64,000 nt of DNA from Methylibium rhizosphaerae (GTDB lineage: Bacteria; Pseudomonadota; Gammaproteobacteria; Burkholderiales; Burkholderiaceae_C): contig NZ_SWAR01000004.1 of NCBI RefSeq assembly GCF_006386545.1, forward strand, positions 310,001 to 374,000, in the 5' to 3' direction. Within the stretch, counting starts at the first letter, position 1. Each line of letters begins with the position of its first letter. Shown here one piece after another: positions 1 to 64,000 of the stretch. A model generated the notes under the pieces. It had not been told where the DNA came from and ran no database searches. It saw only the letters and a program-made list of their open reading frames with translations. A program made the position numbers and the translations under genes.

Positions 1-981
1 TCCGTGGTTCCAGAGGTAGACCTGATTGACCAGCCATTCGTCCATGCGGAACCAGGCCTGCACGAGCATCTGTCCGATCTCGTTCGAGTCGATCACGAAG
101 GCGGAATAGGCGCTGCGGCCGTCGAAGTTGAAGTCGGCAGTGATGTCGTGCACGGCACCGTCGCGCCACAGGAAGATGTGGTTCGTCGGGTATTTGTCTG
201 CCGACACGCTGTAGTTCGCCTCGCCGATCACGTCGCCCCAGCGGGTGATGTTGTCAGCGCTGCTGTCGAGTCCACCCAGCCGGCCGATCGAGATGGCCTG
301 GCCCTGGGCGTCGAAAACGGTGGCGGTACGGTTGATGCTGCCGGCCACCCGCCCCGCTTCGTCGATGTCGCGCACCGCCACATCGGTCGCCACTGGCCCG
401 AATGAACGCAGGCTGCTGCCGGTGTCGATGGCCACCTGGCGGCCGCCTGCAGTGCTGATGGTCCCGGCGACGTGGCCCTGTTCGTTGATGCTCGCGGGAA
501 CGAAGCTCGGGTCCAGGTAGCCGCGCACCCGCCCGTTGTTGTAGACGTAGCGGCTGGTCAGCACATCGCCGCGGTTGTTGATCGCCAGCGCACTCACCGC
601 GGGCTGTCCGTCCACCGTGAGACTGCGGGTCTGGCCGTTCTGGTAGAGAAAGCCGCCGGCGCCATATTGATGGCCGATGACCTGGCCGAGGTCGTTCAGA
701 TGCATCGCATCGGCACTGGAACTGCTGCCCGGCAAGGCGGGGATGAGCGACATCTGCCCCGCGCTGTAGAAGAACGAACCCGAGACGCCTGAGCCATACG
801 CCTGGCCGATGAGTTCGCCGCGATTGTTGAAGTCCGCGAACCACACGCTGGAAGTACCTGCCAGGACGTTGATCTCGGTACTGGTCCACGCGGGGGCCTG
901 GGCCTGGGCCTGGGCCTGGGACGATGCTGTCCACATCACGAAGAGCCCGCAGGCCCATGCGCGCACGGTGAAACGATGCAT
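1..981 (-). CDS. HAF-repeat extracellular protein, PEP-CTERM type paralogue (3' end cut)
   Basis: 327 codons are visible before the gene leaves the window at its 3' end. It starts with ATG behind an AAGGGAGACA-type ribosome site. Residues 1-25 form a signal peptide ending in an (Ala-Gln) run. The rest is made of repeats around 40 residues long, each with a core such as FNNRGELIG, INNRGDVLT or IDSNEIGQML, typical of the HAF family. It is clearly a paralogue of the next gene upstream (same repeat order, same ribosome site, 21 bp gap), so the two are probably one operon. The PEP-CTERM anchor expected at the C-terminus lies outside the window, so that part is inferred from the paralogue. Role: secreted or exosortase-sorted surface protein, substrate unknown. 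Confidence 0.8.
   Translation of the reverse strand, partial: MHRFTVRAWACGLFVMWTASSQAQAQAQAPAWTSTEINVLAGTSSVWFADFNNRGELIGQAYGSGVSGSFFYSAGQMSLIPALPGSSSSADAMHLNDLGQVIGHQYGAGGFLYQNGQTRSLTVDGQPAVSALAINNRGDVLTSRYVYNNGRVRGYLDPSFVPASINEQGHVAGTISTAGGRQVAIDTGSSLRSFGPVATDVAVRDIDEAGRVAGSINRTATVFDAQGQAISIGRLGGLDSSADNITRWGDVIGEANYSVSADKYPTNHIFLWRDGAVHDITADFNFDGRSAYSAFVIDSNEIGQMLVQAWFRMDEWLVNQVYLWNHG
893..919 (-). repeat. Hexanucleotide tandem repeat in signal-peptide junction
   Basis: About four copies of GGGCCT in tandem encode the alternating Gln-Ala run just after the hydrophobic part of the signal peptide. The unit is a multiple of three, so copy-number change would lengthen or shorten the run without a frameshift. 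Confidence 0.7.
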
Positions 982-1002
982 TTGCTGTCTCCCTTGGTTG
1001 AT

Positions 1003-2226
1003 TCAACGCCTTGCAGTCCCGGCACGCCGGCGCAGCAGCACCAGCACAAGCAGGCCGGCCGACAGCAACGCGAAGCCTTGCGGTTCGGGCACCGGCGTCA
1101 GCAGGAAGGGCTGCCACTGCTCGTTGCCGACCCAGACATACGAGGCGATCTGCCCGACCTCGTTGAGGATCGGAAAACTCACTCCAGGTCCCCCGATGCC
1201 CATGGCGGTCAGGTCGGTGATCTTGCCGTGGTCCCACAGGTACATGCGCTGAGCGAGCCACCCGTCCATGCGGAACCAAACGTCCAGGAGCATCTGCCCG
1301 AAGTCATTCGAATCGATGACCGAGGCCGAGTACGAAGATCTGTCCTGCCACCGGAAGTCGTCGGTGATGTCATTCGCCACGCCGTCGTGGTACACGAAGG
1401 TATGGAACGTCGGGTACCTCAGCCCGGGCGGGGTGTATTCCGCCATGCCGATCACTTCACCCCGGTCGGTGATATCGACGGCGCGGCTGCTCAACCCGCC
1501 AAAACGACCGATCTCCGTCAACTGCCCCTGCCGGTCGATGAACACAGCCGTGTTGTTGAAGGTGCCGGCCATCTCGCCGGCATCGTTGACCATTCCAACG
1601 GACATGCCAGGCGGGCCGACCCTCGTCAGACTGCTGCCATCGTCCAGGGCCGTATAGCTGGTGCCGTCGGCCGCCTGGACTGTTCCGACCACGAGACCGC
1701 TGTCGGTCATGGCGCGCGCGGAAAAACTCGGGTCGACGAAGGATCGTGTCTGACCATTGGCGTTCAGCACGTAGCGATCCGTCAGCACGTCGCCTCGGTT
1801 GTTGACATCCTGCAGGGATGCCCCCGGTTGCCCCGGGATGGAGAAGTCGCGGAATCGCCCGTTGTCGTAGAGGAAGCGTTGACCACCGCCGGTCAGGATC
1901 GCCTGCCCCACGTCGTTCATCTTGTAAACCCACAGGCGGTGACCCTCGGCACCGGCCGGAGACGGAAGGATCGACATCCGCCCGCCGCTGTAGAGATACA
2001 CGCCGGAAGAGCTGCCCTCCATGCTGACCTGGCCCATCACCTCGCCACGGTTGTTGAGGTCGAGGAGGCTGATCCGTGTGACGCCCGGCGCCAGCTGGAT
2101 CGGCTCAGCCGTCCAGCCTTCCGGCAGGTCCAGCGCCTGCGCCGCCGGTGCTGCCGCAAGGACCAGCCCGCAGATCCATGCGCGGGTGCCAAGGCGGGCG
2201 CGAGAGTTCGCATTCGGACGAGGCAT
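1003..2226 (-). CDS. PEP-CTERM sorted HAF-repeat protein
   Basis: 407 residues from the ATG that follows GAAGGGAGACACAC; the 20 codons upstream that stay open are not needed. N-terminus: charged start, hydrophobic stretch and Ala-x-Ala site around residue 30 (signal peptide). The middle holds about eight HAF repeats (LNNRGEVMG, VNNRGDVLT, ITDRGEVIG, IDSNDFGQML). The C-terminus has the full PEP-CTERM signal: VPEP, a hydrophobic helix of about 18 residues and an Arg cluster RRRAGTARR. Such proteins are known to be cut by an exosortase and linked to exopolysaccharide or biofilm matrix; no exosortase gene is in this window. First gene of a probable two-gene operon with its paralogue. Confidence 0.88.
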   Translation of the reverse strand: MPRPNANSRARLGTRAWICGLVLAAAPAAQALDLPEGWTAEPIQLAPGVTRISLLDLNNRGEVMGQVSMEGSSSGVYLYSGGRMSILPSPAGAEGHRLWVYKMNDVGQAILTGGGQRFLYDNGRFRDFSIPGQPGASLQDVNNRGDVLTDRYVLNANGQTRSFVDPSFSARAMTDSGLVVGTVQAADGTSYTALDDGSSLTRVGPPGMSVGMVNDAGEMAGTFNNTAVFIDRQGQLTEIGRFGGLSSRAVDITDRGEVIGMAEYTPPGLRYPTFHTFVYHDGVANDITDDFRWQDRSSYSASVIDSNDFGQMLLDVWFRMDGWLAQRMYLWDHGKITDLTAMGIGGPGVSFPILNEVGQIASYVWVGNEQWQPFLLTPVPEPQGFALLSAGLLVLVLLRRRAGTARR

Positions 2227-2307
2227 GTGTGTCTCCCTTCGTTGCGCGCGCCGCGGCCACCGGCGCTCCGCGTTGCGCGAAAGCAATGTAGGAAGACATC
2301 AACGGCG

Positions 2308-2339
2308 CAGGTGTAAGCCGTCGGACTTGCTTACACCTG
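2308..2339. repeat. 11-bp perfect inverted repeat upstream of PEP-CTERM operon
   Basis: CAGGTGTAAGC and its exact reverse complement GCTTACACCTG are separated by 10 bases, about 82 bp upstream of the PEP-CTERM start codon. No T-run follows on either strand, which favours an operator over a terminator. Confidence 0.55.
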
Positions 2340-2344
2340 AGAGG

Positions 2345-2386
2345 AGCGGCGAACGCCACCTCGTCTGCGACGAGGTCTTCGCCGCT
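2345..2386 (-). terminator. Large stem-loop after the fatty acid hydroxylase gene
   Basis: AGCGGCGAA pairs with TTCGCCGCT and, inside, ACCTCGTC pairs with GACGAGGT around a TGC loop, giving 17 base pairs with one internal loop. It lies 18 bp beyond the stop codon of the minus-strand gene ending at 2404. There is no clear T-run, so termination is probable but not certain. Confidence 0.45.
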
Positions 2387-2403
2387 GTCGGTGGCTGCGG
2401 CTG

Positions 2404-3522
2404 TCAGGCCGGCGCGCTCGCGTCGGTGGTCTCGTGCGTCGCGGCTGCGTTCGTTGCGCCTTGCGAGCCGCTGAAGCGGCCCACCAGCCACAGTCCCGCC
2501 ACGATGCCCAGCGCCCAGCCCACCTGCTGCACCAGCGTGAGCGTGTGCGCCACCCATAGGAAGCCCAGCACGGCGCCCATGAGCGCGAGGAACAGCAGCC
2601 CGGCGGCCCACATGGCGGCACGGCTCATCGGCGGGTCGAAGCGCTGCACGCGGTTGATGTCGAAGGCCGGCTTGGGCCACCTGGCCGCCACGTCGGCCGG
2701 ACGCCAGCCGGGCGGCTTGAGCCACACGCGCAGCTTGTCTGGCCAGCGCTCGGCGCGCCAGCTGTCCTTCGCAAGCTCCCAGTAGACCTGCAGGTTGGCC
2801 CACACCGGGTTCCAGCTGCGCAGCGGCCCGCGGGTGCCGTAGACGCACGGCTCGTCGTCGCGCTCTTCCTCGAAGGTGCCGAACAGGCGGTCCCACACGA
2901 TGAGGATGCCGCCGTAGTTCTTGTCGAGGTAGCGGTCGTTCACCGCATGGTGCACCCGGTGGTTCGACGGCGCGCAGAACCAGCGGTCGAACCAGCCCAG
3001 CCGTCCGATCTGCTGCGTGTGCACCCAGTACTGGTACAGCAGGTCGATCAGGCCCACCACCGCGAACACCAGTGGCGGGAAGCCGAGCACCGCCATCGGC
3101 AGATAGAAGAGCCAGCCGAACAGCCAGCCGCTGCTGGTTTGCCGCAGCGCGGTCGACAGGTTGTAGTCCTCGCTCTGGTGGTGCACCACGTGCGCGGCCC
3201 ACAGCACGGCGCTCTCATGGCCGAAGCGGTGCAGCCAGTAGTAGCAGAAGTCGTAGAACACGAGGCCCACCGCCCAGACCCACAGCGCATCGGCGGGCAG
3301 CTGCCACAGCGACGCGTGCTGCCACACGATGGTGTAGAGCCCCAGCGTCATCAGCTTGGTGAACACGCCGCTCACCTGGCTCAGCATGCCCAGGCCGATG
3401 CTGTTGAGCGCGTCGTTCAGGCGGTAAGTGTTGCGGCCGCGGACCCAGCCGACGATGAACTCGATCGCGATCAGGCCGAGAAACACCGGTGTCGCGAGGA
3501 CGATGACTTGTGCGCCTTCCAT
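2404..3522 (-). CDS. Sterol desaturase / fatty acid hydroxylase superfamily protein
   Basis: 372 residues. An integral membrane di-iron enzyme: several hydrophobic segments in residues 5-160 and two more near 305-355. The three histidine boxes of the family are visible: HRFGH at 98-102, HVVHH at 111-115 and NHRVHH at 187-192; these ligate two irons that activate O2 to hydroxylate or desaturate a lipid. Length fits bacterial homologues that carry a C-terminal extra membrane pair. The substrate cannot be told from sequence. It lies alone between the PEP-CTERM pair and the aldolase gene, same strand, with 49 bp to its upstream neighbour. An ATG start at 3522 is the only reasonable choice. Confidence 0.88.
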   Translation of the reverse strand: MEGAQVIVLATPVFLGLIAIEFIVGWVRGRNTYRLNDALNSIGLGMLSQVSGVFTKLMTLGLYTIVWQHASLWQLPADALWVWAVGLVFYDFCYYWLHRFGHESAVLWAAHVVHHQSEDYNLSTALRQTSSGWLFGWLFYLPMAVLGFPPLVFAVVGLIDLLYQYWVHTQQIGRLGWFDRWFCAPSNHRVHHAVNDRYLDKNYGGILIVWDRLFGTFEEERDDEPCVYGTRGPLRSWNPVWANLQVYWELAKDSWRAERWPDKLRVWLKPPGWRPADVAARWPKPAFDINRVQRFDPPMSRAAMWAAGLLFLALMGAVLGFLWVAHTLTLVQQVGWALGIVAGLWLVGRFSGSQGATNAAATHETTDASAPA

Positions 3523-3571
3523 GGGGGCCGATCATGGCCGCAGGCGCCGGCGATGTGTAGAGGGGCAGCCC

Positions 3572-4693
3572 TCAGGCCAGGCAGCCGCGGGCGTCGACGG
3601 TCCAGACCGCCTCCACCGCCCCCTTCTGCAGCCCGCCGCGCACCGCGACGATGTGGTCATGCAGGTTCACCGTGGGGTCGCAATGGCCGGGCACCAGCCA
3701 GACCGTGTCGCCCAGCGCGGGCAGGCTCTCGCCTTCGCGTGCGGTGAGGATGCCGTGCTCGTCGCCGCCGTTGCGCCAGTCGAGCCGGCGCATCCACACC
3801 CGCGGCGGGCCGGAGTCGAGCGCGTGGCTCTTGTGGCCGGCGTCGATGACGGCATGGTCGGCGCCGCGGCTGATGACCTGCGACTTGATGAACAGCGAGT
3901 GCTCGAACTGCGGCGCATGGGGCGTGGGCAGGTTGTCGGCGTAGTCACGGTCCATGAAGACGTAGCTGCCCGCCTGCAGCTCGCCCCACAGGCCCGATTC
4001 GCTTTCGAGCGCAAAGGCGCCGGTACCGCCGCCGGTGACCAGCGGTACCTCGAGCCCCTCGGCGCGCACCGAGTCCTTGGCCTGCTGCACCGCCTGGGCG
4101 GCGTCGCTCACGGTGGCATCGCGTTCCTCGTGCGAACGCAGATGCTGCACGCGGCCGTGGTAGGCCTGCAGCCCGGCGAAGCGCAGCGGCTTGTACTGGC
4201 TCACCAGCCGGGCCAGCTGCCCGGCCTGTTCCGGCGGGACGCCGCAGCGGCCCTGGCCGACGTCGACTTCCACGTACACGTCGATGCGGGCCCGCTGCGC
4301 CTTCATGGCCTTGGCCAGCAGCTCCACGCCCAGTGCCGAATCGACCGCCACGCCGAGGTGCAGGTTGCGCGCCAGCTGGGCCAGCCGTTCGAGCTTGGAC
4401 CGGGCGACGATCTCGTTGGTGATGAGGATGTTGTCGATGCCGAAGGCACCCAGCGCCAGCGCCTCGTCGAGCTTCTGCACGCACACGCCCACCGCGCCGA
4501 GTTCGATCTGCCGCCTGGCGATGGCGGCGCACTTGTGGGTCTTGGCATGCGGGCGCAGCCGCAGCCCCTTGGACGCCGCGTAGCCGGACATGCGCATGAG
4601 GTTGCGCTCCATGGCGGCCAGGTCCACCACCAGTGCGGGCGACTCGACGGCGGCGATCCTGTCGCCGACGCGCGCCGGCGGAAAAGCTCTCAT
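3572..4693 (-). CDS. DSD1-family PLP enzyme (D-threonine aldolase / D-serine dehydratase-like)
   Basis: 373 residues. The N-terminal alanine-racemase-like TIM barrel carries PHAKTHK at 48-54, with Lys51 as the likely pyridoxal-phosphate lysine. A glycine loop TGGGTGAF near residue 210 fits phosphate binding. The C-terminal beta domain has GHCDPTVNLHD, whose His and Cys (about 337 and 339) bind a divalent metal in D-threonine aldolase, D-3-hydroxyaspartate aldolase and eukaryotic-type D-serine dehydratase. These cannot be separated by eye; aldolase activity on D-beta-hydroxy amino acids is the best guess. A strong GGAGGGAGG ribosome site precedes the ATG. It follows the histidine phosphatase gene at 15 bp, so the two may be transcribed together. 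Confidence 0.85.
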   Translation of the reverse strand: MRAFPPARVGDRIAAVESPALVVDLAAMERNLMRMSGYAASKGLRLRPHAKTHKCAAIARRQIELGAVGVCVQKLDEALALGAFGIDNILITNEIVARSKLERLAQLARNLHLGVAVDSALGVELLAKAMKAQRARIDVYVEVDVGQGRCGVPPEQAGQLARLVSQYKPLRFAGLQAYHGRVQHLRSHEERDATVSDAAQAVQQAKDSVRAEGLEVPLVTGGGTGAFALESESGLWGELQAGSYVFMDRDYADNLPTPHAPQFEHSLFIKSQVISRGADHAVIDAGHKSHALDSGPPRVWMRRLDWRNGGDEHGILTAREGESLPALGDTVWLVPGHCDPTVNLHDHIVAVRGGLQKGAVEAVWTVDARGCLA

Positions 4694-4708
4694 CCCCTCC
4701 CTCCAGGT

Positions 4709-5422
4709 TCAGGCCGCGGCCGCAGGGCCGGCGTCGCCGGTCTCGTCGTGCATCTCGCCTTCGAGGTGGGCGCTGTCGCTCCAGCCCACCAGCGAAAAGC
4801 CGCCTGGCGTGTAGAGCAGGCGGTTGATGCTGGCATTGCCCAGCTGCCAGGTGCGTGCGCCTTGCAGGTCGATGTGCGCGGCGGCGCGGTACAGGCAGTC
4901 GAGCACGCCGCCGTGGGCCACCATCGCGATGGTCTGGCCCGGGTGGCGGGACGCCAGCCGGGTGGCGACGTCGACGCAGCGCAGGTAGAAGTCGCGCAGG
5001 GTTTCGCCGCCTTCGGGGCCGAACTCCGGGTCGCGCTTGCGCCAGCGCTGGCTCAGTTCGGGCCAGCGCTCCTCGATCTCCTTGAAGGTCTGGCCTTCGA
5101 AGACGCCGAAGCCGCGCTCGCGCAGCCCGCGCTCGACGAGCACCGGCACGCCGATGGCGTCGGACACCGCCCGCGCCGTCTCGTGGGCCCGGCCGAGGTC
5201 GCTGGCATACAGCACCGAGATGCCTTCGTCGGCCAGCGCGCGCCCGAGCCTGCGCGCCTGCCAGCGCCCCAGTTCGTTGAGCGGCACATCGAGCTGCCCC
5301 TGGATGCGCGAGTCCACGTTCCAGGCGGTTTCGCCATGCCGCAGAGCGAACACGCGTGTCGGCTCGACCGAGGCGCCGCCTCCCGCGGCATGCTCGGTCG
5401 CATGTTCTTGTCGGTCCAACAT
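4709..5422 (-). CDS. Histidine phosphatase family protein (phosphoglycerate-mutase-like)
   Basis: 237 residues from ATG at 5422; an ATG further up would run deep into the neighbouring PEBP gene, so the shorter form is preferred although its ribosome site is weak. RHGE at 28-31 holds the catalytic His29, which is phosphorylated in this family; the second His lies in VAHGG at 168-172. LGRWQARRLG and ASDLGRAHETA are typical GpmB/CobC-type sequences. Members remove phosphate from small metabolites or act as cofactor-dependent mutases; the substrate is unknown here. The C-terminus has a short acidic-Ala tail. Same strand as PEBP (31 bp gap) and the DSD1 gene. Confidence 0.85.
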   Translation of the reverse strand: MLDRQEHATEHAAGGGASVEPTRVFALRHGETAWNVDSRIQGQLDVPLNELGRWQARRLGRALADEGISVLYASDLGRAHETARAVSDAIGVPVLVERGLRERGFGVFEGQTFKEIEERWPELSQRWRKRDPEFGPEGGETLRDFYLRCVDVATRLASRHPGQTIAMVAHGGVLDCLYRAAAHIDLQGARTWQLGNASINRLLYTPGGFSLVGWSDSAHLEGEMHDETGDAGPAAAA

Positions 5423-5453
5423 CAAAGACTGCTTGTGGCTGGTGAAAGGAAGT

Positions 5454-6080
5454 TCAGGCGATCCGCCGGTTGAGCGTGTAGGTGCCCGAGTAGCGGGCCT
5501 CGGCCAGCACGTGGCCGCGCAGGGCTTCGCGCACCTGTGCGCCGGTGAAGGCGCCATCGACGGCCAGCCGCGGTACGTCGAGTGCGTAGAGCGTGAAGAC
5601 GTAGTGGTGGACGATGGAGTCGTTGAACGGCGGGAACGGGCCGTCGTAGCCGAAGTACTGGCCGGCCATTTCGGTGTCGCCGCCGAACCAGCCGGTGTAG
5701 TCGTTCAGGCCGTGCCGCGCGCCGTGCAGCGTTTCGGGGCCGGACTTGCCTCGGGCGGTGAAGCCGCGGCTGAACTCGCCCTCGTCGATGCTGCGCAGCA
5801 CCGGCGGCAGGTCCACCATCACCCAGTGGAAGAAGTCCACCCGCGGCAGGTCGGCCGGCACTTCGCGGTCGGCGCGGTTCACGTCGTCGCCCCGGCTGGG
5901 CACGTCGGGGTCGTGGCAGATGAGCGCGAAGCTCGCAGTGCCCGCAGGCACGTCGCTCCAGGCGAACTGCGGATTCAGGTTGTCTGAAAAGGTGACGGTG
6001 GCCGAAGCGTCGGGCTTGCCCGCGGCGTAACGGGCGGGAATGCGCTGGCCTTCGGCCCAGCCGGTGCTGGTGAGTTTCAT
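5454..6080 (-). CDS. YbhB/YbcL family Raf-kinase-inhibitor-like protein (PEBP fold)
   Basis: 208 residues, cytoplasmic, no signal peptide. PEBP-type motifs are present: CHDPDVPS at 55-62, FFHWVMVDLP near 82-91 and a glycine-rich GYDGPFPPFND segment near 143-153 that forms the ligand pocket. It is somewhat longer than E. coli YbhB (158 residues) because of insertions around 60-75 (RADREVPADLP) and 115-140. The biochemical role of bacterial members is not settled; phospholipid or small anion binding is usual. It lies between the histidine phosphatase and the DUF1840 gene, all on the minus strand. Confidence 0.85.
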   Translation of the reverse strand: MKLTSTGWAEGQRIPARYAAGKPDASATVTFSDNLNPQFAWSDVPAGTASFALICHDPDVPSRGDDVNRADREVPADLPRVDFFHWVMVDLPPVLRSIDEGEFSRGFTARGKSGPETLHGARHGLNDYTGWFGGDTEMAGQYFGYDGPFPPFNDSIVHHYVFTLYALDVPRLAVDGAFTGAQVREALRGHVLAEARYSGTYTLNRRIA

Positions 6081-6113
6081 GCGGCCTCTCCTCTTTCCGA
6101 TGGGTGAGCGGGT

Positions 6114-6434
6114 CTAGACGCCCCAGACGATGTCGTGCCCGTCGCGCTCGGCCAGCTTCATCATCTCGACCAGCGGCCAGGCGCGCTGGCGCAGCGTGAT
6201 GCCGCGCGGCGGCGGCGTCTGGCCGTTGGCGCGCGCTTCCTCGTCGATGCGCCGGGCCTCGGCTTCGTCGGCGGCGATGGCGGCCTCGACGGCCTTCATG
6301 GCTGCGGGCATGTCGGCCACTTCGATGATGCCCTTGGCTGCCGGCTCCTTGCCGATGGCTCCGAGGATGCGATCGCCGGTGGGGCCCAGCATGATCACGT
6401 CGCCGGCGGCCTTGGACTTGAACTTGTAGATCAT
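6114..6434 (-). CDS. DUF1840 domain-containing protein
   Basis: 106 residues starting MIYKFKSKAAGDV, a short soluble protein with the DUF1840 pattern: an N-terminal MIYKFKSKAAGDVIML strand, a helix rich in Ala and Glu, and LRQRAWPLVEMMKLA near the C-terminus. Function unknown. Its ATG overlaps the stop codon of the upstream cyclopropane synthase gene (ATGA, 6431-6434), so the two are translationally coupled. This coupling with a membrane-lipid enzyme is the only functional hint. Confidence 0.85.
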   Translation of the reverse strand: MIYKFKSKAAGDVIMLGPTGDRILGAIGKEPAAKGIIEVADMPAAMKAVEAAIAADEAEARRIDEEARANGQTPPPRGITLRQRAWPLVEMMKLAERDGHDIVWGV

Positions 6435-7684
6435 CGGTACATGTAGCCGCGGTTGAAGGGGTAGGCCGATTGTGCGCCCCGCATCGTGCCGGTGGCCAGC
6501 TGTCCGTCGGGCCGCGACGCCAGCATCTGGTGCAGCGAGATCCAGCCCTGCTCGAAGCTCATCGCGCAGCCGGCGAGGTAGAGCCGGTAGGCGCGCACGA
6601 CCGATTCGCGGGTGAACTGGCGTGCACGCGGCAGGTGGGCCTCCAGCGCGTCGCTCCAGGCCCACAGCGTGCGGGCGTAGTGGGGCCGCAGGTTCTCGAC
6701 GTCGACCCCCTCGAGGCCGGACTCGCCCATGGCCTGCAGCACGCGCGACACGTGCACCAGCTCGCCGCCGGGGAAGATGTAGCGGTCGATGAAGTCGCCC
6801 ATGCCGGCGCCGAGCTGTGCGTTGCGCACGCCGCCGGCGGTGATGCCGTGGTTCATCACCATCCCGCCCGGCCTGAGCAGGCGGCGTATCTTCTCGAAGT
6901 AGCCCGGCAGTTGCGCCAGGCCCACGTGCTCGAACATGCCCACCGAGGCGATCCGGTCGTAGGGTGCGTCCTCCGGGATCTCGCGGTAGTCGCGCAGCTC
7001 CATGCGCACCCGGCCCTGCAGGCCCTTTTCGGCGATGAGCCGGTTCACGTAGGCATGCTGGTTCTTCGACAGCGTGACGCCATGCGCCTGCACGCCGTAG
7101 TGTTCGGCCGCCCACAGCAGCAGCGCGCCCCAGCCGGCGCCGATGTCGAGGAAGCGGTCACCCGGCTGCAGCATCAGCTTTCGGCAGATGTGATCGAGCT
7201 TGGCCTCCTGCGCCTGCGCGAGCGTCATCCCGGCGTCGGCGAAGTAGGCGCACGAGTACACGCGTCGCGGGTCGAGCCACAGCGCATAGAACTCGTCGGA
7301 CACGTCGTAGTGGAACTGGATCTGCTGCGCATCGCGCTCCCGGGTATGGCGCGCCAGCGACTTGCCGTGGCGCATCAGCCCTTGCCACCAGCCCAGCACG
7401 CCGCGCGGTGCGCCGTGGTGGCGCGGGTCGGCCGGCAGCAGCGCCGCGGCGGTGGCCATCAGGTCGCGCATGGAGCCGTCGAGTTCGAGTCGGCCTTCGA
7501 CGTAGGCCTCGGCGAGCCGGCCTATTTCGCCGCCGGCCAGCTGAGCCAGCAGCCGGTGGTCGCGTACCGACAGGGTGAGCCGCGGTTGTGCATGCCCGAG
7601 CCGCTGCCCTCCCGGCAGGACCAGCGCCGCCGGCACCGGCAGTGCCGACAGCTTGGACGTCACGATCGCATTGAGAGCCGACAT
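6431..7684 (-). CDS. Cyclopropane-fatty-acyl-phospholipid synthase family methyltransferase
   Basis: 417 residues from ATG at 7684, chosen because GAGGAGG lies about 8 bases upstream; the longer open frame is ignored. Motifs of the family: HYDVSDEFY at 125-133, YSCAYF at 143-148 and the S-adenosylmethionine loop FLDIGAGWG at 178-186. It would transfer a methylene group from SAM to double bonds in membrane phospholipid acyl chains, which protects against acid and other stress. E. coli Cfa is 382 residues, so length fits. Sequence alone does not exclude related methyltransferases of the same family. Coupled to the DUF1840 gene by a 4-bp overlap. Confidence 0.88.
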   Translation of the reverse strand: MSALNAIVTSKLSALPVPAALVLPGGQRLGHAQPRLTLSVRDHRLLAQLAGGEIGRLAEAYVEGRLELDGSMRDLMATAAALLPADPRHHGAPRGVLGWWQGLMRHGKSLARHTRERDAQQIQFHYDVSDEFYALWLDPRRVYSCAYFADAGMTLAQAQEAKLDHICRKLMLQPGDRFLDIGAGWGALLLWAAEHYGVQAHGVTLSKNQHAYVNRLIAEKGLQGRVRMELRDYREIPEDAPYDRIASVGMFEHVGLAQLPGYFEKIRRLLRPGGMVMNHGITAGGVRNAQLGAGMGDFIDRYIFPGGELVHVSRVLQAMGESGLEGVDVENLRPHYARTLWAWSDALEAHLPRARQFTRESVVRAYRLYLAGCAMSFEQGWISLHQMLASRPDGQLATGTMRGAQSAYPFNRGYMYR

Positions 7685-7796
7685 GGAGCAGGGCCTCCTC
7701 GAACGCCAACGGTGGGTGAGCAACTCTACCGAAAGAGCGCCAAGCAAGCAGCGTTCCGTTCCCAATCGTTGCGATTGGCGTCCAAATGTCGTGCAG

Positions 7797-8234
7797 CTAG
7801 CGTTCGATCCGGGTGGACAGCACGATGGCCGAGGTGGTGCGCTCCACCCCCTCGAGCGCGCCGATGTGGTCGATCAGCGAGTCGAGCTCGCCGATGGAAG
7901 GTTCGGCCACCACCGCCAGCAGGTCGAAGGCACCGCTCACCGAATGCAGGCTGCGCACTGCGACGATCTTGCGCAAGGCCGCCTCGATGGCGCCGGCCTG
8001 CTTGGGCGCCACGGTGATCATCACGTGGGCCCGCACCAGCGCAGCCTCGATCTCGTCGGCCACCTTGACGGTGTAGCCGGTGATCACCCGGGCACGCTCC
8101 AGCCGCTCGATGCGGCTTTGCACCGTGGTGCGCGACAGCCCCAGCCGGCGCGCCAGCTCGGCGGTGGGGCTGCGGGCGTTCTCGCGCAGGAGGCCGAGCA
8201 GCGCCCGGTCGGTGTCATCCAGCGAATTCGTCAT
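7797..8234 (-). CDS. Lrp/AsnC family transcriptional regulator
   Basis: 145 residues. Helix-turn-helix in residues 5-50 (RALLGLLRENARSPTAELA, then LSRTTVQSRIERL) followed by the RAM ligand domain, residues 65-140, with VRSLHSVSGAFDLLAVV. Such proteins form dimers to octamers that sense an amino acid and bind near their own promoter. It is divergent from a saccharopine-dehydrogenase-like gene across 135 bp, and a near-perfect operator candidate (8247-8267) sits 13 bp from its start codon, so self-regulation plus control of the neighbour is likely. The ligand is inferred to be the substrate or product of the neighbour, perhaps a lysine-type amino acid. Confidence 0.9.
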   Translation of the reverse strand: MTNSLDDTDRALLGLLRENARSPTAELARRLGLSRTTVQSRIERLERARVITGYTVKVADEIEAALVRAHVMITVAPKQAGAIEAALRKIVAVRSLHSVSGAFDLLAVVAEPSIGELDSLIDHIGALEGVERTTSAIVLSTRIER

Positions 8235-8246
8235 TCTGTTGAAAAC

Positions 8247-8267
8247 ACTTCGGCAGTTTGCCGAAGT
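8247..8267. promoter_or_regulatory. Palindromic operator candidate for the AsnC-type regulator
   Basis: ACTTCGGCA-GTT-TGCCGAAGT: 9-bp arms, perfect, 3-bp centre. It lies between the divergent regulator and dehydrogenase genes, 13 bp upstream of the regulator start and about 100 bp from the dehydrogenase start. Size and symmetry fit an Lrp/AsnC dimer site. Confidence 0.6.
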
Positions 8268-8369
8268 ATCCCCGTGCTTTCGTCGAATGTCGAGCTGCGT
8301 TCTGCACAACCTACGCACAGAATTTGCCCCATTCGCCATGCGGCGGACAACAACTGCTCGGAGACGCAC

Positions 8370-9497
8370 ATGAAATCCATCCTCCTGCTCGGCGGCGGCA
8401 AGATCGGCTCGGTGGTCGGTGACCTGCTGGCCCATGCGACCACGGGCGGCCGGCCCGACTACCAGGTGACGGTGGCCGACCGCTCGGAGGCGCTGCTGGC
8501 CGGGCTGCCCCGGCATCCCCAGCTCAACACCCTGGTGCTCGACGTCAACGATGCGGCGCTGCTGCGCACCGCATTGCGCGGCCGCTTTGCGGTGCTCTCT
8601 GCGCTGCCCTACATGCTGACGCTGCAGGTGGCCCGCGCCGCACGCGAGCTGGGCGTCCACTACCTCGACCTCACCGAGGACGTGGCCGCCACCCGGGGCA
8701 TCCGCGAGCTGGCCGAAGGCGCCGGCACGGCGTTCATCCCGCAATGCGGCCTGGCCCCGGGCTTCATCTCGATCGTGGCGCACGACCTCGCCCGGCGCTT
8801 CGATTCGCTCGACTCGGTGCGCATGCGCGTCGGCGCCCTGCCCGCCTACCCCAGCAACGCGCTGAACTACAACCTGACGTGGAGCACCGAGGGCGTCATC
8901 AACGAATACTGCGAGCCCTGCGAAGCCATCGTCGATGGCCGGCCCACCGAAGTGCCGGCGCTCGAGGAGCGCGAGGAGTTTTCGCTGGACGGCGTGCTGT
9001 ACGAGGCCTTCAACACCTCGGGCGGCCTGGGCACCCTGTGCGAAACCCTCGAGGGCCGGGTTCGCACGCTGAACTACCGCACCATCCGCTACCCCGGCCA
9101 CGCCGCGATCATGAAGGCGCTGCTGAACGACCTGCGCCTGCGCGACCGCCGCGCGCTCCTCAAGGACATCCTCGAGAACGCCGTGCCCGCGACGATGCAG
9201 GACGTGGTGATCGTCTTCGTGACGGTGAGCGGCACCCGCGCGGACGAAAGCGGCCAGCCGCGCTTCCTGCAGGACACCTACGCCCGCAAGATCTACAGCC
9301 ACACGCTGCACGGCACGATGCGCAGCGCCATCCAGATCACCACCGCCTCGAGCCTCGCGGCGATGCTGGACCTGCTCGCGCAGGGCCAGCTGCCGCAGCA
9401 GGGCTTCGTGCGGCAGGAGGAGGTGTCGCTCGACACCTTCCTGGCCAACCGGTTCGGCCAGGTGTACGGCACGCAGGCGCTGGCCCAGGCCGCCTGA
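8370..9497 (+). CDS. Saccharopine dehydrogenase family protein
   Basis: 375 residues. N-terminal Rossmann fold with GGGKIG at 8-13, acidic strand end VADRSEALL near 37-45, and SALPYMLTLQVARAA that resembles lysine ketoglutarate/saccharopine dehydrogenases. The central part has CGLAPGFISIVAHDLA, a hallmark of saccharopine reductase/dehydrogenase-like enzymes. Likely NAD(P)-dependent oxidoreduction of a lysine-derived or related imine; the exact reaction is open. Transcribed away from the AsnC regulator, which probably controls it. The ATG at 8370 lies 136 bp from the regulator gene. Confidence 0.85.
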   Translation: MKSILLLGGGKIGSVVGDLLAHATTGGRPDYQVTVADRSEALLAGLPRHPQLNTLVLDVNDAALLRTALRGRFAVLSALPYMLTLQVARAARELGVHYLDLTEDVAATRGIRELAEGAGTAFIPQCGLAPGFISIVAHDLARRFDSLDSVRMRVGALPAYPSNALNYNLTWSTEGVINEYCEPCEAIVDGRPTEVPALEEREEFSLDGVLYEAFNTSGGLGTLCETLEGRVRTLNYRTIRYPGHAAIMKALLNDLRLRDRRALLKDILENAVPATMQDVVIVFVTVSGTRADESGQPRFLQDTYARKIYSHTLHGTMRSAIQITTASSLAAMLDLLAQGQLPQQGFVRQEEVSLDTFLANRFGQVYGTQALAQAA

Positions 9498-9504
9498 AGC
9501 GGCG

Positions 9505-9906
9505 CTAAGGCGCGGCCGGCTGTGCTTCGTGCCCGGCCGCCGCCGGGGCGCCTTCGGCCGGGCCCGAAGAGGCCTGACCCGCGCCGAAGCCGAGGTCGTG
9601 CAGCAGCGGCCGGGCAAGCTGCCAGAGCGACAAGCCCTGCGCCACCCACCGCACCGGCCGTCGCCAGCCGAACCGCCACAAGGTCCCGATCAGCAGGCAG
9701 GCCGCCGCCGCGAAGGCGATGCGCCGTACCCACGGCGCCCGCACCCAGGCCATGGCCCGTGCCGGCGCCGAATGCATGGCGTCCCCCTGCAGGTCGGCCA
9801 GCGCCGTCTGCACGCGCAGCCGCGACACCGCGAATCGCAGCCGCAGCAGCTCGCGCTTCAACTCCAGGTCGCCGGGCTCGCCGCGAAGGTCAATGGCGTG
9901 GGTCAT
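9505..9906 (-). CDS. YqjK-like small membrane protein
   Basis: 133 residues from ATG MTHAIDLRGEPGDLELKR. The N-terminal half is a charged helix (LKRELLRLRFAVSRLRVQTAL); one hydrophobic segment lies near residues 68-82 (RIAFAAAACLLIGTLW); the tail is Ala/Pro rich. Third gene of a trio ordered DUF883 (yqjD-like), holin-like DUF1469 (yqjE-like) and this one, matching E. coli yqjDEK. Its start overlaps the upstream gene by 17 bp, so translation is coupled. Function unknown; a part in envelope or stationary-phase stress is inferred from context. The N-terminal open frame extending to 10101 is not used. Confidence 0.72.
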   Translation of the reverse strand: MTHAIDLRGEPGDLELKRELLRLRFAVSRLRVQTALADLQGDAMHSAPARAMAWVRAPWVRRIAFAAAACLLIGTLWRFGWRRPVRWVAQGLSLWQLARPLLHDLGFGAGQASSGPAEGAPAAAGHEAQPAAP

Positions 9907-10378
9907 AGGCGGGCTCCCTTGGGGGCTCGGTCGTGACGTGCGGCGGCGGGCCGTCGTGGCCGTTGCGCTGCTGCTGGCCTTCGACCGCTGCAGGCCCCTC
10001 AGCGGCAGCTGCAGGCGGCTCGACCATGGCACGCAGCCACAGCATGTCTTCGCTTGCGACTTCCGCGAGCAGGCTGCGCGGCGTTTCCTGCCGCCAGGCA
10101 TGCCACAGTGCGCCGGCTCCGGCGAACGCAGGCAGCACGAACAACAACCACGCCCATCCGCTGGGCCATGCCTGGTGCCATGCCGACAACACGGCCAGGC
10201 CCACGCCGGCGATCAGCCCGGCATGCAGCAGCAGCAGGCCGGCGGCTGCCCACAAGGCGCGCCGCAGCCAATGGACCTTCCACTCCTGCACGGCCTGGGC
10301 GGCCGCGTCGCCGTAGAGGGCGGCATGCCCGACCACGGCGGCCAGCAACTCCTTCAGCGAGCCGAGGATCTCGCCCAT
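9890..10378 (-). CDS. Phage-holin-family / YqjE-like membrane protein
   Basis: 162 residues. Starts MGEILGSLKELLAAVVGHAALYGD, an amphipathic helix, then two close membrane helices (residues about 40-62 and 70-92) of the holin superfamily III / DUF1469 type, and a polar tail rich in Pro and Glu. Despite the name, chromosomal members are not phage lysis proteins; YqjE of E. coli sits beside YqjD. A CAAGGAG ribosome site precedes the ATG. Middle gene of the three-gene operon, 46 bp after the DUF883 gene and overlapping the YqjK-like gene. Confidence 0.8.
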   Translation of the reverse strand: MGEILGSLKELLAAVVGHAALYGDAAAQAVQEWKVHWLRRALWAAAGLLLLHAGLIAGVGLAVLSAWHQAWPSGWAWLLFVLPAFAGAGALWHAWRQETPRSLLAEVASEDMLWLRAMVEPPAAAAEGPAAVEGQQQRNGHDGPPPHVTTEPPREPAYDPRH

Positions 10379-10424
10379 GCGCGCTCCTTGTGCTTGTTCT
10401 TGGCGGGGTCGAGCGCGGACGGAC

Positions 10425-10874
10425 TCACTGGTCGGTGTGGTGGTTGTGATAGCTGCGCGACAGCAGGATGCCGATCGCGGCGCCGGCCAGCAGCGCCGCC
10501 ACCACCGACTGCAGCGGCCGGTCGCGCACCACGTCGCGGGCCTTCTCGGCGCCGTGCATGGCCTGGTCGCGCGCGCGCAGGCCCACGTCCTGCACCGAGT
10601 GCGTCAGGTTGGAGGCGCGCTCCTTCAGGGTGGCCAGGAGGTCCTTCACCTCGGCCGAGGCCGCAGGGCCGATCTTGCGCACCAGCGCTTCGATGTCGTG
10701 AGCGATCTCGCTCGCCGACACGCGCGTCTGCTCGGCCACGCCCTGGGCGCCGCGGCTGGCGGCGGCAGAAACGTCCTGCATCGTGCTACGGGCCTCGTCG
10801 ACCAGGCCGCGGACGTTGCTGCCGGTGGCAGCCGTGGCGCCATTGCCGGCGGCGGTGGATGTTGTCGGGTTCAT
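10425..10874 (-). CDS. DUF883 family (YqjD/ElaB-like) membrane-anchored protein
   Basis: 149 residues. A long Ala-rich amphipathic, coiled-coil-prone region (residues 20-115) is followed by a glycine-containing C-terminal membrane helix QSVVAALLAGAAIGILLS, the usual DUF883 tail anchor, ending in a His-rich tip. YqjD and ElaB of E. coli are inner-membrane proteins that bind ribosomes in stationary phase; whether this homologue does so is inference. First gene of the yqjD-yqjE-yqjK-like operon. The DUF1328 gene lies 90 bp upstream on the same strand and may be transcribed with it. Confidence 0.85.
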   Translation of the reverse strand: MNPTTSTAAGNGATAATGSNVRGLVDEARSTMQDVSAAASRGAQGVAEQTRVSASEIAHDIEALVRKIGPAASAEVKDLLATLKERASNLTHSVQDVGLRARDQAMHGAEKARDVVRDRPLQSVVAALLAGAAIGILLSRSYHNHHTDQ

Positions 10875-10964
10875 GTGGCACTCCTACCAAGGTTGTTGAG
10901 TAACGACATGCGGGCCGTTGACGATCGGCCCCGCAGGGAAGGCGGCCGTCACCGGCCGCCGCAG

Positions 10965-11129
10965 CTAGCCCTTCTTGATGAGGCTCAGGACGAAGGTCAC
11001 GACGGCCATGACCACGAAGATGAAGAACAGGATCTGAGCGATACCGGCAGCACCGGCGGCAATGCCGCCGAAGCCGAACACGGCGGCGATCAGCGCAATC
11101 ACAAAGAACACAACGGCGTAATGCAGCAT
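10965..11129 (-). CDS. DUF1328 small membrane protein (YtjA-like)
   Basis: 54 residues, nearly all hydrophobic: [19 protein letters not shown] forms the first membrane helix and [18 protein letters not shown] the second, with a Gly/Ala turn between and a C-terminal KKG. This is the complete DUF1328 pattern. CAAGGAG lies 6 bases before the ATG; longer open frames are ignored. Function unknown; widespread in proteobacteria. A sigma-54-like promoter (11196-11211) faces it. Confidence 0.88.
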
Positions 11130-11195
11130 GGCGAACTCCTTGAAGTCAGCACGGCTCGGTTGGGCCGACAGCATCAATCTAGGCAGATCGCTCAT

Positions 11196-11211
11196 CGCAG
11201 TCCTTAAGCCA
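11196..11211 (-). promoter_or_regulatory. Weak sigma-54-type promoter candidate for DUF1328
   Basis: On the minus strand TGGCTTA-AGGA-CTGCG: GG and GC are 10 bases apart, TGGC is canonical, the -12 element is CTGC. Predicted start near 11185, giving a leader of about 56 bases. Weakest of the set listed in this window. Confidence 0.35.
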
Positions 11212-11245
11212 TTGCCTCAGCCGCGCGTAGTGAGCGGCTGACAGC

Positions 11246-11267
11246 GTTGTCAGCGCCGGCTGACAAC
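11246..11267. promoter_or_regulatory. Inverted repeat, operator candidate
   Basis: GTTGTCAGC-GCCG-GCTGACAAC, perfect 9-bp arms with a 4-bp centre, between the DUF1328 and CsbD genes. A regulator site is likely; the regulator is not known. Confidence 0.5.
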
Positions 11268-11460
11268 CCTGCCTTTGCCTCGCGTGTCAGCGCAAGCCGA
11301 CGCGGCATCGGGAAGCAGCCCGCTCGGGCATCTGCATGCCGTCCGACGCCGCCCGGCTGCGTGGGAGCCTAGGCTTTGTGCGTCAGCGCAGGAGACACCT
11401 TTCGCGAACGCGAAGGGTCGCGCTGCAGACAACTCGTGTCAACGGATGAAAGGATTAACC

Positions 11461-11661
11461 ATGAACTGGGATCGTGTCGAAGGCAACTGGCAGCAGTTCA
11501 AGGGCAAGCTCCGCGAGAAGTGGGGCGAGCTGACCGACGACGACATCGACGTCATCGATGGCCGTCGCGAGCAGCTGCAGGGGAAGATCCAGGAGCGCTA
11601 CGGCAAGCAGCGTGACGAAGCAGAGCGCGACGTCGACGACTGGCTGAAAACCCTGCATTGA
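11461..11661 (+). CDS. CsbD family stress-response protein
   Basis: 66 residues: MNWDRVEGNWQQFKGKLREK is the classic CsbD start, followed by a charged helical region (ELTDDDIDVIDGRREQLQG) and a Trp near the C-terminus (DVDDWLKTLH). The length is the family norm. CsbD proteins are small hydrophilic proteins induced by general stress; the molecular function is unknown. The start is chosen at the ATG after GAAAGGATTAACC; an upstream extension lacks support. The gene ends at a shared bidirectional terminator. Confidence 0.92.
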   Translation: MNWDRVEGNWQQFKGKLREKWGELTDDDIDVIDGRREQLQGKIQERYGKQRDEAERDVDDWLKTLH

Positions 11662-11683
11662 GCGGCTCCACCGCTCCAAAGAA

Positions 11684-11716
11684 AGGAAAGGGCCCTGCGG
11701 GCCCTTTCCTGCTTTC
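11684..11716. terminator. Bidirectional rho-independent terminator
   Basis: AGGAAAGGGCCC-TGC-GGGCCCTTTCCT, a perfect 12-bp stem with a 3-base loop. It lies between the convergent CsbD gene and the sensor kinase gene (stop at 11715) and has T-rich flanks on both strands. Confidence 0.85.
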
Positions 11717-13196
11717 ACCCCAGCAGCGGCGCAGGCTGCTGCGGCTTCGGAGCGTCGGTGGCGGGTTCGCGTGGCGCCACGCCCCACGCCGCCGGCGGGT
11801 TGCCGGCCTGGCCGACCTCCGCGTCGGTGGCGGGAAGTATCACCTCGACCAGCGTCCCGCGGCCGGGCCGGCTGCGGATGCTCAACTGGCCGCGCAGGGC
11901 CAGCGCGCGATGGCGCATGCCGGCCAGGCCATGGGCGCCGCTGCGCACCGCCGTGGCCGGATCGAAGCCCACACCGTCGTCGTGCACGCGCAGCACCGTG
12001 TCGGTCGGCCGCGCATCGAGCTCGATATGGATGTGCTTCGCCTTCGAGTACTTCTCGACGTTGGTGAGCGCCTCCTGCACGATGCGGTACAGCGCAATGC
12101 CGGCCTGCGGATCCACCCGCACGGCCGGGTCGAGCCGCGCCTCGACGTCGAGCCCGCTGCGCTCGGCAAAGTCGTCGGCCAGGTTCTGCAGCGCGGCCAC
12201 CAGGCCCAAGTGGTTCAGGATCGACGGACGCAGGTCCTCGATGATGCGGCGCTTGAGCTGGATCCCCTGGGTGAGCGTGTCGGCCAGCTGCTTGATGCGT
12301 TCCTGGCTGGACGGCGGAGCCTGCTTCAGCTCCATGCGCAGCGCGGTGAGGTCGAGCTTGGCGGCCGTGAGCAATGCGCCCAGCTCGTCATGCAGTTCGC
12401 GGGCGAGCTTGGCACGTTCGTCCTCGCGCACGCGCTGCAGGTGGATGGCCAGCTCGGTGAGGTCGGCGGTGCGGCGCTCCACCTCGCTTTCGAGCTTGGC
12501 GCGCTCCAGCTCGATGAGCTTGGCCTCATGCTCCTTCTCGGCGGCCATGCGGCCGTAGTACTGGGCGTAGTAGAAGAACGTGAGCAGGCTGAGCGCGGTG
12601 GTCACCGCCACGCCCAGGCGCACCCACAGCGCCTGGCGCAGCCACTGGTTGCGGGTGCCTGTGTCCTCGCTGCGCTGGAGCTCGCTCAGATCGGCGACCG
12701 TCTTGCGGATCTGCTCCATGCGCTGGCGGCCGATGTCGGACTCCACCACCGCCCGGGTGGCGTCGATCATGCCGTCGCGCCGCAACCTCACGGTGATGTC
12801 CATTTCAGTGATCTTCGCGTTGACGTTGCGGCCCAGCGCCGAGATCACCTTCACCATTTGCGGGTCGGCGTGGTAGTTGTCGCGCAGTGAATCGAGCAGC
12901 CTGGGGATCGACTCCATCGCCTTGCGGTACGGGTCGAGGTATTTGGCATCGCCGGTCAGCAGGTACCCCCGCGAGCCGGTCTCGGCGTCGACCAGCAACG
13001 TGAGCAGTTGCTGCAGGTTGGCCTTCTGCTTGTCGTTCACCTCCACCGCGGTGAAGCTCTGCTTGAGTTCGCTGTACCCCATCTCCGAGACAGCGAGCAC
13101 CAGCAGCGACACCACGGCGCAGATGAACGCGCCCAGTGACTGCTTGGAGTGGAACAGCGGCAGACGGCGCACGTCGCGGAACAAGCCTTTGATCAT
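11715..13196 (-). CDS. CHASE3 sensor histidine kinase (NarL-partner, HisKA_3 type)
   Basis: 493 residues from ATG MIKGLFRDV. Membrane helix near 20-38, periplasmic CHASE3 domain about 40-185 (ETGSRGYLLTG at 72-82 is typical), second helix about 190-210, coiled coil 215-260, then the HisKA_3 phosphoacceptor RELHDELG with His269, and an HATPase domain with NVEKYSKA, DDGVGFD and GLAGMRHR. The Pro-rich tail is without function. It should autophosphorylate and signal to a LuxR-type regulator; the best candidate is the NarL-like regulator at 14292, transcribed divergently beyond two small genes. The ligand of the CHASE3 domain is unknown. Confidence 0.9.
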   Translation of the reverse strand: MIKGLFRDVRRLPLFHSKQSLGAFICAVVSLLVLAVSEMGYSELKQSFTAVEVNDKQKANLQQLLTLLVDAETGSRGYLLTGDAKYLDPYRKAMESIPRLLDSLRDNYHADPQMVKVISALGRNVNAKITEMDITVRLRRDGMIDATRAVVESDIGRQRMEQIRKTVADLSELQRSEDTGTRNQWLRQALWVRLGVAVTTALSLLTFFYYAQYYGRMAAEKEHEAKLIELERAKLESEVERRTADLTELAIHLQRVREDERAKLARELHDELGALLTAAKLDLTALRMELKQAPPSSQERIKQLADTLTQGIQLKRRIIEDLRPSILNHLGLVAALQNLADDFAERSGLDVEARLDPAVRVDPQAGIALYRIVQEALTNVEKYSKAKHIHIELDARPTDTVLRVHDDGVGFDPATAVRSGAHGLAGMRHRALALRGQLSIRSRPGRGTLVEVILPATDAEVGQAGNPPAAWGVAPREPATDAPKPQQPAPLLG

Positions 13197-13405
13197 CCGG
13201 GGGACTCTCCTCTTCCGGCACCAGGGAGCAGGTGCGGCGGCCACAGTCTGCACCGTGCGCTGCTCCTCTACAAGGCAAATGCCGTGCGTTGTCGGAGTGG
13301 TCTTACAAGAACCCGCCTCCTTCTCTGGCAGCGCCGGACCCTTGCGCTCCCTACAGTTAGCCCACGAGATCGCGAATGCGAAAGGCCACAAGACAAGGAG
13401 TTGCC

Positions 13406-13546
13406 ATGGAACGCTGTCTGGTCCTCTTGCTGACCTGCTTTGCCTTCGGGGCGCTGACAGGCTGCAACACGATCGAAGGCGCGGGCAAGGACGTCGAGAA
13501 GGTCGGGGAGAAGGTCCAGGGCGCCGCCCAGGACGCCAAGAAATAA
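13406..13546 (+). CDS. Entericidin A/B family lipoprotein
   Basis: 46 residues. MERCLVLLLTCFAFGALTGC is a lipoprotein signal with lipobox LTGC, Cys20 being the lipidated residue; the mature part NTIEGAGKDVEKVGEKVQG and the Lys-rich end match entericidins. These are small outer-membrane-associated stress peptides, in E. coli a toxin-antidote-like pair. Only one copy is seen here. AAGGAG lies 6 bases before the ATG. It lies between the sensor kinase and the ferritin-like gene. Confidence 0.88.
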   Translation: MERCLVLLLTCFAFGALTGCNTIEGAGKDVEKVGEKVQGAAQDAKK

Positions 13547-13559
13547 AGAAAGGTTGTGA

Positions 13560-13616
13560 CCGGTCCGGGCCGCAAGCCCTGCGCTCCGCCCCTCCCCCCA
13601 GGGTGGCCCGGACCGG
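13560..13616. repeat. 12-bp perfect inverted repeat between entericidin and ferritin-like genes
   Basis: CCGGTCCGGGCC at 13560-13571 and GGCCCGGACCGG at 13605-13616 are exact reverse complements around a 33-base pyrimidine-rich loop. No T-run follows, so it is an mRNA stem-loop or protein site rather than a standard terminator. It ends 27 bp before the ferritin-like start codon. Confidence 0.55.
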
Positions 13617-13643
13617 CACTCCGCTCCACGACGAGATCAATTC

Positions 13644-14201
13644 ATGAACACCCCCTCTTCAACATTGGCCGTCGAAAAGCCGAGCCAGTTCGTCATGGAC
13701 TTGCAGGCGATACGGGACAGGGCCCGCCGCCATGTCGAAGAAGGTGCCATGACATCCAGCTACCAGGCCGACCGCGAGACGGTGCTGCATCTGCTGAACG
13801 ACGCGCTGGCCACCGAGTGGGTCTGCGTGCTGCGCTACAAGGCGCACTACTTCGTCGCGCAAGGCATCGATGCCGAGGCGGTGAAGGCCGAGTTCAAGCA
13901 GCACGCGCTCGAAGAGGAAGCCCACGCCGACCGGATCGCCGAGCGCATCGTGCAGCTGGGCGGCGTACCGGAGCTGGCGCCCGACGGCCTGGCCAAGCGC
14001 TCGCATGCCGACTACGCGGTGGGGCCGGACCTCAAGACGATGATCAAGGAAGATCTGATCGCCGAGCGCATTGCGATCGAGAGCTACACCGAAATGATCC
14101 GCTACCTGGCCGACCGCGATCCGACCACGCGGCGCATGATGGAAGAGATCCTGGCCCAGGAAGAGGAACACGCCGAGGAGTTGTCGAGCCTGCTGGTTTG
14201 A
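13644..14201 (+). CDS. Ferritin-like / bacterioferritin-related protein
   Basis: 185 residues, all helical. Iron-ligand pattern of a ferritin-like di-iron protein: LATEWVCVLRYKAHY (Glu in helix A), LEEEAHADRIAERI (ExxH in helix B), AERIAIESYTEMI (helix C) and LAQEEEHAEEL (ExxH in helix D). Likely stores iron or detoxifies peroxide in the cytoplasm. It differs from classical Bfr by the N-terminal 35 residues and by lacking a clear haem methionine, so it may be a DUF892/Dps-like relative. It stands between entericidin and the NarL regulator with a terminator just after it. Confidence 0.82.
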   Translation: MNTPSSTLAVEKPSQFVMDLQAIRDRARRHVEEGAMTSSYQADRETVLHLLNDALATEWVCVLRYKAHYFVAQGIDAEAVKAEFKQHALEEEAHADRIAERIVQLGGVPELAPDGLAKRSHADYAVGPDLKTMIKEDLIAERIAIESYTEMIRYLADRDPTTRRMMEEILAQEEEHAEELSSLLV

Positions 14202-14226
14202 CGAGCCCCCTGGGCACACAATCGCG

Positions 14227-14263
14227 GCGGTGCAGCGGGTGATTCCGGGCACCGCTTTTTTCT
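14227..14263 (+). terminator. Rho-independent terminator after the ferritin-like gene
   Basis: GCGGTGC (14227-14233) pairs with GCACCGC (14249-14255) and is followed directly by six T residues and a T-rich stretch. It separates the ferritin-like gene from the response regulator. Confidence 0.7.
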
Positions 14264-14291
14264 TTTTGTTCGTTGTTGAGCGCGCAGCAAG

Positions 14292-14924
14292 ATGATCAAC
14301 GTAGCCATCGCCGACGACCACGGCATCGTGCGAGCCGGCTTCAAGCAGTTCATATCGGCGCAGGTCGACATGCGGGTGGTGGCCGAGGCCGCCAGCGGCC
14401 GCGAGGCGCTCGACCTCGCCCGCAAGCAGGCGTGCGATGTGCTGCTGCTCGACATCTCGATGCCCGACCAGAACGGCATCGACATCCTGCGGGCCATCCG
14501 GCTGGCGCAGCCGGACCTGCCGGTGCTCATGCTTTCGAGCTTCCCGGCCGACAAGTACGCCACCACCATCCTGAAGATGGGCGCCAACGGCTACCTGTCG
14601 AAAGACTGCGAGCCCGACGAGCTGATCGACGCCATTCGCGTGGTGTCGCGCGGGCGCAGCTACATCAGCCCCCAGGTGGGCGAGCTGCTGGCCCGCGGGC
14701 TCAACAAGGTGGGCGATGCGCCGCCGCATGAAGGCCTGTCGGACCGGGAGCTGCAGGTGTTCCTGCGGCTGGCCAAGGGCGAGACGGTGTCGGAGATCGC
14801 CGAGGCGCTGTTCGTGAGCATCAAGACGGTGAGCACCTACCGGGCTCGCGTGCTCGAGAAGCTCAACCTGCGCACCAACAGCGACCTGACCTACTACGCG
14901 CTGCAGCACGGACTCATTCAATAG
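14292..14924 (+). CDS. NarL/LuxR-family response regulator
   Basis: 210 residues. Receiver domain 1-120 with acidic pair Asp8-Asp9, phosphoacceptor Asp54 in LLLDISMPD, and Lys104 in YLSKD. The LuxR-type helix-turn-helix occupies about 145-205 (LSDRELQVFLRLAKGETVSE, then VSIKTVSTYRARVLEKL). It activates or represses transcription once phosphorylated by a HisKA_3 kinase; the CHASE3 kinase at 11715-13196 is the obvious partner. A T-rich leader and a terminator lie just upstream, so it has its own transcript. It is convergent with the lone receiver gene. Confidence 0.9.
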   Translation: MINVAIADDHGIVRAGFKQFISAQVDMRVVAEAASGREALDLARKQACDVLLLDISMPDQNGIDILRAIRLAQPDLPVLMLSSFPADKYATTILKMGANGYLSKDCEPDELIDAIRVVSRGRSYISPQVGELLARGLNKVGDAPPHEGLSDRELQVFLRLAKGETVSEIAEALFVSIKTVSTYRARVLEKLNLRTNSDLTYYALQHGLIQ

Positions 14925-14948
14925 TCCGGTCCGGTCGCCGGCGGTCCT

Positions 14949-15362
14949 TCACTGGGTGGTGTGCTTCGGCTGCTCGGCGATGTAGTCGAGCAGCTCCTCG
15001 ATCTGGGACGACTTGTCGAAGAAGGCGTCGGCACCCAGGCCCAGGCAGATGGCACGAACGCGCGGCGACCCGTGGTTGGTGAGCACCACGCGTCGCGTGC
15101 CGTTCATGCGGGACGCCGGCTGCGACTGCAGCGCCTTCAGGATGCCGAAGCCCGAGCCTTCGCGCAGGTCCAGGTCGATGACGGCCAGGTCGAAGGGTTG
15201 GTCCTGCATCCAGGCCAGCGCATCGAGTTCGCTGTCGTAGCAGGCCACCACGCGGCAGTCGTCCACCGCTTCGATCATGGCAATGAGGCGAGCCCGGATG
15301 GCGAGTGAATCCTCGACCAGCACGACGCGCAAACCTTCTTTAGCAGCTGTCCCGTCCACCAC
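14949..15362 (-). CDS. Single-domain response regulator (CheY-like receiver)
   Basis: About 137 residues. LRVVLVEDS gives the acidic pocket and VIDLDLREGSGFGILKAL the phosphoacceptor (Asp63 in this numbering); VVLTNHGSPRVRAICLGLGADAFFDKS completes the fold with the conserved Thr and Lys. No output domain follows. There is no ATG in a sensible place: the first GTG of VVDGTAAKEG is used here, and other GTG or TTG codons nearby are equally possible, so the start is uncertain. Such receivers act by protein contact, for example in a phosphorelay. It lies convergent to the NarL regulator, suggesting a role in the same signalling cluster. Confidence 0.72.
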   Translation of the reverse strand: MVDGTAAKEGLRVVLVEDSLAIRARLIAMIEAVDDCRVVACYDSELDALAWMQDQPFDLAVIDLDLREGSGFGILKALQSQPASRMNGTRRVVLTNHGSPRVRAICLGLGADAFFDKSSQIEELLDYIAEQPKHTTQ

Positions 15363-15543
15363 ACCGACTCTTTCGCCCAAGGCTCCATCACTCGCCTGAA
15401 TCGTAGATGGCGGGCGAATGCTTGGCGATCGGTGGCCAACGTTGCTTGGTGTCGGATAAGTCCTACAGCAGCTTTTTCCACCTCGTGGCCCGGGCGGGTC
15501 GCGGGTGTCCCGGAAAGTGCGGCTGCGCGTTGCATAGCGGCAC

Positions 15544-16089
15544 TCATCGTGCCCACAGCGACCGCCACCACCGCGCCAGCCGGGCCCAGGCCCCGGCCTC
15601 ACCGGGGGGTTCGGCGCCCCCCGCGTTCGGGGGGGGCCCTGCGTATCGCTCCCGCAACGCCGCGTTGAACGCATCGAAGAAGTCGGCGGCCATCTTCTGT
15701 GCCGCCATGTCCACCAGCCGCGAGCCGACCTGCGCGATCCGCCCGCCCACCTGCGCGTCGGCGTCGTAGTGCAGCACCGTCTCGCGCGGGCCCCTCGGTT
15801 CGAGACGTACCGCGGCCTTGCCCTTGCCGAAGCCGGCGGCGCCGCCCTGCCCTTCGAACTGCAGCGTGTACGACTCGGGCGGCTGCTGGTCGGCCAGCTT
15901 GAGCCGGCCCTTGAAGCGCGCCTTCACCGGCCCGATGGCCGCGGTGAGCGCGAGCGCGTATTCGTCCTGCCCGTCGGGCGTGATCGATTCGCAGCCCGGA
16001 ATGGCGGTCTGCAGCAGCGTGGTGTCGTTGAGCGCGTCCCAGGCCTGTTGCTGTGAGACCGGGAGCACTTGCTGGCTGGTGATCTGCAT
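15544..16089 (-). CDS. coxG: CoxG-type SRPBCC protein (CO dehydrogenase subunit G family)
   Basis: 181 residues. SRPBCC fold typical of CoxG: QQAWDALNDTTLLQTAIPGCES near the N-terminus, IGPVKARFKGRLKLAD in the middle and GGRIAQVGSRLVDMAAQKMA as the C-terminal helix, then a variable tail. In Oligotropha CoxG is needed to place CO dehydrogenase at the membrane. Last gene of the coxSLMDEG-like operon, 30 bp after coxE. Because the large subunit is form II, a different substrate than CO is quite possible, so the symbol denotes homology only. Confidence 0.85.
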   Translation of the reverse strand: MQITSQQVLPVSQQQAWDALNDTTLLQTAIPGCESITPDGQDEYALALTAAIGPVKARFKGRLKLADQQPPESYTLQFEGQGGAAGFGKGKAAVRLEPRGPRETVLHYDADAQVGGRIAQVGSRLVDMAAQKMAADFFDAFNAALRERYAGPPPNAGGAEPPGEAGAWARLARWWRSLWAR

Positions 16090-16119
16090 GGTGGTGTGGG
16101 TTGGAGTGCAGGAGAGTCT

Positions 16120-17337
16120 TCAACGAAGCGGCTTCGCGATGCCGTGGCCGCCCAGCAGCCGCGCGAGCTGCTCCAGGCTGGCGAGGTTGTGCGCGGGCAC
16201 GAATTGGTCGACATGGGGCAGCATGGCCCGGATGCCCGCGGCGCGGGGCTCGAAACCCGCATAACGCAGCAGCGGGTTGAGCCACACCAGCTGCCGGCAG
16301 CTCTTGTGCAGGCGCTCCATCTCGAAGCGCAGCGGCGCGGTGTCGCCGTGTTCGAGGCCGTCGGTGACCAGCAGCACGGTGCTGCGCCCTGCCGATAGCA
16401 CCCGCCGCGCCCACACCCGGTTGAACTCCCGCAGGCATTCGGTGATGCGCGTGCCGCCCGACCAGTCCGGCACCGCCTGCGTCACCTGAGCCACTGCCAC
16501 GTCCGGGTCGCGCGTGCGCAGCAGGCGGGTGGTGTGGGTGAGGCGGGTGCCGAACACGAAGCTGAACACCCGCACGTCGGCGGCCGGCCCCTGGAGCGCG
16601 AGCGCGTGCGCGAAGTGCAGCAGCAGACGCGAGTAGCGGCTCATCGAACCGGAGATGTCGGCCAGCACCACCAGCGGCGCGTGGCGTTCGCGCGGCGCAC
16701 GCCAACGCACGTCCCACAGCTCGCCGCCGTGCCGCGCCATCGCCTGCAGCGTGGCCCGCCAGTCGGGGCGCCGCGCCTGCGCGGCCGGGCGCATGCGCCG
16801 TGTGGGCAGCCGCTCGAAGAACGGCCGCAGCTGCGCGACGGCTCTCTTGGCCTGCTGCCATTCGGCCGCGCTCATGGTTTCGAAGTCGGCATGGCGCAGC
16901 ACCTCGCGGTCGCTCCAGGTCATCTCGGCCTGGAGATCGAGCTGTTCATGTCGTGGCGGCGGCGCGCCGGCCGGCGACGGCCGCGGCGGGAACAGGGCGT
17001 CGGCCAGGCGGCGGTTCTCGGGCGGTGGCCTTGCGGCGGCGGCGCGGCCCTCGACGCGCGGCAGCAGCATGGCCATCATGCGGCCCAGCAGGTCCGGGTC
17101 GCGCCAGAAGATGTGGAAGGCCTGGTCGAACAGGGCGCGGTGCTCGGCCCGGGCGATGAGGCAGGCCAGCAAGGCATCGTGGAAGTCGCGGCGGCTTTCC
17201 AGCCCGGCCACCTGCAGCGCCTGCAGCGCGAGCTGGATGCGGTCGGTGCCGATCGGAAGGCCGGCGGTCCTGAGCACCCTCGCGAAATGGAGGACGTTCT
17301 CGGCCAGGCGGCCCGGGGGCTGTGGCGGCTGGTGCAT
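16120..17337 (-). CDS. coxE: CoxE-like VWA domain protein
   Basis: 405 residues. The N-terminal half is helical and Pro-rich in the middle; the C-terminal half is a von Willebrand A domain whose metal site DISGSMS lies at 227-233, with TDGLEHGD later. This is the CoxE layout. Together with the MoxR ATPase CoxD it forms a metal-dependent chaperone pair that inserts the copper-sulfur or molybdenum centre of the hydroxylase. It is 12 bp after coxD and has an ATG start (MHQPPQPPGRLAENVLHFAR). Confidence 0.87.
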   Translation of the reverse strand: MHQPPQPPGRLAENVLHFARVLRTAGLPIGTDRIQLALQALQVAGLESRRDFHDALLACLIARAEHRALFDQAFHIFWRDPDLLGRMMAMLLPRVEGRAAAARPPPENRRLADALFPPRPSPAGAPPPRHEQLDLQAEMTWSDREVLRHADFETMSAAEWQQAKRAVAQLRPFFERLPTRRMRPAAQARRPDWRATLQAMARHGGELWDVRWRAPRERHAPLVVLADISGSMSRYSRLLLHFAHALALQGPAADVRVFSFVFGTRLTHTTRLLRTRDPDVAVAQVTQAVPDWSGGTRITECLREFNRVWARRVLSAGRSTVLLVTDGLEHGDTAPLRFEMERLHKSCRQLVWLNPLLRYAGFEPRAAGIRAMLPHVDQFVPAHNLASLEQLARLLGGHGIAKPLR

Positions 17338-17349
17338 CGTCCCCCTTGG

Positions 17350-18264
<915 letters not shown>

Positions 18265-18273
18265 GCTGCGGCG

Positions 18274-19065
18274 TCAGCCTGCGGCGATGACCGCGCGCCG
18301 CGCCAGCACCGGAATCAGCGCAGCCCGGTAATCCGCCGAGCCGTGCAGGTCGCTGTTCAGGTCCTTGGACGGCACGGCCACCGCGTCGCACGACTCGGGC
18401 GCCCACTTCGCCGCCAGCTTGTCTTCGAGCGCCTTCACCCGGAACACGCAGGCCCCGGCGCCGGTGACCGCCACCCGAACGCCGGCCGGACCCTTGCTCA
18501 CGAACACACCCACCAGCGCAAAACGCGAGGCCGGCTGCGCGAACTTGACGTAGGCCGCCTTGTCGGCCGCCGGGAAGCGTACCGCGGTGATCACCTCGCC
18601 CTCCTGCAGCGCCGTCTCGTACAGCCCCTTGAAGAAGTCGTCGGCCGCGATGCTGCGGTGGTCAGTCTGGATGGTGGCGCCCAGGCCCAGCGCGGCGGCC
18701 GGCCAGTCGGCCGCCGGGTCGCTGTTGGCCAGGCTGCCGCCCAGGGTGCCGCGGTTGCGCACCTGGCGGTCGCCGATGCCTTCGGCGACCGCCACCAGCG
18801 CCGGCACGGCCTGCATCACGTCCTTCGACGCGGCCACCTCGGCATGGGTGGTCATGGCGCCGATCACCAGAGCGGCGCCGTCGCGCCGGATGCCCTTGAG
18901 CTCGGCGATCCGGCCCAGGTCCACCAGCGACGCCGGCTCGATGAGGCCCAGCTTCATCGAGCCCAGCAGCGACTGGCCGCCGGCGATCAGCCTGGCATCG
19001 GCGCCCTGCGCCAGGCGCACGGCATCCGCCACGCTGGCGGGGGTCTGATAGGCGAAGGTTTGCAT
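18274..19065 (-). CDS. coxM: FAD-binding medium subunit, CoxM/CutM type
   Basis: 263 residues. FAD-binding motifs of the xanthine dehydrogenase medium subunit: LIAGGQSLLGSMKLG near 26-40 and the second ADDGT-type loop represented by RNRGTLGGSLANSDPAADWP near 107-126. It passes electrons from the 2Fe-2S subunit to the acceptor through FAD. Slightly shorter than CoxM of Oligotropha (288). It follows the large subunit at 12 bp. Specificity follows the large subunit. Confidence 0.9.
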   Translation of the reverse strand: MQTFAYQTPASVADAVRLAQGADARLIAGGQSLLGSMKLGLIEPASLVDLGRIAELKGIRRDGAALVIGAMTTHAEVAASKDVMQAVPALVAVAEGIGDRQVRNRGTLGGSLANSDPAADWPAAALGLGATIQTDHRSIAADDFFKGLYETALQEGEVITAVRFPAADKAAYVKFAQPASRFALVGVFVSKGPAGVRVAVTGAGACVFRVKALEDKLAAKWAPESCDAVAVPSKDLNSDLHGSADYRAALIPVLARRAVIAAG

Positions 19066-19077
19066 GTCGAGCCTCCT

Positions 19078-21432
19078 TTAACGGGATGCCTGGATGGCGC
19101 GCCACACGTTGTACGGCGACGCGGGCATCGGCAGGTCCTTCACGCCGATGGCGTTGCACACCGCGTTGATCAGCGCAGCCGGCGAACCGATGGCTCCGGC
19201 CTCTCCGCAGCCCTTCACGCCCAGCGGGTTGTGCGTGCACGGCGTGCCCTTCACCGTCTCGACGGTGAAGCTCGGCAGATCGTCGGCGCGCGGCATCGCG
19301 TAGTCCATGTAGCTGCCGCTCAGCAGCTGGCCGGTGTCGCCGTCGTACACGCCGTGCTCGAGCAGCGCCTGGCCGATGCCCTGCGCCAGCCCGCCGTGCA
19401 CCTGGCCCTCCACGATCATCGGGTTGATCACGTTGCCGAAGTCGTCGCAGGCGGTGAAGCGGTCCACCCTCACCGCGCCGGTGGCCGGGTCCACCTCCAC
19501 CTCGCAGACGTAGGTGCCGGCCGGGTAGGTGAAATTGGTGGGGTCGTAGAAGGCGTTCTCGTTCAGCCCCGGCTCCAGCTTGTCGAGCGGGTAGTTGTGC
19601 GGCACGTAGGCGGTGAGCGCCACCTGCGCGAACGGCACCTTCTTGTCGGTGCCCGCCACCTTGAACTCGCCGCCGGAGAACTCGATGTCGGTGTCGGCCG
19701 CTTCCATCAGGTGGGCGGCGATCTTCTTGCCCTTGGCGATCACCTTGTCGACCGCCTTCACGATCGCGGTGCCGCCCACCGCCAGCGAGCGCGAGCCATA
19801 GGTGCCCATGCCGAACAGGATCTTGCCGGTGTCGCCGTGCTGGATGTCGACGTCGTCGATGCCGATGCCCAGCTTGTCGGCCACGACCTGGGCAAAGGTG
19901 GTTTCGTGGCCCTGCCCGTGGCTGTGGCTGCCGGTGAAGATGGTCACCTTGCCTGTGGGGTGCACCCGCACTTCGCCCGCCTCGAACAGGCCCGCGCGAG
20001 CGCCCAGCGCCCCGGCGATGTTGCTCGGCGCCAGCCCGCAGGCCTCGATGTAGGCCGAATAGCCGATGCCGCGCCTGAGCCCCTTCCCTTCGCTGGCCTT
20101 CTGCCGGGCCGCGAAGCCCTTCACGTCGGCCAGCTCGATCGCGCGGCTCATCGTGGCTTCGTAGTTGCCGGTGTCGTAGGTCAGGCCCACCGGCGACGCA
20201 TACGGGAACTCGTGGATGAAGTTGCGGCGGCGGATCTCGGCCGGGTCGATGCCGAGCTCGTGCGCCGCGGTTTCCACCAGGCGCTCCACCACGTAAGTGG
20301 CCTCGGGCCGGCCGGCACCGCGATAGGCATCCACCGGCGCGGTGTTGGTGAAGACGCCGGTCACCTCGCAGAAGATCTTCGGCGTGGTGTACTGCCCGGC
20401 CAGCAGCGTGGCGTACAGGATGGTCGGCACGCTGGACGCGAAGGTCGAGAGATAGGCGCCGAGGTTGGCGGTGGTGTGCACCCGCATCGCGAGGAACTTG
20501 CCGTCCTCGCCGCATGCGAGTTCGGCAGTGGTCACGTGGTCGCGGCCATGTGCGTCGGCCAGGAAGGCTTCGCTGCGGTCGGCGGTCCACTTGATCGGCC
20601 GCGCGAGCTGGCGGCTCGCCCAGGTGATCGCGGTTTCCTCGGCATAGAGAAAGATCTTCGAGCCGAAGCCGCCCCCGACGTCGGGCGCCACCACCCGCAT
20701 CTTGTGCTCGGGGATGCCCAGCACGAAGGCGCACATCAGCAGCCGCTCGACGTGCGGGTTCTGGTTGGCCACGTAGAGGGTGTAGCTGTCGTCGCCCGGG
20801 TTGTAGCTGGCGTTGGCGGCGCGCGGCTCGATGGCATTCGGGATGAGCCGGTTGTTCCGGAACGAGAGCCGCGTGACGTGCGGCGCGGCGGCGAAGGCGG
20901 CATCGGCGCCGGCCTTGTCGCCGATGGCCCAGGTGTAGCAGACGTTGTCGGGCGCCTCGTCATGCACCGCACCCTTCGCGCCCTTGGCGGCGGCCGTGTC
21001 GGCCACCGCGGGCAGCTCGTCGTAGTGCACGTCCACCAGCGCGGCCGCGGCCCGCGCCTGGTCGAGCGTCTCGGCCACCACCAGCGCCACCGGGTCGCCC
21101 ACGTAGCGCACCTTGCCGTCGGCCAGGATGGGGTGCTTCGGCTCCTTCATCGGCGTGTTGTCGGTGCTGGTGATGAGCCAGCCGCACGGCAGCCCGCCCA
21201 CGCTGCGGAAATGCTCGCCGGTGTAGATGCCCAGCACGCCGGGCAATGCGCCGGCGGCCTGCGTGTCCACGCCCTTGATGCGCGCATGCGCATAGGGCGA
21301 GCGCACGAAGCAGGCATGGGTCTGCCCCGGCAGCACGATGTCGTCGGTGTACTGGCCGCGGCCGGTCAGGAAGCGCGCATCTTCCTTGCGCTTGACGCTC
21401 TGGCCGATGAGGCCTTGTTGAGGTGCGTTCAT
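19078..21432 (-). CDS. coxL: Molybdenum hydroxylase large subunit, form II CoxL-like
   Basis: 784 residues. Xanthine dehydrogenase-type molybdopterin subunit with [17 protein letters not shown] near 250-266 and the catalytic glutamate region [15 protein letters not shown] near 735-750. The active-site loop is AYRGAGR at 369-375: this is the form II signature, not AYXCSFR of proven (form I) CO dehydrogenases. Form II enzymes occur in many betaproteobacteria but CO oxidation by them is doubtful; some act on other small aldehydes or heterocycles. Gene order S-L-M here versus M-S-L in form I operons also fits form II. No signal peptide; cytoplasmic side of the membrane. Confidence 0.9.
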
Positions 21433-21480
21433 GGTGGAAGTCCTCTCATCTCGATCGCCGCGCCGGCGGTCGGGGTGTCG

Positions 21481-21948
21481 TCACTTCATCATCCGGGCGC
21501 CCTGCTGGACCGCCTTGACGATGTTCTGGTAGCCGGTGCAACGGCAGAAGTTGCCGTCCAGCCCTTCGCGGATCTGCTGCTCGGTGGCATGCGGGTGGTG
21601 CTGCACGAGGTCCACCGCGCTCATCACCATGCCGGGCGTGCAGAAGCCGCACTGCAGCCCGTGGCACTCCTTGAAGGCGGCCTGCATCGGATGCAGCTCG
21701 CCGTTGGCGGCCAGACCTTCGATGGTGGTGACCTGCGCGCCTTGCGCCTGCACCGCGAGCATGTTGCAGGACTTCACCGCATGGCCGTCGAGGTGCACGG
21801 TGCAGGCGCCGCACTGCGCGGTGTCGCAGCCGACGTGGGTGCCGGTCAATCGCAGGTCTTCGCGCAGGAAGGTGACCAAGAGGGTCTGCGGTTCGACCTG
21901 TCGGGTGACGGTCTTGCCGTTGACCTGCAGCGTGAGCGTGAGGGCCAT
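21481..21948 (-). CDS. coxS: 2Fe-2S small subunit, CoxS type
   Basis: 155 residues. All eight cysteines for two [2Fe-2S] clusters are present: Cys41, Cys46 and Cys49 ([10 protein letters not shown]) with Cys61; Cys100 and Cys103 (CGFCTPG) with Cys135 and Cys137 (CRCTGY). It carries electrons from the molybdenum site to FAD. First gene of the operon; an AGGAGA ribosome site precedes the ATG. The end is 48 bp before coxL. A promoter must lie in 21949-22194, shared with the divergent xdhC-like gene. Confidence 0.93.
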
Positions 21949-22194
21949 GGCCTTTGTCTCCTGTGGCTGTGGCCGCAGCGTGTTTCACCGCGGCCTTGTT
22001 GGCTGTGGAGCGGATCGCAAGAAGAAAGAGAAGCGCGAGCCATCCTAGGACGCCGCCTTGCGCCGTTCTGCCGCGCAAAAACCCCTACCCGGGCGCCGGT
22101 TGGACGAGGCGCGGCCACAATTCGGCCGGCATTGCAGCCTCACCTGTTCCGTTTTGGCGCACCGGCCGCATGCCTGCGAGGGGCACCTGTCGTC

Positions 22195-23193
22195 ATGGAC
22201 AACGTCGATCTGAACATCCTGCGCCAGGTGGTGCAGTGGCAAGCCGCCGGGCACCGCGTGGTGCTGGGCACCATCACCCGCACCTGGGGCTCGGCGCCGC
22301 GGCCGGTGGGCTCGGTGATGGCGATCCGCGACGACGGCCAGGTGGCGGGTTCGGTATCGGGCGGCTGCATCGAGGACGACCTCATCGCCAAGGTGCGCGC
22401 CGGCGCCCTGCAGCTGGCTGCGCCCCAGGTGGTGGTGTACGGCGTGGGCGCCGAGGAGGCCACCCGTTTCGGGCTGCCCTGCGGCGGAACGCTCGAGCTG
22501 GTGCTGGAGCCCTTGTCCGCATCGTCGCTGGTACCGGCGCTGCTCGAGCGGCTCACTCAGGGCGAGCTGGTGAAGCGCACGCTCGACCTGAAGACCGGCG
22601 CGGTCCGGCTCGACGCCCCGGACGGCGGCGACCTGGTGCGTCTCGGCGAGACGCAGCTCATCACCACGCATGGGCCGCGCTGGCGCCTGCTCATCATCGG
22701 CGCAGGGCAGATGACCCACTACCTCGCGCAGATGGCGCAGGCGCTCGACTACGAAGTGATCATCAACGACCCGCGCGATGAATACGCGAGCGGCTGGACG
22801 GTGCCCGGCGCCCGCCTCGTGCGCAGCATGCCCGACGACACCGTGGCCGAACTCAAGCCCGACGGCCACACCGCCATCGTGGCGCTGACGCATGACCCGA
22901 AGCTCGACGACCTGGCGCTGATGGAGGCGCTGAAGTCCGAAGCCTTCTACGTCGGCGCCATCGGCTCGCGGGTCAACCAGTCCAAGCGGCGTGCTCGGCT
23001 GAAGGAACACTTCGACGTGACCGATGAGCAGCTCGCACGGCTGCACGGCCCCATCGGCCTGAAGAACGGCGCCCGCACGCCACCGGAGATCGCGGTGTCC
23101 ATCCTCGCGGAGATGATCGCAGTGCGGTATGGCTACAGCATCCCCGAGCCGGTGGGCCCTGGCGATGCGATCGAGGCAGGCTGCGCCGTCTGA
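22195..23193 (+). CDS. XdhC/CoxF family molybdenum-enzyme maturation protein
   Basis: 332 residues. The N-terminal XdhC/CoxI domain has VLGTITRTWGSAPRPVGSVMAI and SVSGGCIEDD, then VVYGVGAEEATRFGLPCGG; the C-terminal Rossmann part has LLIIGAGQMTHYLAQMA and the signature FYVGAIGSRVNQSKRRARL. In Rhodobacter XdhC binds molybdopterin cofactor and loads it, after sulfuration, into xanthine dehydrogenase. Here it is transcribed away from coxSLMDEG across about 246 bp and presumably matures that enzyme. The ATG at 22195 is supported by GAGGGG some 11 bases upstream. Confidence 0.88.
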   Translation: MDNVDLNILRQVVQWQAAGHRVVLGTITRTWGSAPRPVGSVMAIRDDGQVAGSVSGGCIEDDLIAKVRAGALQLAAPQVVVYGVGAEEATRFGLPCGGTLELVLEPLSASSLVPALLERLTQGELVKRTLDLKTGAVRLDAPDGGDLVRLGETQLITTHGPRWRLLIIGAGQMTHYLAQMAQALDYEVIINDPRDEYASGWTVPGARLVRSMPDDTVAELKPDGHTAIVALTHDPKLDDLALMEALKSEAFYVGAIGSRVNQSKRRARLKEHFDVTDEQLARLHGPIGLKNGARTPPEIAVSILAEMIAVRYGYSIPEPVGPGDAIEAGCAV

Positions 23194-23204
23194 GGCGGCG
23201 GGCT

Positions 23205-23822
23205 TCAGCGCCAGCGCAACGAGTACCGCAGCTGCAGGAAGTTCTCGCCGGGGTTCGGGTGGCTGATGCCGCCGTTCGAGAAGTGCTCGAAGCGCAGCGC
23301 CAGTTCATGCCGCCCCTGCGGGCCGAAGTTGCGGCCGACGGCGATGTGGTCGGCAAAGTTGAAAGCCGTGCTGAAACGTTTGTCGCGGCTTTCATAGACC
23401 GGCATCGTGAAAGTGAGACCGATGGCGGCTTCGGCGAACCAGGGCGATGCGCCGCCGCTCGGACGCCAGCGGAAGGTCGGCGTGAGCGCCACCTGCGTGA
23501 CGACGGCCGACTCGCGCCCGTTCAGCGCCGCCGGTGCGCTCCAGTGGCCCAGGGCCAGCTCCCAGTAGCCGCCCACTTCACCGCCCCAGAGCGACCAGCG
23601 CCGCTGCCATGGCCAGGTCACGCCGGCGGTGAACGCGCGCGTGTCGGTGTCGGTTTCGCCGTACTGCACGAAGCCGGTGGAAGGCATCCAGCCGGGCACA
23701 TCGCCGGCTGCCTCCTGTTGCGCATGCGCGCGGAGCGGCACTGCCGCGCACCACACGCACACCAAAGCCCGCAGCCATGCTGCGCGGCCCGGTACCGCCA
23801 CATCAGAAGCATCGGGTCGCAT
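23205..23822 (-). CDS. PagL-like acyloxyacyl hydrolase (lipid A 3-O-deacylase family)
   Basis: 205 residues. N-terminal signal peptide (hydrophobic WLRALVCVWCAAVPL, cleavage near AHAQ around residue 35), then alternating beta strands of an eight-stranded outer-membrane barrel. The C-terminal FEHFSNGGISHPNPG holds the PagL catalytic His180 and Ser182, and the protein ends in an aromatic-rich strand (YSLRWR). PagL removes the 3-position acyl chain of lipid A and so dampens immune and peptide recognition. The overall sequence is diverged, so activity is inferred from the motif. Convergent with xdhC (11 bp) and divergent from the phosphoesterase. Confidence 0.82.
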   Translation of the reverse strand: MRPDASDVAVPGRAAWLRALVCVWCAAVPLRAHAQQEAAGDVPGWMPSTGFVQYGETDTDTRAFTAGVTWPWQRRWSLWGGEVGGYWELALGHWSAPAALNGRESAVVTQVALTPTFRWRPSGGASPWFAEAAIGLTFTMPVYESRDKRFSTAFNFADHIAVGRNFGPQGRHELALRFEHFSNGGISHPNPGENFLQLRYSLRWR

Positions 23823-23920
23823 GCCGGGATTCGGCAAGCTCCATGCCTTGCGGCTTGCTGCTTGCGGCCCCGGCGGGTCCAGAATGCGCGAGTCGCACCG
23901 AGCAGGAGAAGTGGCCGTCG

Positions 23921-24718
23921 ATGAAGATCGCCCTGCTGTCGGACCTGCACCTGTCCCTGCAGCCGCTGGAACTTGCGCCCACGCCGGCCGACGTGGTCGT
24001 GCTGGCAGGCGACCTGGGCCGCCCCGACACGGCCGTCGCCTGGGCGCGCGAGTGCGCGCAGCAGCATGGCGCCCGGCCGGTGCTGTTCGTCGCCGGCAAC
24101 CACGAGTTCTACGGCAGCGACCTCGCGAGCGCGATGCACCGGCTGCGCGATCTGGCGCAGGGCAGCCCGGTGCGGGTGCTGGAGCAGGACGAGTGGCATC
24201 ACGCGGGCGTGCGCTTCCTCGGCTGCACCTTGTGGTCGGACCATCGCCTGTTCGAATCGGCGCAGCAGCGCGACGAGGGCCTGGCGATGTCGATGCGGCT
24301 GATGCGCGACTTCTCGCGCATCCGCATCGCACCGGACTTTCCGGAGCCCTTCTCGCCCGCGGTGGCGCAATTGCTGTTCGACCGCTCGGTGGCCTGGCTC
24401 GAGACCCGCTTCGCGCAGCCGCACGACGGGCCCACCGTCGTGGTCACGCATTTCGCGCCGTCGCGCCGGAGCATTGCGCCGCGCTTTGCCGGCTCGCCCA
24501 TCAACACCTGCTTCGTGTCCGATCTCGAGGCGCAGATCCTGCGCTGGCAGCCGGTGCTGTGGCTGCACGGCCATACCCACGACAGCTTCGACTACCGCAT
24601 CGGCCGCACCCGCGTCGTGGCCAACCCGCGCGGCTACGTGCTGCATGGCGAAGTGGAGAACCGCGCGTTCGACCCGGCGCTGGTGCTCGACCTCGATGCG
24701 GCGTTAAAGACGGCTTAA
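23921..24718 (+). CDS. Calcineurin-like metallophosphoesterase
   Basis: 265 residues. Metal-binding motifs in order: SDLHLS with Asp8 and His10, LAGDLGR near 29-35, FVAGNHEFY near 63-71, VTHFAP near 182-187 and HGHTHDSFDY near 218-227. The full set predicts a two-metal phosphodiesterase or phosphatase; the substrate is unknown. The start is the ATG after AGCAGGAGAAGTGGCCGTCG; the longer open frame lies over the PagL gene. The next gene, mipA-like, lies 92 bp downstream. Confidence 0.87.
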   Translation: MKIALLSDLHLSLQPLELAPTPADVVVLAGDLGRPDTAVAWARECAQQHGARPVLFVAGNHEFYGSDLASAMHRLRDLAQGSPVRVLEQDEWHHAGVRFLGCTLWSDHRLFESAQQRDEGLAMSMRLMRDFSRIRIAPDFPEPFSPAVAQLLFDRSVAWLETRFAQPHDGPTVVVTHFAPSRRSIAPRFAGSPINTCFVSDLEAQILRWQPVLWLHGHTHDSFDYRIGRTRVVANPRGYVLHGEVENRAFDPALVLDLDAALKTA

Positions 24719-24810
24719 CGACCGCGGGCCAGCATGCGCGCCGGCGTCCGCGGCTCGCGGGCGCTGCCCCCTCAAGCGCATCCGCATCCAACCCATTGGA
24801 GAGAACACCC

Positions 24811-25599
24811 ATGCCTCGTGCTACCACCCTGTCGCGCCTGCTGCTGGCTGCGGCCGCCGTGTCGCCCGCCGTCCAGGCCCAGGAGCCGGCTTCGAACGAA
24901 TGGCGCTTCAGCCTCGGCGCCGCCGTCGCCAGCGTGCCCGAGTTCCCCGGCAGCGACCAGCAGAAGACGCGCGCCGTGCCGATCTTCAGCGCGAGCTACG
25001 GCCGCTACTTCCTCGGTCCGGTGCCTGGCGGCGGCCCGCTGGGCATCGGTGCCACGCTCTACGAAGCCGGCGGCCTGCGTCTGGGCGCCGCCATCAGCTC
25101 CGACATCGGCAAGCTGCGCGAGGAAAACGACGACCCGCGCCTGGCAGGGCTCGGCGACATCGAACGCACGCAGCGGGCGCACCTGTTCGCCAGCTACGGC
25201 TTCGGCCGCTACAAGCTCAGCGCCGGCGTGGCACCCGACATCGGCGGAAAGGACCTCGGCACGCTGGTGTCGCTGGAAGCCGAGGCGATGTTCCAGCCGG
25301 CCGACCGCTGGTCGCTCGCCGTGGGGCCGGGCCTCACCTGGGGCAACCAGCGCTACATGCGCACCGTGTTCGGGATCGACGCGCAGCAGTCGGCCCGCTC
25401 TGGCCGCGCGGTGTACGACCCGGGCGCCGGCGTGGGCCTGGTCCGTCTGTCCGGCACGCTCAACTACCAGCTCGACGCCCACTGGAACCTCGGTGCGCGG
25501 CTGTCGTTCGGCCGCCTGCAGGGCGACGCGGGCGACAGCCCGCTGGTGTTCGACAAGTCGCAGACGAGCGGGCTGCTCTACGCCAGCTATCGGTTCTGA
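24811..25599 (+). CDS. MipA/OmpV family outer-membrane protein
   Basis: 262 residues. Signal peptide MPRATTLSRLLLAAAAVSPAVQA, cleavage near residue 23. The mature protein begins with strand WRFSLGAAVASVPEFPGSD (typical of MipA/OmpV), has many alternating amphipathic strands and ends in YASYRF, the C-terminal Phe expected for BAM-inserted barrels. MipA of E. coli scaffolds murein enzymes, while OmpV is an osmo-regulated porin-like protein; which applies here is unknown. GGAGAG precedes the ATG. Aminotransferase gene follows at 32 bp. Confidence 0.87.
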   Translation: MPRATTLSRLLLAAAAVSPAVQAQEPASNEWRFSLGAAVASVPEFPGSDQQKTRAVPIFSASYGRYFLGPVPGGGPLGIGATLYEAGGLRLGAAISSDIGKLREENDDPRLAGLGDIERTQRAHLFASYGFGRYKLSAGVAPDIGGKDLGTLVSLEAEAMFQPADRWSLAVGPGLTWGNQRYMRTVFGIDAQQSARSGRAVYDPGAGVGLVRLSGTLNYQLDAHWNLGARLSFGRLQGDAGDSPLVFDKSQTSGLLYASYRF

Positions 25600-25631
25600 G
25601 GCTGCCTGCGGGGCGGCTAAAGTCGGCGGCC

Positions 25632-26882
25632 ATGCAAGACCTCGACTTCCGCCTGCCCGCCTTCGAATCCGCCCTCGCCGAGCTGCCGCCCTCCCCGGGC
25701 GCGGCCGTGGCCCATGACGAGCACTACTGGGACCTCGTGCGCCGCCTGTACGACGTGGCGCGCGAGCCGGCCAACCTGGAGCAAGGCTACTGGGGCGTGA
25801 TGGCCGAACCGGTGAAGGCGATGTTCCATCACTGGACGGATCGCGTGAACCGCGAGAACACGCTGCTCGTGCGCGATCGCTGGCCCGCCCTGCAGGAAGG
25901 CGTGCGGCAGCAGGTGGCCCAGGCGCTGGGCTGCGCCACGGAAGAGGTCGCCCTCACCCGCGGTGCCTCGGAGGCGATGTTCGCGCTGATCGGCGGCTTC
26001 AACCGCCTGGCGCCGGGCGACACGGTGCTGTATTGCGACCTCGACTACCCGGCCACCCGCAACGCGATGGCATGGCTGCGCGAGCGGCGCGGGGTGGTGC
26101 CGGTGCAGATCACCATGCCCGAGCCGGCCAGCCGCGAAGGGGTCATCGCCGCCTATGCGCAGGCCCTGGCGCAGCACCCGCGCACCCGCCTCGTGCTGCT
26201 CACCCACCTGTCGCACAGCACCGGCCTCGTGATGCCGGTGCGGGAGCTGTCTGCACTCGCGCACGAAGCGGGCGCGCAAGTGATCGTGGATGCGGCGCAC
26301 TCGTGGGGCCAGCTCGACTTCGACGCGCCCGACCTGGGCGCGCCGTATGCGGGCTTCAACCTGCACAAGTGGGCCGGTGCGCCGCTGGGCAACGGCTGCC
26401 TGTACGTGAAGCGGGGGGCGGTCGCCGGCATCGACCGCTGGTTCGGCGACCGCGACTGGGGTGAAGACGACGTGCGCTCCCGCATGCACACCGGTTCGCC
26501 CAGCTTCGCCGCCTGGCTCACACTGCCGGCGGCGCTGCAGCTGCACCGGCACATCGGCGCAGCCACCAAGGAAGCCCGGCTGCGCGCGTTGCGCCACCAC
26601 TGGGTGCAGCGGGCCCGCACGCTGCCGGGCGTCCAGGTCCTCACGCCCGATGACGCACTCTCCTGCGGCGGCATCACCTCGTTCCGCCTGGCAGGGCGCA
26701 CGTCGGAAACCGACAACGAAGCCCTCGTGCGACGGCTGCGCGACGAGCACGGCGTGCTCACCGTGCGGCGCGAAGGGCCGGCAGCCGGCCAGTGCGTGCG
26801 GGTGACGCCGGCCTTGCACACCACGCTGGCCGAACTGGACCGGCTGGTCGACGGCCTGCGCGCGATCACCGCGGCCGGCTGA
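25632..26882 (+). CDS. Class V aminotransferase family PLP enzyme
   Basis: 416 residues. Fold-type I PLP enzyme: TRGASEAMFALIGG (phosphate loop) at 109-122, VIVDAAHSWGQ at 218-227 with Asp220 for the ring nitrogen, and the Schiff-base lysine Lys246 in GFNLHKWAGAPLG. The family includes cysteine desulfurases, kynureninases and isopenicillin-N epimerase-like enzymes; the last group (CefD-like) looks nearest from HSTGLVMPVREL, but substrate is not determinable. Its 3' end overlaps the convergent sensor kinase gene by 17 bp, so both stop codons lie within the other gene. Confidence 0.85.
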   Translation: MQDLDFRLPAFESALAELPPSPGAAVAHDEHYWDLVRRLYDVAREPANLEQGYWGVMAEPVKAMFHHWTDRVNRENTLLVRDRWPALQEGVRQQVAQALGCATEEVALTRGASEAMFALIGGFNRLAPGDTVLYCDLDYPATRNAMAWLRERRGVVPVQITMPEPASREGVIAAYAQALAQHPRTRLVLLTHLSHSTGLVMPVRELSALAHEAGAQVIVDAAHSWGQLDFDAPDLGAPYAGFNLHKWAGAPLGNGCLYVKRGAVAGIDRWFGDRDWGEDDVRSRMHTGSPSFAAWLTLPAALQLHRHIGAATKEARLRALRHHWVQRARTLPGVQVLTPDDALSCGGITSFRLAGRTSETDNEALVRRLRDEHGVLTVRREGPAAGQCVRVTPALHTTLAELDRLVDGLRAITAAG

Positions 26883-29800
26883 CGGCCGGCCCTGCCGCCG
26901 GCCCCACCCGCACCCGCACCCGCGTGCCGCGGCCCGGCGCGCTGTCGATGTCCAGCGTGCCGCCGAGCAGGCCGGCGCGCTCTTCCATCCCGAGCAGGCC
27001 GTAGCCCGTGCGCGGGCTGCTGGCATCGAAGCCCACGCCGTCGTCAGTCACGCTGAGGCACCACTCGTCACCCTCCGCGTGCAAGGCAACGCTCGCACGC
27101 GTGGCCTGCGCATGCCTGCGCACGTTGGTGAGCGACTCCTGCGTGATGCGGAACAGCATGATGCCCACGTCGGGGCACAAGTCGTTGGCCGCTGGGTCGA
27201 CGTCGACCTCGCACGGCAGGCCGGTGCTGCGGGTGAACTCGGCGGCCAGCCAGTCGATGGCGGCAGAGAGGCCGCCATCCAGCGCCGGCGGCCTGAGGTC
27301 GGACACCAGGCCCCGCACGGTGGCCACCAGCCGGTCGACCCGCTCCTGCATTTGCTGCCAGCTTTGCGGCGCCAGTGCCTCCCCCGAACCGGTGCGGATG
27401 CGCAGCACCGACACCTCCATGCGCAGGGCAGCGAGCTGCTGGCCCAGCTCGTCGTGCAGTTCGCGCGCCACCCGCTTGCGCTCCTCCTCGAGCGATCGGG
27501 CGTTGTGCGCACCGAACTCCCGCAGCGCCTTGCGCGAGGCATCGAGCTCCTCGGTGCGCAATTCGAGTTCCTGCGTGCGTCGCGACACCTGCTCGCGCAG
27601 CTCGGCGGCTCGCTGCTGCAGCAGTCGCGTGCGCAAGCGGACGAGCGAGCCCACCAGCAACAGCGCCAGCGCCAGCATGGCGGCCCGGAAGGCCGTGGTC
27701 TCGAACCAGGCCGGCTGCACGTGCAGCGGCCAGCGGGCAGTGGTCCATTCACCGGAGCGGTTCGCCGCCTTCACTTCCAGCGTGTATTCGCCGGGCGGCA
27801 CGTTGGTGTAGCGCGCCGCCCGCAATTCGGCGCTCGACGCCGTCCATGACTCTTCCAGGCCCACCAGCCGGTAGGCGTAGCGGGTGCGCTCCGGGGCCGA
27901 GTAGTCGAGCAGCGCGAAGTTGACCTGGACCGCACGCTGCGAAGGGCCCAGCGTGATGCCCGAAGCCTCCACCGGCTGCCCGTCGCCGTCGGCCAGCCGG
28001 ATCGGGGCCTTGAAACGCCAGGGCTGGAATCCATCCGGGTGCACGACGGCCAGACCGTCGCCGCCGAACAGCAGCTCGCCGGCAGGCGTGGCCGCTGCCG
28101 CCGACGTGTAGTACACGCGCTGGCCCACGCCGTCGGCCTTCTGGAGCAATGCCGTGTCCAGCGTGTCGCGGTCGATGCGCAGGATGCCGTTGTCCGCGCT
28201 CACCCACGCATGCCCTTGTGCGTCGAGCAGCAGGGCGTTGGCTGCGTTGTTCTGCAAGCCCTCGTCATGCCCGACGTGCCGCACCCTCGGTGCCGAGCCG
28301 TCGACGCCGGGCTCGACGATGAACACGCCGCCGCCATAGAAGGCCGCCCACAGCCGGCCCCGCTTGTCGTGCACGATGGCCGTGACCATGTTGCTCGACA
28401 GGCCGGCAACGCCCTGCACCTCCAGTTGCGGCCGCTCGACGCGCCCGGTGTCGGGCCGGTAGCGCAGCAGCCCGGTCCAGGTGCCCACCCACAGCGAGCC
28501 GTCGTCGTGGCAGCCGAGCGCGGTGATCGCCTCGCGCTTCAACGCCGGGTCGCCGGCGGGCTGCGCCACCGGCTCATTGGCCGACAGGTCGATGCTGTGC
28601 AGCCCCTCCTGCCCGCCCAGCCACAGCCGGCCGCCGGCCACGCACAGCGACCTGACCAGCGAGTTCTGGCCCAGGCCCCGGACCTTCACCCGCTCGACGC
28701 GACGGCCGCCGTCCCGCGCCCGGTACAGCCCGAGGCCCGTGCCGATGTACACGCTGCCGTCCGGCGCGCCGACCATGCGCAGCACCATGCTGGCGGGCAG
28801 CGCGTTGCCCGGCTGGCCGTCCTGCGGCAGCAGGCGATGCCTGGCCCTGCCATCGGCCGCCACGATGTCGATGCCGCCGCCGCCGCTGCCCAGCCAGACG
28901 CTGCCATCGGGCTGCGCGAGGAGCGCGGTGACCCCGGTGCGGGCGCCGCCGAGCAGACCGGCATCGCCGCCGTACCACGCCGACACGACGCGCTGGCCGG
29001 GATCATGCGAATCGAGCAGGCTGGGCCCGGCGGCCCACATGAGGCCGCTGCGGTCACGCAGCAGCACCGGCACGTTGTCCTTCGCGAGGGTGGCCGGGAC
29101 GTCGGGTTCATGGCGCAGCTGCCGGGTCGTCCAGGTGCGCGTGTCCACCTGCACGATGCCCTGAGCCCAGGTGCCCAGCCACACCTCATGGTCGCCTGCC
29201 TCGGCAATGGCAGCGACCCATTGGGTCTCCAGCCCCTTGCCGTCGCTGCGTTCGGTGTCGCGCACTGGGCGGGCCGATGCGGCACCAGGCTCGATCACGA
29301 AGGCGCCGGTGGCGCGCGTGCCGATCCAGATGCGTCCGGCGCTGTCCTGCACCACCCGCCGCACTTCGACGGCGGCCCGGGCCCGGCCTTCCAGCGGCAC
29401 CGGCTCGAAGGCAGCGGCGCCCCCGCGCAACACGTACAGCCCTTCACGCGTGCCGACCCACAGATGGCCGCCGCGATCGGCGAGCAGCGCGAACACCCGC
29501 TGCACCGGCAGGCCGGGCGGGATGGAACCTTCCGCATGGCGCCCCACGACACGGCCGGTGGCGAGCTCCAGCTGGTCGAGCCCGGCAGCGGTGCCCACCC
29601 ACAGGCGGCCCGCCGCATCGTCGGCGAGCGCCAGCACCCGCGGGCTGCTCAGCCCCCGAGGCCCTGCGCCGAGGGTCCAGAAGCGGCCGTTCGTCTTGTC
29701 GAGCCGCCCCAGGCCGCCGCCGTTCGCACCCAGCCAGAGGCGGCCCTGGCGGTCCTCGTGCAGCACGTTGACGTAGCCGGTCGACGGGCTACCGGGCTTG

Positions 29801-30063
29801 GAGGGGTCCGCGACGTAGCGCTGAAAGCCATAGCCGTCCCAGCTGGCGAGGCCGGTCTGCGAAGCGATCCACATGAGGCCTTCGCGGTCCTGCAGCATCG
29901 CGGCCGGCACGATGTCGCCGGGCAGGCTGACGTGCCGGAACACCGGGACGGCGTCACGCTCCCAGGCACTTGCCGCCAGCGCGCAGGCCCATGGCAGCGC
30001 GAGCAGCCACAGGCACAGGAAGCGGCGCGCCGCGGCGATGTATGTCATGGGGCAGGCCGGCAT
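26866..30063 (-). CDS. Propeller-sensor histidine kinase (Reg_prop, Y_Y_Y, HisKA_3)
   Basis: 1065 residues. Signal peptide or first helix at 13-30 (FLCLWLLALPWACALAASA), then about 650 residues of two-component-propeller repeats (DREGLMWIASQTGLASWDG, DRQGRLWLGANGGGLGRLD and many more), a Y_Y_Y domain near 690-755 (ERTRYAYRLVGLEESWT), a membrane helix near 765-785, a coiled coil, the HisKA_3 box RVARELHDELGQQ with His870, and an HATPase with TDDGVGFD. No receiver follows. Periplasmic propellers of this kind sense sugars or oligosaccharides in other bacteria. It is 66 bp after kdgK on the same strand, so it may sense hexuronates, but no partner regulator is in the window. Confidence 0.9.
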   Translation of the reverse strand: MPACPMTYIAAARRFLCLWLLALPWACALAASAWERDAVPVFRHVSLPGDIVPAAMLQDREGLMWIASQTGLASWDGYGFQRYVADPSKPGSPSTGYVNVLHEDRQGRLWLGANGGGLGRLDKTNGRFWTLGAGPRGLSSPRVLALADDAAGRLWVGTAAGLDQLELATGRVVGRHAEGSIPPGLPVQRVFALLADRGGHLWVGTREGLYVLRGGAAAFEPVPLEGRARAAVEVRRVVQDSAGRIWIGTRATGAFVIEPGAASARPVRDTERSDGKGLETQWVAAIAEAGDHEVWLGTWAQGIVQVDTRTWTTRQLRHEPDVPATLAKDNVPVLLRDRSGLMWAAGPSLLDSHDPGQRVVSAWYGGDAGLLGGARTGVTALLAQPDGSVWLGSGGGGIDIVAADGRARHRLLPQDGQPGNALPASMVLRMVGAPDGSVYIGTGLGLYRARDGGRRVERVKVRGLGQNSLVRSLCVAGGRLWLGGQEGLHSIDLSANEPVAQPAGDPALKREAITALGCHDDGSLWVGTWTGLLRYRPDTGRVERPQLEVQGVAGLSSNMVTAIVHDKRGRLWAAFYGGGVFIVEPGVDGSAPRVRHVGHDEGLQNNAANALLLDAQGHAWVSADNGILRIDRDTLDTALLQKADGVGQRVYYTSAAAATPAGELLFGGDGLAVVHPDGFQPWRFKAPIRLADGDGQPVEASGITLGPSQRAVQVNFALLDYSAPERTRYAYRLVGLEESWTASSAELRAARYTNVPPGEYTLEVKAANRSGEWTTARWPLHVQPAWFETTAFRAAMLALALLLVGSLVRLRTRLLQQRAAELREQVSRRTQELELRTEELDASRKALREFGAHNARSLEEERKRVARELHDELGQQLAALRMEVSVLRIRTGSGEALAPQSWQQMQERVDRLVATVRGLVSDLRPPALDGGLSAAIDWLAAEFTRSTGLPCEVDVDPAANDLCPDVGIMLFRITQESLTNVRRHAQATRASVALHAEGDEWCLSVTDDGVGFDASSPRTGYGLLGMEERAGLLGGTLDIDSAPGRGTRVRVRVGPAAGPAVSRPR

Positions 30064-30129
30064 CCGCCGGATCGTGCCATGGCAGCGCCGCGGCCCAGCC
30101 CACCGGGGCTGCCTGCGGCGCCAAAAACA

Positions 30130-31092
30130 TCACGCGGCGGCGCCGGGGGCCTGCATCAGGTCGGCCATTGCCTCGCGGGGAATCAGCGCGCCGCGGTGCT
30201 GGATCACCCGTGCGGCCAGCCGGTTGCCCAGCAGCGCCGCATCTTGCGCGCTGCCGCCCGGCAGCCGCACGCTCAGGTAGCCGGCAGCGAAGGAATCGCC
30301 GGCGGCGGTGGTGTCCATCACCCGGGCCACCGGCTCGGTGGGCACTTCCACCAGCGGCTCCCGGCCGCACCGGACCAGCGTGGCCTGCCGGCCGCGCTTG
30401 ACCACCACCTCGGGGCAAGGCAGCGCCAGCGCCCGGGCCACCGCCACCTCCAGGCCGGGCAACGCATGCAGCGCCTGGTGGTCGTCGGCCGTGACCAGCG
30501 CCAGCGTCGCCAGCTCGAAGGCCTCGGCATAGGCGGCCAGCGCCTCCTCGTGTCGCGGCCACAGGCGCGGCCGGTAGTTGTTGTCGAACACCACCGGCTT
30601 GCCGCGCCCGCGCAGCCGGCGCATCAGCCCGAAGAGGCGTTCGCGCCCGGCCGCCGGCAGGATGGCCAGGCTGATGCCGCTCAGGTACAGCGCGTCCAGC
30701 GTGTCGCAGGCGGCCTCCAGCGGCGAGGGCTCGGCGGCGTCGAAGTAGGCCCTGGCTGCGCTCGTGTCGCGCCAGTAGCTGAAGCTGCGCTCGCCGTTCG
30801 GGTCGACGTCGATCATGTAGAGCCCGGGCATGCGGCCCGGCACCCGCCGCACCAGGTCCACTGCGACGCCTTCGTCCGTCCAGCGCTGTACGAGGCCGTC
30901 GCTCAGCGGGTCGTCGCCCAGGCCGGTGGCATAGGTCGTGTCGATGCCCCGCGCCTCGCCGCACCGCGCCAGGTAGACGGCGGTGTTGAGGGTGTCGCCG
31001 CCGAATGTCTGCTGCAGCGTGCCGAAGGCCTGCCCCTGCAACTCGAGCATGCACTCGCCGAACAGGGCGACCCGCTGTCGGTTGGGCTCCAT
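30130..31092 (-). CDS. kdgK: PfkB-family sugar kinase, probable 2-keto-3-deoxygluconate kinase
   Basis: 320 residues from ATG MEPNRQRVALFGECM, preceded by GGGGAGTCC. PfkB motifs: GGDTLNTAVYLARCG near 30-44 (substrate side), and DTTAAGDSFAAGYL near 258-271 with the catalytic Asp in AAGDSF. FGECMLEL and NYRPRLWP are typical of KdgK. It would phosphorylate 2-keto-3-deoxygluconate to KDPG. Its place, divergent from uronate dehydrogenase and the TRAP genes, supports a role in hexuronate catabolism. Two GntR-type operators lie upstream. Confidence 0.85.
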   Translation of the reverse strand: MEPNRQRVALFGECMLELQGQAFGTLQQTFGGDTLNTAVYLARCGEARGIDTTYATGLGDDPLSDGLVQRWTDEGVAVDLVRRVPGRMPGLYMIDVDPNGERSFSYWRDTSAARAYFDAAEPSPLEAACDTLDALYLSGISLAILPAAGRERLFGLMRRLRGRGKPVVFDNNYRPRLWPRHEEALAAYAEAFELATLALVTADDHQALHALPGLEVAVARALALPCPEVVVKRGRQATLVRCGREPLVEVPTEPVARVMDTTAAGDSFAAGYLSVRLPGGSAQDAALLGNRLAARVIQHRGALIPREAMADLMQAPGAAA

Positions 31093-31187
31093 GGACTCCC
31101 CAGGATTTATTTGGAACGATGTTTCGATACTCTGCGAAAGGCGTACCGACTTGCCACCGGGATCGACCCGGAGTCCCATTCCGGGTC

Positions 31188-31200
31188 GTTGTCAGACAAC
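31188..31200. promoter_or_regulatory. GntR/FadR-type operator, copy 1
   Basis: GTTGT-CAG-ACAAC: perfect 5-bp arms with a 3-bp centre, the TnGTnnnACnA layout of FadR-subfamily GntR sites. It is about 96 bp upstream of kdgK. Confidence 0.65.
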
Positions 31201-31298
31201 ATCATTTCAAGCACGGAAGCCCTTGCCCAACTTTTTCTCTGGCGCATCGGTGGGTTTCCCCTAGACGTCTTGGCGCTCCATTTCGATACGCTGGCGGA

Positions 31299-31311
31299 GT
31301 TGTACGACAAC
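31299..31311. promoter_or_regulatory. GntR/FadR-type operator, copy 2
   Basis: GTTGT-ACG-ACAAC, same arms as copy 1, 111 bp away. It ends 8 bp before the first udh ATG, so bound repressor would block transcription start or early elongation of udh. Confidence 0.65.
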
Positions 31312-31319
31312 GTATCACT

Positions 31320-32177
31320 ATGGAATCCATGAAAGCTACGCCCGCTCCCGCCCGCCTGCTGCTCACCGGCGCGGCCGGCACGCTCGGCCGTGCGCTGCGA
31401 GACCCGCTGCGCTCGGCCTGCCAGCACCTGCGCCTGTCCGACCTGAAGCCGATGGAAGGCCCCTGGGCGCCCGATGAAAGCTTCGTCGCCTGCGACCTGG
31501 CCGACCGCGCCGGCATGCTGGCGCTGCTGCGGGACGTGGACGCGGTGGTGCACCTGGGCGGCGTGTCGGTCGAGACACCCTTCGATCCCATCCTCTCGGC
31601 CAACATCCTGGGCATCTTCCACCTGTACGAGTCGGCAAGGGTGAACGGCGTGCGCCGCATCGTCTTCGCCAGCTCCAACCATTGCACCGGCGCCTACCCT
31701 CGCAGCGAGCGCCTGCAGGTGACCGACCCGCCCCGGCCCGATGGCTACTACGGCGTGAGCAAGCTGTTCGGCGAGCACATGGCGCAGCTGTACTTCGACC
31801 GCCACGGCATCGAAACGGTGTGCCTGCGCATCGGCAGCGCCACGCCGCAACCGGCGGACAAGCGCGGCCTGTCCACCTGGATCAGCCTGCGCGATCTCAC
31901 CCAGCTCGTGCTGCGCTCGCTGTCGGCGCCCGGCGTCGGCTGCAGCATCGTGTGGGGCGTGTCGGCCAATTCGGCAGCGTGGTGGGACAACGCGGCTCCG
32001 GCCCGGCGGGTGGGCTATGTACCGCAGGACTCGTCGGACGCCTTCGCGGCCCAGGTGCTGGCGCAGCCGCTGCCCGACTACGAACGCGACCCGGCCTCGG
32101 CGACCGCGCGCCTGCAGGGCGGCAGCTTCGTCGGCGTGGGCCCCTTCCCCACCTTCGGCGAGGAGCGCGAGCCGTGA
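31320..32177 (+). CDS. udh: NAD-dependent uronate dehydrogenase
   Basis: 285 residues from the first ATG; a second ATG three codons later is as plausible, and neither has a good ribosome site. Extended short-chain dehydrogenase: TGAAGTLG at 16-23 binds NAD, SSN at 118-120 and Tyr144-x3-Lys148 (YYGVSK) are catalytic. The sequence SSNHCTGAYPRSERL and PLPDYERDP are typical of bacterial uronate dehydrogenases, which oxidise galacturonate or glucuronate to the aldarolactone. The GTG of the following lactonase overlaps its stop. First gene of a udh-lactonase-dctPQM operon. Confidence 0.88.
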   Translation: MESMKATPAPARLLLTGAAGTLGRALRDPLRSACQHLRLSDLKPMEGPWAPDESFVACDLADRAGMLALLRDVDAVVHLGGVSVETPFDPILSANILGIFHLYESARVNGVRRIVFASSNHCTGAYPRSERLQVTDPPRPDGYYGVSKLFGEHMAQLYFDRHGIETVCLRIGSATPQPADKRGLSTWISLRDLTQLVLRSLSAPGVGCSIVWGVSANSAAWWDNAAPARRVGYVPQDSSDAFAAQVLAQPLPDYERDPASATARLQGGSFVGVGPFPTFGEEREP

Positions 32178-33052
32178 GCGTTGCCGTCGAGGTCGCCGTG
32201 GACGTGCGCTGCCGCGTCGGGGAAAGTCCGCTGTGGGACGTGCGCGATGCCTGCCTGCACTGGGTCGACATCAGCGGCCAGGCCGTATGGCGCCACGACC
32301 CCTCCGCCGGCCGCACCACCCGCTGGAGCACGCCCGAGCCGGTGGGCTGCATCGCGCCGCGCGCCAGCGGCGGCTTCATCGCCGCCATGCAGACCGGCGT
32401 CTACGCCTTCGAACTCGGCGAAACGCTGGCACCCCGGCTTCTGGCCGCCGCGCAGCATCCCGCACCGCAGCGCTTCAACGACGGCCGCTGCGACCGCCAG
32501 GGCCGCTTCTGGGTCGGCAGCATGTTCCCCGACCCGGCCCAGGCCCGGCGCAACGGACGGCTCGCCCGGCTCGACGCCGGCACCTGGGCACCTCCGCTGC
32601 TCGAAGACATGATCGTGCCCAACGGCCTGGCCTTCAGCCCCGACGGCCGCACGCTGTATGCGAGCGACTCGCACGCCACCGTCGCCACGGTGTGGGCCTT
32701 CGACTACGACCCCGACACCGGTCGCGCAAGCAGGCAGCGCGCCTTCATCGACAAGCTGCCCGCCGGCCGGCCCGACGGCGCGGCGGTCGATGCCGACGGC
32801 TGCTACTGGATCTGCGCCAACGACGGCGCCGCAGTGCTGCGCTACACGCCGGGCGGCCGGCTCGACCGGCGCATCGACCTGCCGGTGGCCAAACCCTCGA
32901 TGTGCGCCTTCGGAGGCGCGCAGCTCGACACCCTGTACGTGACGTCGATACGCCCTGACGGCGACGGCGCCTTGGCACAACCCCTGGCCGGCGCGGTGTT
33001 CGCCTGCCGGCCAGGGGTGCGTGGCCTCGTGGAACCCGCCTACGCGGGCTGA
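32174..33052 (+). CDS. SMP-30/gluconolactonase family lactonase
   Basis: 292 residues from a GTG that overlaps the udh stop (GTGA) and has GAGGAGCGCGAG before it. Six-bladed propeller lactonase with metal residues in family positions: Glu17 (VGESPLW), Asn in [18 protein letters not shown], Asn in [19 protein letters not shown] and Asp in [13 protein letters not shown]. It should open the aldarolactone produced by uronate dehydrogenase to glucarate or galactarate; homologues act on gluconolactone or arabinolactone. Translational coupling with udh strengthens the pathway role. Confidence 0.88.
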
Positions 33053-33102
33053 AGCGAGCAGCGCCCTACCCCAGCTCCAACACCACAGACGGAGACAGCG
33101 AC

Positions 33103-34068
33103 ATGAACCGGAAGACCTCCCTCGCCGCCGCGCTGGCGCTCGCCTTGCCGGCACTGGCTTCGGCCATCGAGTTCCGCTCGGCCGACATCCACCCCGACGG
33201 CTACCCCACCGTCGAAGCCGTCAAGTTCATGGGCGAGCAGCTCAAGAAGCTGACCGGCGGCAAGCACTCGATCAACGTGTTCAACAACGGCAAGCTCGGC
33301 AACGAGAAGGACACGATCGAGCAGACCAAGCTTGGCGCCATCGCCATCGCGCGGGTCAACATCGCGCCGATGAACAACATCTGCCCGGCCACCATCGTGC
33401 CGACCATGCCCTTCCTGTTCCGCAGCACCGAGCACATGCGCAAGGTGCTCGACGGCCCGATCGGCGAGGAGATCCTGAAGAGCTGCGAGGCGCAGGGCTT
33501 CGTCGGCCTGGCCTACTACGACAGCGGCGCGCGTTCGATCTACACGGTGAAGAAGCCGGTCAAGACGGTGGAAGACACCAAGGGCATGAAGATCCGCGTG
33601 CAGCAGTCGGACCTGTGGGTCGCGCTGATGGAGGCGATGGGCGCCAATGCCACGCCCATGCCCTTCGGCGAGGTGTACACGGCGCTGAAGACCGGACTGG
33701 TGGATGCGGCCGAGAACAACTACCCGTCGTTCGAGAGCTCGCGCCACTTCGAGGTGGCCAAGTACTACTCGAAGACCGAGCACTCGATGGCGCCCGAGGT
33801 GCTGCTGTTCTCGAAGCGGGTGTGGGACGGCCTCTCGCCCGACGACCAGAAGGCGCTGCGCCAGGCCGCCAAGGACTCGGTGCCCCACATGCGCAAGCTG
33901 TGGGACGAGCGCGAGGCCAAGTCGCTGGCCACGGTGAAGGCCGCCGGCGCCGAGATCATCGAAGTGGACAAGGCCTCGTTCCGCAATGCGGTGAAGCCGG
34001 TGTACGTGAAGTTCCTGCGCGAGCCCAAGCTGCTCGACCTGGTCAAGCGCATCCAGGAAACGCAATAA
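33103..34068 (+). CDS. dctP: TRAP transporter substrate-binding protein DctP
   Basis: 321 residues. Signal peptide [21 protein letters not shown], then the DctP periplasmic binding fold: [41 protein letters not shown], and [20 protein letters not shown] near 188-207. The Arg that holds a carboxylate is likely in [10 protein letters not shown] near 163. It captures a sugar acid, probably a hexuronate, in the periplasm for the DctQM membrane unit. 50 bp after the lactonase gene. An RNA hairpin follows, which would raise its level over dctQM. Confidence 0.92.
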
Positions 34069-34080
34069 CCACCTGAGGGC

Positions 34081-34105
34081 GGCGCGCCCGGACAGCGGGC
34101 GCGCC
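34081..34105 (+). other. Intercistronic hairpin between dctP and dctQ
   Basis: GGCGCGCCC (34081-34089) and GGGCGCGCC (34097-34105), a perfect 9-bp stem with a 7-base loop, without a T-run. Such stems often protect the binding-protein message from 3' decay. Confidence 0.6.
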
Positions 34106-34115
34106 GGAGTCTTCT

Positions 34116-34604
34116 ATGTACACAAGAATCTGCGCCACGCTGGCGCGCTGGTGCATGTGGGTCGGCGTGGTCGGCCTGGTGCTGCTGATCGTTGCTGTGG
34201 CAGTGCAGGTGTTCGGCCGCTACGTGCTCAACAGCACCCCCACCTGGGCCGAAAGCCTCGCGCTGCTGCTGGTGCTGTACGTCACGATGCTGGGCGTGGC
34301 CGCGGGCGTGCGCGACGCCGGCCACATCGGGCTCGAGTCCTTCCTGGTGCTGCTGCCCGAGAAGCAGCGCCTGCGCTTCGAGATGCTCATCCATGTGCTG
34401 GTGGCCTGCTTCGGCGCGCTGATGGCCTGGTACTGCCTGATGCTCGGCATCTCGGTCATGGACTACAAGCTGCCCACGCTGGGCGTTTCCGAATCCCTCC
34501 GCTACTGGCCCGCGGCGATCGCGGGTGTGCTGATCGTGCTGTTTTCCATCGAACACCTCATCGCGCTCGTGCAGGGCCGCGCCGTGGAGCCCTCATGGCA
34601 CTGA
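34116..34604 (+). CDS. dctQ: TRAP transporter small permease DctQ
   Basis: 162 residues with four membrane helices (about 12-34, 48-68, 88-110, 128-150). VAVQVFGRYVLNSTPTWAESLALLLVLYV is the DctQ hallmark. It forms the small membrane subunit of the sodium-driven TRAP system with DctM. GGAG lies 8 bases before the ATG. The dctM start lies inside the end of this gene (10-bp overlap), so the two are coupled. Confidence 0.92.
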   Translation: MYTRICATLARWCMWVGVVGLVLLIVAVAVQVFGRYVLNSTPTWAESLALLLVLYVTMLGVAAGVRDAGHIGLESFLVLLPEKQRLRFEMLIHVLVACFGALMAWYCLMLGISVMDYKLPTLGVSESLRYWPAAIAGVLIVLFSIEHLIALVQGRAVEPSWH

Positions 34605-35881
34605 CCCTGCTCAGCCTTTCGTTCCTCGCCTTCCTGGTGCTCGGGGTGCCGGTCGCGTTTTCGATCGGCTTGGCGGCCATCGCGGCCATCCTTTACGAAG
34701 GACTGCCGCTCGAAGTGGTGTTCCAGCAGATGACCTCGGGCATGAACGCGTTCTCGTTCCTGGCCATTCCGTTCTTCATCTTCGCCGGCGAGCTGATGAT
34801 GTACGGCGGCATCGCCGACCGCATCGTCGCCTTCGCCAAGAGCGTGGTGGGCCACATCCGCGGCGGGCTGGGCATGTCGAACGTGGTGGCCTGCACGCTG
34901 TTCGGCGGCGTGGCCGGTTCGCCGGTGGCCGACGTGTCGGCGATGGGCTCGGTGATGATCCCGATGATGAAGCGCGAGGGCTATCACGCCGACTATGCAG
35001 TCAACGTGACGACCCATGCGGCACTGGTGGGCGCGCTCATGCCCACCAGCCACAACATGATCATCTACACCCTGGCCGCAGGCGGGAAGGTGTCGATCGC
35101 CGCGCTCATCCTCGCCGGCCTGCTGCCTGCGGTGCTGCTCACGCTGTGCAACCTCGGCGCGGCCTACTACGTGGCCATCCAGCGCGGCTATCCGGCCGGC
35201 ACCTTCCCGGGCTGGAGCATCGTCGCGCGGTCGCTGGCGGCTTCGCTGCCGGGGCTGTTCGTGGTGGTGGTGATCCTGGGCGGCATCCTGTCGGGCGTGT
35301 TCACCGCCACCGAGTCGGCCGCCGTCGCGGTGATCTATGCGCTCGCGCTCACCGTGCTGGTGTACCGCTCGCTGAAGTGGGAGGACTTCCTCAAGGCGGC
35401 GGCCAAGGCGGTCAAGACCACCGGCGTGGTGCTGCTGCTGATCGGCGTGTCGGCCAGCTTCGGCTACCTCATCAGCCTGTACGGCGTGGCCGAGCTCACC
35501 GGGCGCATGCTGGGGGCGATGACTGACAACCCCTGGATGATCTTCCTGCTGGTCAACATCATCCTGTTCCTGCTCGGCACTTTCCTGGACATGGCGGCCA
35601 CCATCCTGATCTGCACGCCGATCTTCCTGCCGATCTGCATGCACTACGGCATGAGCGAGGTGCAGTTCGGCATCATGCTGCTGATCAACTGCGCACTCGG
35701 GCTCAACACGCCGCCGGTGGGCACGGTGCAGTTCATCGGCTGTGCGATCGGCGGTGTGTCGGTCGGCACGGTGATGCGCACCATCGCGCCGTTCTACGGG
35801 GCGCTGCTGCTGGCCTTGCTGCTGGTGACCTACGTGCCGGCGTTCTCGATGTGGCTGCCCACGGTGGTGCTGGCCAAGTGA
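34595..35881 (+). CDS. dctM: TRAP transporter large permease DctM
   Basis: 428 residues, about 12 membrane segments. Typical DctM motifs: LAIPFFIFAGELMMYGGIADRIV near 50-72, GGVAGSPVADVSAMGSVMIPMM near 103-124, and ALGLNTPPVGTVQFI near 366-380. It forms the ion-coupled channel for the acid bound by DctP. Overlaps dctQ by 10 bp. Two GC-rich hairpins follow the stop codon and end the operon. Confidence 0.93.
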   Translation: MALTLLSLSFLAFLVLGVPVAFSIGLAAIAAILYEGLPLEVVFQQMTSGMNAFSFLAIPFFIFAGELMMYGGIADRIVAFAKSVVGHIRGGLGMSNVVACTLFGGVAGSPVADVSAMGSVMIPMMKREGYHADYAVNVTTHAALVGALMPTSHNMIIYTLAAGGKVSIAALILAGLLPAVLLTLCNLGAAYYVAIQRGYPAGTFPGWSIVARSLAASLPGLFVVVVILGGILSGVFTATESAAVAVIYALALTVLVYRSLKWEDFLKAAAKAVKTTGVVLLLIGVSASFGYLISLYGVAELTGRMLGAMTDNPWMIFLLVNIILFLLGTFLDMAATILICTPIFLPICMHYGMSEVQFGIMLLINCALGLNTPPVGTVQFIGCAIGGVSVGTVMRTIAPFYGALLLALLLVTYVPAFSMWLPTVVLAK

Positions 35882-35900
35882 AAGTGACTTGACTTGTGCC

Positions 35901-35960
35901 CGCGCCGGCAGATGCCGGCGCGGCGGGCGCGCGATGGCCGGGCGCCTGAACAGCGCCCGG
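35901..35960 (+). terminator. Double hairpin downstream of dctM
   Basis: First stem CGCGCCGGCA/TGCCGGCGCG (35901-35922), second stem CCGGGCGC/GCGCCCGG (35938-35960). Neither has a T-run, but together they lie between the converging dctM and DUF3309 genes, where transcripts should end. Confidence 0.5.
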
Positions 35961-35994
35961 TGCCTCCTTGCGGCAAACGCTACAGGCCGGGCCG

Positions 35995-36153
35995 CTACAA
36001 CCTGCCCATGAGGAACAGCACGAGCAGCACGACCAGCACCAGGGCCAGGCCGCCGCTGGGGTAGTAACCCCAGGAGCTGCTGTAGGGCCAGGTGGGCAGC
36101 GCGCCGACGACCAGCAGCACCAGCACGATCAACAGCAAGGTGGTGAGCGACAT
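35995..36153 (-). CDS. DUF3309 small membrane protein
   Basis: 52 residues: MSLTTLLLIVLVLLVVGALPTWPYSSSWGYYPSG and a second helix LALVLVVLLVLFLMGRL, the complete DUF3309 pattern with its central aromatic PYSSSWGYYP turn. Function unknown. GAAAGGACTCCCC precedes the ATG; the longer open frame to 36234 is not used. A sigma-54-like promoter (36206-36221) faces it. Confidence 0.85.
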   Translation of the reverse strand: MSLTTLLLIVLVLLVVGALPTWPYSSSWGYYPSGGLALVLVVLLVLFLMGRL

Positions 36154-36205
36154 GGGGAGTCCTTTCTTCGCGGGTTGACACCTGCGCTCCTTCCGGTGCG
36201 TCGCA

Positions 36206-36221
36206 GGCAACGTGCCTGCCC
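36206..36221 (-). promoter_or_regulatory. Sigma-54-type promoter candidate for DUF3309
   Basis: Minus strand GGGCAGG-CACG-TTGCC, GG-N10-GC spacing exact, -12 TTGC canonical. Predicted start near 36195, leader about 42 bases. The element is nearly symmetrical, and the plus strand reads AGGCAAC-GTGC-CTGCC, so ku could use it too. Confidence 0.5.
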
Positions 36222-36275
36222 GCGGGAACGGCAATTGCGCCGTGCAGTGGAGACATCCGCTACAGGAGGCAACAA

Positions 36276-37199
36276 ATGCCGCGTGCGCTGTGGAAAGGCG
36301 CCATCACCTTCGGGCTGGTCCACATCCCGGTCGGGCTGTACCCGGCCGCCCGGGAGCACAGCATCGACTTCGACTGGCTCGACCGCCGCTCGATGAAGCC
36401 GGTGGGCTACAAGCGGGTCAACAAGGCCACCGGCCGCGAGGTGTCGAAGGACGACATCGTGCGCGGCCTGGAAGTCGAGGACGGGAAGTACGTGGTGCTG
36501 TCGGACGACGAGATCCGTGCCGCCAACTCGGCCGCCACCCAGGCGGTGGAGATCCAGGCCTTCATCGATGCCGGCGACGTGTCACCGGTCTACTTCGAGC
36601 GGCCCTACGTGCTGGCGCCGGCGGCACGCGGTGAAAAGGTCTACCGGCTGCTGCGCGACGCGCTGAAAAAGAAGCGGCGCGTGGGCATCGCGCAGGTGGT
36701 CATCCAGTCGAAGCAGCACCTCGCGGCACTGATCCCGATGGGCGATGCGCTGGTGCTCAACACGCTGCGCTGGGCCGACGAGCTGCGCTCGCTCGACGAC
36801 CTCGCACTGCCGCGCGGCAGCGGCAGCAAGAAGGACGCGCCCGGTGAACGCGAGATGCAGATGGCCGAGCAGCTGATCGACGACATGAGCGAGAAGTGGC
36901 AGCCCGAGCAGTACGAGGACCACTTCAAGGACGACATCATGGCGCTGGTGCAGCGCAAGCTGAAGGAAGGCAAGGCCCGGCGCGTCGAGCCCTTGCCGGC
37001 CGCAGCAGAAGAAGGCGGCGGCGCCGAAGTCATCGACCTCACCGAGCTGCTCAAGCGCAGCCTGGGCGGCAAGGCAGGAGCGAAAGAGGACGGGGCCGCG
37101 GAAGCCGCGCCGCGAAAGAAGGCGCGCCGCAGTGCCGCCGGCAAGAAGACCACCTCGGCACGCAGGCCGGCCGCCCAGCGCGCCCGCGCCCGGGCCTGA
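36276..37199 (+). CDS. ku: Ku protein of bacterial non-homologous end joining
   Basis: 307 residues. Starts MPRALWKGAITFGLVHIPVGLY, the standard bacterial Ku N-terminus; the Ku core extends to about 200 and encircles DNA ends. After residue 240 there is a Lys/Arg/Ala-rich tail (PRKKARRSAAGKKTTSARRP) of the type that gives extra DNA binding. It would recruit a LigD ligase to double-strand breaks. Its start is preceded by CAGGAGGC. The LigD polymerase-domain gene follows at 12 bp, so the two are an operon; divergent from DUF3309. Confidence 0.93.
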   Translation: MPRALWKGAITFGLVHIPVGLYPAAREHSIDFDWLDRRSMKPVGYKRVNKATGREVSKDDIVRGLEVEDGKYVVLSDDEIRAANSAATQAVEIQAFIDAGDVSPVYFERPYVLAPAARGEKVYRLLRDALKKKRRVGIAQVVIQSKQHLAALIPMGDALVLNTLRWADELRSLDDLALPRGSGSKKDAPGEREMQMAEQLIDDMSEKWQPEQYEDHFKDDIMALVQRKLKEGKARRVEPLPAAAEEGGGAEVIDLTELLKRSLGGKAGAKEDGAAEAAPRKKARRSAAGKKTTSARRPAAQRARARA

Positions 37200-37211
37200 G
37201 CGGGCCAGGCC

Positions 37212-38219
37212 ATGGCAAGCAGACAGCACAGCACCGAGCCCGCCGTGCGAGGCGTGCGCATCACTCACCCGGACCGGGTGATCGATCCGGCCTCGGGCGC
37301 CACCAAGCTGGAGCTCGCGCGCTACTACGAGAGCGTGGCGGCCCACGCGCTGCCCCACCTGAAAGGCAGGCCGGTGGCGCTGGTGCGTGCGCCCGACGGC
37401 GTGGAAGGCGAGCTGTTCTTCCAGAAGCACCTGCAGCAGCTTTCGATTCCCAGGCTGCGCGAGCTCGACGTTTCGCTGGACCCGGGCCATGCGCCGCTCA
37501 TGGTGATCGACAACACGACCGCCCTCGTGGGCGCGACGCAGATGGGCACCGTCGAGCTGCACACCTGGAATGCGGTGCACACATCCATCGAGAAACCCGA
37601 CCGGGTGGTGTTCGACCTCGACCCCGGTGCCGGCCTGCCGTGGGCTCGCATGGTCGAGGCGGCCGAGCTCACGAAGACGCTGCTCGACGAGCTGGGCCTC
37701 GTCAGCTTCCTGAAGACCAGCGGCGGCAAGGGCCTGCACGTGGTGGTGCCGCTCGCGCGGCGCCACACCTGGGAGCAGGCCAAGGCCTTCGTCAAGGCGG
37801 TGGCCCAGCACATGGCGGCCACGCTGCCGCAACGGTTTTCGGCCAAGGCCGGCCCGCGCAATCGTGTCGGCAAGGTGTTCGTGGACTACCTGCGCAACAG
37901 CCGGGGTGCCACGTCGGCGGCGGCCTTCTCGGCACGCGCCCGGCCGATGCTGCCTGTCTCGGTGCCGATCGCCTGGGAAGAGCTGGTCGAGCTTCGCGCG
38001 GCCAACCAGTGGAACATCCGCAACCTCGCTCAGCGGCTGCGCGACCTCGAAGGCCGCGACCCGTGGGCCGGCTACACGGGCACGCGGCAGACGCTGCACG
38101 AAGCGATTCGTCACCTGGGCCTGGACGAAGCCGCCGCCGAAGATGGCCCGACCCGGCCCGTGCCGGCGCGCACCGGCCGCCCCCAATGGCACAGCGCTTC
38201 CGGCAGGGGTTCGCGATGA
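37212..38219 (+). CDS. ligD: Stand-alone LigD polymerase/primase domain protein
   Basis: 335 residues covering only the polymerase (archaeo-eukaryotic primase-like) domain of LigD. ITHPDRVIDPASGATKLELARYYE opens the domain; VVFDLDPG with Asp135 and Asp137 are the metal ligands, and TSGGKGLHVVVPL near 168-180 contacts nucleotide. The phosphoesterase and ATP-dependent ligase domains present in Pseudomonas LigD are missing, so a separate ligase gene must exist elsewhere if this NHEJ system is complete. It follows ku at 12 bp and its stop overlaps a small downstream frame (ATGA). Confidence 0.9.
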   Translation: MASRQHSTEPAVRGVRITHPDRVIDPASGATKLELARYYESVAAHALPHLKGRPVALVRAPDGVEGELFFQKHLQQLSIPRLRELDVSLDPGHAPLMVIDNTTALVGATQMGTVELHTWNAVHTSIEKPDRVVFDLDPGAGLPWARMVEAAELTKTLLDELGLVSFLKTSGGKGLHVVVPLARRHTWEQAKAFVKAVAQHMAATLPQRFSAKAGPRNRVGKVFVDYLRNSRGATSAAAFSARARPMLPVSVPIAWEELVELRAANQWNIRNLAQRLRDLEGRDPWAGYTGTRQTLHEAIRHLGLDEAAAEDGPTRPVPARTGRPQWHSASGRGSR

Positions 38220-38356
38220 CATGGCCGCATGAGGAACCGTTCGATACCGACATCGAGGGCCGCTGGGCCCAGGGTCGCTACGACACGCCCGCGCAGGGTT
38301 TGCCGGACAGCGCGCGCATCCCGAGCCCGACCATCACAGCCGGCGCGCCGATGTGA
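38216..38356 (+). CDS. Hypothetical 46-residue protein coupled to ligD
   Basis: MTWPHEEPFDTDIEGRWAQG begins on an ATG that overlaps the ligD stop (ATGA). The peptide is hydrophilic, Pro-rich, no membrane segment, ending ITAGAPM. No family is recognised. Support is only the overlap and continued open frame; it could be chance. Confidence 0.35.
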   Translation: MTWPHEEPFDTDIEGRWAQGRYDTPAQGLPDSARIPSPTITAGAPM

Positions 38357-38365
38357 AGGCCCTCG

Positions 38366-38399
38366 TAAAAAAGAAGGCAGCACGTTTTCGAGGCGTGCC
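38366..38399 (-). terminator. Terminator downstream of rpoN
   Basis: On the minus strand GGCACG pairs with the CGTGCTGCC arm around a short A-rich loop, with a 2-base bulge, followed by TTCTTTTTT. It lies 24-57 bp after the rpoN stop codon. Confidence 0.55.
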
Positions 38400-38422
38400 G
38401 CCCGCGGTGGGACCCGAAGTCC

Positions 38423-39850
38423 CTAAGCGTGGCGCCGGCGCTTCTCCACCGCCGGCAGCCGCATCATCTGGCGGTATTTCGTGACGGTACGCCGGGCCAC
38501 ATTCAGGCCCTGGCGTGCCAGCTGGCGCGCGATCTGCGCGTCGGACACCGGATCGGCCGCATCTTCGGCCTCGATCATTTCGCGGATCACGCTGCGGATG
38601 GCGGTGGCCGAACAGGCACCGCCGCTCGCGGTAGGCAGAGCGCGCGAGAAGAAGTACTTGAGCTCGAACACGCCCAGCGGCGTGGACATGTACTTGTTGT
38701 TCGTGACGCGCGAGACGGTGGATTCGTGCAGCCCCAGTTCCTGCGCAATCTCGCGCAAGCCCAGCGGCTTCATGGCCAGCGCGCCGTACTCGAAGAAGTT
38801 GAGCTGGTGCCGGATGATGGCGTTGGCCACGTCGAGGATGGTGGTGAAGCGCTGCTCCACGTTGCGCAGCGTCCAGCGCGCTTCCTGCAGGTGGGCAGCC
38901 AGCGCCGAATGGCTCGAGTCGCGGTACTTCTGGAAGAGCTCCGCATATGCCTGGTTGAGCTTGACCTTGGGCACCACGTCGGGGTTGAGCGCGGCGATCC
39001 AGTGGCCGCCCTTGCCGCGCCGCACGATCACGTCGGGCGTCACGTAGCGGGTATCGGCCGAGCCGAAGCGCCAGCCGGGCCGCGGGTCGAGATGGCGGAT
39101 GCGTTCGCACAGCGCCTCGACCTGCGCGACGCTGCAGCCCAGCGCCTGCGCCATGTGCGGGACGTCGCGCATGGCCAGCCGCTCGAGCTGCTCGCTGACG
39201 ATGCGGCAGGCGAGCTGGCGCTCTGCCGGGTCTTCGAACTGGCGCAGCTGCAGCAGCAGGCATTCGCGCACGTCGCGCGCGCCCACGCCGCTGGGGTCGA
39301 GCGACTGCACCAGCTTCAAGGCCACGTTGAGCTCGTCGAGATCGAGCGGCGGCGACAGCTCGGCCACTTCGGCCAGGTCCGGCAGGCCCACCCGCAGGTA
39401 GCCGTCATCGTCGAGCGCCTCGATCACCAGCCCCACCAGCGCCCGGTCGCGCTGCGACAGGGGCATCACGCTGGTCTGGCCGTGCAGGTGCTGACGCAGC
39501 GACACGTCGGCCGCCATCATGTCCATCAGGTCGGTGTCGCCTGAAGACGATGCCGGCGCAAGGCGGGCCTCGCCCCGCCCGGCCCACAGGCCGCGTTCCT
39601 CGAGCGGCTCGAAGCTTTCGGGACTGGCCGTCGAGGGCACCTCGGGCTCGGCTGCCGGCTGCTGCGCCGCCTCGAGCGCGGGCGAGCGCGTTTCACTGTC
39701 CTCTTCGAGGAAGGGGTTGTTGCCGACGGCCTGGCGCACTTCCTGTGCGAAGTCGAGCGACGAGAGCTGCAGCAGGCGCACGGCCTGCTGCAGCCTGGGG
39801 GTGAGCGTCTGATGCTGCTTTTGTTCAGCACGCAGCGTCTGTGCTTGCAT
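38423..39850 (-). CDS. rpoN: RNA polymerase sigma-54 factor RpoN (probable second copy)
   Basis: 475 residues. Region I is Gln/Leu-rich (LTPRLQQAVRLLQLSSLDFAQEVRQ) and contacts the activator; region II is acidic (about 50-110); region III carries the core-binding part and a helix-turn-helix (LGLHESTVSRVTNNKYM), ending in the RpoN box RRTVTKYRQMM near 453-463 that reads the -24 element. Canonical rpoN sits beside lptB and hpf/ptsN genes; none is here, so this is likely a paralogue. A near-consensus sigma-54 site lies 66 bp before its own start, suggesting self-activation. Confidence 0.92.
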   Translation of the reverse strand: MQAQTLRAEQKQHQTLTPRLQQAVRLLQLSSLDFAQEVRQAVGNNPFLEEDSETRSPALEAAQQPAAEPEVPSTASPESFEPLEERGLWAGRGEARLAPASSSGDTDLMDMMAADVSLRQHLHGQTSVMPLSQRDRALVGLVIEALDDDGYLRVGLPDLAEVAELSPPLDLDELNVALKLVQSLDPSGVGARDVRECLLLQLRQFEDPAERQLACRIVSEQLERLAMRDVPHMAQALGCSVAQVEALCERIRHLDPRPGWRFGSADTRYVTPDVIVRRGKGGHWIAALNPDVVPKVKLNQAYAELFQKYRDSSHSALAAHLQEARWTLRNVEQRFTTILDVANAIIRHQLNFFEYGALAMKPLGLREIAQELGLHESTVSRVTNNKYMSTPLGVFELKYFFSRALPTASGGACSATAIRSVIREMIEAEDAADPVSDAQIARQLARQGLNVARRTVTKYRQMMRLPAVEKRRRHA

Positions 39851-39926
39851 TCCTTCTCCTGCGAGATTCCACGATTCCCGCGCCCCGGACTGCCCGATGG
39901 GCCTCCCCGCACAGTGGGTTGCTTAA

Positions 39927-39942
39927 CGCAACACCCGTGCCG
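39927..39942 (-). promoter_or_regulatory. Sigma-54-type promoter candidate for rpoN
   Basis: Minus strand CGGCACG-GGTG-TTGCG: 11 of the 12 fixed positions of TGGCACG-N4-TTGCA/T match apart from the flanks. Predicted start near 39916, leader about 66 bases. One of the two best matches in the window. Confidence 0.6.
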
Positions 39943-39982
39943 GACTCGCAGCAGAGCCCACTTGTATCGCCATGCTTCAGTA

Positions 39983-40006
39983 CCGCATGCGGATCACCGC
40001 ATGCAG
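39983..40006. promoter_or_regulatory. Tandem CCGCATGC repeats, possible activator site upstream of rpoN
   Basis: CCGCATGCGG (palindrome, 39983-39992) and CCGCATGCAG (39997-40006), 14 bp apart, about 65-90 bp upstream of the predicted rpoN start site, the usual place for an NtrC-type enhancer. Confidence 0.4.
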
Positions 40007-40093
40007 CCGTGCATTACGTCGGTTTTGGGTAGGCAATCGAGCGACAAGCAGGCTCGATCCCATGCAAAGAAGCGATCGCTTGCGGCAAGAAGT

Positions 40094-40393
40094 TCAGCGC
40101 CGGCCGCGCAGCGTGCGCTCGTAGGTCTCGTCGAGCACCGGCCCGCGGTCGGTATCGCTGCGGCCCTCGGCCAGGTCGTCGTGGGCGCGCCTGATCACCT
40201 CGCGCGGAGCGGTCTCCTGGCTGTCGGACGATTCGTCGTGTTCATGCGGCAGGCGTGTGTCGACGCCGCCGTCGTCGCCGGCGAGGTGCTGGGTGGTGGC
40301 ACCGCCCGGCGAGCGCCGCCGCGCCGGCGGCGTGGCCTGCGGCGAAGGGGGCATGGGCGAGGTGCGTTGCGGCGTTCGAGAGGTCTTCGACAT
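40094..40393 (-). CDS. Hypothetical hydrophilic protein, YihY operon
   Basis: 99 residues, Ser/Thr/Pro/Arg-rich in the first 40 (MSKTSRTPQRTSPMPPSPQ), then acidic (HEHDESSDSQETAPREVIRRA) and ending DETYERTLRGRR. No membrane segment, no signal peptide; probably disordered at the N-terminus. No function is recognised. GGAG lies before the ATG. It is the third gene after DUF2334-like and YihY-like genes, 32 bp downstream, and should be co-transcribed. Confidence 0.65.
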   Translation of the reverse strand: MSKTSRTPQRTSPMPPSPQATPPARRRSPGGATTQHLAGDDGGVDTRLPHEHDESSDSQETAPREVIRRAHDDLAEGRSDTDRGPVLDETYERTLRGRR

Positions 40394-40425
40394 GGCAGGG
40401 GCTCCGGGCCGCAGGCTGCGGCGCA

Positions 40426-41349
40426 TCAACCGGTGGGCGGCAAGCCCCGTTCCTCTGCGGTGTCGTCCACGGCGTGCGCCTGCGGGCGCACGCCCTCGAG
40501 CGTCCAGGCCACTGCGGCCCCCAGCAGCAGGATCTGTGTGGAGTAGTAGACCCACAGCATCACTACTGCGAAGGAGCCGGCCGCCCCGAAGCTGGAGGTC
40601 ACGCTGACACGGCCCAGGTAGAGCCCGATCAGGTGCTTGCCCACCGCGAAGAGCAGCGCGCTGGTGACCGCCCCCACCGCCACCGAATGCCAGCGCGGCG
40701 CCCTGTCGGGCAGCCAGCGCAGGAAGGCCGCGAAGGCGGTGCTCAGCAGCAGCGCTGACAGCACCACGTCGACGATGCCGATGAGCTGCGCGAGCAGGGG
40801 ATACAGCTTCTGCAGGTAGCCGCTCACCGCGGCCAGCACCGCGCTGGCCACGAGCGACACGATCAGCAGGAAGCCGAAGCCCAGCACCAGCGCGAAAGCC
40901 ATCAGCCGCGCGCGCAGGAAGGCGCCGATGACCGAGGCCGGCGTCTCCACGCGGCCCATGCGGTTGAGCGCAGTGCGCAGCTGTGCAAAGACGCCGCTGG
41001 CGCCCACCAGCAGCGTGCCCACGGCGATGAGGCCGGCGGTGCCGCTGCTGTTTTCGCGCCAGGCCGAAGCGATCATGCTTTCGATGCCTTGCGCGGCATC
41101 GCGCCCGACCAGGCCCTGGATCTCGCCGACGATCTGCCCGCGCGCCGCTTCCACGCCGAAGATGACGCCCGCCAGCGCGATGGCGATCACCAGCAGCGGG
41201 GCCATCGCGAACATCGAATAGAACGCGATCGCCGCGCCCAGTTGCGCGCCTTCCTCGGCGATCCACAACTTCACGGCCGACACGCCCACCTGGAAGGCGC
41301 GGCGTGACCGCCATCCGAGCTTCAGGCCGGCTGCTTCTCGCACTGCCAT
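40426..41349 (-). CDS. YihY/BrkB family inner-membrane protein
   Basis: 307 residues from ATG MAVREAAGLKLG. Six membrane helices; the start segment WIAEEGAQLGAAIAFYSMFAMAPLLVIAIALAG is the YihY signature, and SFGAAGSFAVVMLWVYYSTQILLLGAAVAW is the conserved C-terminal pair. The family was once called ribonuclease BN in error; its function is unknown, with suggested roles in serum resistance or transport. Its start lies within the end of the DUF2334-like gene (28-bp overlap). Confidence 0.87.
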   Translation of the reverse strand: MAVREAAGLKLGWRSRRAFQVGVSAVKLWIAEEGAQLGAAIAFYSMFAMAPLLVIAIALAGVIFGVEAARGQIVGEIQGLVGRDAAQGIESMIASAWRENSSGTAGLIAVGTLLVGASGVFAQLRTALNRMGRVETPASVIGAFLRARLMAFALVLGFGFLLIVSLVASAVLAAVSGYLQKLYPLLAQLIGIVDVVLSALLLSTAFAAFLRWLPDRAPRWHSVAVGAVTSALLFAVGKHLIGLYLGRVSVTSSFGAAGSFAVVMLWVYYSTQILLLGAAVAWTLEGVRPQAHAVDDTAEERGLPPTG

Positions 41350-41999
41350 CGCCGCATCACGTCGGCCATGGTGCGGCCCTGCCGGTACTGCAGGTGCCAG
41401 GCGAGCCGGCGCTGCCAGTCGCGCCGCACCATGGCGTCGTCGGCATCGCCGGGCTGCAGCTCGAAGCGCAGCAGCGGGCCGCTTTCGACCTCGGTGCGGT
41501 CGATCATGGCGTTGCGGCCCAGGCTGGCCAGCCGGTCGAACATGCCGTCGCCCGAATACGACAGGCGGCGACTGCGCACCGGGCTGCCCTGAGGCAATGC
41601 GTAGATGTGCTGCGGCTCGATCGCGTAGCGCAGAGGCGTCGAGCACAGGGCCCGGCGGAAGGCGGGGCTCATCGCCCTGCGCTCGGCCACCAGCCCGAGC
41701 AGCGGCCAGCGGCGCGAGGCGAACCAGCGCAGCGCCGCCCGCACCCGGGCGATGGCGGCTTCATCGTCGGCCGCTTCGCGCTCGTTGCCCTGCGCCGCGG
41801 CGAGTTCGTCGCCGCATTCGAGCCGTTCCTGCATTTCGTCGATGAAAGCGGTGTTGCCCTCGTCTTTCATGGCACCGGGTGCGAGCGCCAGCGTCAGCGG
41901 CAAGGCCGCCACGTCGCCGATCGCGTCGATCACCCGCTGGCACGCCCGCCACGTGGCGGGCTGTACGCCGTGCAACACCACTGCAAGTTCAGCACCCAT
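41322..41999 (-). CDS. DUF2334-like / polysaccharide-deacetylase-fold protein
   Basis: 225 residues from ATG MGAELAVVLHGVQPATW, chosen because CCGGAGC lies 9 bases upstream. AVVLHGVQPATWRACQRVIDAIGDVAALPLTLALAP resembles the first strand-helix of the NodB/DUF2334 fold (the D of a metal site is replaced by HGV). The His at ECGDELAA-type position is also weak, so deacetylase activity is doubtful. First gene of the operon with YihY and the 99-residue protein. A near-consensus sigma-54 site (42078-42093) faces it. Confidence 0.65.
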   Translation of the reverse strand: MGAELAVVLHGVQPATWRACQRVIDAIGDVAALPLTLALAPGAMKDEGNTAFIDEMQERLECGDELAAAQGNEREAADDEAAIARVRAALRWFASRRWPLLGLVAERRAMSPAFRRALCSTPLRYAIEPQHIYALPQGSPVRSRRLSYSGDGMFDRLASLGRNAMIDRTEVESGPLLRFELQPGDADDAMVRRDWQRRLAWHLQYRQGRTMADVMRRWQCEKQPA

Positions 42000-42077
42000 G
42001 TATTTGCTCCGGTCCAGACGTGCGAGTAACGCCGCGTGAAGAATGGTCACGGGGCGCAAGGAGAGGTGTGGACATGG

Positions 42078-42093
42078 GGCAAGCCACGTGCCG
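42078..42093 (-). promoter_or_regulatory. Sigma-54-type promoter candidate for the DUF2334-YihY operon
   Basis: Minus strand CGGCACG-TGGC-TTGCC, a near-perfect match to TGGCACG-N4-TTGC. Predicted start near 42067, leader about 68 bases. Confidence 0.6.
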
Positions 42094-42124
42094 TCGGACG
42101 CCCAGCCCAGGCCCGGCGCGGCTC

Positions 42125-42140
42125 GGGCACGCGGTCTGCC
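42125..42140 (+). promoter_or_regulatory. Sigma-54-type promoter candidate for DUF2383
   Basis: Plus strand GGGCACG-CGGT-CTGCC; GG-N10-GC spacing exact, one -12 mismatch. Predicted start near 42151, leader about 64 bases. Divergent from the site at 42078-42093. Confidence 0.5.
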
Positions 42141-42214
42141 GCAATCGGGATGCCGCTGCGGGCCCCGTGCCTGTGGCTCGCGATGTCCGAAACATCCTTC
42201 TGGAGGCAACGCCC

Positions 42215-42661
42215 ATGCGCAACGACCACGTCGTGGAAGTACTCAACGAACTGATCGAAACCTGCAAGGACGGTGAGCAAGGTTTTCAAAGCTGCGCCAG
42301 ACATGCGGAGTCCGACGAGCTGAAGAGCCTGTTCGCCACGCGCGCCGCCGACTGCAGCCAGGCGGCGTCCGAATTGCAGACGCAGGTGATCCAGTGCGGC
42401 GGCCGCCCCGCCAGCCATGGCACCGCCAGCGGTGCATTGCACCGAGGCTGGGTGGCGCTGCGCAGCTCGGTCTCGCGCTATGACGACGTGGCGATGCTTG
42501 AGGAGTGCGAGCGCGGTGAAGACGTCGCACTCGACCGCTACCGCGAGGCGCTGGAAGAGCCGCTGCCGCCCGATGTGCGCAGCATGGTGGAGCGCCAGTT
42601 CCACGGCGTGCAGCGCAATCACGACCAGATCAAGGCGCTGCGCAACCGGGTGGGTGCGTGA
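42215..42661 (+). CDS. DUF2383 / PA2169-type four-helix-bundle protein
   Basis: 148 residues, fully helical: MRNDHVVEVLNELIETCKDGEQGF is the classic start, LFATRAADCSQAASELQTQV, ALRSSVSRYDDVAMLEECERGEDVALDRYREALEE and MVERQFHGVQRNHDQIKALRN complete the bundle. Ferritin-like fold family of unknown function, often stress-induced and found near envelope genes. TGGAGGC precedes the ATG. Its stop overlaps the next start (TGATG), coupling it to a small lipoprotein. Confidence 0.85.
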   Translation: MRNDHVVEVLNELIETCKDGEQGFQSCARHAESDELKSLFATRAADCSQAASELQTQVIQCGGRPASHGTASGALHRGWVALRSSVSRYDDVAMLEECERGEDVALDRYREALEEPLPPDVRSMVERQFHGVQRNHDQIKALRNRVGA

Positions 42662-42840
42662 TGCGACGCGCTGCCGTTTCGCTGGCGGCCGTGTGCCTGG
42701 CCTGCGTCGCAGCCGCGGGTGTTTCGGGCTGCGAGAAGCGTGGCGTCACGCCGCCCACACCTTCGACCAGCACCGGGAGCGGTGACGGTGCGCCAGCGCC
42801 TGCACCGTTGCCGCCCAGCGCGCCATCATCGACGCCCTGA
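42661..42840 (+). CDS. Small Pro-rich lipoprotein
   Basis: 59 residues. MRRAAVSLAAVCLACVAAAGVSGC is a lipoprotein signal peptide with lipobox VSGC and Cys24 as the lipidated residue. The mature part of 35 residues is Pro/Ser/Thr/Ala-rich without predicted structure. Function unknown. Start overlaps the DUF2383 stop. The topoisomerase gene begins about 38 bp downstream. Confidence 0.7.
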   Translation: MRRAAVSLAAVCLACVAAAGVSGCEKRGVTPPTPSTSTGSGDGAPAPAPLPPSAPSSTP

Positions 42841-42878
42841 AGGCCGCCGCCCCCACCGAGACCGCTCCGAAGGGGCTG

Positions 42879-43964
42879 GTGTACGTGTCGGACACCATGC
42901 CCGGTTGGCGGCGGCAGGCGCGCGGCAGCGGTTTCGTCTACTTCGACGAGGCCGGCCGGCGCATCCGCGACGCAGCACGGCTGGCGCGCATCCGCGCGCT
43001 GGCCATCCCGCCGGCGTACCGCGACGTGTGGATCTGCCCGTGGCCCCAAGGGCACCTGCAGGCCACCGGCCGCGACGCCCGCGGGCGAAAGCAGTACCGC
43101 TACCACCCGGACTGGCTGGCCAGCCGCAACGGCGACAAGTTCGGCCGCATGGCGCTGTTCGGCCGCGCGCTGGCCCGCCTGCGACGCCAGGTAAGGGCCG
43201 ACCTCGCCCTGCCCGGCCTGCCGCGCGAGAAGGTGGTGGCCACGCTCGTGCACCTGCTGGACACGACCTATGCACGCGTGGGCAGCGCCGAATACGCGCG
43301 GCACAACGGTTCGTTCGGCCTCACCACGCTGAAGGACCGGCATGCGCGCTGGAACGGCAGCACGGTACGCCTGTGCTTTCGAGGCAAGAGCGGCGTGCCG
43401 CACGAGCTCGAGATCACCGACAGCCGCATCGCACGCATCCTGCGGCGCTGCCACGACCTGCCCGGCCAGCAGCTGTTCCAGCATGTGGACGCGGCGACCG
43501 GCGAGCAACGCGCGGTCGGCTCCGCCGACGTGAACGACTACTTGCGCGCGCACATGCCCGGCGGCGGCGACTTCTCGGCCAAGGACTTTCGCACCTGGCA
43601 TGCCAGCGTGCTCGCGTTCGCCCGGCTCGAGCGCTGTGAGCCGCCGGCCTCGGCCAACGCCGCCAGGCGCGTACTCAACGAGGTGCTGGCCGAAGTGGCC
43701 GGTGAACTCAAGCACACGGTGGCGGTGTGCCGGCGCTCGTACGTGCACCCGCAGGTGCTCGCGTGGTTCGAAAGCGGCCGGCTCGCCTCGCGCGCGGCGC
43801 TGCCGGCGGAGGCCGCCGCGCGCTCACTGCCGCGCGGACTTGGCGCTTGCGAGCGGCGCTTCCTCGCCTTGCTGGAAGAGCAACAGCGGGGGCGGCGGGC
43901 GCGACGCAGCGCCCCTCGTGCCTCGCCCTCAGGGCAGGGTGTCGTCGGGCCTGCCGCGCGCTGA
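42879..43964 (+). CDS. DNA topoisomerase IB (poxvirus-type)
   Basis: About 361 residues. YVSDTMPGWRRQARGSGFVYFD is the N-terminal domain of bacterial topoisomerase IB; catalytic residues include RHNGSFGLTTLKDRH (Arg/Lys), and the nucleophile Tyr288 in CRRSYVHPQVL. It nicks and rejoins one DNA strand through a 3'-phosphotyrosine to remove supercoils. No ATG is in place: a GTG is used here, but a CTG at 42837 is an equal option. The tail is Arg-rich. It overlaps the convergent 87-residue gene by 36 bp. Confidence 0.85.
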   Translation: MYVSDTMPGWRRQARGSGFVYFDEAGRRIRDAARLARIRALAIPPAYRDVWICPWPQGHLQATGRDARGRKQYRYHPDWLASRNGDKFGRMALFGRALARLRRQVRADLALPGLPREKVVATLVHLLDTTYARVGSAEYARHNGSFGLTTLKDRHARWNGSTVRLCFRGKSGVPHELEITDSRIARILRRCHDLPGQQLFQHVDAATGEQRAVGSADVNDYLRAHMPGGGDFSAKDFRTWHASVLAFARLERCEPPASANAARRVLNEVLAEVAGELKHTVAVCRRSYVHPQVLAWFESGRLASRAALPAEAAARSLPRGLGACERRFLALLEEQQRGRRARRSAPRASPSGQGVVGPAAR

Positions 43965-44192
43965 CGCATCCGGCTCCGGGTCACCCGACACATGCGGCTC
44001 GACCTGCTGAGCCGTCTTGTTGGCGGCCACCGGCACCGCGCCGCCTTCGCCTTCCCAGCGCTGCAGCGGTTCCGGCTTCGCCTTCGGTGTGTCGTTGCGC
44101 GCCGCTTCGGCACGCCGCCAGGCGTTCATGCCCACGCTGGTGAGCACCGCGGCGCCGGCGGCGAGGTAGAGGAGTTTCATGGTGGAGATCAT
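43929..44192 (-). CDS. Hypothetical small membrane-anchored protein
   Basis: 87 residues from ATG MISTMKLLYLAAGAAVLTSVGM, one N-terminal membrane helix (residues 5-22), then a polar, Glu/Pro-rich tail (EPLQRWEGEGGAVPV, SGDPEPDASARGRP). AGGGA precedes the ATG. No family is recognised. It lies 26 bp after the PRC-barrel gene on the same strand, so they share a transcript. Overlaps the end of the topoisomerase gene. Confidence 0.65.
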   Translation of the reverse strand: MISTMKLLYLAAGAAVLTSVGMNAWRRAEAARNDTPKAKPEPLQRWEGEGGAVPVAANKTAQQVEPHVSGDPEPDASARGRPDDTLP

Positions 44193-44218
44193 GTGGGTCC
44201 CTGCGGAATGTTCAGTGT

Positions 44219-44620
44219 TCAGTCCCAGTACAGCGGGGCACGGTAGTAGGCGTGCACGCTGCGATGCCATTGCTCGTCGGCCTGACTCGGCCAATGGTCC
44301 TTGTCGAAGCCGGGGGCGTTGTCGAACAACTCGCGCGGGGCATCGAGCACGAAACACTTGCGGTCGGTGTCGAGCACCAGGGCATGCCAGGGGATGGCGA
44401 AGAGGCGCTCACCCATGCCCAGCACGCCGCCCGACGACATGACCGCGTAGGCGATCTTGCCGCGCGGTACGTCGAGCATGATCTCGTCGACCGTCCCCAG
44501 CGTTTCGTCTTCGCGGTTGATGACCTTGTCGCCGGTGAGCGTCGAGGCCGTCATCAATCGGGGGCCCGGCCCGCTGGCATTGGTGTCGATGCGTGCGCCG
44601 CCTGATATTGCTGCGTTCAT
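44219..44620 (-). CDS. PRC-barrel domain protein
   Basis: 133 residues. PRC barrel in about 20-95: LTGDKVINREDETLGTVDEIMLDVPRGKIAYAVMSSGGVLGMGERLFAIPW, a standard arrangement of stand-alone PRC-barrel stress proteins. The C-terminal FDKDHWPSQADEQWHRSVHAYY is typical of the family in Burkholderiales. Function unknown, perhaps a protein-binding adapter. GGAGGAATCC lies upstream. A sigma-54-like site (44702-44717) faces it. Confidence 0.87.
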   Translation of the reverse strand: MNAAISGGARIDTNASGPGPRLMTASTLTGDKVINREDETLGTVDEIMLDVPRGKIAYAVMSSGGVLGMGERLFAIPWHALVLDTDRKCFVLDAPRELFDNAPGFDKDHWPSQADEQWHRSVHAYYRAPLYWD

Positions 44621-44701
44621 GGCGGAGGAATCCTTTCAGAGTGCGATGGACAACCAGGCGGCTGCGCAACGGCTGCTGCGCAACTTCTGTGTCGAGGAGG
44701 C

Positions 44702-44717
44702 GGCAACGCACATGCCC
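44702..44717 (-). promoter_or_regulatory. Sigma-54-type promoter candidate for PRC-barrel operon
   Basis: Minus strand GGGCATG-TGCG-TTGCC; exact spacing, canonical TTGC at -12. Predicted start near 44691, leader about 71 bases. Confidence 0.55.
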
Positions 44718-44892
44718 AGCTGGACATGTCTTGGGCGGATGAGCTCTGTAGGAAATACCGATCCAGCGGCAGGGCTTACCTCCCGGCAGCCGTGTATGGC
44801 GAGCGCATCGAGGTGCTCCTGCGATGGTGTTGCGCAGCAACGCCAGTGCCTGCGCCGCATGCCGGGCGGCGCCTCGCGCGAGCGTGCGGCAT

Positions 44893-44908
44893 GGGCACGC
44901 AATTTGCG
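44893..44908 (+). promoter_or_regulatory. Sigma-54-type promoter candidate for hybrid kinase
   Basis: Plus strand GGGCACG-CAAT-TTGCG; exact spacing, GGCACG and TTGC both canonical. Predicted start near 44919, leader about 87 bases. Confidence 0.58.
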
Positions 44909-45005
44909 CTTTCGATGCCGGGGCGGCTGGCTTGCGATTGCGGGCAGCACCGTCGCCCCTTCAGGAATCCCGAGCCTTATCCATCCTTTTCATTGGCGAG
45001 TTTTC

Positions 45006-47450
45006 GTGACTGCGATCCAAGGTCCTGTGCTGAGCCCTCCGCACACCAAGATCCTCGCGCTCGATACCGCGCCGGATGATCTCTTCGGCGGATTCGCGAT
45101 CGGCGAGTTCGCCAACACCGTGCCGACGCTGCTGTTCGTGGCGTCTGCTGACGGGCGCGCCGCCTACGTCAACCGTCAATGGCTGGCCTACACCGGCGCG
45201 GCCGACGCCAAGAGCCTCGAGTCCGAGTGGGGCGTCCTCGTCCACCCTGACGACCATGCGGTGCTGGCCGGGCGCTGGCAGGCCACCCGTGGTGACGGTG
45301 GTTCCTTCGAAGCGCAGTTCAGGCTGCGCAATGCCCGCGGCGAGTTTCTCTGGCACCTGATCCGCATGAAGGCCGTGCTCGGCGCCGGGGGCGAGGTCAG
45401 CCTGTGGGCCGGCGTCGTCACCGAGATCGAGCAGCAGAAGCGCGCGGCACTCGCCCTCGACCGGCGCGAGCGCGAGTTCCGCACGCTCGTGGAGAACTCG
45501 CCCGACGGCGTGGCACGCCTGGACCGGCAGCTGCGCTTCGTCTACGCCAACGACGCGGTCGCGCGATGTTTCGACCGCCCCCGCCCGCAACTGGTGGGCC
45601 ACACCTTCGAGGAAGCCGGGCTGCCCGCGGTGGCGGCCGCCGCGCTGCGGCCGGCCGCCTTGCTGGCGCTCGCGCAGAACGAAGCACAGCGCTGCGAGTT
45701 CACCGTCCACAACGTCGCGCCCAGCCGGCACTACGTCTGCCGCCTGATCCCCGAGGCGGACCGCGTCGACCATGTGGACAGCGTGCTGTGCATCTTCTAC
45801 GACATCACACGCCAGCAGGCTGCGCTTGAAGCGCTGCGCGAGAGCGAACACCGCTTTGCGCAGTTCGCCAACAGCAGCGACGACGTGTTCTGGATCGCCG
45901 ATGCGGACCGCGGCGAGCTGCTCTACGTGAGCCCGGCGTTCGAGTCGCTGTGGGGCGTGAGCGTGGAAGCGCTGAAGGCCGATCCGCTGAAGTGGAACCA
46001 GGGCGTGATCACGCCGGCACCGGTGCTGCTGCCGCAGCCGTTCTACCGCCCCACCGCGGGGGCCGGCGACAAGGAGCCGGTGCGCGAGTACCGGGTACGC
46101 CGCCCGGACGGCACGCCGGTGTGGGTGCGCGACCGCCGGTTCCACCTGCACACCGCGCCCGGCGGCGCGGTCACCTGCATCGGCGGCATCGTCGAGGACA
46201 TCACCGAACGCAAGGTGTGGGACACCGGCTGCGAAGTGGTGCTGGCGCTGGAACGCGAAGCGCGCCGCGAAGCCGAGGCGCAGGCCTCTGCCAAGGACGA
46301 GTTCCTGGCCGTGGTGTCGCACGAGCTGCGCTCGCCGCTCAACGCCATCCGCGGCTGGGCGCATGTGCTGCGGCAGACCGGCGAGCTCACCCATTCGCAG
46401 CTGCGCATGCTCGACGCGATCGACCGCAACACCCAGGCGCAGGCGCAGCTGGTGGACGACATGCTCGACACCCAGCGGCTGCTGCGCGGCAAGATCAAGC
46501 TCGAGCTGAGGCCGGCGGCACTGGCACCGCTGATCGAGCAGGCGGTCGACGTGGTGAGGCCGGCGGCGGCGGCCAAGCAGATAGCACTGCGGGTGCAGCA
46601 CAGCGTGCTGGCGGAGACGGTGCATGCCGACCCCGACCGATTGCGCCAGGCGCTGGTGAACCTCTTGTCGAATGCGGTGAAGTTCACGCCGGACCTGGGC
46701 AGGGTGGAAGTCAGCACCAGCCGGCGCGATGGCACCGTGCTGATCAGCGTGAACGACACCGGGATCGGCATCGAGCCCGCCCTGCTGCCACGCATCTTCG
46801 ACCCGTTCCGGCAGGCGGCCGACGCCTCCACGCGGCGCCAGAGCGGGCTGGGGCTCGGGCTCGCGCTGGCACGTCAGCTGGTCGAGCTGCATGGCGGCAG
46901 CCTCAAGGCGCGCAGCCCCGGCGCGGGACAGGGCGCCACCTTCACCATCGAGCTGCCGGTGGGCCGCCACAACGGCACCGCGCCCGGCGAAGCACCGGGA
47001 CGTCCGGACGACGAGCGGATCGCCGGCCAGCTGCTGGCGGGCTGCCGCATCGCGATCGTCGACGACGACGTCGAGGCGCGGCAGATCCTCGAGCTGCTGC
47101 TGGGCCGCCACCAGGCGCGCACGGTGGCGTTTTCGTCGGTCGCCGCGGTGTACGCCTACCTGGAGACGGTGTCGGCCGAGCACCAGCCGCAGGTGCTCAT
47201 CTCCGACATTGCGATGCCCGACGAGGACGGCTACAGCCTGCTGCGTCGCGTGCGCGCGCTGGAGCAGCGCCAGGCCAGGCGCACGCCGATGATCTGCGTG
47301 GCCCTCACCGCCTTCGTGACGGACAAGGACCGCGACCGCGCGCTCACCGCCGGATTCGACGAACACATTGGCAAGCCGGTCGATCCCAAGCAGCTGGTGG
47401 TCGTGGTCAACAAGCTGTTGCAGACCAAGGCGTCCGATGTGCCACCCTGA
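45006..47450 (+). CDS. PAS-domain hybrid histidine kinase with receiver
   Basis: 814 residues from GTG (GGCGAG upstream); longer starts lack a ribosome site. Three PAS domains at about 30-150, 160-272 and 280-402 (FANTVPTLLFVASADGRAAYVN, LVENSPDGVARLDRQLRFVYAN, FANSSDDVFWIADADRGELLYVS). HisKA domain with His439 in VVSHELRSPLN, HATPase with NLLSNAVKFTP, DTGIGI and GLGLGLAL, then a receiver with phosphoacceptor Asp734 (ISDIAMPDEDG) and Lys790. No membrane segment: a cytoplasmic sensor. The next gene, 115 bp on, is an NtrC-type regulator, its likely partner. Confidence 0.9.
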   Translation: MTAIQGPVLSPPHTKILALDTAPDDLFGGFAIGEFANTVPTLLFVASADGRAAYVNRQWLAYTGAADAKSLESEWGVLVHPDDHAVLAGRWQATRGDGGSFEAQFRLRNARGEFLWHLIRMKAVLGAGGEVSLWAGVVTEIEQQKRAALALDRREREFRTLVENSPDGVARLDRQLRFVYANDAVARCFDRPRPQLVGHTFEEAGLPAVAAAALRPAALLALAQNEAQRCEFTVHNVAPSRHYVCRLIPEADRVDHVDSVLCIFYDITRQQAALEALRESEHRFAQFANSSDDVFWIADADRGELLYVSPAFESLWGVSVEALKADPLKWNQGVITPAPVLLPQPFYRPTAGAGDKEPVREYRVRRPDGTPVWVRDRRFHLHTAPGGAVTCIGGIVEDITERKVWDTGCEVVLALEREARREAEAQASAKDEFLAVVSHELRSPLNAIRGWAHVLRQTGELTHSQLRMLDAIDRNTQAQAQLVDDMLDTQRLLRGKIKLELRPAALAPLIEQAVDVVRPAAAAKQIALRVQHSVLAETVHADPDRLRQALVNLLSNAVKFTPDLGRVEVSTSRRDGTVLISVNDTGIGIEPALLPRIFDPFRQAADASTRRQSGLGLGLALARQLVELHGGSLKARSPGAGQGATFTIELPVGRHNGTAPGEAPGRPDDERIAGQLLAGCRIAIVDDDVEARQILELLLGRHQARTVAFSSVAAVYAYLETVSAEHQPQVLISDIAMPDEDGYSLLRRVRALEQRQARRTPMICVALTAFVTDKDRDRALTAGFDEHIGKPVDPKQLVVVVNKLLQTKASDVPP

Positions 47451-47565
47451 ACCTTCGCGGGTTGCATCGCGCCTGCTCGCAGGCCGCGCCCATAATGAAT
47501 TGCAGGCGGCTCCCGCCGGCCTGCAGATCGAAAACACCTACATGCATTCGTAGAAGGGAGTCACC

Positions 47566-48966
47566 ATGGGACACGCTCTCGTTGTTGAAGACCACGCAGA
47601 CTCCGCCGAGATGATGGCCGCGCTGATTGCGGCTGAAGGTTTCACTGTCGCCACTGCAAAGAACCTGCGCGAGGCGCGCCGGCAGCTGGCGCTGCAGACG
47701 CCCGACATCGTGCTGCTCGACCTGATGCTGCCCGACGGCAGCGGCATGGAGCTTTTCGACCAGCCCAATGCGCTCGCCAACACCGAGGTGGTGCTGATCA
47801 CCGGACATGCGAGCCTCGAGACTTCGATCCAGGCCCTGCGCCTGGGAGCGGCCGACTACCTCGTCAAGCCGTTCAACATCAAGCAGCTGCAAGGCATCCT
47901 GTCGCGGGTGATGCGGCCCTCGGCACTGCAGGCCGAGATTGCCGATCTGCGCGCCGAGTACGAGCGCACCGGCCGCTTCGGACTGCTGTGGGGCCGCTCG
48001 CCGGCCATGCAGCGGGTGTATGAACAGATCGCCCGCGTGGCCGGCACGGCAGTGACGGTGCTGGTGACCGGCGAGTCCGGTACCGGCAAGGAAGTCGTGG
48101 CGCGCATGGTCCACGACCTCTCCCGGCGCCGCAAGCAGCCCTTCCTCGCGGTGAACTGCGGCGCGATCTCGCCGCACCTGATGGAAAGCGAGATCTTCGG
48201 CCACGAGAAGGGCAGCTTCACCGGGGCCGACCGGCAGCACCTGGGCTTCTTCGAGCGGGCGCACGGCGGCACGCTGTTCCTGGACGAGATCACCGAGATG
48301 CCGGCCGAACTGCAGGTCAAGCTGCTGCGCGTGCTGGAAACCGGGACCTTCATGCGGGTGGGCTCCACCCAGTCGCAAGAGACCGACGTGCGGGTGATCG
48401 CCGCGACCAACCGGGTGCCTGAGCAGGCTGTGTCGCAGGGCAAGCTGCGCGAAGACCTGCTGTACCGGCTCAACGTGTTTCCGATCCACCTGCCGCCGCT
48501 GTCCGACCGGCGTGAGGACATCCCGTTGCTGGCGGAGCATTTCCTTCAGGACATCTGCAAGCGCGAAGGCCAGCACAAGCGGTTCAACCAGGCGGCGATC
48601 GAACGCATGCAGGGGTACCGGTGGCCGGGCAACGTGCGGGAGTTGCGCAACGTCGTGCAGCGCATCTACCTCATGGAAGAGGGCAATGAGATCGGCGACA
48701 CCTGGCTGCAGTTCGACGCGCCGAAGGTCGTCACCGCGCAAGGCGAGTTCGTCACGGTGAAGGTGGGCACCCCACTCGCGCAGGCCGAGAGGACGCTCAT
48801 CCTGGCGACACTGCAGCGCTTCGGCAACCACAAGGAAAAGACTGCGGCCGCGTTGGGCATCAGCCTGAAGACGCTCTACAACCGGCTCAAGGAATACGCG
48901 CACGAGTCCGGCGCCGCGCACGACCCACACGCGGCCGACGCGACGCAGGATTCGTCTCCGACCTGA
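47566..48966 (+). CDS. NtrC-family sigma-54-dependent response regulator
   Basis: 466 residues. Receiver 1-120 with Asp52 in LLDLMLPDGSG and Lys101 in DYLVKPF. AAA+ domain about 140-375: Walker A GESGTGKE at 169-176, the sigma-54 contact loop GSFTGA at 216-221 (usual form GAFTGA), Walker B GGTLFLDEI, and the Arg finger in LREDLLYRLNVFPI. Fis-type helix-turn-helix at the C-terminus (NHKEKTAAALGISLKTLYNRLKEY). It would open sigma-54 promoters when phosphorylated, probably by the hybrid kinase just upstream. It is the likely activator of the sigma-54 sites in this block. Confidence 0.92.
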   Translation: MGHALVVEDHADSAEMMAALIAAEGFTVATAKNLREARRQLALQTPDIVLLDLMLPDGSGMELFDQPNALANTEVVLITGHASLETSIQALRLGAADYLVKPFNIKQLQGILSRVMRPSALQAEIADLRAEYERTGRFGLLWGRSPAMQRVYEQIARVAGTAVTVLVTGESGTGKEVVARMVHDLSRRRKQPFLAVNCGAISPHLMESEIFGHEKGSFTGADRQHLGFFERAHGGTLFLDEITEMPAELQVKLLRVLETGTFMRVGSTQSQETDVRVIAATNRVPEQAVSQGKLREDLLYRLNVFPIHLPPLSDRREDIPLLAEHFLQDICKREGQHKRFNQAAIERMQGYRWPGNVRELRNVVQRIYLMEEGNEIGDTWLQFDAPKVVTAQGEFVTVKVGTPLAQAERTLILATLQRFGNHKEKTAAALGISLKTLYNRLKEYAHESGAAHDPHAADATQDSSPT

Positions 48967-49002
48967 CCACGCGGCCCGCCTGAGCTGCTTTTCCCTCTTC
49001 CA

Positions 49003-49209
49003 TCAGTGCAGGATACGTCTCACGCCGGCGGGCAGCCGGTGGCTGATGACGCGATGCGAAGGAGCGTCTTGCGTGGGCTCGGGAAGCACCGGCTCAGGCG
49101 GCAGGTCCACCGGCACCGGCTGGTCATGGCGCTCCCTGTTGTCGGGTGGCTTGGGAATCCGATGCTCCGGCGGTGGAGGCGTCGAATGCAGGTGTCGGGG
49201 CAGGGGCAT
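49003..49209 (-). CDS. Small proline-rich hypothetical protein
   Basis: 68 residues from ATG MPLPRHLHSTPPPPEHRIPK, preceded by GAGGAG at good spacing. Rich in Pro, His and Arg, no membrane segment, probably disordered; ends LPAGVRRILH. No family is recognised. A sigma-54-like promoter (49240-49255) begins only 31 bp upstream, which supports this start over the longer frame that would cross it. Confidence 0.6.
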   Translation of the reverse strand: MPLPRHLHSTPPPPEHRIPKPPDNRERHDQPVPVDLPPEPVLPEPTQDAPSHRVISHRLPAGVRRILH

Positions 49210-49239
49210 GGCGGTCTCCTCACGGGCGATGCCTTGACC

Positions 49240-49255
49240 GGCAGTCTCCATGCCC
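49240..49255 (-). promoter_or_regulatory. Sigma-54-type promoter candidate for the Pro-rich gene
   Basis: Minus strand GGGCATG-GAGA-CTGCC; same -24 hexamer as at 44702-44717 and 49357-49372. Predicted start near 49229, leader about 20 bases with the ribosome site in it. Confidence 0.52.
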
Positions 49256-49268
49256 GCCGGCGCCAGGA

Positions 49269-49305
49269 CCGGCAAGGGTTGCACGCTGCCAGCAGTTCTT
49301 GCCGG
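49269..49305. promoter_or_regulatory. Nested inverted repeat between divergent sigma-54 promoters
   Basis: Outer arms CCGGCAAG (49269-49276) and CTTGCCGG (49298-49305), inner palindrome CTGC-CA-GCAG. It lies midway between the Pro-rich and DUF3606 promoters and could be a shared activator site. Confidence 0.42.
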
Positions 49306-49356
49306 CAGATTTCGGTCTGTTCCATGTGCTCACAGGAAGCAAAGGCGCCGCCTCAC

Positions 49357-49372
49357 GGGCATGCCCCTTGCT
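49357..49372 (+). promoter_or_regulatory. Sigma-54-type promoter candidate for DUF3606
   Basis: Plus strand GGGCATG-CCCC-TTGCT; exact GG-N10-GC spacing, full TTGCT at -12. Predicted start near 49383, leader about 21 bases that carries AAGGAGG. Confidence 0.58.
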
Positions 49373-49403
49373 CACTCAGCTTCGCGCAAAAAGGAGGCTG
49401 CAG

Positions 49404-49613
49404 ATGATCCGACCGCAGATCGACGCGTTTGGGTGGGACCAGCGCAACATCAACCTCACGGGCGTGCTGGACGTGTCCTACTGGACCAAGGTCCTGGACG
49501 TCAGCGCAGACGAGTTGCATCGTGCCGTGCAGGAAGCCGGGACGCATGTGGATGCGGTGCGCCAGTTCCTGGCTGATCGCCAGTTGCCCCTGCCGTTGGA
49601 CCTGCAGTCGTAA
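49404..49613 (+). CDS. DUF3606 domain protein
   Basis: 69 residues: IDAFGWDQRNINLTGVLDVSYWTKVLDVSADELHRAVQEAG is the DUF3606 pattern with its helix-turn-helix-like second half and a C-terminal VDAVRQFLADRQLPLPL. Function unknown; small members are frequent in Burkholderiales accessory regions. A perfect AAGGAGG lies 6-7 bases before the ATG. Ends just before a hairpin terminator shared with the initiator tRNA gene. Confidence 0.85.
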   Translation: MIRPQIDAFGWDQRNINLTGVLDVSYWTKVLDVSADELHRAVQEAGTHVDAVRQFLADRQLPLPLDLQS

Positions 49614-49638
49614 ACCGCACGTACGAGGGCCGGAAATG

Positions 49639-49666
49639 AAAACGCCCACAGGCATGTGGGCGTTTT
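49639..49666. terminator. Bidirectional hairpin terminator, DUF3606 / tRNA-fMet
   Basis: AAAACGCCCACA-GGCA-TGTGGGCGTTTT, a perfect 12-bp stem whose T and A ends give a T-run on both strands. It ends 5 bp from the tRNA 3' end. Confidence 0.85.
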
Positions 49667-49671
49667 GAATT

Positions 49672-49748
<77 letters not shown>

Positions 49749-49839
49749 TCAGAAGAGAGCTATTCTAGCACGGTTTGTTGTGCGTCCGCCAGTGGTGCAG
49801 AACAAATCACAAGGGCCCGCCACTCATCCGTGAGAAAGC

Positions 49840-49865
49840 AAAAAGGCCAGCACTGGGCTGGCCTT
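49840..49865 (-). terminator. Terminator of the ribosomal protein cluster
   Basis: On the minus strand AAGGCCAGC-N5-GCTGGCCTT followed by TTTTTGC, about 35 bp after the rplQ stop. It closes the alpha operon. Confidence 0.85.
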
Positions 49866-49899
49866 CTTCCGGGTGGCGCGGCGCGCCAGGCAGCAGTGC

Positions 49900-50298
49900 T
49901 TACTCAGCAGTGGCTTCGGTGCCTTCAGCTTCGGTGGGCTCGGGGCGGTCCACCAGCTCGACGAAAGCCATCGGCGCGTTGTCACCGACGCGGAAACCCA
50001 TCTTCAGGATGCGGGTGTAGCCGCCCGGACGTGCCTTGTAGCGCGGACCCAGTTCGTCGAAAAGCTTCGTCACCACATCGCGGTCGCGCGTGCGGTTGAA
50101 AGCCAGACGGCGGTTGGCCAGCGTGGGCTCCTTGGCCAGCGTGATCAGCGGCTCGACGACGCGGCGCAGTTCCTTGGCCTTGGGCAGGGTGGTCTTGATG
50201 GCTTCGTGCGTGAGCAGCGAGTTGGTCATGTTGCGCAGCATCGCGAGGCGGTGCTCGGACGTGCGGTTCAGCTTGCGCAGACCTTGACGATGACGCAT
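49900..50298 (-). CDS. rplQ: Large subunit ribosomal protein bL17
   Basis: 132 residues. [24 protein letters not shown] is the conserved L17 start; the basic core binds 23S rRNA, and the C-terminal [21 protein letters not shown] is a short acidic tail. Last gene of the alpha operon in the normal position after rpoA (106 bp gap, longer than usual, with a GGGCGGC/GCCGCCC stem but no T-run). A standard terminator follows. Confidence 0.97.
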
Positions 50299-50404
50299 GG
50301 TGCTTTCCTTTCCTTATCAAAAACCGGCAGCCGTATCAGGTACTGCCGGGTGCACCGGGCGGCGCTGCGGCCGCCCACTCTTCTTCAGATCAGTTCAGAT
50401 CGAA

Positions 50405-51406
50405 TCAGCGCTTGTCGAGACCTTGCGGGGGCCAGTTCTCGAGGCGGGCGCCCAGCGTGAGACCACGCGAGGCCAGCACTTCCTTGATCTCGTTGAGCGA
50501 CTTGCGACCCAGGTTCGGGGTCTTGAGCAGCTCGGTCTCGGTACGCTGGATCAGGTCACCGATGTAGTAGATGTTTTCGGCCTTCAGGCAGTTGGCCGAA
50601 CGCACGGTGAGCTCGAGCTCGTCGACCGGGCGCAGCAGGATCGGGTCGAACTGCTGGCTGCGCTGGGCGGCCGGCTGGTCGAAGGCGGCGAGGTCGCTGC
50701 CCTCGAGCTGCGCGAACACGGCGAGTTGCTCCACCAGGATCTTGGCCGATGCACGGATCGCTTCTTCCGGCGTGATGGCGCCGTTGGTCTCGATCTCCAT
50801 CACCAGCTTGTCGAGGTCGGTGCGCTGCTCCACACGGGCGCTTTCGACGGTGTAGCTCACCCGCTTGACCGGCGAGAACGAGGCGTCGAGAACGATGCGG
50901 CCGATGGCTTTGGTGGGCTCGTCGCCGTAGCGGCGCAGGTTGCCCGGCACATAGCCACGGCCCTTTTCGACCTTGATCTGCACGTCCAGCTTGCCGCCTT
51001 GCGACAGATGGGCGATCACGTGGTCGGGGTTGATGATCTCCACGTCATGCGGCGTCTGGATGTCGCCGGCCGTGACGGGGCCTTCACCTTCCTTGCGCAG
51101 CACCAGTGTGACTTCGTCGCGGTTGTGCAGCTTGAACACCACGCCCTTGAGGTTGAGCATGATGTGGACCACGTCTTCCTGCACGCCGTCGATGGTCGAG
51201 TACTCGTGCAGCACGCCGGCGATGGTCACCTCCGTCGGCGCGTAACCCACCATCGAAGAGAGCAGTACCCGGCGCAGCGCGTTGCCGAGCGTGTGGCCGT
51301 AGCCACGCTCGAAAGGCTCCAGCGTCACCTTGGCGCGATGCTCGCCCTTGGTGGCCGACAGCGGCTCCACATTGATGGCTTTGGGTTTCAGCAAATTGGT
51401 TTGCAT
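50405..51406 (-). CDS. rpoA: RNA polymerase alpha subunit
   Basis: 333 residues. N-terminal assembly domain begins [13 protein letters not shown] and has [22 protein letters not shown]; the C-terminal domain (after residue 240) holds [21 protein letters not shown] and [19 protein letters not shown], which touches UP elements and activators. Length is typical of betaproteobacteria. It follows rpsD at 146 bp, an unusually wide gap. Confidence 0.98.
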
Positions 51407-51552
51407 TGAGCTTTGTTCCTGTCAATACCCTCGGCTCGTTACGCCGATAAGGCTGATGGACCAACCGGGCTGTTTGGCTTCGCCCCGGCCCGGCCAACGA
51501 GGCGATTGCGTGCACACACCGGCCGCCGCGGGCCGGCATGGCGGAATCAGGA

Positions 51553-52176
51553 TCAGCGCGAGTACAACTCGACGATCAGCGATTCGTTGATGTCCGCGCC
51601 GAACTCGTCACGGTCCGGAGCCTTCTTGAACACGCCTTCGAACTTGGTGCTGTCCACCTGCACCCAGCCCGGCAGGCCGACGGACTCGGCCAGCTTCAGC
51701 GAGTCAGCGATGCGCAGCTGCTTCTTGGACTTGTCGCGCACGGCGATCACGTCGCCGGCCTTCACCAGGTAGGAGGCGATGTTCACCACTTCGCCGTTCA
51801 CCGTGATGGCCTTGTGCGACACCAGCTGGCGCGCTTCGGCGCGGGTGGAACCGAAGCCCATGCGATAGACCACGTTATCCAGACGCGACTCGAGGATCAG
51901 CAGCAGGTTGGCGCCGGTGTTGCCCTTGCGGCGCTCGGCTTCGGCGAAGTAGCGGCGGAACTGGCGCTCAAGCACACCGTACATGCGCTTGACCTTCTGC
52001 TTCTCGCGCAGCTGCAGGCCGAAGTCGGACGTGCGCGAGCCGGAGGTGCGGCCGTGCTGGCCGGGCTTGGATTCGAACTTGGCCTTGTCGCTGATCGCGC
52101 GGCGGGCGCTCTTCAGGTAGAGGTCGGTGCCTTCACGGCGGGCCAGCTTGGCCTTGGGTCCCAGGTAACGTGCCAC
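51553..52176 (-). CDS. rpsD: Small subunit ribosomal protein uS4
   Basis: 207 residues, [24 protein letters not shown]4 domain with [21 protein letters not shown], ending [10 protein letters not shown]. The start codon is GTG (52176), not ATG. S4 binds 16S rRNA first during assembly and in E. coli represses the alpha operon; here the gene is set apart from rpsK by 227 bp with a terminator-like hairpin. Confidence 0.97.
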
Positions 52177-52403
52177 TTTGTGTGTCCTTGGTCAATCTGA
52201 CGCACGAGCGCCGTAGCACTGTGCGCGAGTCTGGCGAGTGTTGTTGGAGGCGCTCAGACGGTGGGCTTATGAAAACCTCGACGCAGCGAGGACTTCAGTA
52301 AAACCGCCGGCGCGGCGCAAAGCGCCCGCCGGCGACGGGGAACCGGGGATTCTATCGCAAACGGCAAAGAGCCAGCCCGACGACTTCCCTCGGCGGGTAA
52401 ATA
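52177..52403 (-). other. Long rpsK-rpsD intergenic leader
   Basis: 227 bp within an otherwise compact operon. It contains the hairpin at 52300-52334 and an untranslated leader of about 120 bases before the rpsD GTG. No good sigma-70 promoter was seen; no small gene. Confidence 0.5.
52300..52334 (-). terminator. Terminator-like hairpin inside the alpha operon
   Basis: On the minus strand CGCCGGCG-GGCGC-TTT-GCGCC-(G)-CGCCGGCG, 13 pairs with one bulge, followed by GTTTT. It lies about 70 bp after the rpsK stop and could act as terminator or attenuator before rpsD-rpoA-rplQ. Confidence 0.6.
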
Positions 52404-52808
52404 TCAGATGCGACGACGCTTCTGGGGACGGCAACCGTTGTGCGGCACCGGCGTGACGTCGGAGATCATCGTGATGCGGATGCCCAGCGCAGCCAGCGCC
52501 CGCACCGACGACTCACGACCCGGGCCGGGGCCCTTGATCTGCACTTCCAGGTTCTTGATGCCCTGCTCCTGCGCGGCGCGGCCAGCCACTTCAGCGGCCA
52601 CCTGGGCAGCGAAGGGGGTGGACTTGCGCGAGCCCTTGAAGCCCTGGCCACCGCTGGAAGCCCAGGACAGCGCGTTGCCCTGGCGGTCGGTGATCGTGAT
52701 GATGGTGTTGTTGAACGACGCGTGCACGTGCGCAATGCCGTCCGCAATGTTCTTGCGGACCTTCTTGCTGACGCGCCGGGCGGCGGTGTTCGCAGGTGCT
52801 TTAGCCAT
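52404..52808 (-). CDS. rpsK: Small subunit ribosomal protein uS11
   Basis: 134 residues. [46 protein letters not shown] is highly conserved S11 sequence; the C-terminus [10 protein letters not shown] is the basic tail touching the platform of the 30S subunit. N-terminal extension [16 protein letters not shown] is usual for betaproteobacteria. 48 bp after rpsM. Confidence 0.98.
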
Positions 52809-52856
52809 GCTGGTTCTCTTTCAATCTTCGAGCGTTGCGACGGTGAGCACCGCTGA

Positions 52857-53222
52857 TTACTTCTTGAGCGCCGCGGCCGACTTGCGCGGACCCTTGCGGG
52901 TACGGGCATTCGTGCGGGTGCGCTGGCCGCGCATCGGCAGGCCACGGCGATGGCGGAAGCCGCGATAGCAGCCCAGGTCCATCAGACGCTTGATGTTGAT
53001 CGACACCTCACGGCGCAGGTCACCTTCGATCGTGAGCTTGCCCACCTCTTCGCGGATCTTTTCGAGATCGCTGTCGGTGAGGTCCTTCACCTTCTTGTCG
53101 AAGGGGATCCCGCAGGCCGTGCAGATCTTCTGCGCGGTCGGCCGCCCGATACCGTAGATGTAGGTCAAGCCGATCTCGGTGTGCTTCTGGGGCGGAACGT
53201 TGATACCAGCAATACGTGCCAT
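52857..53222 (-). CDS. rpsM: Small subunit ribosomal protein uS13
   Basis: 121 residues. [26 protein letters not shown], helix-two-turn-helix [27 protein letters not shown], and the basic tail [20 protein letters not shown] that reaches the P-site tRNA. First gene of the alpha operon proper, 38 bp after rpmJ. Confidence 0.98.
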
Positions 53223-53260
53223 GTTTGTCCTCTAACTCTGTCGTCGCGCGTGGCGCAGGC

Positions 53261-53374
53261 TCAGCCCTGACGCTGCTTGTGGCGCGGATCAGTGCAGATC
53301 ACTCGCACCACACCCTTGCGGCGGATGATCTTGCAATTGCGGCACATCTGCTTGACGGATGCGGCTACTTTCAT
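53261..53374 (-). CDS. rpmJ: Large subunit ribosomal protein bL36
   Basis: 37 residues, [21 protein letters not shown] and [11 protein letters not shown]. The zinc-ribbon ligands Cys11, Cys14, Cys27 and His32 are all there, so this is the zinc-binding (C+) form, not a zinc-independent paralogue. GGAGA precedes the ATG. It lies between infA and rpsM. Confidence 0.97.
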
Positions 53375-53424
53375 GATCTTCTCCTAAACCTCTTACGCTC
53401 TTCCGGGTCTTGGCGACTCACCGC

Positions 53425-53643
53425 TCACTTCGCCCGGAAGACGATGCGAGCACGACTCAAATCGTAGGGCGTGAGCTCCACGGTCACCTTGTCGCCGGGC
53501 AGGATGCGGATGTAGTGCATGCGCATCTTGCCGGAGATGTGACCGAGCACCACGTGCCCGTTCTCCAGCTTCACACGGAAGGTGGCGTTGGGGAGGTTCT
53601 CAAGTATCTCCCCTTGCATCTGGATGACGTCATCTTTCGCCAT
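53425..53643 (-). CDS. infA: Translation initiation factor IF-1
   Basis: 72 residues, [19 protein letters not shown], a single S1-like OB fold with [19 protein letters not shown] and ending [17 protein letters not shown]-1 fills the A site during initiation. Placement between secY and rpmJ is common in betaproteobacteria. Confidence 0.97.
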
Positions 53644-53668
53644 AGGTCTGCGTCGTCACCGTCCCCGT

Positions 53669-54979
53669 TCAGCCGGCCTTGAAATTGGCCTTCTTCAGCA
53701 GCGACTCGTACTGCTGAGACATCACATACGACTGCACTTGGGCCCAGAAATCCATCGTCACCACGACGATGATCAACAGCGAGGTGCCGCCGAAATAGAA
53801 CGGCACGTTGTACTTCAGGACCAGGAACTCCGGCAGCAGGCACACCAGCGTGATGTACACCGCGCCCCCGAGCGTCAGTCGCGACAGGATCTTGTCGATG
53901 TGGCGAGCGGTCTGATCACCCGGGCGGATCCCCGGAATGAAGGCACCGCTCTTCTTCAGGTTCTCCGCCGTCTCACGGCTGTTGAACACCAGCGCCGTGT
54001 AGAAGAAGCAGAAGAACACGATGGCTGCCGCATACAACATCACGTAGATCGGCTGGCCGGGAGACAGCAGGCCGGCCAGATCCTTCAGCCAGCGCAGGCT
54101 GTCGCCGGTGGCAAACCAGCCCACGACGGTGGCCGGCAGCAGGATGATCGACGACGCGAAGATCGGCGGGATCACGCCCGACATGTTGATCTTCAGCGGC
54201 AGGTGCGATGACTGCCCGCCATAGACGCGGTTGCCCACCTGCCGCTTGGCGTAGTTCACCAGGATCTTGCGCTGGCCCCGCTCGACGAACACCACCACGT
54301 AGGTCACTACCGCGACGAGCGCAACGATGAACATCGACACGATGATGCTCATGGCACCGGTGCGCACCAGCTCGAACAGACCGCCGATCGCGTTCGGCAG
54401 GCCCGCCGCAATGCCGGCGAAGATCAGGATCGAGATGCCGTTGCCCAGCCCGCGCTCGGTGATCTGCTCACCCAGCCACATGAGAAACATCGTGCCGGCC
54501 ACCAGGCTCACCACCGCCGTCATGCGGAAACCGAAGCCCGGGCTGATGACCAGGCCCTGCGAACCTTCGAGCGCGAGTGCGATACCCAGCGACTGGAAAA
54601 TCGCCAGCGCCAGCGTGCCGTAGCGCGTGTACTGCGTGATCTTGCGACGGCCCGCCTCGCCTTCCTTCTTCAGCGCTTCCAGCGTCGGCACCACGTAGGT
54701 CATCAACTGCATGATGATCGAGGCCGAGATGTAGGGCATGATGCCCAGCGCGAAGACGGTGAAGCGCGAGAGCGCGCCGCCCGAGAACATGTTGAACAGG
54801 CTCAGGATGCCGCCCGCCTGGCCCTTGAACAGCTGCTGCAGCTGGGCGGGGTCGATGCCCGGCACCGGAATGTGAGCACCGATGCGGTAGACCACGAGCG
54901 CCAGCACCAAGAAGACCAGCCGGCGACGGAGGTCGCCGAACTTGCCGCTCTTGGCCAGTTGATTCGCGTTGGTTGCCAC
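53669..54979 (-). CDS. secY: Protein translocase subunit SecY
   Basis: 436 residues with ten membrane helices. Starts [54 protein letters not shown] covers the plug and helix 2, and cytoplasmic loop C5 has [33 protein letters not shown], the SecA and ribosome contact. It forms the SecYEG channel. Last gene of the spc operon as usual, 36 bp after rplO. Confidence 0.98.
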
Positions 54980-55014
54980 GCAGGAGTCCTTGAAGCCTGT
55001 TCAGTGAGCGTCGA

Positions 55015-55446
55015 TCAAGCCAGCGAACCGCCGGCTGCCTCGATGGCCGCCTTGGCGCCAGCCGTTGCGCCGATACCCTTCAGCGCCACCTTCTTCGTCA
55101 GCTCGCCCGACTTGATGACCTTGACCACCTTGGCGATCTCGGGCACCAGGCCGGCTTGCTTGAGGGTCAGCACATCGACTTCGGCCGCGCCCAGCTTGTC
55201 CAGCTCGGCCAGCGTGATCTCGGCGTTGAACTTCAGCAGGTGCGACTTGAAGCCGCGCTTCGGCAGACGGCGTTGCAGCGGCATCTGGCCGCCTTCGAAA
55301 CCGACCTTGTGATAGCCGCCCGAACGCGACTTCTGGCCCTTGTGGCCGCGACCGGCCGTCTTGCCCAGGCCCGAACCGATGCCGCGACCCACGCGACGCT
55401 TGGCGTGCTTGGCACCGCTGGCAGGCTTGATGGTGTTGAGTTGCAT
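55015..55446 (-). CDS. rplO: Large subunit ribosomal protein uL15
   Basis: 143 residues. [43 protein letters not shown]: the glycine/basic N-terminal extension threads through 23S r[21 protein letters not shown] is conserved. Stands between rpmD and secY, the standard place. Confidence 0.97.
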
Positions 55447-55468
55447 AGGGTTCCCCGAGGCGCGGCGC

Positions 55469-55651
55469 TTACTGCACCTGCACCAGGTAGCTCACCTTGT
55501 TGATCATGCCGCGCACGGCGGGGGTGTCTTCAAGCACCGCCACGCTGTTGAGCTTGCGCAGACCCAGGCCACGCACGGTGGCACGGTGCGATTCGCGGGT
55601 CCCGATGGGGCTGCGAACCAGCTTCACTTTGAGCGTTTTCTTGTCGGACAT
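55469..55651 (-). CDS. rpmD: Large subunit ribosomal protein uL30
   Basis: 60 residues, [33 protein letters not shown], the full bacterial L30 with [15 protein letters not shown] at the end. Between rpsE (23 bp) and rplO (22 bp). Confidence 0.97.
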
Positions 55652-55674
55652 GACGTCTCTCCAGGTCTGCCAGC

Positions 55675-56193
55675 TCAGTTGAAGAGCTCTTCGACCGTCT
55701 TGCCGCGCTTGGCCGCGATCTCGGCCGCGGTGGTCGAACGGCTCAGCGCGTCGAACGTGGCACGCACCATGTTGTACGGGTTGGTCGAACCGTGACTCTT
55801 CGCCACGATGTCGGTCACGCCCATCACTTCGAAGATGGCGCGCATCGGGCCGCCGGCGATGATGCCGTCACCGGGCTTGGCCGGTGCCATCAGCACACGG
55901 GCCGCACCATGCTCACCCACCACGTTGTGGTGGATGGTGCCGTTCTTCAGGCTCACCTTGATCATGTTGCGGCGTGCCTGCTCCATGGCCTTCTGCACGG
56001 CGACCGGCACTTCACGCGCCTTGCCCTTGCCCATGCCGACGCGGCCGTCGCCGTCGCCCACCACGGTGAGTGCGGCGAAGCCGAGGATGCGGCCTCCCTT
56101 CACCACCTTGGTGACGCGGTTCACCGCGATCATCTTCTCGCGCAGACCGTCGTCGCGACCTTCGTCAGCCACCTTGGGTTGAAACTTTGCCAT
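55675..56193 (-). CDS. rpsE: Small subunit ribosomal protein uS5
   Basis: 172 residues. [46 protein letters not shown] is the double-stranded RNA-binding part; [27 protein letters not shown] is the C-terminal domain. S5 lies at the mRNA entry and takes part in decoding accuracy. Confidence 0.98.
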
Positions 56194-56219
56194 TTCGAAT
56201 TCCTTCTCGCGGCTGACGC

Positions 56220-56585
56220 TTAGAACTGGAGGCCGGCTTCACGCGCGGCTTCGGCCAAGGCCTTCACCCGGCCGTGGTAGGCGAAGCCCGCACGGTCGAA
56301 TGCGACCTTGTCCACACCGGCGGCCTTGGCCTTCTCGGCAATGCGCTTGCCGATGAGGGTCGCGGCCGCAGCGTTGCCACCCTTGCCGGTAGCGCCCAGT
56401 TGCTCGCGAACTTCCTTCTCGACCGTCGAAGCGGTAGCCAGCACCTTCGTGCCGTCGTCGGAAATGACGCTGGCGTAGATGTGCAGGTTGGTACGGAACA
56501 CCGTCAGACGGGCCACGCGTTGCAGGGCAATGCGCGCGCGGGTCTGGCGGGAACGACGCAGGCGCTGATCCTTCTTGTTCAACAT
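56220..56585 (-). CDS. rplR: Large subunit ribosomal protein uL18
   Basis: 121 residues, [41 protein letters not shown], ending [27 protein letters not shown]18 carries 5S rRNA into the 50S subunit with L5. 11 bp after rplF. Confidence 0.97.
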
Positions 56586-56596
56586 GACTGCGCTCC

Positions 56597-57130
56597 TTAC
56601 TTCTTCTTGGTCTCTTTGAGGGAGACCTTTTCATCGGCGTAGCGGATGCCCTTGCCCTTGTAGGGCTCGGGCGGACGGATCGCGCGCACTTCGGCAGCGA
56701 CCTGGCCCACCACCTGGCGGTCCGCACCCTTGATCACGATTTCGGTCTGCGACGGCGTCTCGACCTTGATGCCTGCAGGCATGTCTTTCACCACCGGGTG
56801 CGAAAAACCGATCTGCAGGTTCAGCTTCTGGCCTTGCGCTTGCGCACGGAAACCCACGCCAACCAGCGTGAGCTTCTTCTCGAAGCCCTTGCTCACGCCG
56901 TTGACCATGTTGGCCACCAGCGCACGCATCGTGCCGGACATCGCATTCGCTTCAGACGACTCGTTGGCCGGCGTGAAGGTCAGCTTGCCAGACTCGTTCT
57001 TGACCGCGACCAGCTGGTGAGCGGGACGCGCCAGCGTACCCAGCGAACCCTTGACGCTGATCTGTTCGGCCGTGATCGCGACGTCCACGCCTTGCGGGAC
57101 GGCGACCGGCATTTTTCCAACGCGGGACAT
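56597..57130 (-). CDS. rplF: Large subunit ribosomal protein uL6
   Basis: 177 residues, [31 protein letters not shown]; two similar domains, and the C-terminal [24 protein letters not shown] binds near the sarcin-ricin loop. Position between rpsH and rplR is standard. Confidence 0.98.
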
Positions 57131-57143
57131 GTTTCGGCCTCCC

Positions 57144-57539
57144 TTACGCGACGTAGCAGAGCACTTCGCCGCCGATACCGGCTGCGCGCGCCTTGCGGTC
57201 GGTCATCACGCCCTTGGGGGTCGTCACGATCGCCACGCCCAGGCCGTTCATGACCTGCGGAATGTCGTGACGGCCCTTGTAGATGCGCAGGCCAGGACGG
57301 CTCACACGCTCCAGGCGCTCGATCACCGGACGACCGGCGTAGTACTTCAGCGCGATCTCGAGCTCGGGCTTGCCACCCTCGCCCTTGACGGCGTAACCAT
57401 CGATGTAGCCCTCGTCCTTCAGGACCTGGGCAATCGCGACCTTCAGCTTCGACGACGGCATCACAACGGCGGTCTTCTCGACCATCTGCGCGTTGCGGAT
57501 GCGGGTCAGCATGTCGGCGATAGGATCACTCATGCTCAT
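57144..57539 (-). CDS. rpsH: Small subunit ribosomal protein uS8
   Basis: 131 residues, [32 protein letters not shown]-terminal [28 protein letters not shown] with the conserved Ser/Gly turn. In E. coli S8 represses the spc operon by binding near rplE. 13 bp before rplF. An extra Met precedes the usual MSDP start; either ATG may be used. Confidence 0.98.
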
Positions 57540-57569
57540 TGGATTTCTCCTGTTCGTGTCCTAGCTGGC

Positions 57570-57875
57570 TTACCAGCTCGCCTTGACGACACCGGGGATG
57601 TCGCCCTTGAAGGCCAGTTCACGGATCTTGTTGCGGGCCAGGCCGAACGTACGGAAGGTGCCACGCGGACGACCGGTCAGTTCGCAGCGGTTGCGCAGAC
57701 GGGTCGGGTTTGCATTGCGCGGCAGCTTTTGCAGCTCGAGGCGAGCGGCATAACGCTCCTCCTCGGACTTCTTGGTGTCCGCGACAATGGCCTTGAGCTC
57801 GGCATACTTCTTGGCGTACTTGGCCACCAGTTCTTCGCGCTTCAGCTCACGTTGCTTGATCGAGAGTTTTGCCAC
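57570..57875 (-). CDS. rpsN: Small subunit ribosomal protein uS14
   Basis: 101 residues, [24 protein letters not shown]-terminal [41 protein letters not shown]. This is the zinc-free (C-) form: the four zinc cysteines are absent. The start codon is GTG, 9 bp after the rplE stop with GAGGTG as ribosome site; a longer ATG form would overlap rplE and is rejected. Confidence 0.97.
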
Positions 57876-57883
57876 GTGACACC

Positions 57884-58423
57884 TCAGTTCTTGAACGGGA
57901 ATTTGAATGCAGCGAGCAACGCCTTGCACTCTTCGTCGGTCTTGGCGGTCGTCGTGATGCTGATGTTCAGGCCACGGATCGCGTCGATCTTGTCGTACTC
58001 GATCTCGGGGAAGATGATCTGCTCTTTGACGCCGATGTTGTAGTTGCCACGGCCGTCGAAGGCGCGACCCGAGATACCACGGAAGTCACGCACGCGCGGC
58101 AGCGAGATCGTCACGAAACGATCCAGGAATTCGTACATGCGCACGCCACGCAGCGTGACCATGCAGCCGATGGGCACGTTCTCGCGGATCTTGAAACCGG
58201 CGATGGCCTTGCGGGACTTGGTGACCACGGGCTTCTGGCCGGCGATCTTGGTCAGGTCGCCGACGGCGTGCTCCATGACCTTCTTGTCCGACACCGCCTC
58301 GCTCACGCCCATGTTCAGCGTGATCTTGGTCAGACGCGGCACTTCCATCACCGACTTGTAGCCGAACTTCTCGACCAGACCCGGCACCACTTTCTCGCGA
58401 TAGAACTCTTGCAAACGAGCCAT
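57884..58423 (-). CDS. rplE: Large subunit ribosomal protein uL5
   Basis: 179 residues, [40 protein letters not shown], with [19 protein letters not shown] and the final [20 protein letters not shown]. Binds 5S rRNA and the P-site tRNA. 12 bp after rplX. Confidence 0.98.
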
Positions 58424-58435
58424 GATGTCCTCGTC

Positions 58436-58753
58436 TTAAGCCTTGATGGCTTCGCCGTTGGATTTGAAGACGCGGGTCTTCGTGCCATCGGCCGCCACCT
58501 TGATGCCCACGCGATCGGCCTTGGCCGTTGCGGGGTTGAAGATCGCCACGTTCGACTGATGGATGGGCATGGTCTTGTCGACGATGCCGCCAGTCGTGCC
58601 TTTGAGCGGGTTCGGCTTCACGTGCTTCTTGACGACATTGACGCCCTCGACCAGCAGGTGGTCGGCATCAATGCGCGCCGACACGGTGCCGCGCTTGCCC
58701 TTGTCGCGGCCGGTCAACACGATGACCTGGTCGCCCTTGCGAATCTTGTTCAT
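58436..58753 (-). CDS. rplX: Large subunit ribosomal protein uL24
   Basis: 105 residues, [24 protein letters not shown] (KOW motif), [39 protein letters not shown]24 starts 50S assembly. Between rplN (24 bp) and rplE. Confidence 0.97.
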
Positions 58754-58777
58754 GACCTGTCCTTTGCCGACGGACGC

Positions 58778-59146
58778 TTAGAGCACTTCAGGCGCCAGCG
58801 ACACGATCTTCATGAAGCGCTCGGTCCGCAGTTCGCGGGTGACCGGGCCGAAGATGCGGGTGCCGATGGGCTCAAGCTTGTTGTTCAGCAGCACGGCGGC
58901 GTTGCCGTCGAACTTGATCAGGGAGCCGTCCTGGCGGCGCACGCCCTTGGCGGTGCGCACGACCACAGCGCTGTAGACCTCGCCCTTCTTGACGCGGCCA
59001 CGCGGCGCAGCTTCCTTGATGCTGACCTTGATGATGTCGCCGATACCGGCGTAACGACGCTTCGAGCCACCCAGCACCTTGATGCACATGACGGTCTTGG
59101 CACCCGTGTTGTCAGCGACATCGAGTCGCGATTGCATTTGGATCAT
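58778..59146 (-). CDS. rplN: Large subunit ribosomal protein uL14
   Basis: 122 residues from [20 protein letters not shown], the universal L14 length; the ATG four codons upstream is not needed. [30 protein letters not shown] and [13 protein letters not shown] are conserved. First gene of the spc operon; a sigma-70 promoter lies 155-183 bp upstream. Confidence 0.98.
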
Positions 59147-59300
59147 GTCTGTCCCCAACTTTTCCTGCGCGGGCAGCCACCGTGGCGCTCGTCGCAGTCA
59201 GTCTTGGGCCCGTGTCGGAGCGCCATGGGCGCCACCGCGTAAGGCGGATCCGAAACCCGTGGCCGCCGAACGGCACCCACGAAATCCGGCGAAGCTTTGA

Positions 59301-59329
59301 ATTGTCTTCTGCTTTGCAGCAGCTGTCAA
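59301..59329 (-). promoter_or_regulatory. Sigma-70 promoter of the spc operon
   Basis: On the minus strand TTGACA (59329-59324), 17 bases, GACAAT (59306-59301). The -35 is perfect and the spacing optimal. Predicted start near 59294, leading to rplN with a leader of about 148 bases. Confidence 0.72.
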
Positions 59330-59342
59330 GCCACTGCAAAGC
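59311..59342. repeat. 9-bp inverted repeat overlapping the spc promoter
   Basis: GCTTTGCAG (59311-59319) and CTGCAAAGC (59334-59342), perfect arms, 14-base centre that contains the -35 box. It follows the peroxiredoxin stop by 14 bp, so it could end that message or serve as an operator over the promoter. Confidence 0.5.
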
Positions 59343-59355
59343 CAGAAATGCAGGA

Positions 59356-59868
59356 TCAGCGAACTTCCTGCGCCTGCTTGAGCATCGTGGCGGCGTCGCT
59401 CACCTCGAACTTGCCGGGCGCCTCGATGTTGAGCGTCTTGACCACTCCGTTGTCCACCAGCATCGAGTAGCGCTGCGAGCGCACGCCCATGCCCTTGGAG
59501 GTCAGGTCCAGCGTCAGGCCGGCCGCCTTGGTGAAGTCGGCGCTGCCGTCGGCCATCATGCGCACCTTGCCGGCGGTCTTCTGGTCGCGGCCCCAGGCGC
59601 CCATCACGAAGGCGTCGTTGACCGACACGCACCAGATCTCGTCCACGCCCGCCTTCTTCAGCGCGTCGGCCTCCTGCACGAAGCCGGGCACGTGCTTGGC
59701 CGAGCAGGTTGGCGTGTAGGCCCCGGGCAGCGCAAAGATCGCGATCTTCTTGCCAGCCGTTTCCTTCTCGATGTCGAAGCTGTTCGGGCCGATCGAGCAG
59801 CCGTTTCCTTCGACCTCGATGAACTCCTGCAGGGTGCCGCTGGGCAGCTTGTCACCAACTTTCAACAT
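59356..59868 (-). CDS. Peroxiredoxin (Prx5/AhpE-like, glutaredoxin-dependent type)
   Basis: 170 residues from ATG MLKVGDKLPSG with AGGAGAAG upstream; the longer frame is not used. PGAYTPTCSAKHVPGF holds the peroxidatic Cys55 and the Pro-x3-Thr-x2-Cys motif of Prx5. GMGVRSQRYSMLVDNGVV is the conserved Arg region. It reduces hydrogen peroxide or organic peroxides using a thiol partner. A stress enzyme gene in this place, between rpsQ and rplN, is unusual: it fills the S10/spc operon boundary. A terminator lies right upstream and a promoter for rplN right downstream. Confidence 0.92.
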   Translation of the reverse strand: MLKVGDKLPSGTLQEFIEVEGNGCSIGPNSFDIEKETAGKKIAIFALPGAYTPTCSAKHVPGFVQEADALKKAGVDEIWCVSVNDAFVMGAWGRDQKTAGKVRMMADGSADFTKAAGLTLDLTSKGMGVRSQRYSMLVDNGVVKTLNIEAPGKFEVSDAATMLKQAQEVR

Positions 59869-59893
59869 CACGCTTCTCCTGAGAGTGGAAAGG

Positions 59894-59932
59894 AAAAAGA
59901 CCGGGGCGCCAGTATTCCAGCGCACCGGTCTT
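59894..59932 (-). terminator. Rho-independent terminator after rpsQ
   Basis: On the minus strand AAGACCGG-(T)-GCGC-loop-GCGC-(C)-CCGGTCTT followed by TTTCC. Twelve pairs. It ends the S10 operon 42 bp after rpsQ and lies only 25 bp before the peroxiredoxin start. Confidence 0.75.
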
Positions 59933-59973
59933 CAGGCTCGGCAGGTCGCAATGACCCTCGAACCGCGTACCGC

Positions 59974-60249
59974 TTAGACGGCCCGGGCCTTCTCGACCAG
60001 ACGGGTCACGACCCACGACTTGGTCTTGGAGATCGGCCGGCCTTCAGCGATCTCGACCAGGTCGCCCATCTTGTACTCGCCCTTTTCGTCATGAGCGTGG
60101 TACTTGCGCGAACGGGCCACGATCTTGCCGTACAGCTCGTGCTTGGCGCGACGCTCGACCAGGACGGTGACCGTCTTGGAGCGCTTGTCGCTGACCACGC
60201 GGCCGACCAGCGTGCGGGTGTTCTTCTCGGCTTGAGCTTGCGTGTTCAC
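59974..60249 (-). CDS. rpsQ: Small subunit ribosomal protein uS17
   Basis: 91 residues, [45 protein letters not shown] fold, ending [17 protein letters not shown]. Its start overlaps the rpmC stop by 4 bp. Last gene of the S10 operon, followed by a terminator. Confidence 0.98.
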
Positions 60250-60449
60250 TTCGCAGCTCCTTTCTTCTTCTCGGCCAGGATGGTCTTCGCGCGGGCGATG
60301 TCGCGGCGCGTGTTCCCCAGCGTGGCGGTGTTGCCCAGTTGCTGAGTGGCTTTCTGCATGCGCAGGCCGAAATGGGCCTTCAGCAGCTCGCTCACTTCCT
60401 TCTCGAGCGCGGCCACATCCTTGCCACGGAGTTCAGAGGCTTTGGTCAT
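60246..60449 (-). CDS. rpmC: Large subunit ribosomal protein uL29
   Basis: 67 residues, [41 protein letters not shown], two long helices near the exit tunnel where chaperones and SRP dock. Overlaps rpsQ by 4 bp (ATGA-type coupling). Confidence 0.97.
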
Positions 60450-60464
60450 GTCTTTCTCCTTGCC

Positions 60465-60881
60465 TCAAGCGCCGATCTGGCGCGCGACGAAAGTCGTGCG
60501 CAGCGGCAGCTTGGCGGCAGCCAGCGTGAACGCTTCGCGAGCGAGCGCTTCGGGCACGCCGTTGATTTCGTACAGCACCTTGCCCGGCTGGATCTCGGCG
60601 ACGTAGTACTCGGGGTTGCCCTTGCCGTTGCCCATGCGGACCTCAGCAGGCTTCTGAGAGATCGGCTTGTCCGGGAAGATGCGGATCCAGATGCGGCCGC
60701 CGCGCTTCACGTGGCGCGAAATGGCGCGACGTGCAGCTTCGATCTGGCGGGCCGTGATGCGGCCGCGTTCGGTGGCCTTGAGGCCGAAATCACCGAACGA
60801 CACGTTGGCACCGCGGGTGGCGATGCCGGTGTTGCGGCCCTTCTGTTCCTTGCGGAACTTGCGACGAGCGGGTTGCAACAT
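60465..60881 (-). CDS. rplP: Large subunit ribosomal protein uL16
   Basis: 138 residues, [53 protein letters not shown]; the basic first segment contacts A-site tRNA, and [21 protein letters not shown] is conserved. 15 bp before rpmC and 3 bp after rpsC. Confidence 0.98.
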
Positions 60882-60884
60882 TGC

Positions 60885-61772
60885 TTATTCTCCTTTGGCG
60901 GTGCCGCCGGCCGGCGTGGCCTTGCGGACGCGCTTGACGGCGGGCTTGCCGGCATCTGCGGCGGCGCCGGCAGCGGCCTCGGCAGGCTTGTCGCTGCCAT
61001 CAGCCGGGGCGGCATCGGTACGCGGACCACGCGGGCCACCGCGCGGCGGGCGGCGATCGCCGCTCGGGCGGTCGCTGCGCGGGCCACGGCGATTGCGGCG
61101 GTCGTCTTCGCGCTCCTCGGTCTTGATCACCGGCGCTTCGCCGTTGGCGAGGCGGTCACCACGATAGACCCAGACCTTCACACCGATCACGCCGTAGGTC
61201 GTCTTGGCTTCGGAGAAGCCGTAGTCGATGTCGGCGCGCAGGGTGTGCAGAGGCACGCGACCTTCGCGATACCACTCGGTGCGTGCGATTTCGATGCCGT
61301 TCAGGCGGCCGGCGGACATGATCTTGATGCCCTGGGCGCCCAGGCGCATGGCGTTCTGCATGGCGCGCTTCATCGCGCGGCGGAACATGATGCGCTTTTC
61401 GAGCTGCTGGGTGATCGAGTCGGCGATCAGCTGAGCATCGATTTCAGGCTTGCGCACTTCTTCGATGTTCACCGCAACCGGCACACCGAGGCGGCGGGTC
61501 AGTTCGGCCTTCAGGTTCTCGATGTCCTCGCCCTTCTTGCCGATCACCACGCCCGGACGCGCCGAGAAGATGGTGATGCGGGCGTTCTTGGCGGGGCGCT
61601 CGATCAGGATGCGCGACACGGCGGCGTTCTTCAGGCGAGCCTTCAGGAACTCGCGAACCTGCAGGTCTTCGGCCAGCATGCCGGCGAAGTTGCGGCTCGA
61701 CGCATACCAGCGCGACGACCAGTTGCGCGTCACGGGCAGGCGGAAGCCAACCGGATGAATCTTCTGTCCCAT
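60885..61772 (-). CDS. rpsC: Small subunit ribosomal protein uS3 with extended tail
   Basis: 295 residues from [25 protein letters not shown] domain around 40-105 ([29 protein letters not shown]) and the C-terminal S3 domain to about 210. After residue 215 comes an 80-residue low-complexity tail ([20 protein letters not shown], then Ala/Pro/Lys-rich), longer than E. coli S3 (233). Similar tails occur in Burkholderiales. S3 lies at the mRNA entry with helicase activity. Confidence 0.98.
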
Positions 61773-61780
61773 GGTCTTCC

Positions 61781-62110
61781 TTAGTTGCCGACGGTCACGA
61801 AGATGTGGCACGTGCCCTTGCTGATGCGGTTGCCGCGGCCCTTGGCGCGTGCGGCAAAACGCTTCAACGTGGCGCCCTGCTCCACATAGATCGACTTGAC
61901 CTTGAGTTCGTCGATGTCGGCACCGTCGTTGTGCTCGGCATTGGCGATGGCAGATTCGAGCGCCTTCTTCACGATGAGGGCGGCCTTCTTCTGCGTGAAG
62001 GTCAGGATGTTCAGCGCTTGATCGACCTTCTTGCCGCGGATCAGATCCGCGACCAGGCGACCCTTGTCGGCCGACAGGCGCACACCGCGAACGATTGCTT
62101 TGGTTTCCAT
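61781..62110 (-). CDS. rplV: Large subunit ribosomal protein uL22
   Basis: 109 residues, [36 protein letters not shown], with the tunnel hairpin [34 protein letters not shown]. Mutations in that loop give macrolide resistance in other bacteria; nothing odd is seen here. 8 bp before rpsC. Confidence 0.98.
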
Positions 62111-62122
62111 CGTCGCCGCTCC

Positions 62123-62398
62123 TTACTTCTTCGCCTTCTTGTCCGCGGGGTGACCCTTGAACGTGCGGGTCAGCGCGAACTCGCCCAGCTTGTGGCCGAC
62201 CATCTGGTCGGTCACGTACACGGGGACGTGCTGCTTGCCGTTGTGCACGGCGATCGTCAGACCGATGAACTCGGGCAGGATCGTCGAGCGGCGCGACCAC
62301 GTCTTGATCGGCTTCTTGTCCTTGATGGCGGCGGCCTTCTCGACCTTCGCGATCAGGTGGTGGTCCACGAAGGGACCCTTCTTCAGTGAACGAGACAT
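62123..62398 (-). CDS. rpsS: Small subunit ribosomal protein uS19
   Basis: 91 residues, [61 protein letters not shown]. Head protein of 30S. 12 bp after rplB. Confidence 0.98.
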
Positions 62399-62410
62399 GT
62401 TCGTTCCCTT

Positions 62411-63235
62411 TTATTTCTTGCGACGCGAGACGATCATCGTCTGCGTGCGCTTGTTGCTGCGGGTACGGTAGCCCTTGGTCATGGTGTTCCAGGGCGAAAC
62501 CGGAACCTGGCCCTCGCCGGTGCGGCCTTCGCCACCACCGTGCGGGTGATCCACCGGGTTCATCGCCACACCGCGAACGGTCGGGCGGATACCCATCCAG
62601 CGCTTCGCACCGGCCTTGCCGTACTGGCGCAGGCTGTGCTCTTCGTTGGACACCTCGCCAATCGTGGCGCGGCATTCGATGTGGATCCTGCGGACCTCAC
62701 CGGAGCGCAGGCGGACCTGAGCGTACGAGCCTTCGCGAGCCAGCAGCGTCACCGAGGTGCCTGCCGAGCGTGCGATCTGCGCGCCCTTGCCGGCCAGCAT
62801 CTCGACGCAATGGATCGTCGAGCCCACGGGGATGTTGCGGATCGGCAGCGTGTTGCCGGCCTTGATGGGGGCCTCGGCACCGCTCAGCACGGTCGCGCCC
62901 ACTTCCAGGCCACGCGGCGCAATGATGTAGCGACGCTCGCCGTCGGCATAGCACACCAGCGCGATATGGGCCGTGCGGTTCGGGTCGTACTCGATGCGCT
63001 CGACCTTCGCCGGAATGCCGTCCTTGTTGCGCTTGAAGTCGACCACGCGGTAGTGGTGCTTGTGACCACCGCCCTTGTGGCGCATCGTGATGTGACCGTT
63101 GTTGTTGCGGCCCGACTTCTGCTTCTGCGGCTCCAGCAGAGACGCCTCGGGGGCGCCCTTGTGCAGGTGCTTGTGCACCACCTTCACCACGGCACGACGG
63201 CCGGGCGAGGTCGGTTTGACTTTGACGACGGCCAT
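62411..63235 (-). CDS. rplB: Large subunit ribosomal protein uL2
   Basis: 274 residues, [50 protein letters not shown], and the C-terminal [22 protein letters not shown] with the conserved His needed for peptidyl transfer. Its ATG overlaps the rplW stop by one base (TAATG). Confidence 0.98.
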
Positions 63236-63555
63236 TACGCAGCCTCCCCGGAGAAGTTGAGTTCCTGGCCTTCCTTCAGGGAGACATAGGCCTTCTTCAC
63301 ATGGTCGCGACGACCGATGGAGCGCCCGAAGCGCTTGACCTTGCCCTTCTGGTTGACCACCGAAACGCTCTCGACCTCGACCTTGAACATCAGTTCAACG
63401 GCGGCCTTGATCTCGGGCTTGGTGGCGTCGCGCAGGACCTTGAACAGCACCTGGTTGTGCTTCTCGGCGACCGACGTGGCCTTTTCGGACACGATCGGCG
63501 CGACCAGCACCTTGGCCAGGCGGCCCTCATCGAATTTTTGAGGCTGAGCGCTCAT
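63235..63555 (-). CDS. rplW: Large subunit ribosomal protein uL23
   Basis: 106 residues, [40 protein letters not shown], then [33 protein letters not shown]. It docks SRP and trigger factor at the tunnel exit. Its ATG overlaps the rplD stop (ATGA), and its stop overlaps the rplB start. Confidence 0.98.
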
Positions 63556-64000
63556 GCCAGCATCTCCTTGAGCTGCTCGATCGCGGCCTTGGTCACCAGC
63601 ACCTTCTTGTAGAAGACCAGCGACAGGGGATCGGCATAACGCGGCTCGACCACCAGCACGTTCGCGAGGTTGCGCGACGCGAGGAACAGGTTTTCGTCGA
63701 CCTGGTCGGCGATCACCAGCACGTGGTCGAGGTTCATGGCCTTCAGCTTGGCGGCCAGCTGCTTGGTCTTGGGCGAGTCGACCTTGATGGAGTCGATCAC
63801 GGCCAGACGGCCTTCGCGGGCCAGCTGCGAGAAGATGGCGGCCATGCCGGCGCGGTACATCTTCTTGTTGACCTTGTGGCTGAAGTTTTCGTCCGGGCTG
63901 TTCGGGAAGATCCGACCGCCCCCACGCCACAGCGGCGAGGAGGTCATACCGGCGCGGGCGCGACCCGTGCCCTTCTGGCGCCACGGCTTCTTCGTCGAGT
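63552..64000 (-). CDS. rplD: Large subunit ribosomal protein uL4 (5' end cut)
   Basis: The C-terminal 148 residues are present; the N-terminus lies beyond the right edge. [25 protein letters not shown] is the tunnel loop, [21 protein letters not shown] and the last helix [15 protein letters not shown]-type end follow. In E. coli L4 also represses the S10 operon. The next upstream genes, not in view, should be rplC and rpsJ. Confidence 0.97.

Follow-up and report, generated by a model that had tools for sequence, protein, structure and literature searches.

The window, by which we mean the whole 64-kb stretch of DNA that was analyzed, contains the sugar kinase gene kdgK and, divergently transcribed from it, an operon that begins with udh and continues with an SMP-30 family gene and the genes of a TRAP transporter (Table 1). 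The kinase reached 347 bits against NCBIfam NF052444 (KdgK), below the cut-off of 400, and its ATG lies at 31092 on the minus strand. Two alternative starts are available for udh, 31320 and 31329, the latter of which fits the N-termini of its relatives better. The SMP-30 gene can be called a uronate lactonase (UxuL-type) by context only, and the small DctQ-like frame (34116..34604) had no NCBIfam match. Taken as a set, udh, lactonase and TRAP transporter fit the oxidative uronate route, which leads from uronate through the aldarolactone to the aldarate according to excerpts of PMC6353982. Directly behind kdgK, the minus strand (26866-30063) encodes a sensor kinase that combines two-component propeller repeats with Y_Y_Y and HisKA_3 domains; tblastn (E ≤ 1e-10) did not detect it in the kdgK regions of seven relatives, and it is a possible second input to the kdgK-udh locus.

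Table 1. Genes and sequence elements at the kdgK-udh locus, with their positions in the window.
Feature	Position	Strand	Assignment or basis
kdgK, PfkB-family sugar kinase	30130..31092	-	Pfam PF00294; best NCBIfam KdgK (2-dehydro-3-deoxygluconokinase)
kdgK box, GGAACGATGTTTC	31113..31125	.	degenerate copy of box GAAACNNNGTTTC; candidate second kdgK operator
Site 1, GTTGTCAGACAAC	31188..31200	.	predicted GguR operator
Site 2, GTTGTACGACAAC	31299..31311	+	predicted primary GguR operator of udh
ATCAC	31314..31318	+	at +15 of site 2, one letter off AYRAC
udh, NAD-dependent uronate dehydrogenase	31329..32177	+	PDB 3rft, E 8.8e-81; PF01370
SMP-30/gluconolactonase family	32174..33052	+	PF08450, E 2.9e-80
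TRAP substrate-binding protein DctP	33103..34068	+	NCBIfam NF037995 and TIGR00787, above cut-off
Small TRAP permease DctQ	34116..34604	+	position and look
Large TRAP permease DctM	34595..35881	+	TIGR00786, above cut-off

GguR, to which the predicted operators in Table 1 are attributed, is a GntR-family regulator of the FadR/FCD type that governs the use of galactarate/glucarate and hexuronates. The initial annotation of this DNA had reported two copies of GTTGT-N3-ACAAC, 111 bp apart, one of them abutting the udh start, and both descriptions were confirmed: the copies were found where it had placed them, between kdgK (minus strand) and the udh operon, with identical arms, a start-to-start spacing of 111 bp and the 3-bp spacers CAG (site 1) and ACG (site 2). 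Site 2 stands 8 bp (start 31320) or 17 bp (start 31329) before the udh ATG, and the center of site 1 lies 102 bp upstream of the kdgK start codon. The exact palindrome was observed three times in the 64-kb window, against a mean of 0.01 and a maximum of 1 in 100 shuffles; the third match (44318-44330) was rejected as coding, as it falls within a minus-strand frame that looks PRC-barrel-like by eye. Across the whole 6.17-Mb genome, exact GTTGTNNNACAAC occurs in 7 places, compared with 2 for the pattern read backwards, and three of the seven have a spacer of the main udh class (ACG, CAG or a reverse complement), namely site 1, site 2 and a site before an FCD gene on contig C177. The exact matches on C175 and C198 were set aside, both being in long open frames. 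An exact GTTGTTGAACAAC was also observed at C176:156558-156570 (L018:6559), shortly before a frame for an OmpW-like outer-membrane protein (by eye), and its spacer is outside the GguR class. When one mismatch was allowed, the motif was unenriched genome-wide (121 places versus 288 for the reversed control) and was dropped as a genome-wide regulon finder; the evidence therefore comes from the exact site together with its location and conservation.

The layout of the two sites had been attributed to the FadR subfamily of GntR regulators, with the regulator gene placed outside the window, and a search of the genome for a GntR gene with the same site upstream had been proposed. An FCD-type search found nine FCD genes in the genome and none at C132:310001-374000, and one of the nine, within a glucarate dehydratase cluster, has the same exact site upstream, which supports both the attribution and the absence of the gene from the window. 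This gene (G000:C177:4687-5409; L016), hereafter gguR, encodes a GntR domain (PF00392) and an FCD domain (PF07729), both above cut-off, and GTTGTCGTACAAC, the reverse complement of site 2, occupies L016:4668-4680, 6 bp before its ATG. For the eight other FCD genes, a scan of 800 bp per gene found no site at ≤1 mismatch, and the gene on C177 is the sole match in the genome to the udh-linked regulator family (E ≤ 1e-50). Its best NCBIfam model, NanR, was sub-threshold (106 bits versus a cut-off of 260). Residues D150, H154, H204 and H226, which we take to be the FCD metal site, are invariant in 13 aligned orthologs. Since the udh contig extends about 33 kb and 341 kb to either side of udh without an FCD gene, a distance of at least about 33 kb separates udh from the regulator gene.

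The cluster in which gguR is found is the pathway downstream of udh. The first gene behind the regulator, on the same strand, encodes a TctC receptor (PF03401) and the second a glucarate dehydratase (TIGR03247, 857 bits; equivalog cut-off 829); also downstream are two genes recognized by eye, one SMP-30-like and the other a second TctC-like gene, followed on the regulator strand by genes for a 2-hydroxyacid dehydrogenase (PF02826) and for an aldolase of HpcH/GarL type, the best NCBIfam matches of which, HpaI and GarL, are both below cut-off. The same contig contains a DUF4147/MOFRL gene, presumably of glycerate kinase type. A degenerate site, GTTGTACGATGAC, was found at L016:5565, before the TctC and glucarate dehydratase genes. 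The site at gguR covers the minus-10 of a promoter candidate, TTGCAG-N17-TACAAC, seen by eye; a strict sigma-70 scan gave no promoter at either the udh locus or the gguR locus. It was further observed that the gguR start codon comes 6 bp past this TACAAC candidate within the operator (L016:4668-4690), and the gguR message would therefore be leaderless or nearly so.

In a comparison of 200 genomes of the family, udh and the regulator tended to occur together. At E ≤ 1e-50 there were 98 udh hits in 90 genomes; the regulator was present in 93 genomes, and both genes in 76 (Fisher p about 1e-23, with kinship between genomes ignored). Both genes lie within 5 kb of each other in 59 of these 76 genomes, divergently in every case, and in 52 of the 59 they are less than 600 bp apart. 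We scanned 400 bp upstream of all 98 udh hits, comprising 59 linked to the regulator, 25 with an unlinked regulator and 14 without a regulator hit; the counts retain three unlinked hits with less than 400 bp of upstream sequence, which were scored as lacking the site (G100, G022:C6 and G123), and six possible paralogs with identities of only 42-49%. The exact site precedes udh in 35/59 linked cases, 4/25 unlinked cases and 2/14 cases without a regulator hit, and at ≤1 mismatch the figures become 43/59, 4/25 and 2/14, while shuffles of all 98 regions averaged 0.01 exact sites and 0.69 at one mismatch (largest 3). Among the 16 linked cases without a site at ≤1 mismatch, 11 have GTCAT-N3-ACAAC and five have neither, so that an exact site or this recurrent variant, one-mismatch sites included, stands before udh in 54 of the 59. 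Regulator genes are similarly preceded by the site: in the best 30 of 96 hits, our own gene included, 23 were exact and 27 were at ≤1 mismatch, compared with 0 and 0.12 in shuffled sequence. The spacer ACG is the commonest upstream of udh (29/42 exact sites, site 2 included), followed by CAG (7/42, site 1 included).

Conservation in relatives, on which the original proposal had been made to depend, thus holds where gguR is linked and fails in most of the remaining genomes. The unlinked udh hits with a site are those of this genome, G196, G138 and G142, and in G103, one of the two genomes with a site and no regulator hit, tblastn detected a regulator match beside udh. With a site in only 4 of 25 cases, unlinked udh genes are usually under another rule. 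The common pattern of the family is that regulator and udh are divergent neighbors with one operator between them, and the present genome is an exception, in which the operator at udh has been kept and the regulator gene does not adjoin it. As a separate observation, of the 39 udh hits to which no gguR is linked, 33 have no site at ≤1 mismatch (three of them with less than 400 bp of upstream sequence), and another mode of udh control seems to be common in the family where gguR is not linked.

The name GguR was tied to the regulator through a published site and through its orthologs in Polaromonas. The published motif is known here from one quoted site, that of Polaromonas JS666 with the core GTCATCAGACAAC, given in the methods of PMC8376909 with reference to Bouvier et al. 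2019. The core of this site is the GTCAT-N3-ACAAC variant that recurs upstream of linked udh genes. Among the matches listed, the 13-bp JS666 core lies between gguR and udh in 5/5 Polaromonas loci examined, a sixth listed locus was flagged as a variant, and the six listed orthologs are 59-62% identical to the regulator of this genome. According to excerpts of PMC5507952, GguR controls the aldarate operon in two Halomonas strains and, in one of the two, also the udh operon with its transporter; nothing on GguR was found in excerpts of PMC10204090. We also scanned 350 bp upstream of the regulator in 80 named regulator loci. Among these listed matches, the flanks contain udh in 27 and glucarate dehydratase in 21, as judged by sequence matches; 16 have the exact site, 22 a site at ≤1 mismatch and 17 more the variant only. 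The other 41, mostly from Pseudomonas, have neither site nor variant. The 37 listed Pseudomonas loci include two with udh, none with a site at ≤1 mismatch and six with the variant, and since 0/37 have the site and 2/37 have udh, the operator has drifted in Pseudomonas or the role of the regulator is different there.

Because relatives carry the ortholog of the C177 regulator next to udh, the operators are conserved and their variant equals the JS666 core, the sequences argue strongly that sites 1 and 2 are operators of GguR, whose gene lies on C177 and not beside udh; with similar confidence, the C177 regulator can be considered a probable GguR ortholog. As far as the GguR regulon is described in the excerpts cited above, the system resembles it in having a GntR-family regulator encoded with an aldarate cluster, the udh operon and its uronate transporter as a second target, and an operator core of GTCAT/GTTGT-N3-ACAAC. 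It differs in that gguR is apart from udh, udh is divergent from kdgK, and there are two exact sites.

The family-wide alignment also uncovered a third half-site. When the 54 gguR-linked udh operators were aligned on the palindrome, AYRAC was found at +15 in 48 of them, with A at +15 in all 54 and C at +19 in 52, and a second extra AYRAC was found at +22 in 9/54; over the scanned offsets (-40 to -5 and 13 to 44), only +15 and +22 exceeded four operators. The AYRAC at +15 follows ACAAC (+8) by 7 bp, giving an array of direct repeats that extends toward udh with a 7-bp period. At site 2 the position is taken by ATCAC, a form seen at +15 in 0/54 linked udh operators; no third half-site exists on either side of site 1 or at the gguR site of this genome (L016), and the quoted JS666 fragment ends before +15. 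The element is also present in 5/14 regulator loci without udh within 3 kb; of these five, G144 and G107 come from genomes without a udh hit, and G182 and G077 have udh 2.3 kb away. In 15/27 cases it is found distal to the regulator gene, and in 0/27 proximal to it. A role of AYRAC as the minus-10 of udh or as a promoter element of the divergent gene is less likely. Half-sites spaced by 7 bp may let more than one GguR dimer bind cooperatively, as in NanR, whose (GGTATA)3 operator is a triple repeat bound by three dimers (PMC8012715, in excerpt). Excerpts of PMC4494728 give extra half-sites 7-12 nt from the center as a general feature of GntR sites; the AYRAC center is 11 bp from the palindrome center, inside this range, and in both published cases, as in the GguR operators of the family, an additional half-site flanks the palindrome at a constant distance. 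The NanR operator as described consists of direct repeats, whereas the GguR operators combine a palindrome with a 7-bp direct repeat. In view of this general feature and of the NanR triple repeat, as far as the excerpts describe them, the third half-site is a detail and not a new principle.

In addition to the GguR sites, the intergenic region has a box close to kdgK. The divergent neighbor of udh is kdgK in 9 of the 98 udh regions, that is, the window and eight regions of relatives (L023, L026, L027, L039, L083, L090, L113 and L132), and G[AG]AACNNNGTTTC lies beside kdgK in all nine. Seven of them have GAAACNNNGTTTC, with the arm GAAAC, and two, the window and G142, have GGAACGAYGTTTC, with the arm GGAAC; this GGAAC pair also comprises the only two of the nine regions with exact GguR sites. 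A TTTCGATAC repeat occurs at 31122, where it overlaps the kdgK box, and at 31281, where no kdgK-box palindrome surrounds it. The box resembles that of KdgR/PlaR, regulators of the IclR family, the PlaR box being printed as ATnTGAAACnnnGTTCAnTT in an excerpt of PMC6958661: both are GAAAC-N3-GTTTC palindromes upstream of kdgK, with one mismatched arm in the window copy. From its sequence we regard it as a separate and weaker candidate operator of KdgR/PlaR type. A search for a cognate IclR regulator beside kdgK found no match to any of the nine IclR proteins of this genome in 16-20 kb from seven relatives (tblastn, E ≤ 1e-10). Pfam likewise revealed no regulator among nine frames near kdgK in L248, which gave a pectate lyase, SMP-30, an E1 dehydrogenase, a hydrolase, DUF2789 and four frames without a match; kduI-like frames were noticed by eye in two relatives, L250 and L253. 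Control of a pectin-type kdgK-udh unit may have passed from an IclR-type regulator to GguR, and site 1 may then be a new kdgK operator. The kdgK protein tree (n=9), in which the window and G142 formed one group in 12% of bootstrap trees, did not discriminate between one and two origins of the GguR-bearing regions. Such a regulatory handover at kdgK-udh and composite half-site arrays in GguR operators are readings that we consider unlikely.

From these patterns we infer GguR binding, repression, release by an effector and a role for site 1, which would work together as follows. Without substrate, a GguR dimer would be bound at site 2, 8-17 bp ahead of the udh ATG, and would keep the udh, lactonase and TRAP transporter genes from being transcribed; it would also occupy its own promoter (site at L016:4668-4680) and would control the TctC and glucarate dehydratase genes from the degenerate GTTGTACGATGAC copy at L016:5565. 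An aldarate or a pathway intermediate would release GguR, so that uronate uptake and oxidation and the breakdown of aldarates would be switched on together, and site 1 would extend GguR control to kdgK. With site 2 as close to udh as 8 or 17 bp, a repressor bound there would block the start region, and repression of the udh-lactonase-TRAP genes is most likely the role of this site. Site 1 probably acts on kdgK or in support of site 2. Its assignment to kdgK, made with moderate confidence, draws on excerpts of the survey in PMC4494728, in which FadR-type sites that occur in pairs within divergent regions lacking a regulator gene act as separate sites. The surveyed cases likewise have two palindromes between structural operons and no regulator gene; they form a statistical class, as excerpted, whereas the case here is specific to GguR.

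It is possible, although we consider it the less probable arrangement, that GguR acts from both sites jointly on udh alone, by looping or cooperative binding, and that kdgK is controlled separately through its GAAACNNNGTTTC-like box. This would accord with the presence of that box in 9/9 kdgK-udh intergenic regions, GGAAC variants counted, with the 102 bp between site 1 and the kdgK start, and with G142, the other kdgK-udh region with a GguR site, which has just one such site, located 61 bp ahead of the udh match. The phasing of the sites can be read either way: at 11 bp per turn, the figure for looping in cells, 111 bp is near-integral (10.1 turns), but a helical repeat of 10.5 bp puts the sites half a turn out of phase (10.6 turns). 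Two-site divergent regions without a regulator gene, moreover, show only the separate-site pattern in the excerpts of PMC4494728. Among the 98 udh regions no other has two exact sites, and G118 comes nearest with one exact site and one at one mismatch.

A different FadR-type regulator, binding both sites in place of the C177 protein, is very improbable. The genome offers nine FCD genes, and related regulators have similar boxes, TKGT/ACMA being common to the subfamily in excerpts of PMC4494728, but 0/8 of the other FCD genes have the site upstream and only the C177 gene matches the udh-linked family. Least probable of all is that the sites are chance palindromes or functionless remnants in this genome, for which the abundance of one-mismatch sites and the lack of a counterpart of site 1 in relatives could be adduced, but against which stand an exact pair in one intergenic region, where 0.01 are expected in 64 kb, and spacers that are both those of relatives' operators.

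We therefore retain GguR control of the udh operon through site 2, with site 1 tentatively extending it to kdgK. GguR-type control of a uronate operon is of an already known kind, and as GguR control of a udh operon has been described (PMC5507952, in excerpt), the gain beyond annotation is modest; the use of the result here is annotation. The approach may serve as a recipe for orphan operators, namely to seek a regulator gene with the same site and then to check its linkage in relatives. For this genome, it assigns what was an orphan pair of operators to a named regulon, for which three loci are predicted: the udh operon, gguR and the glucarate dehydratase genes.
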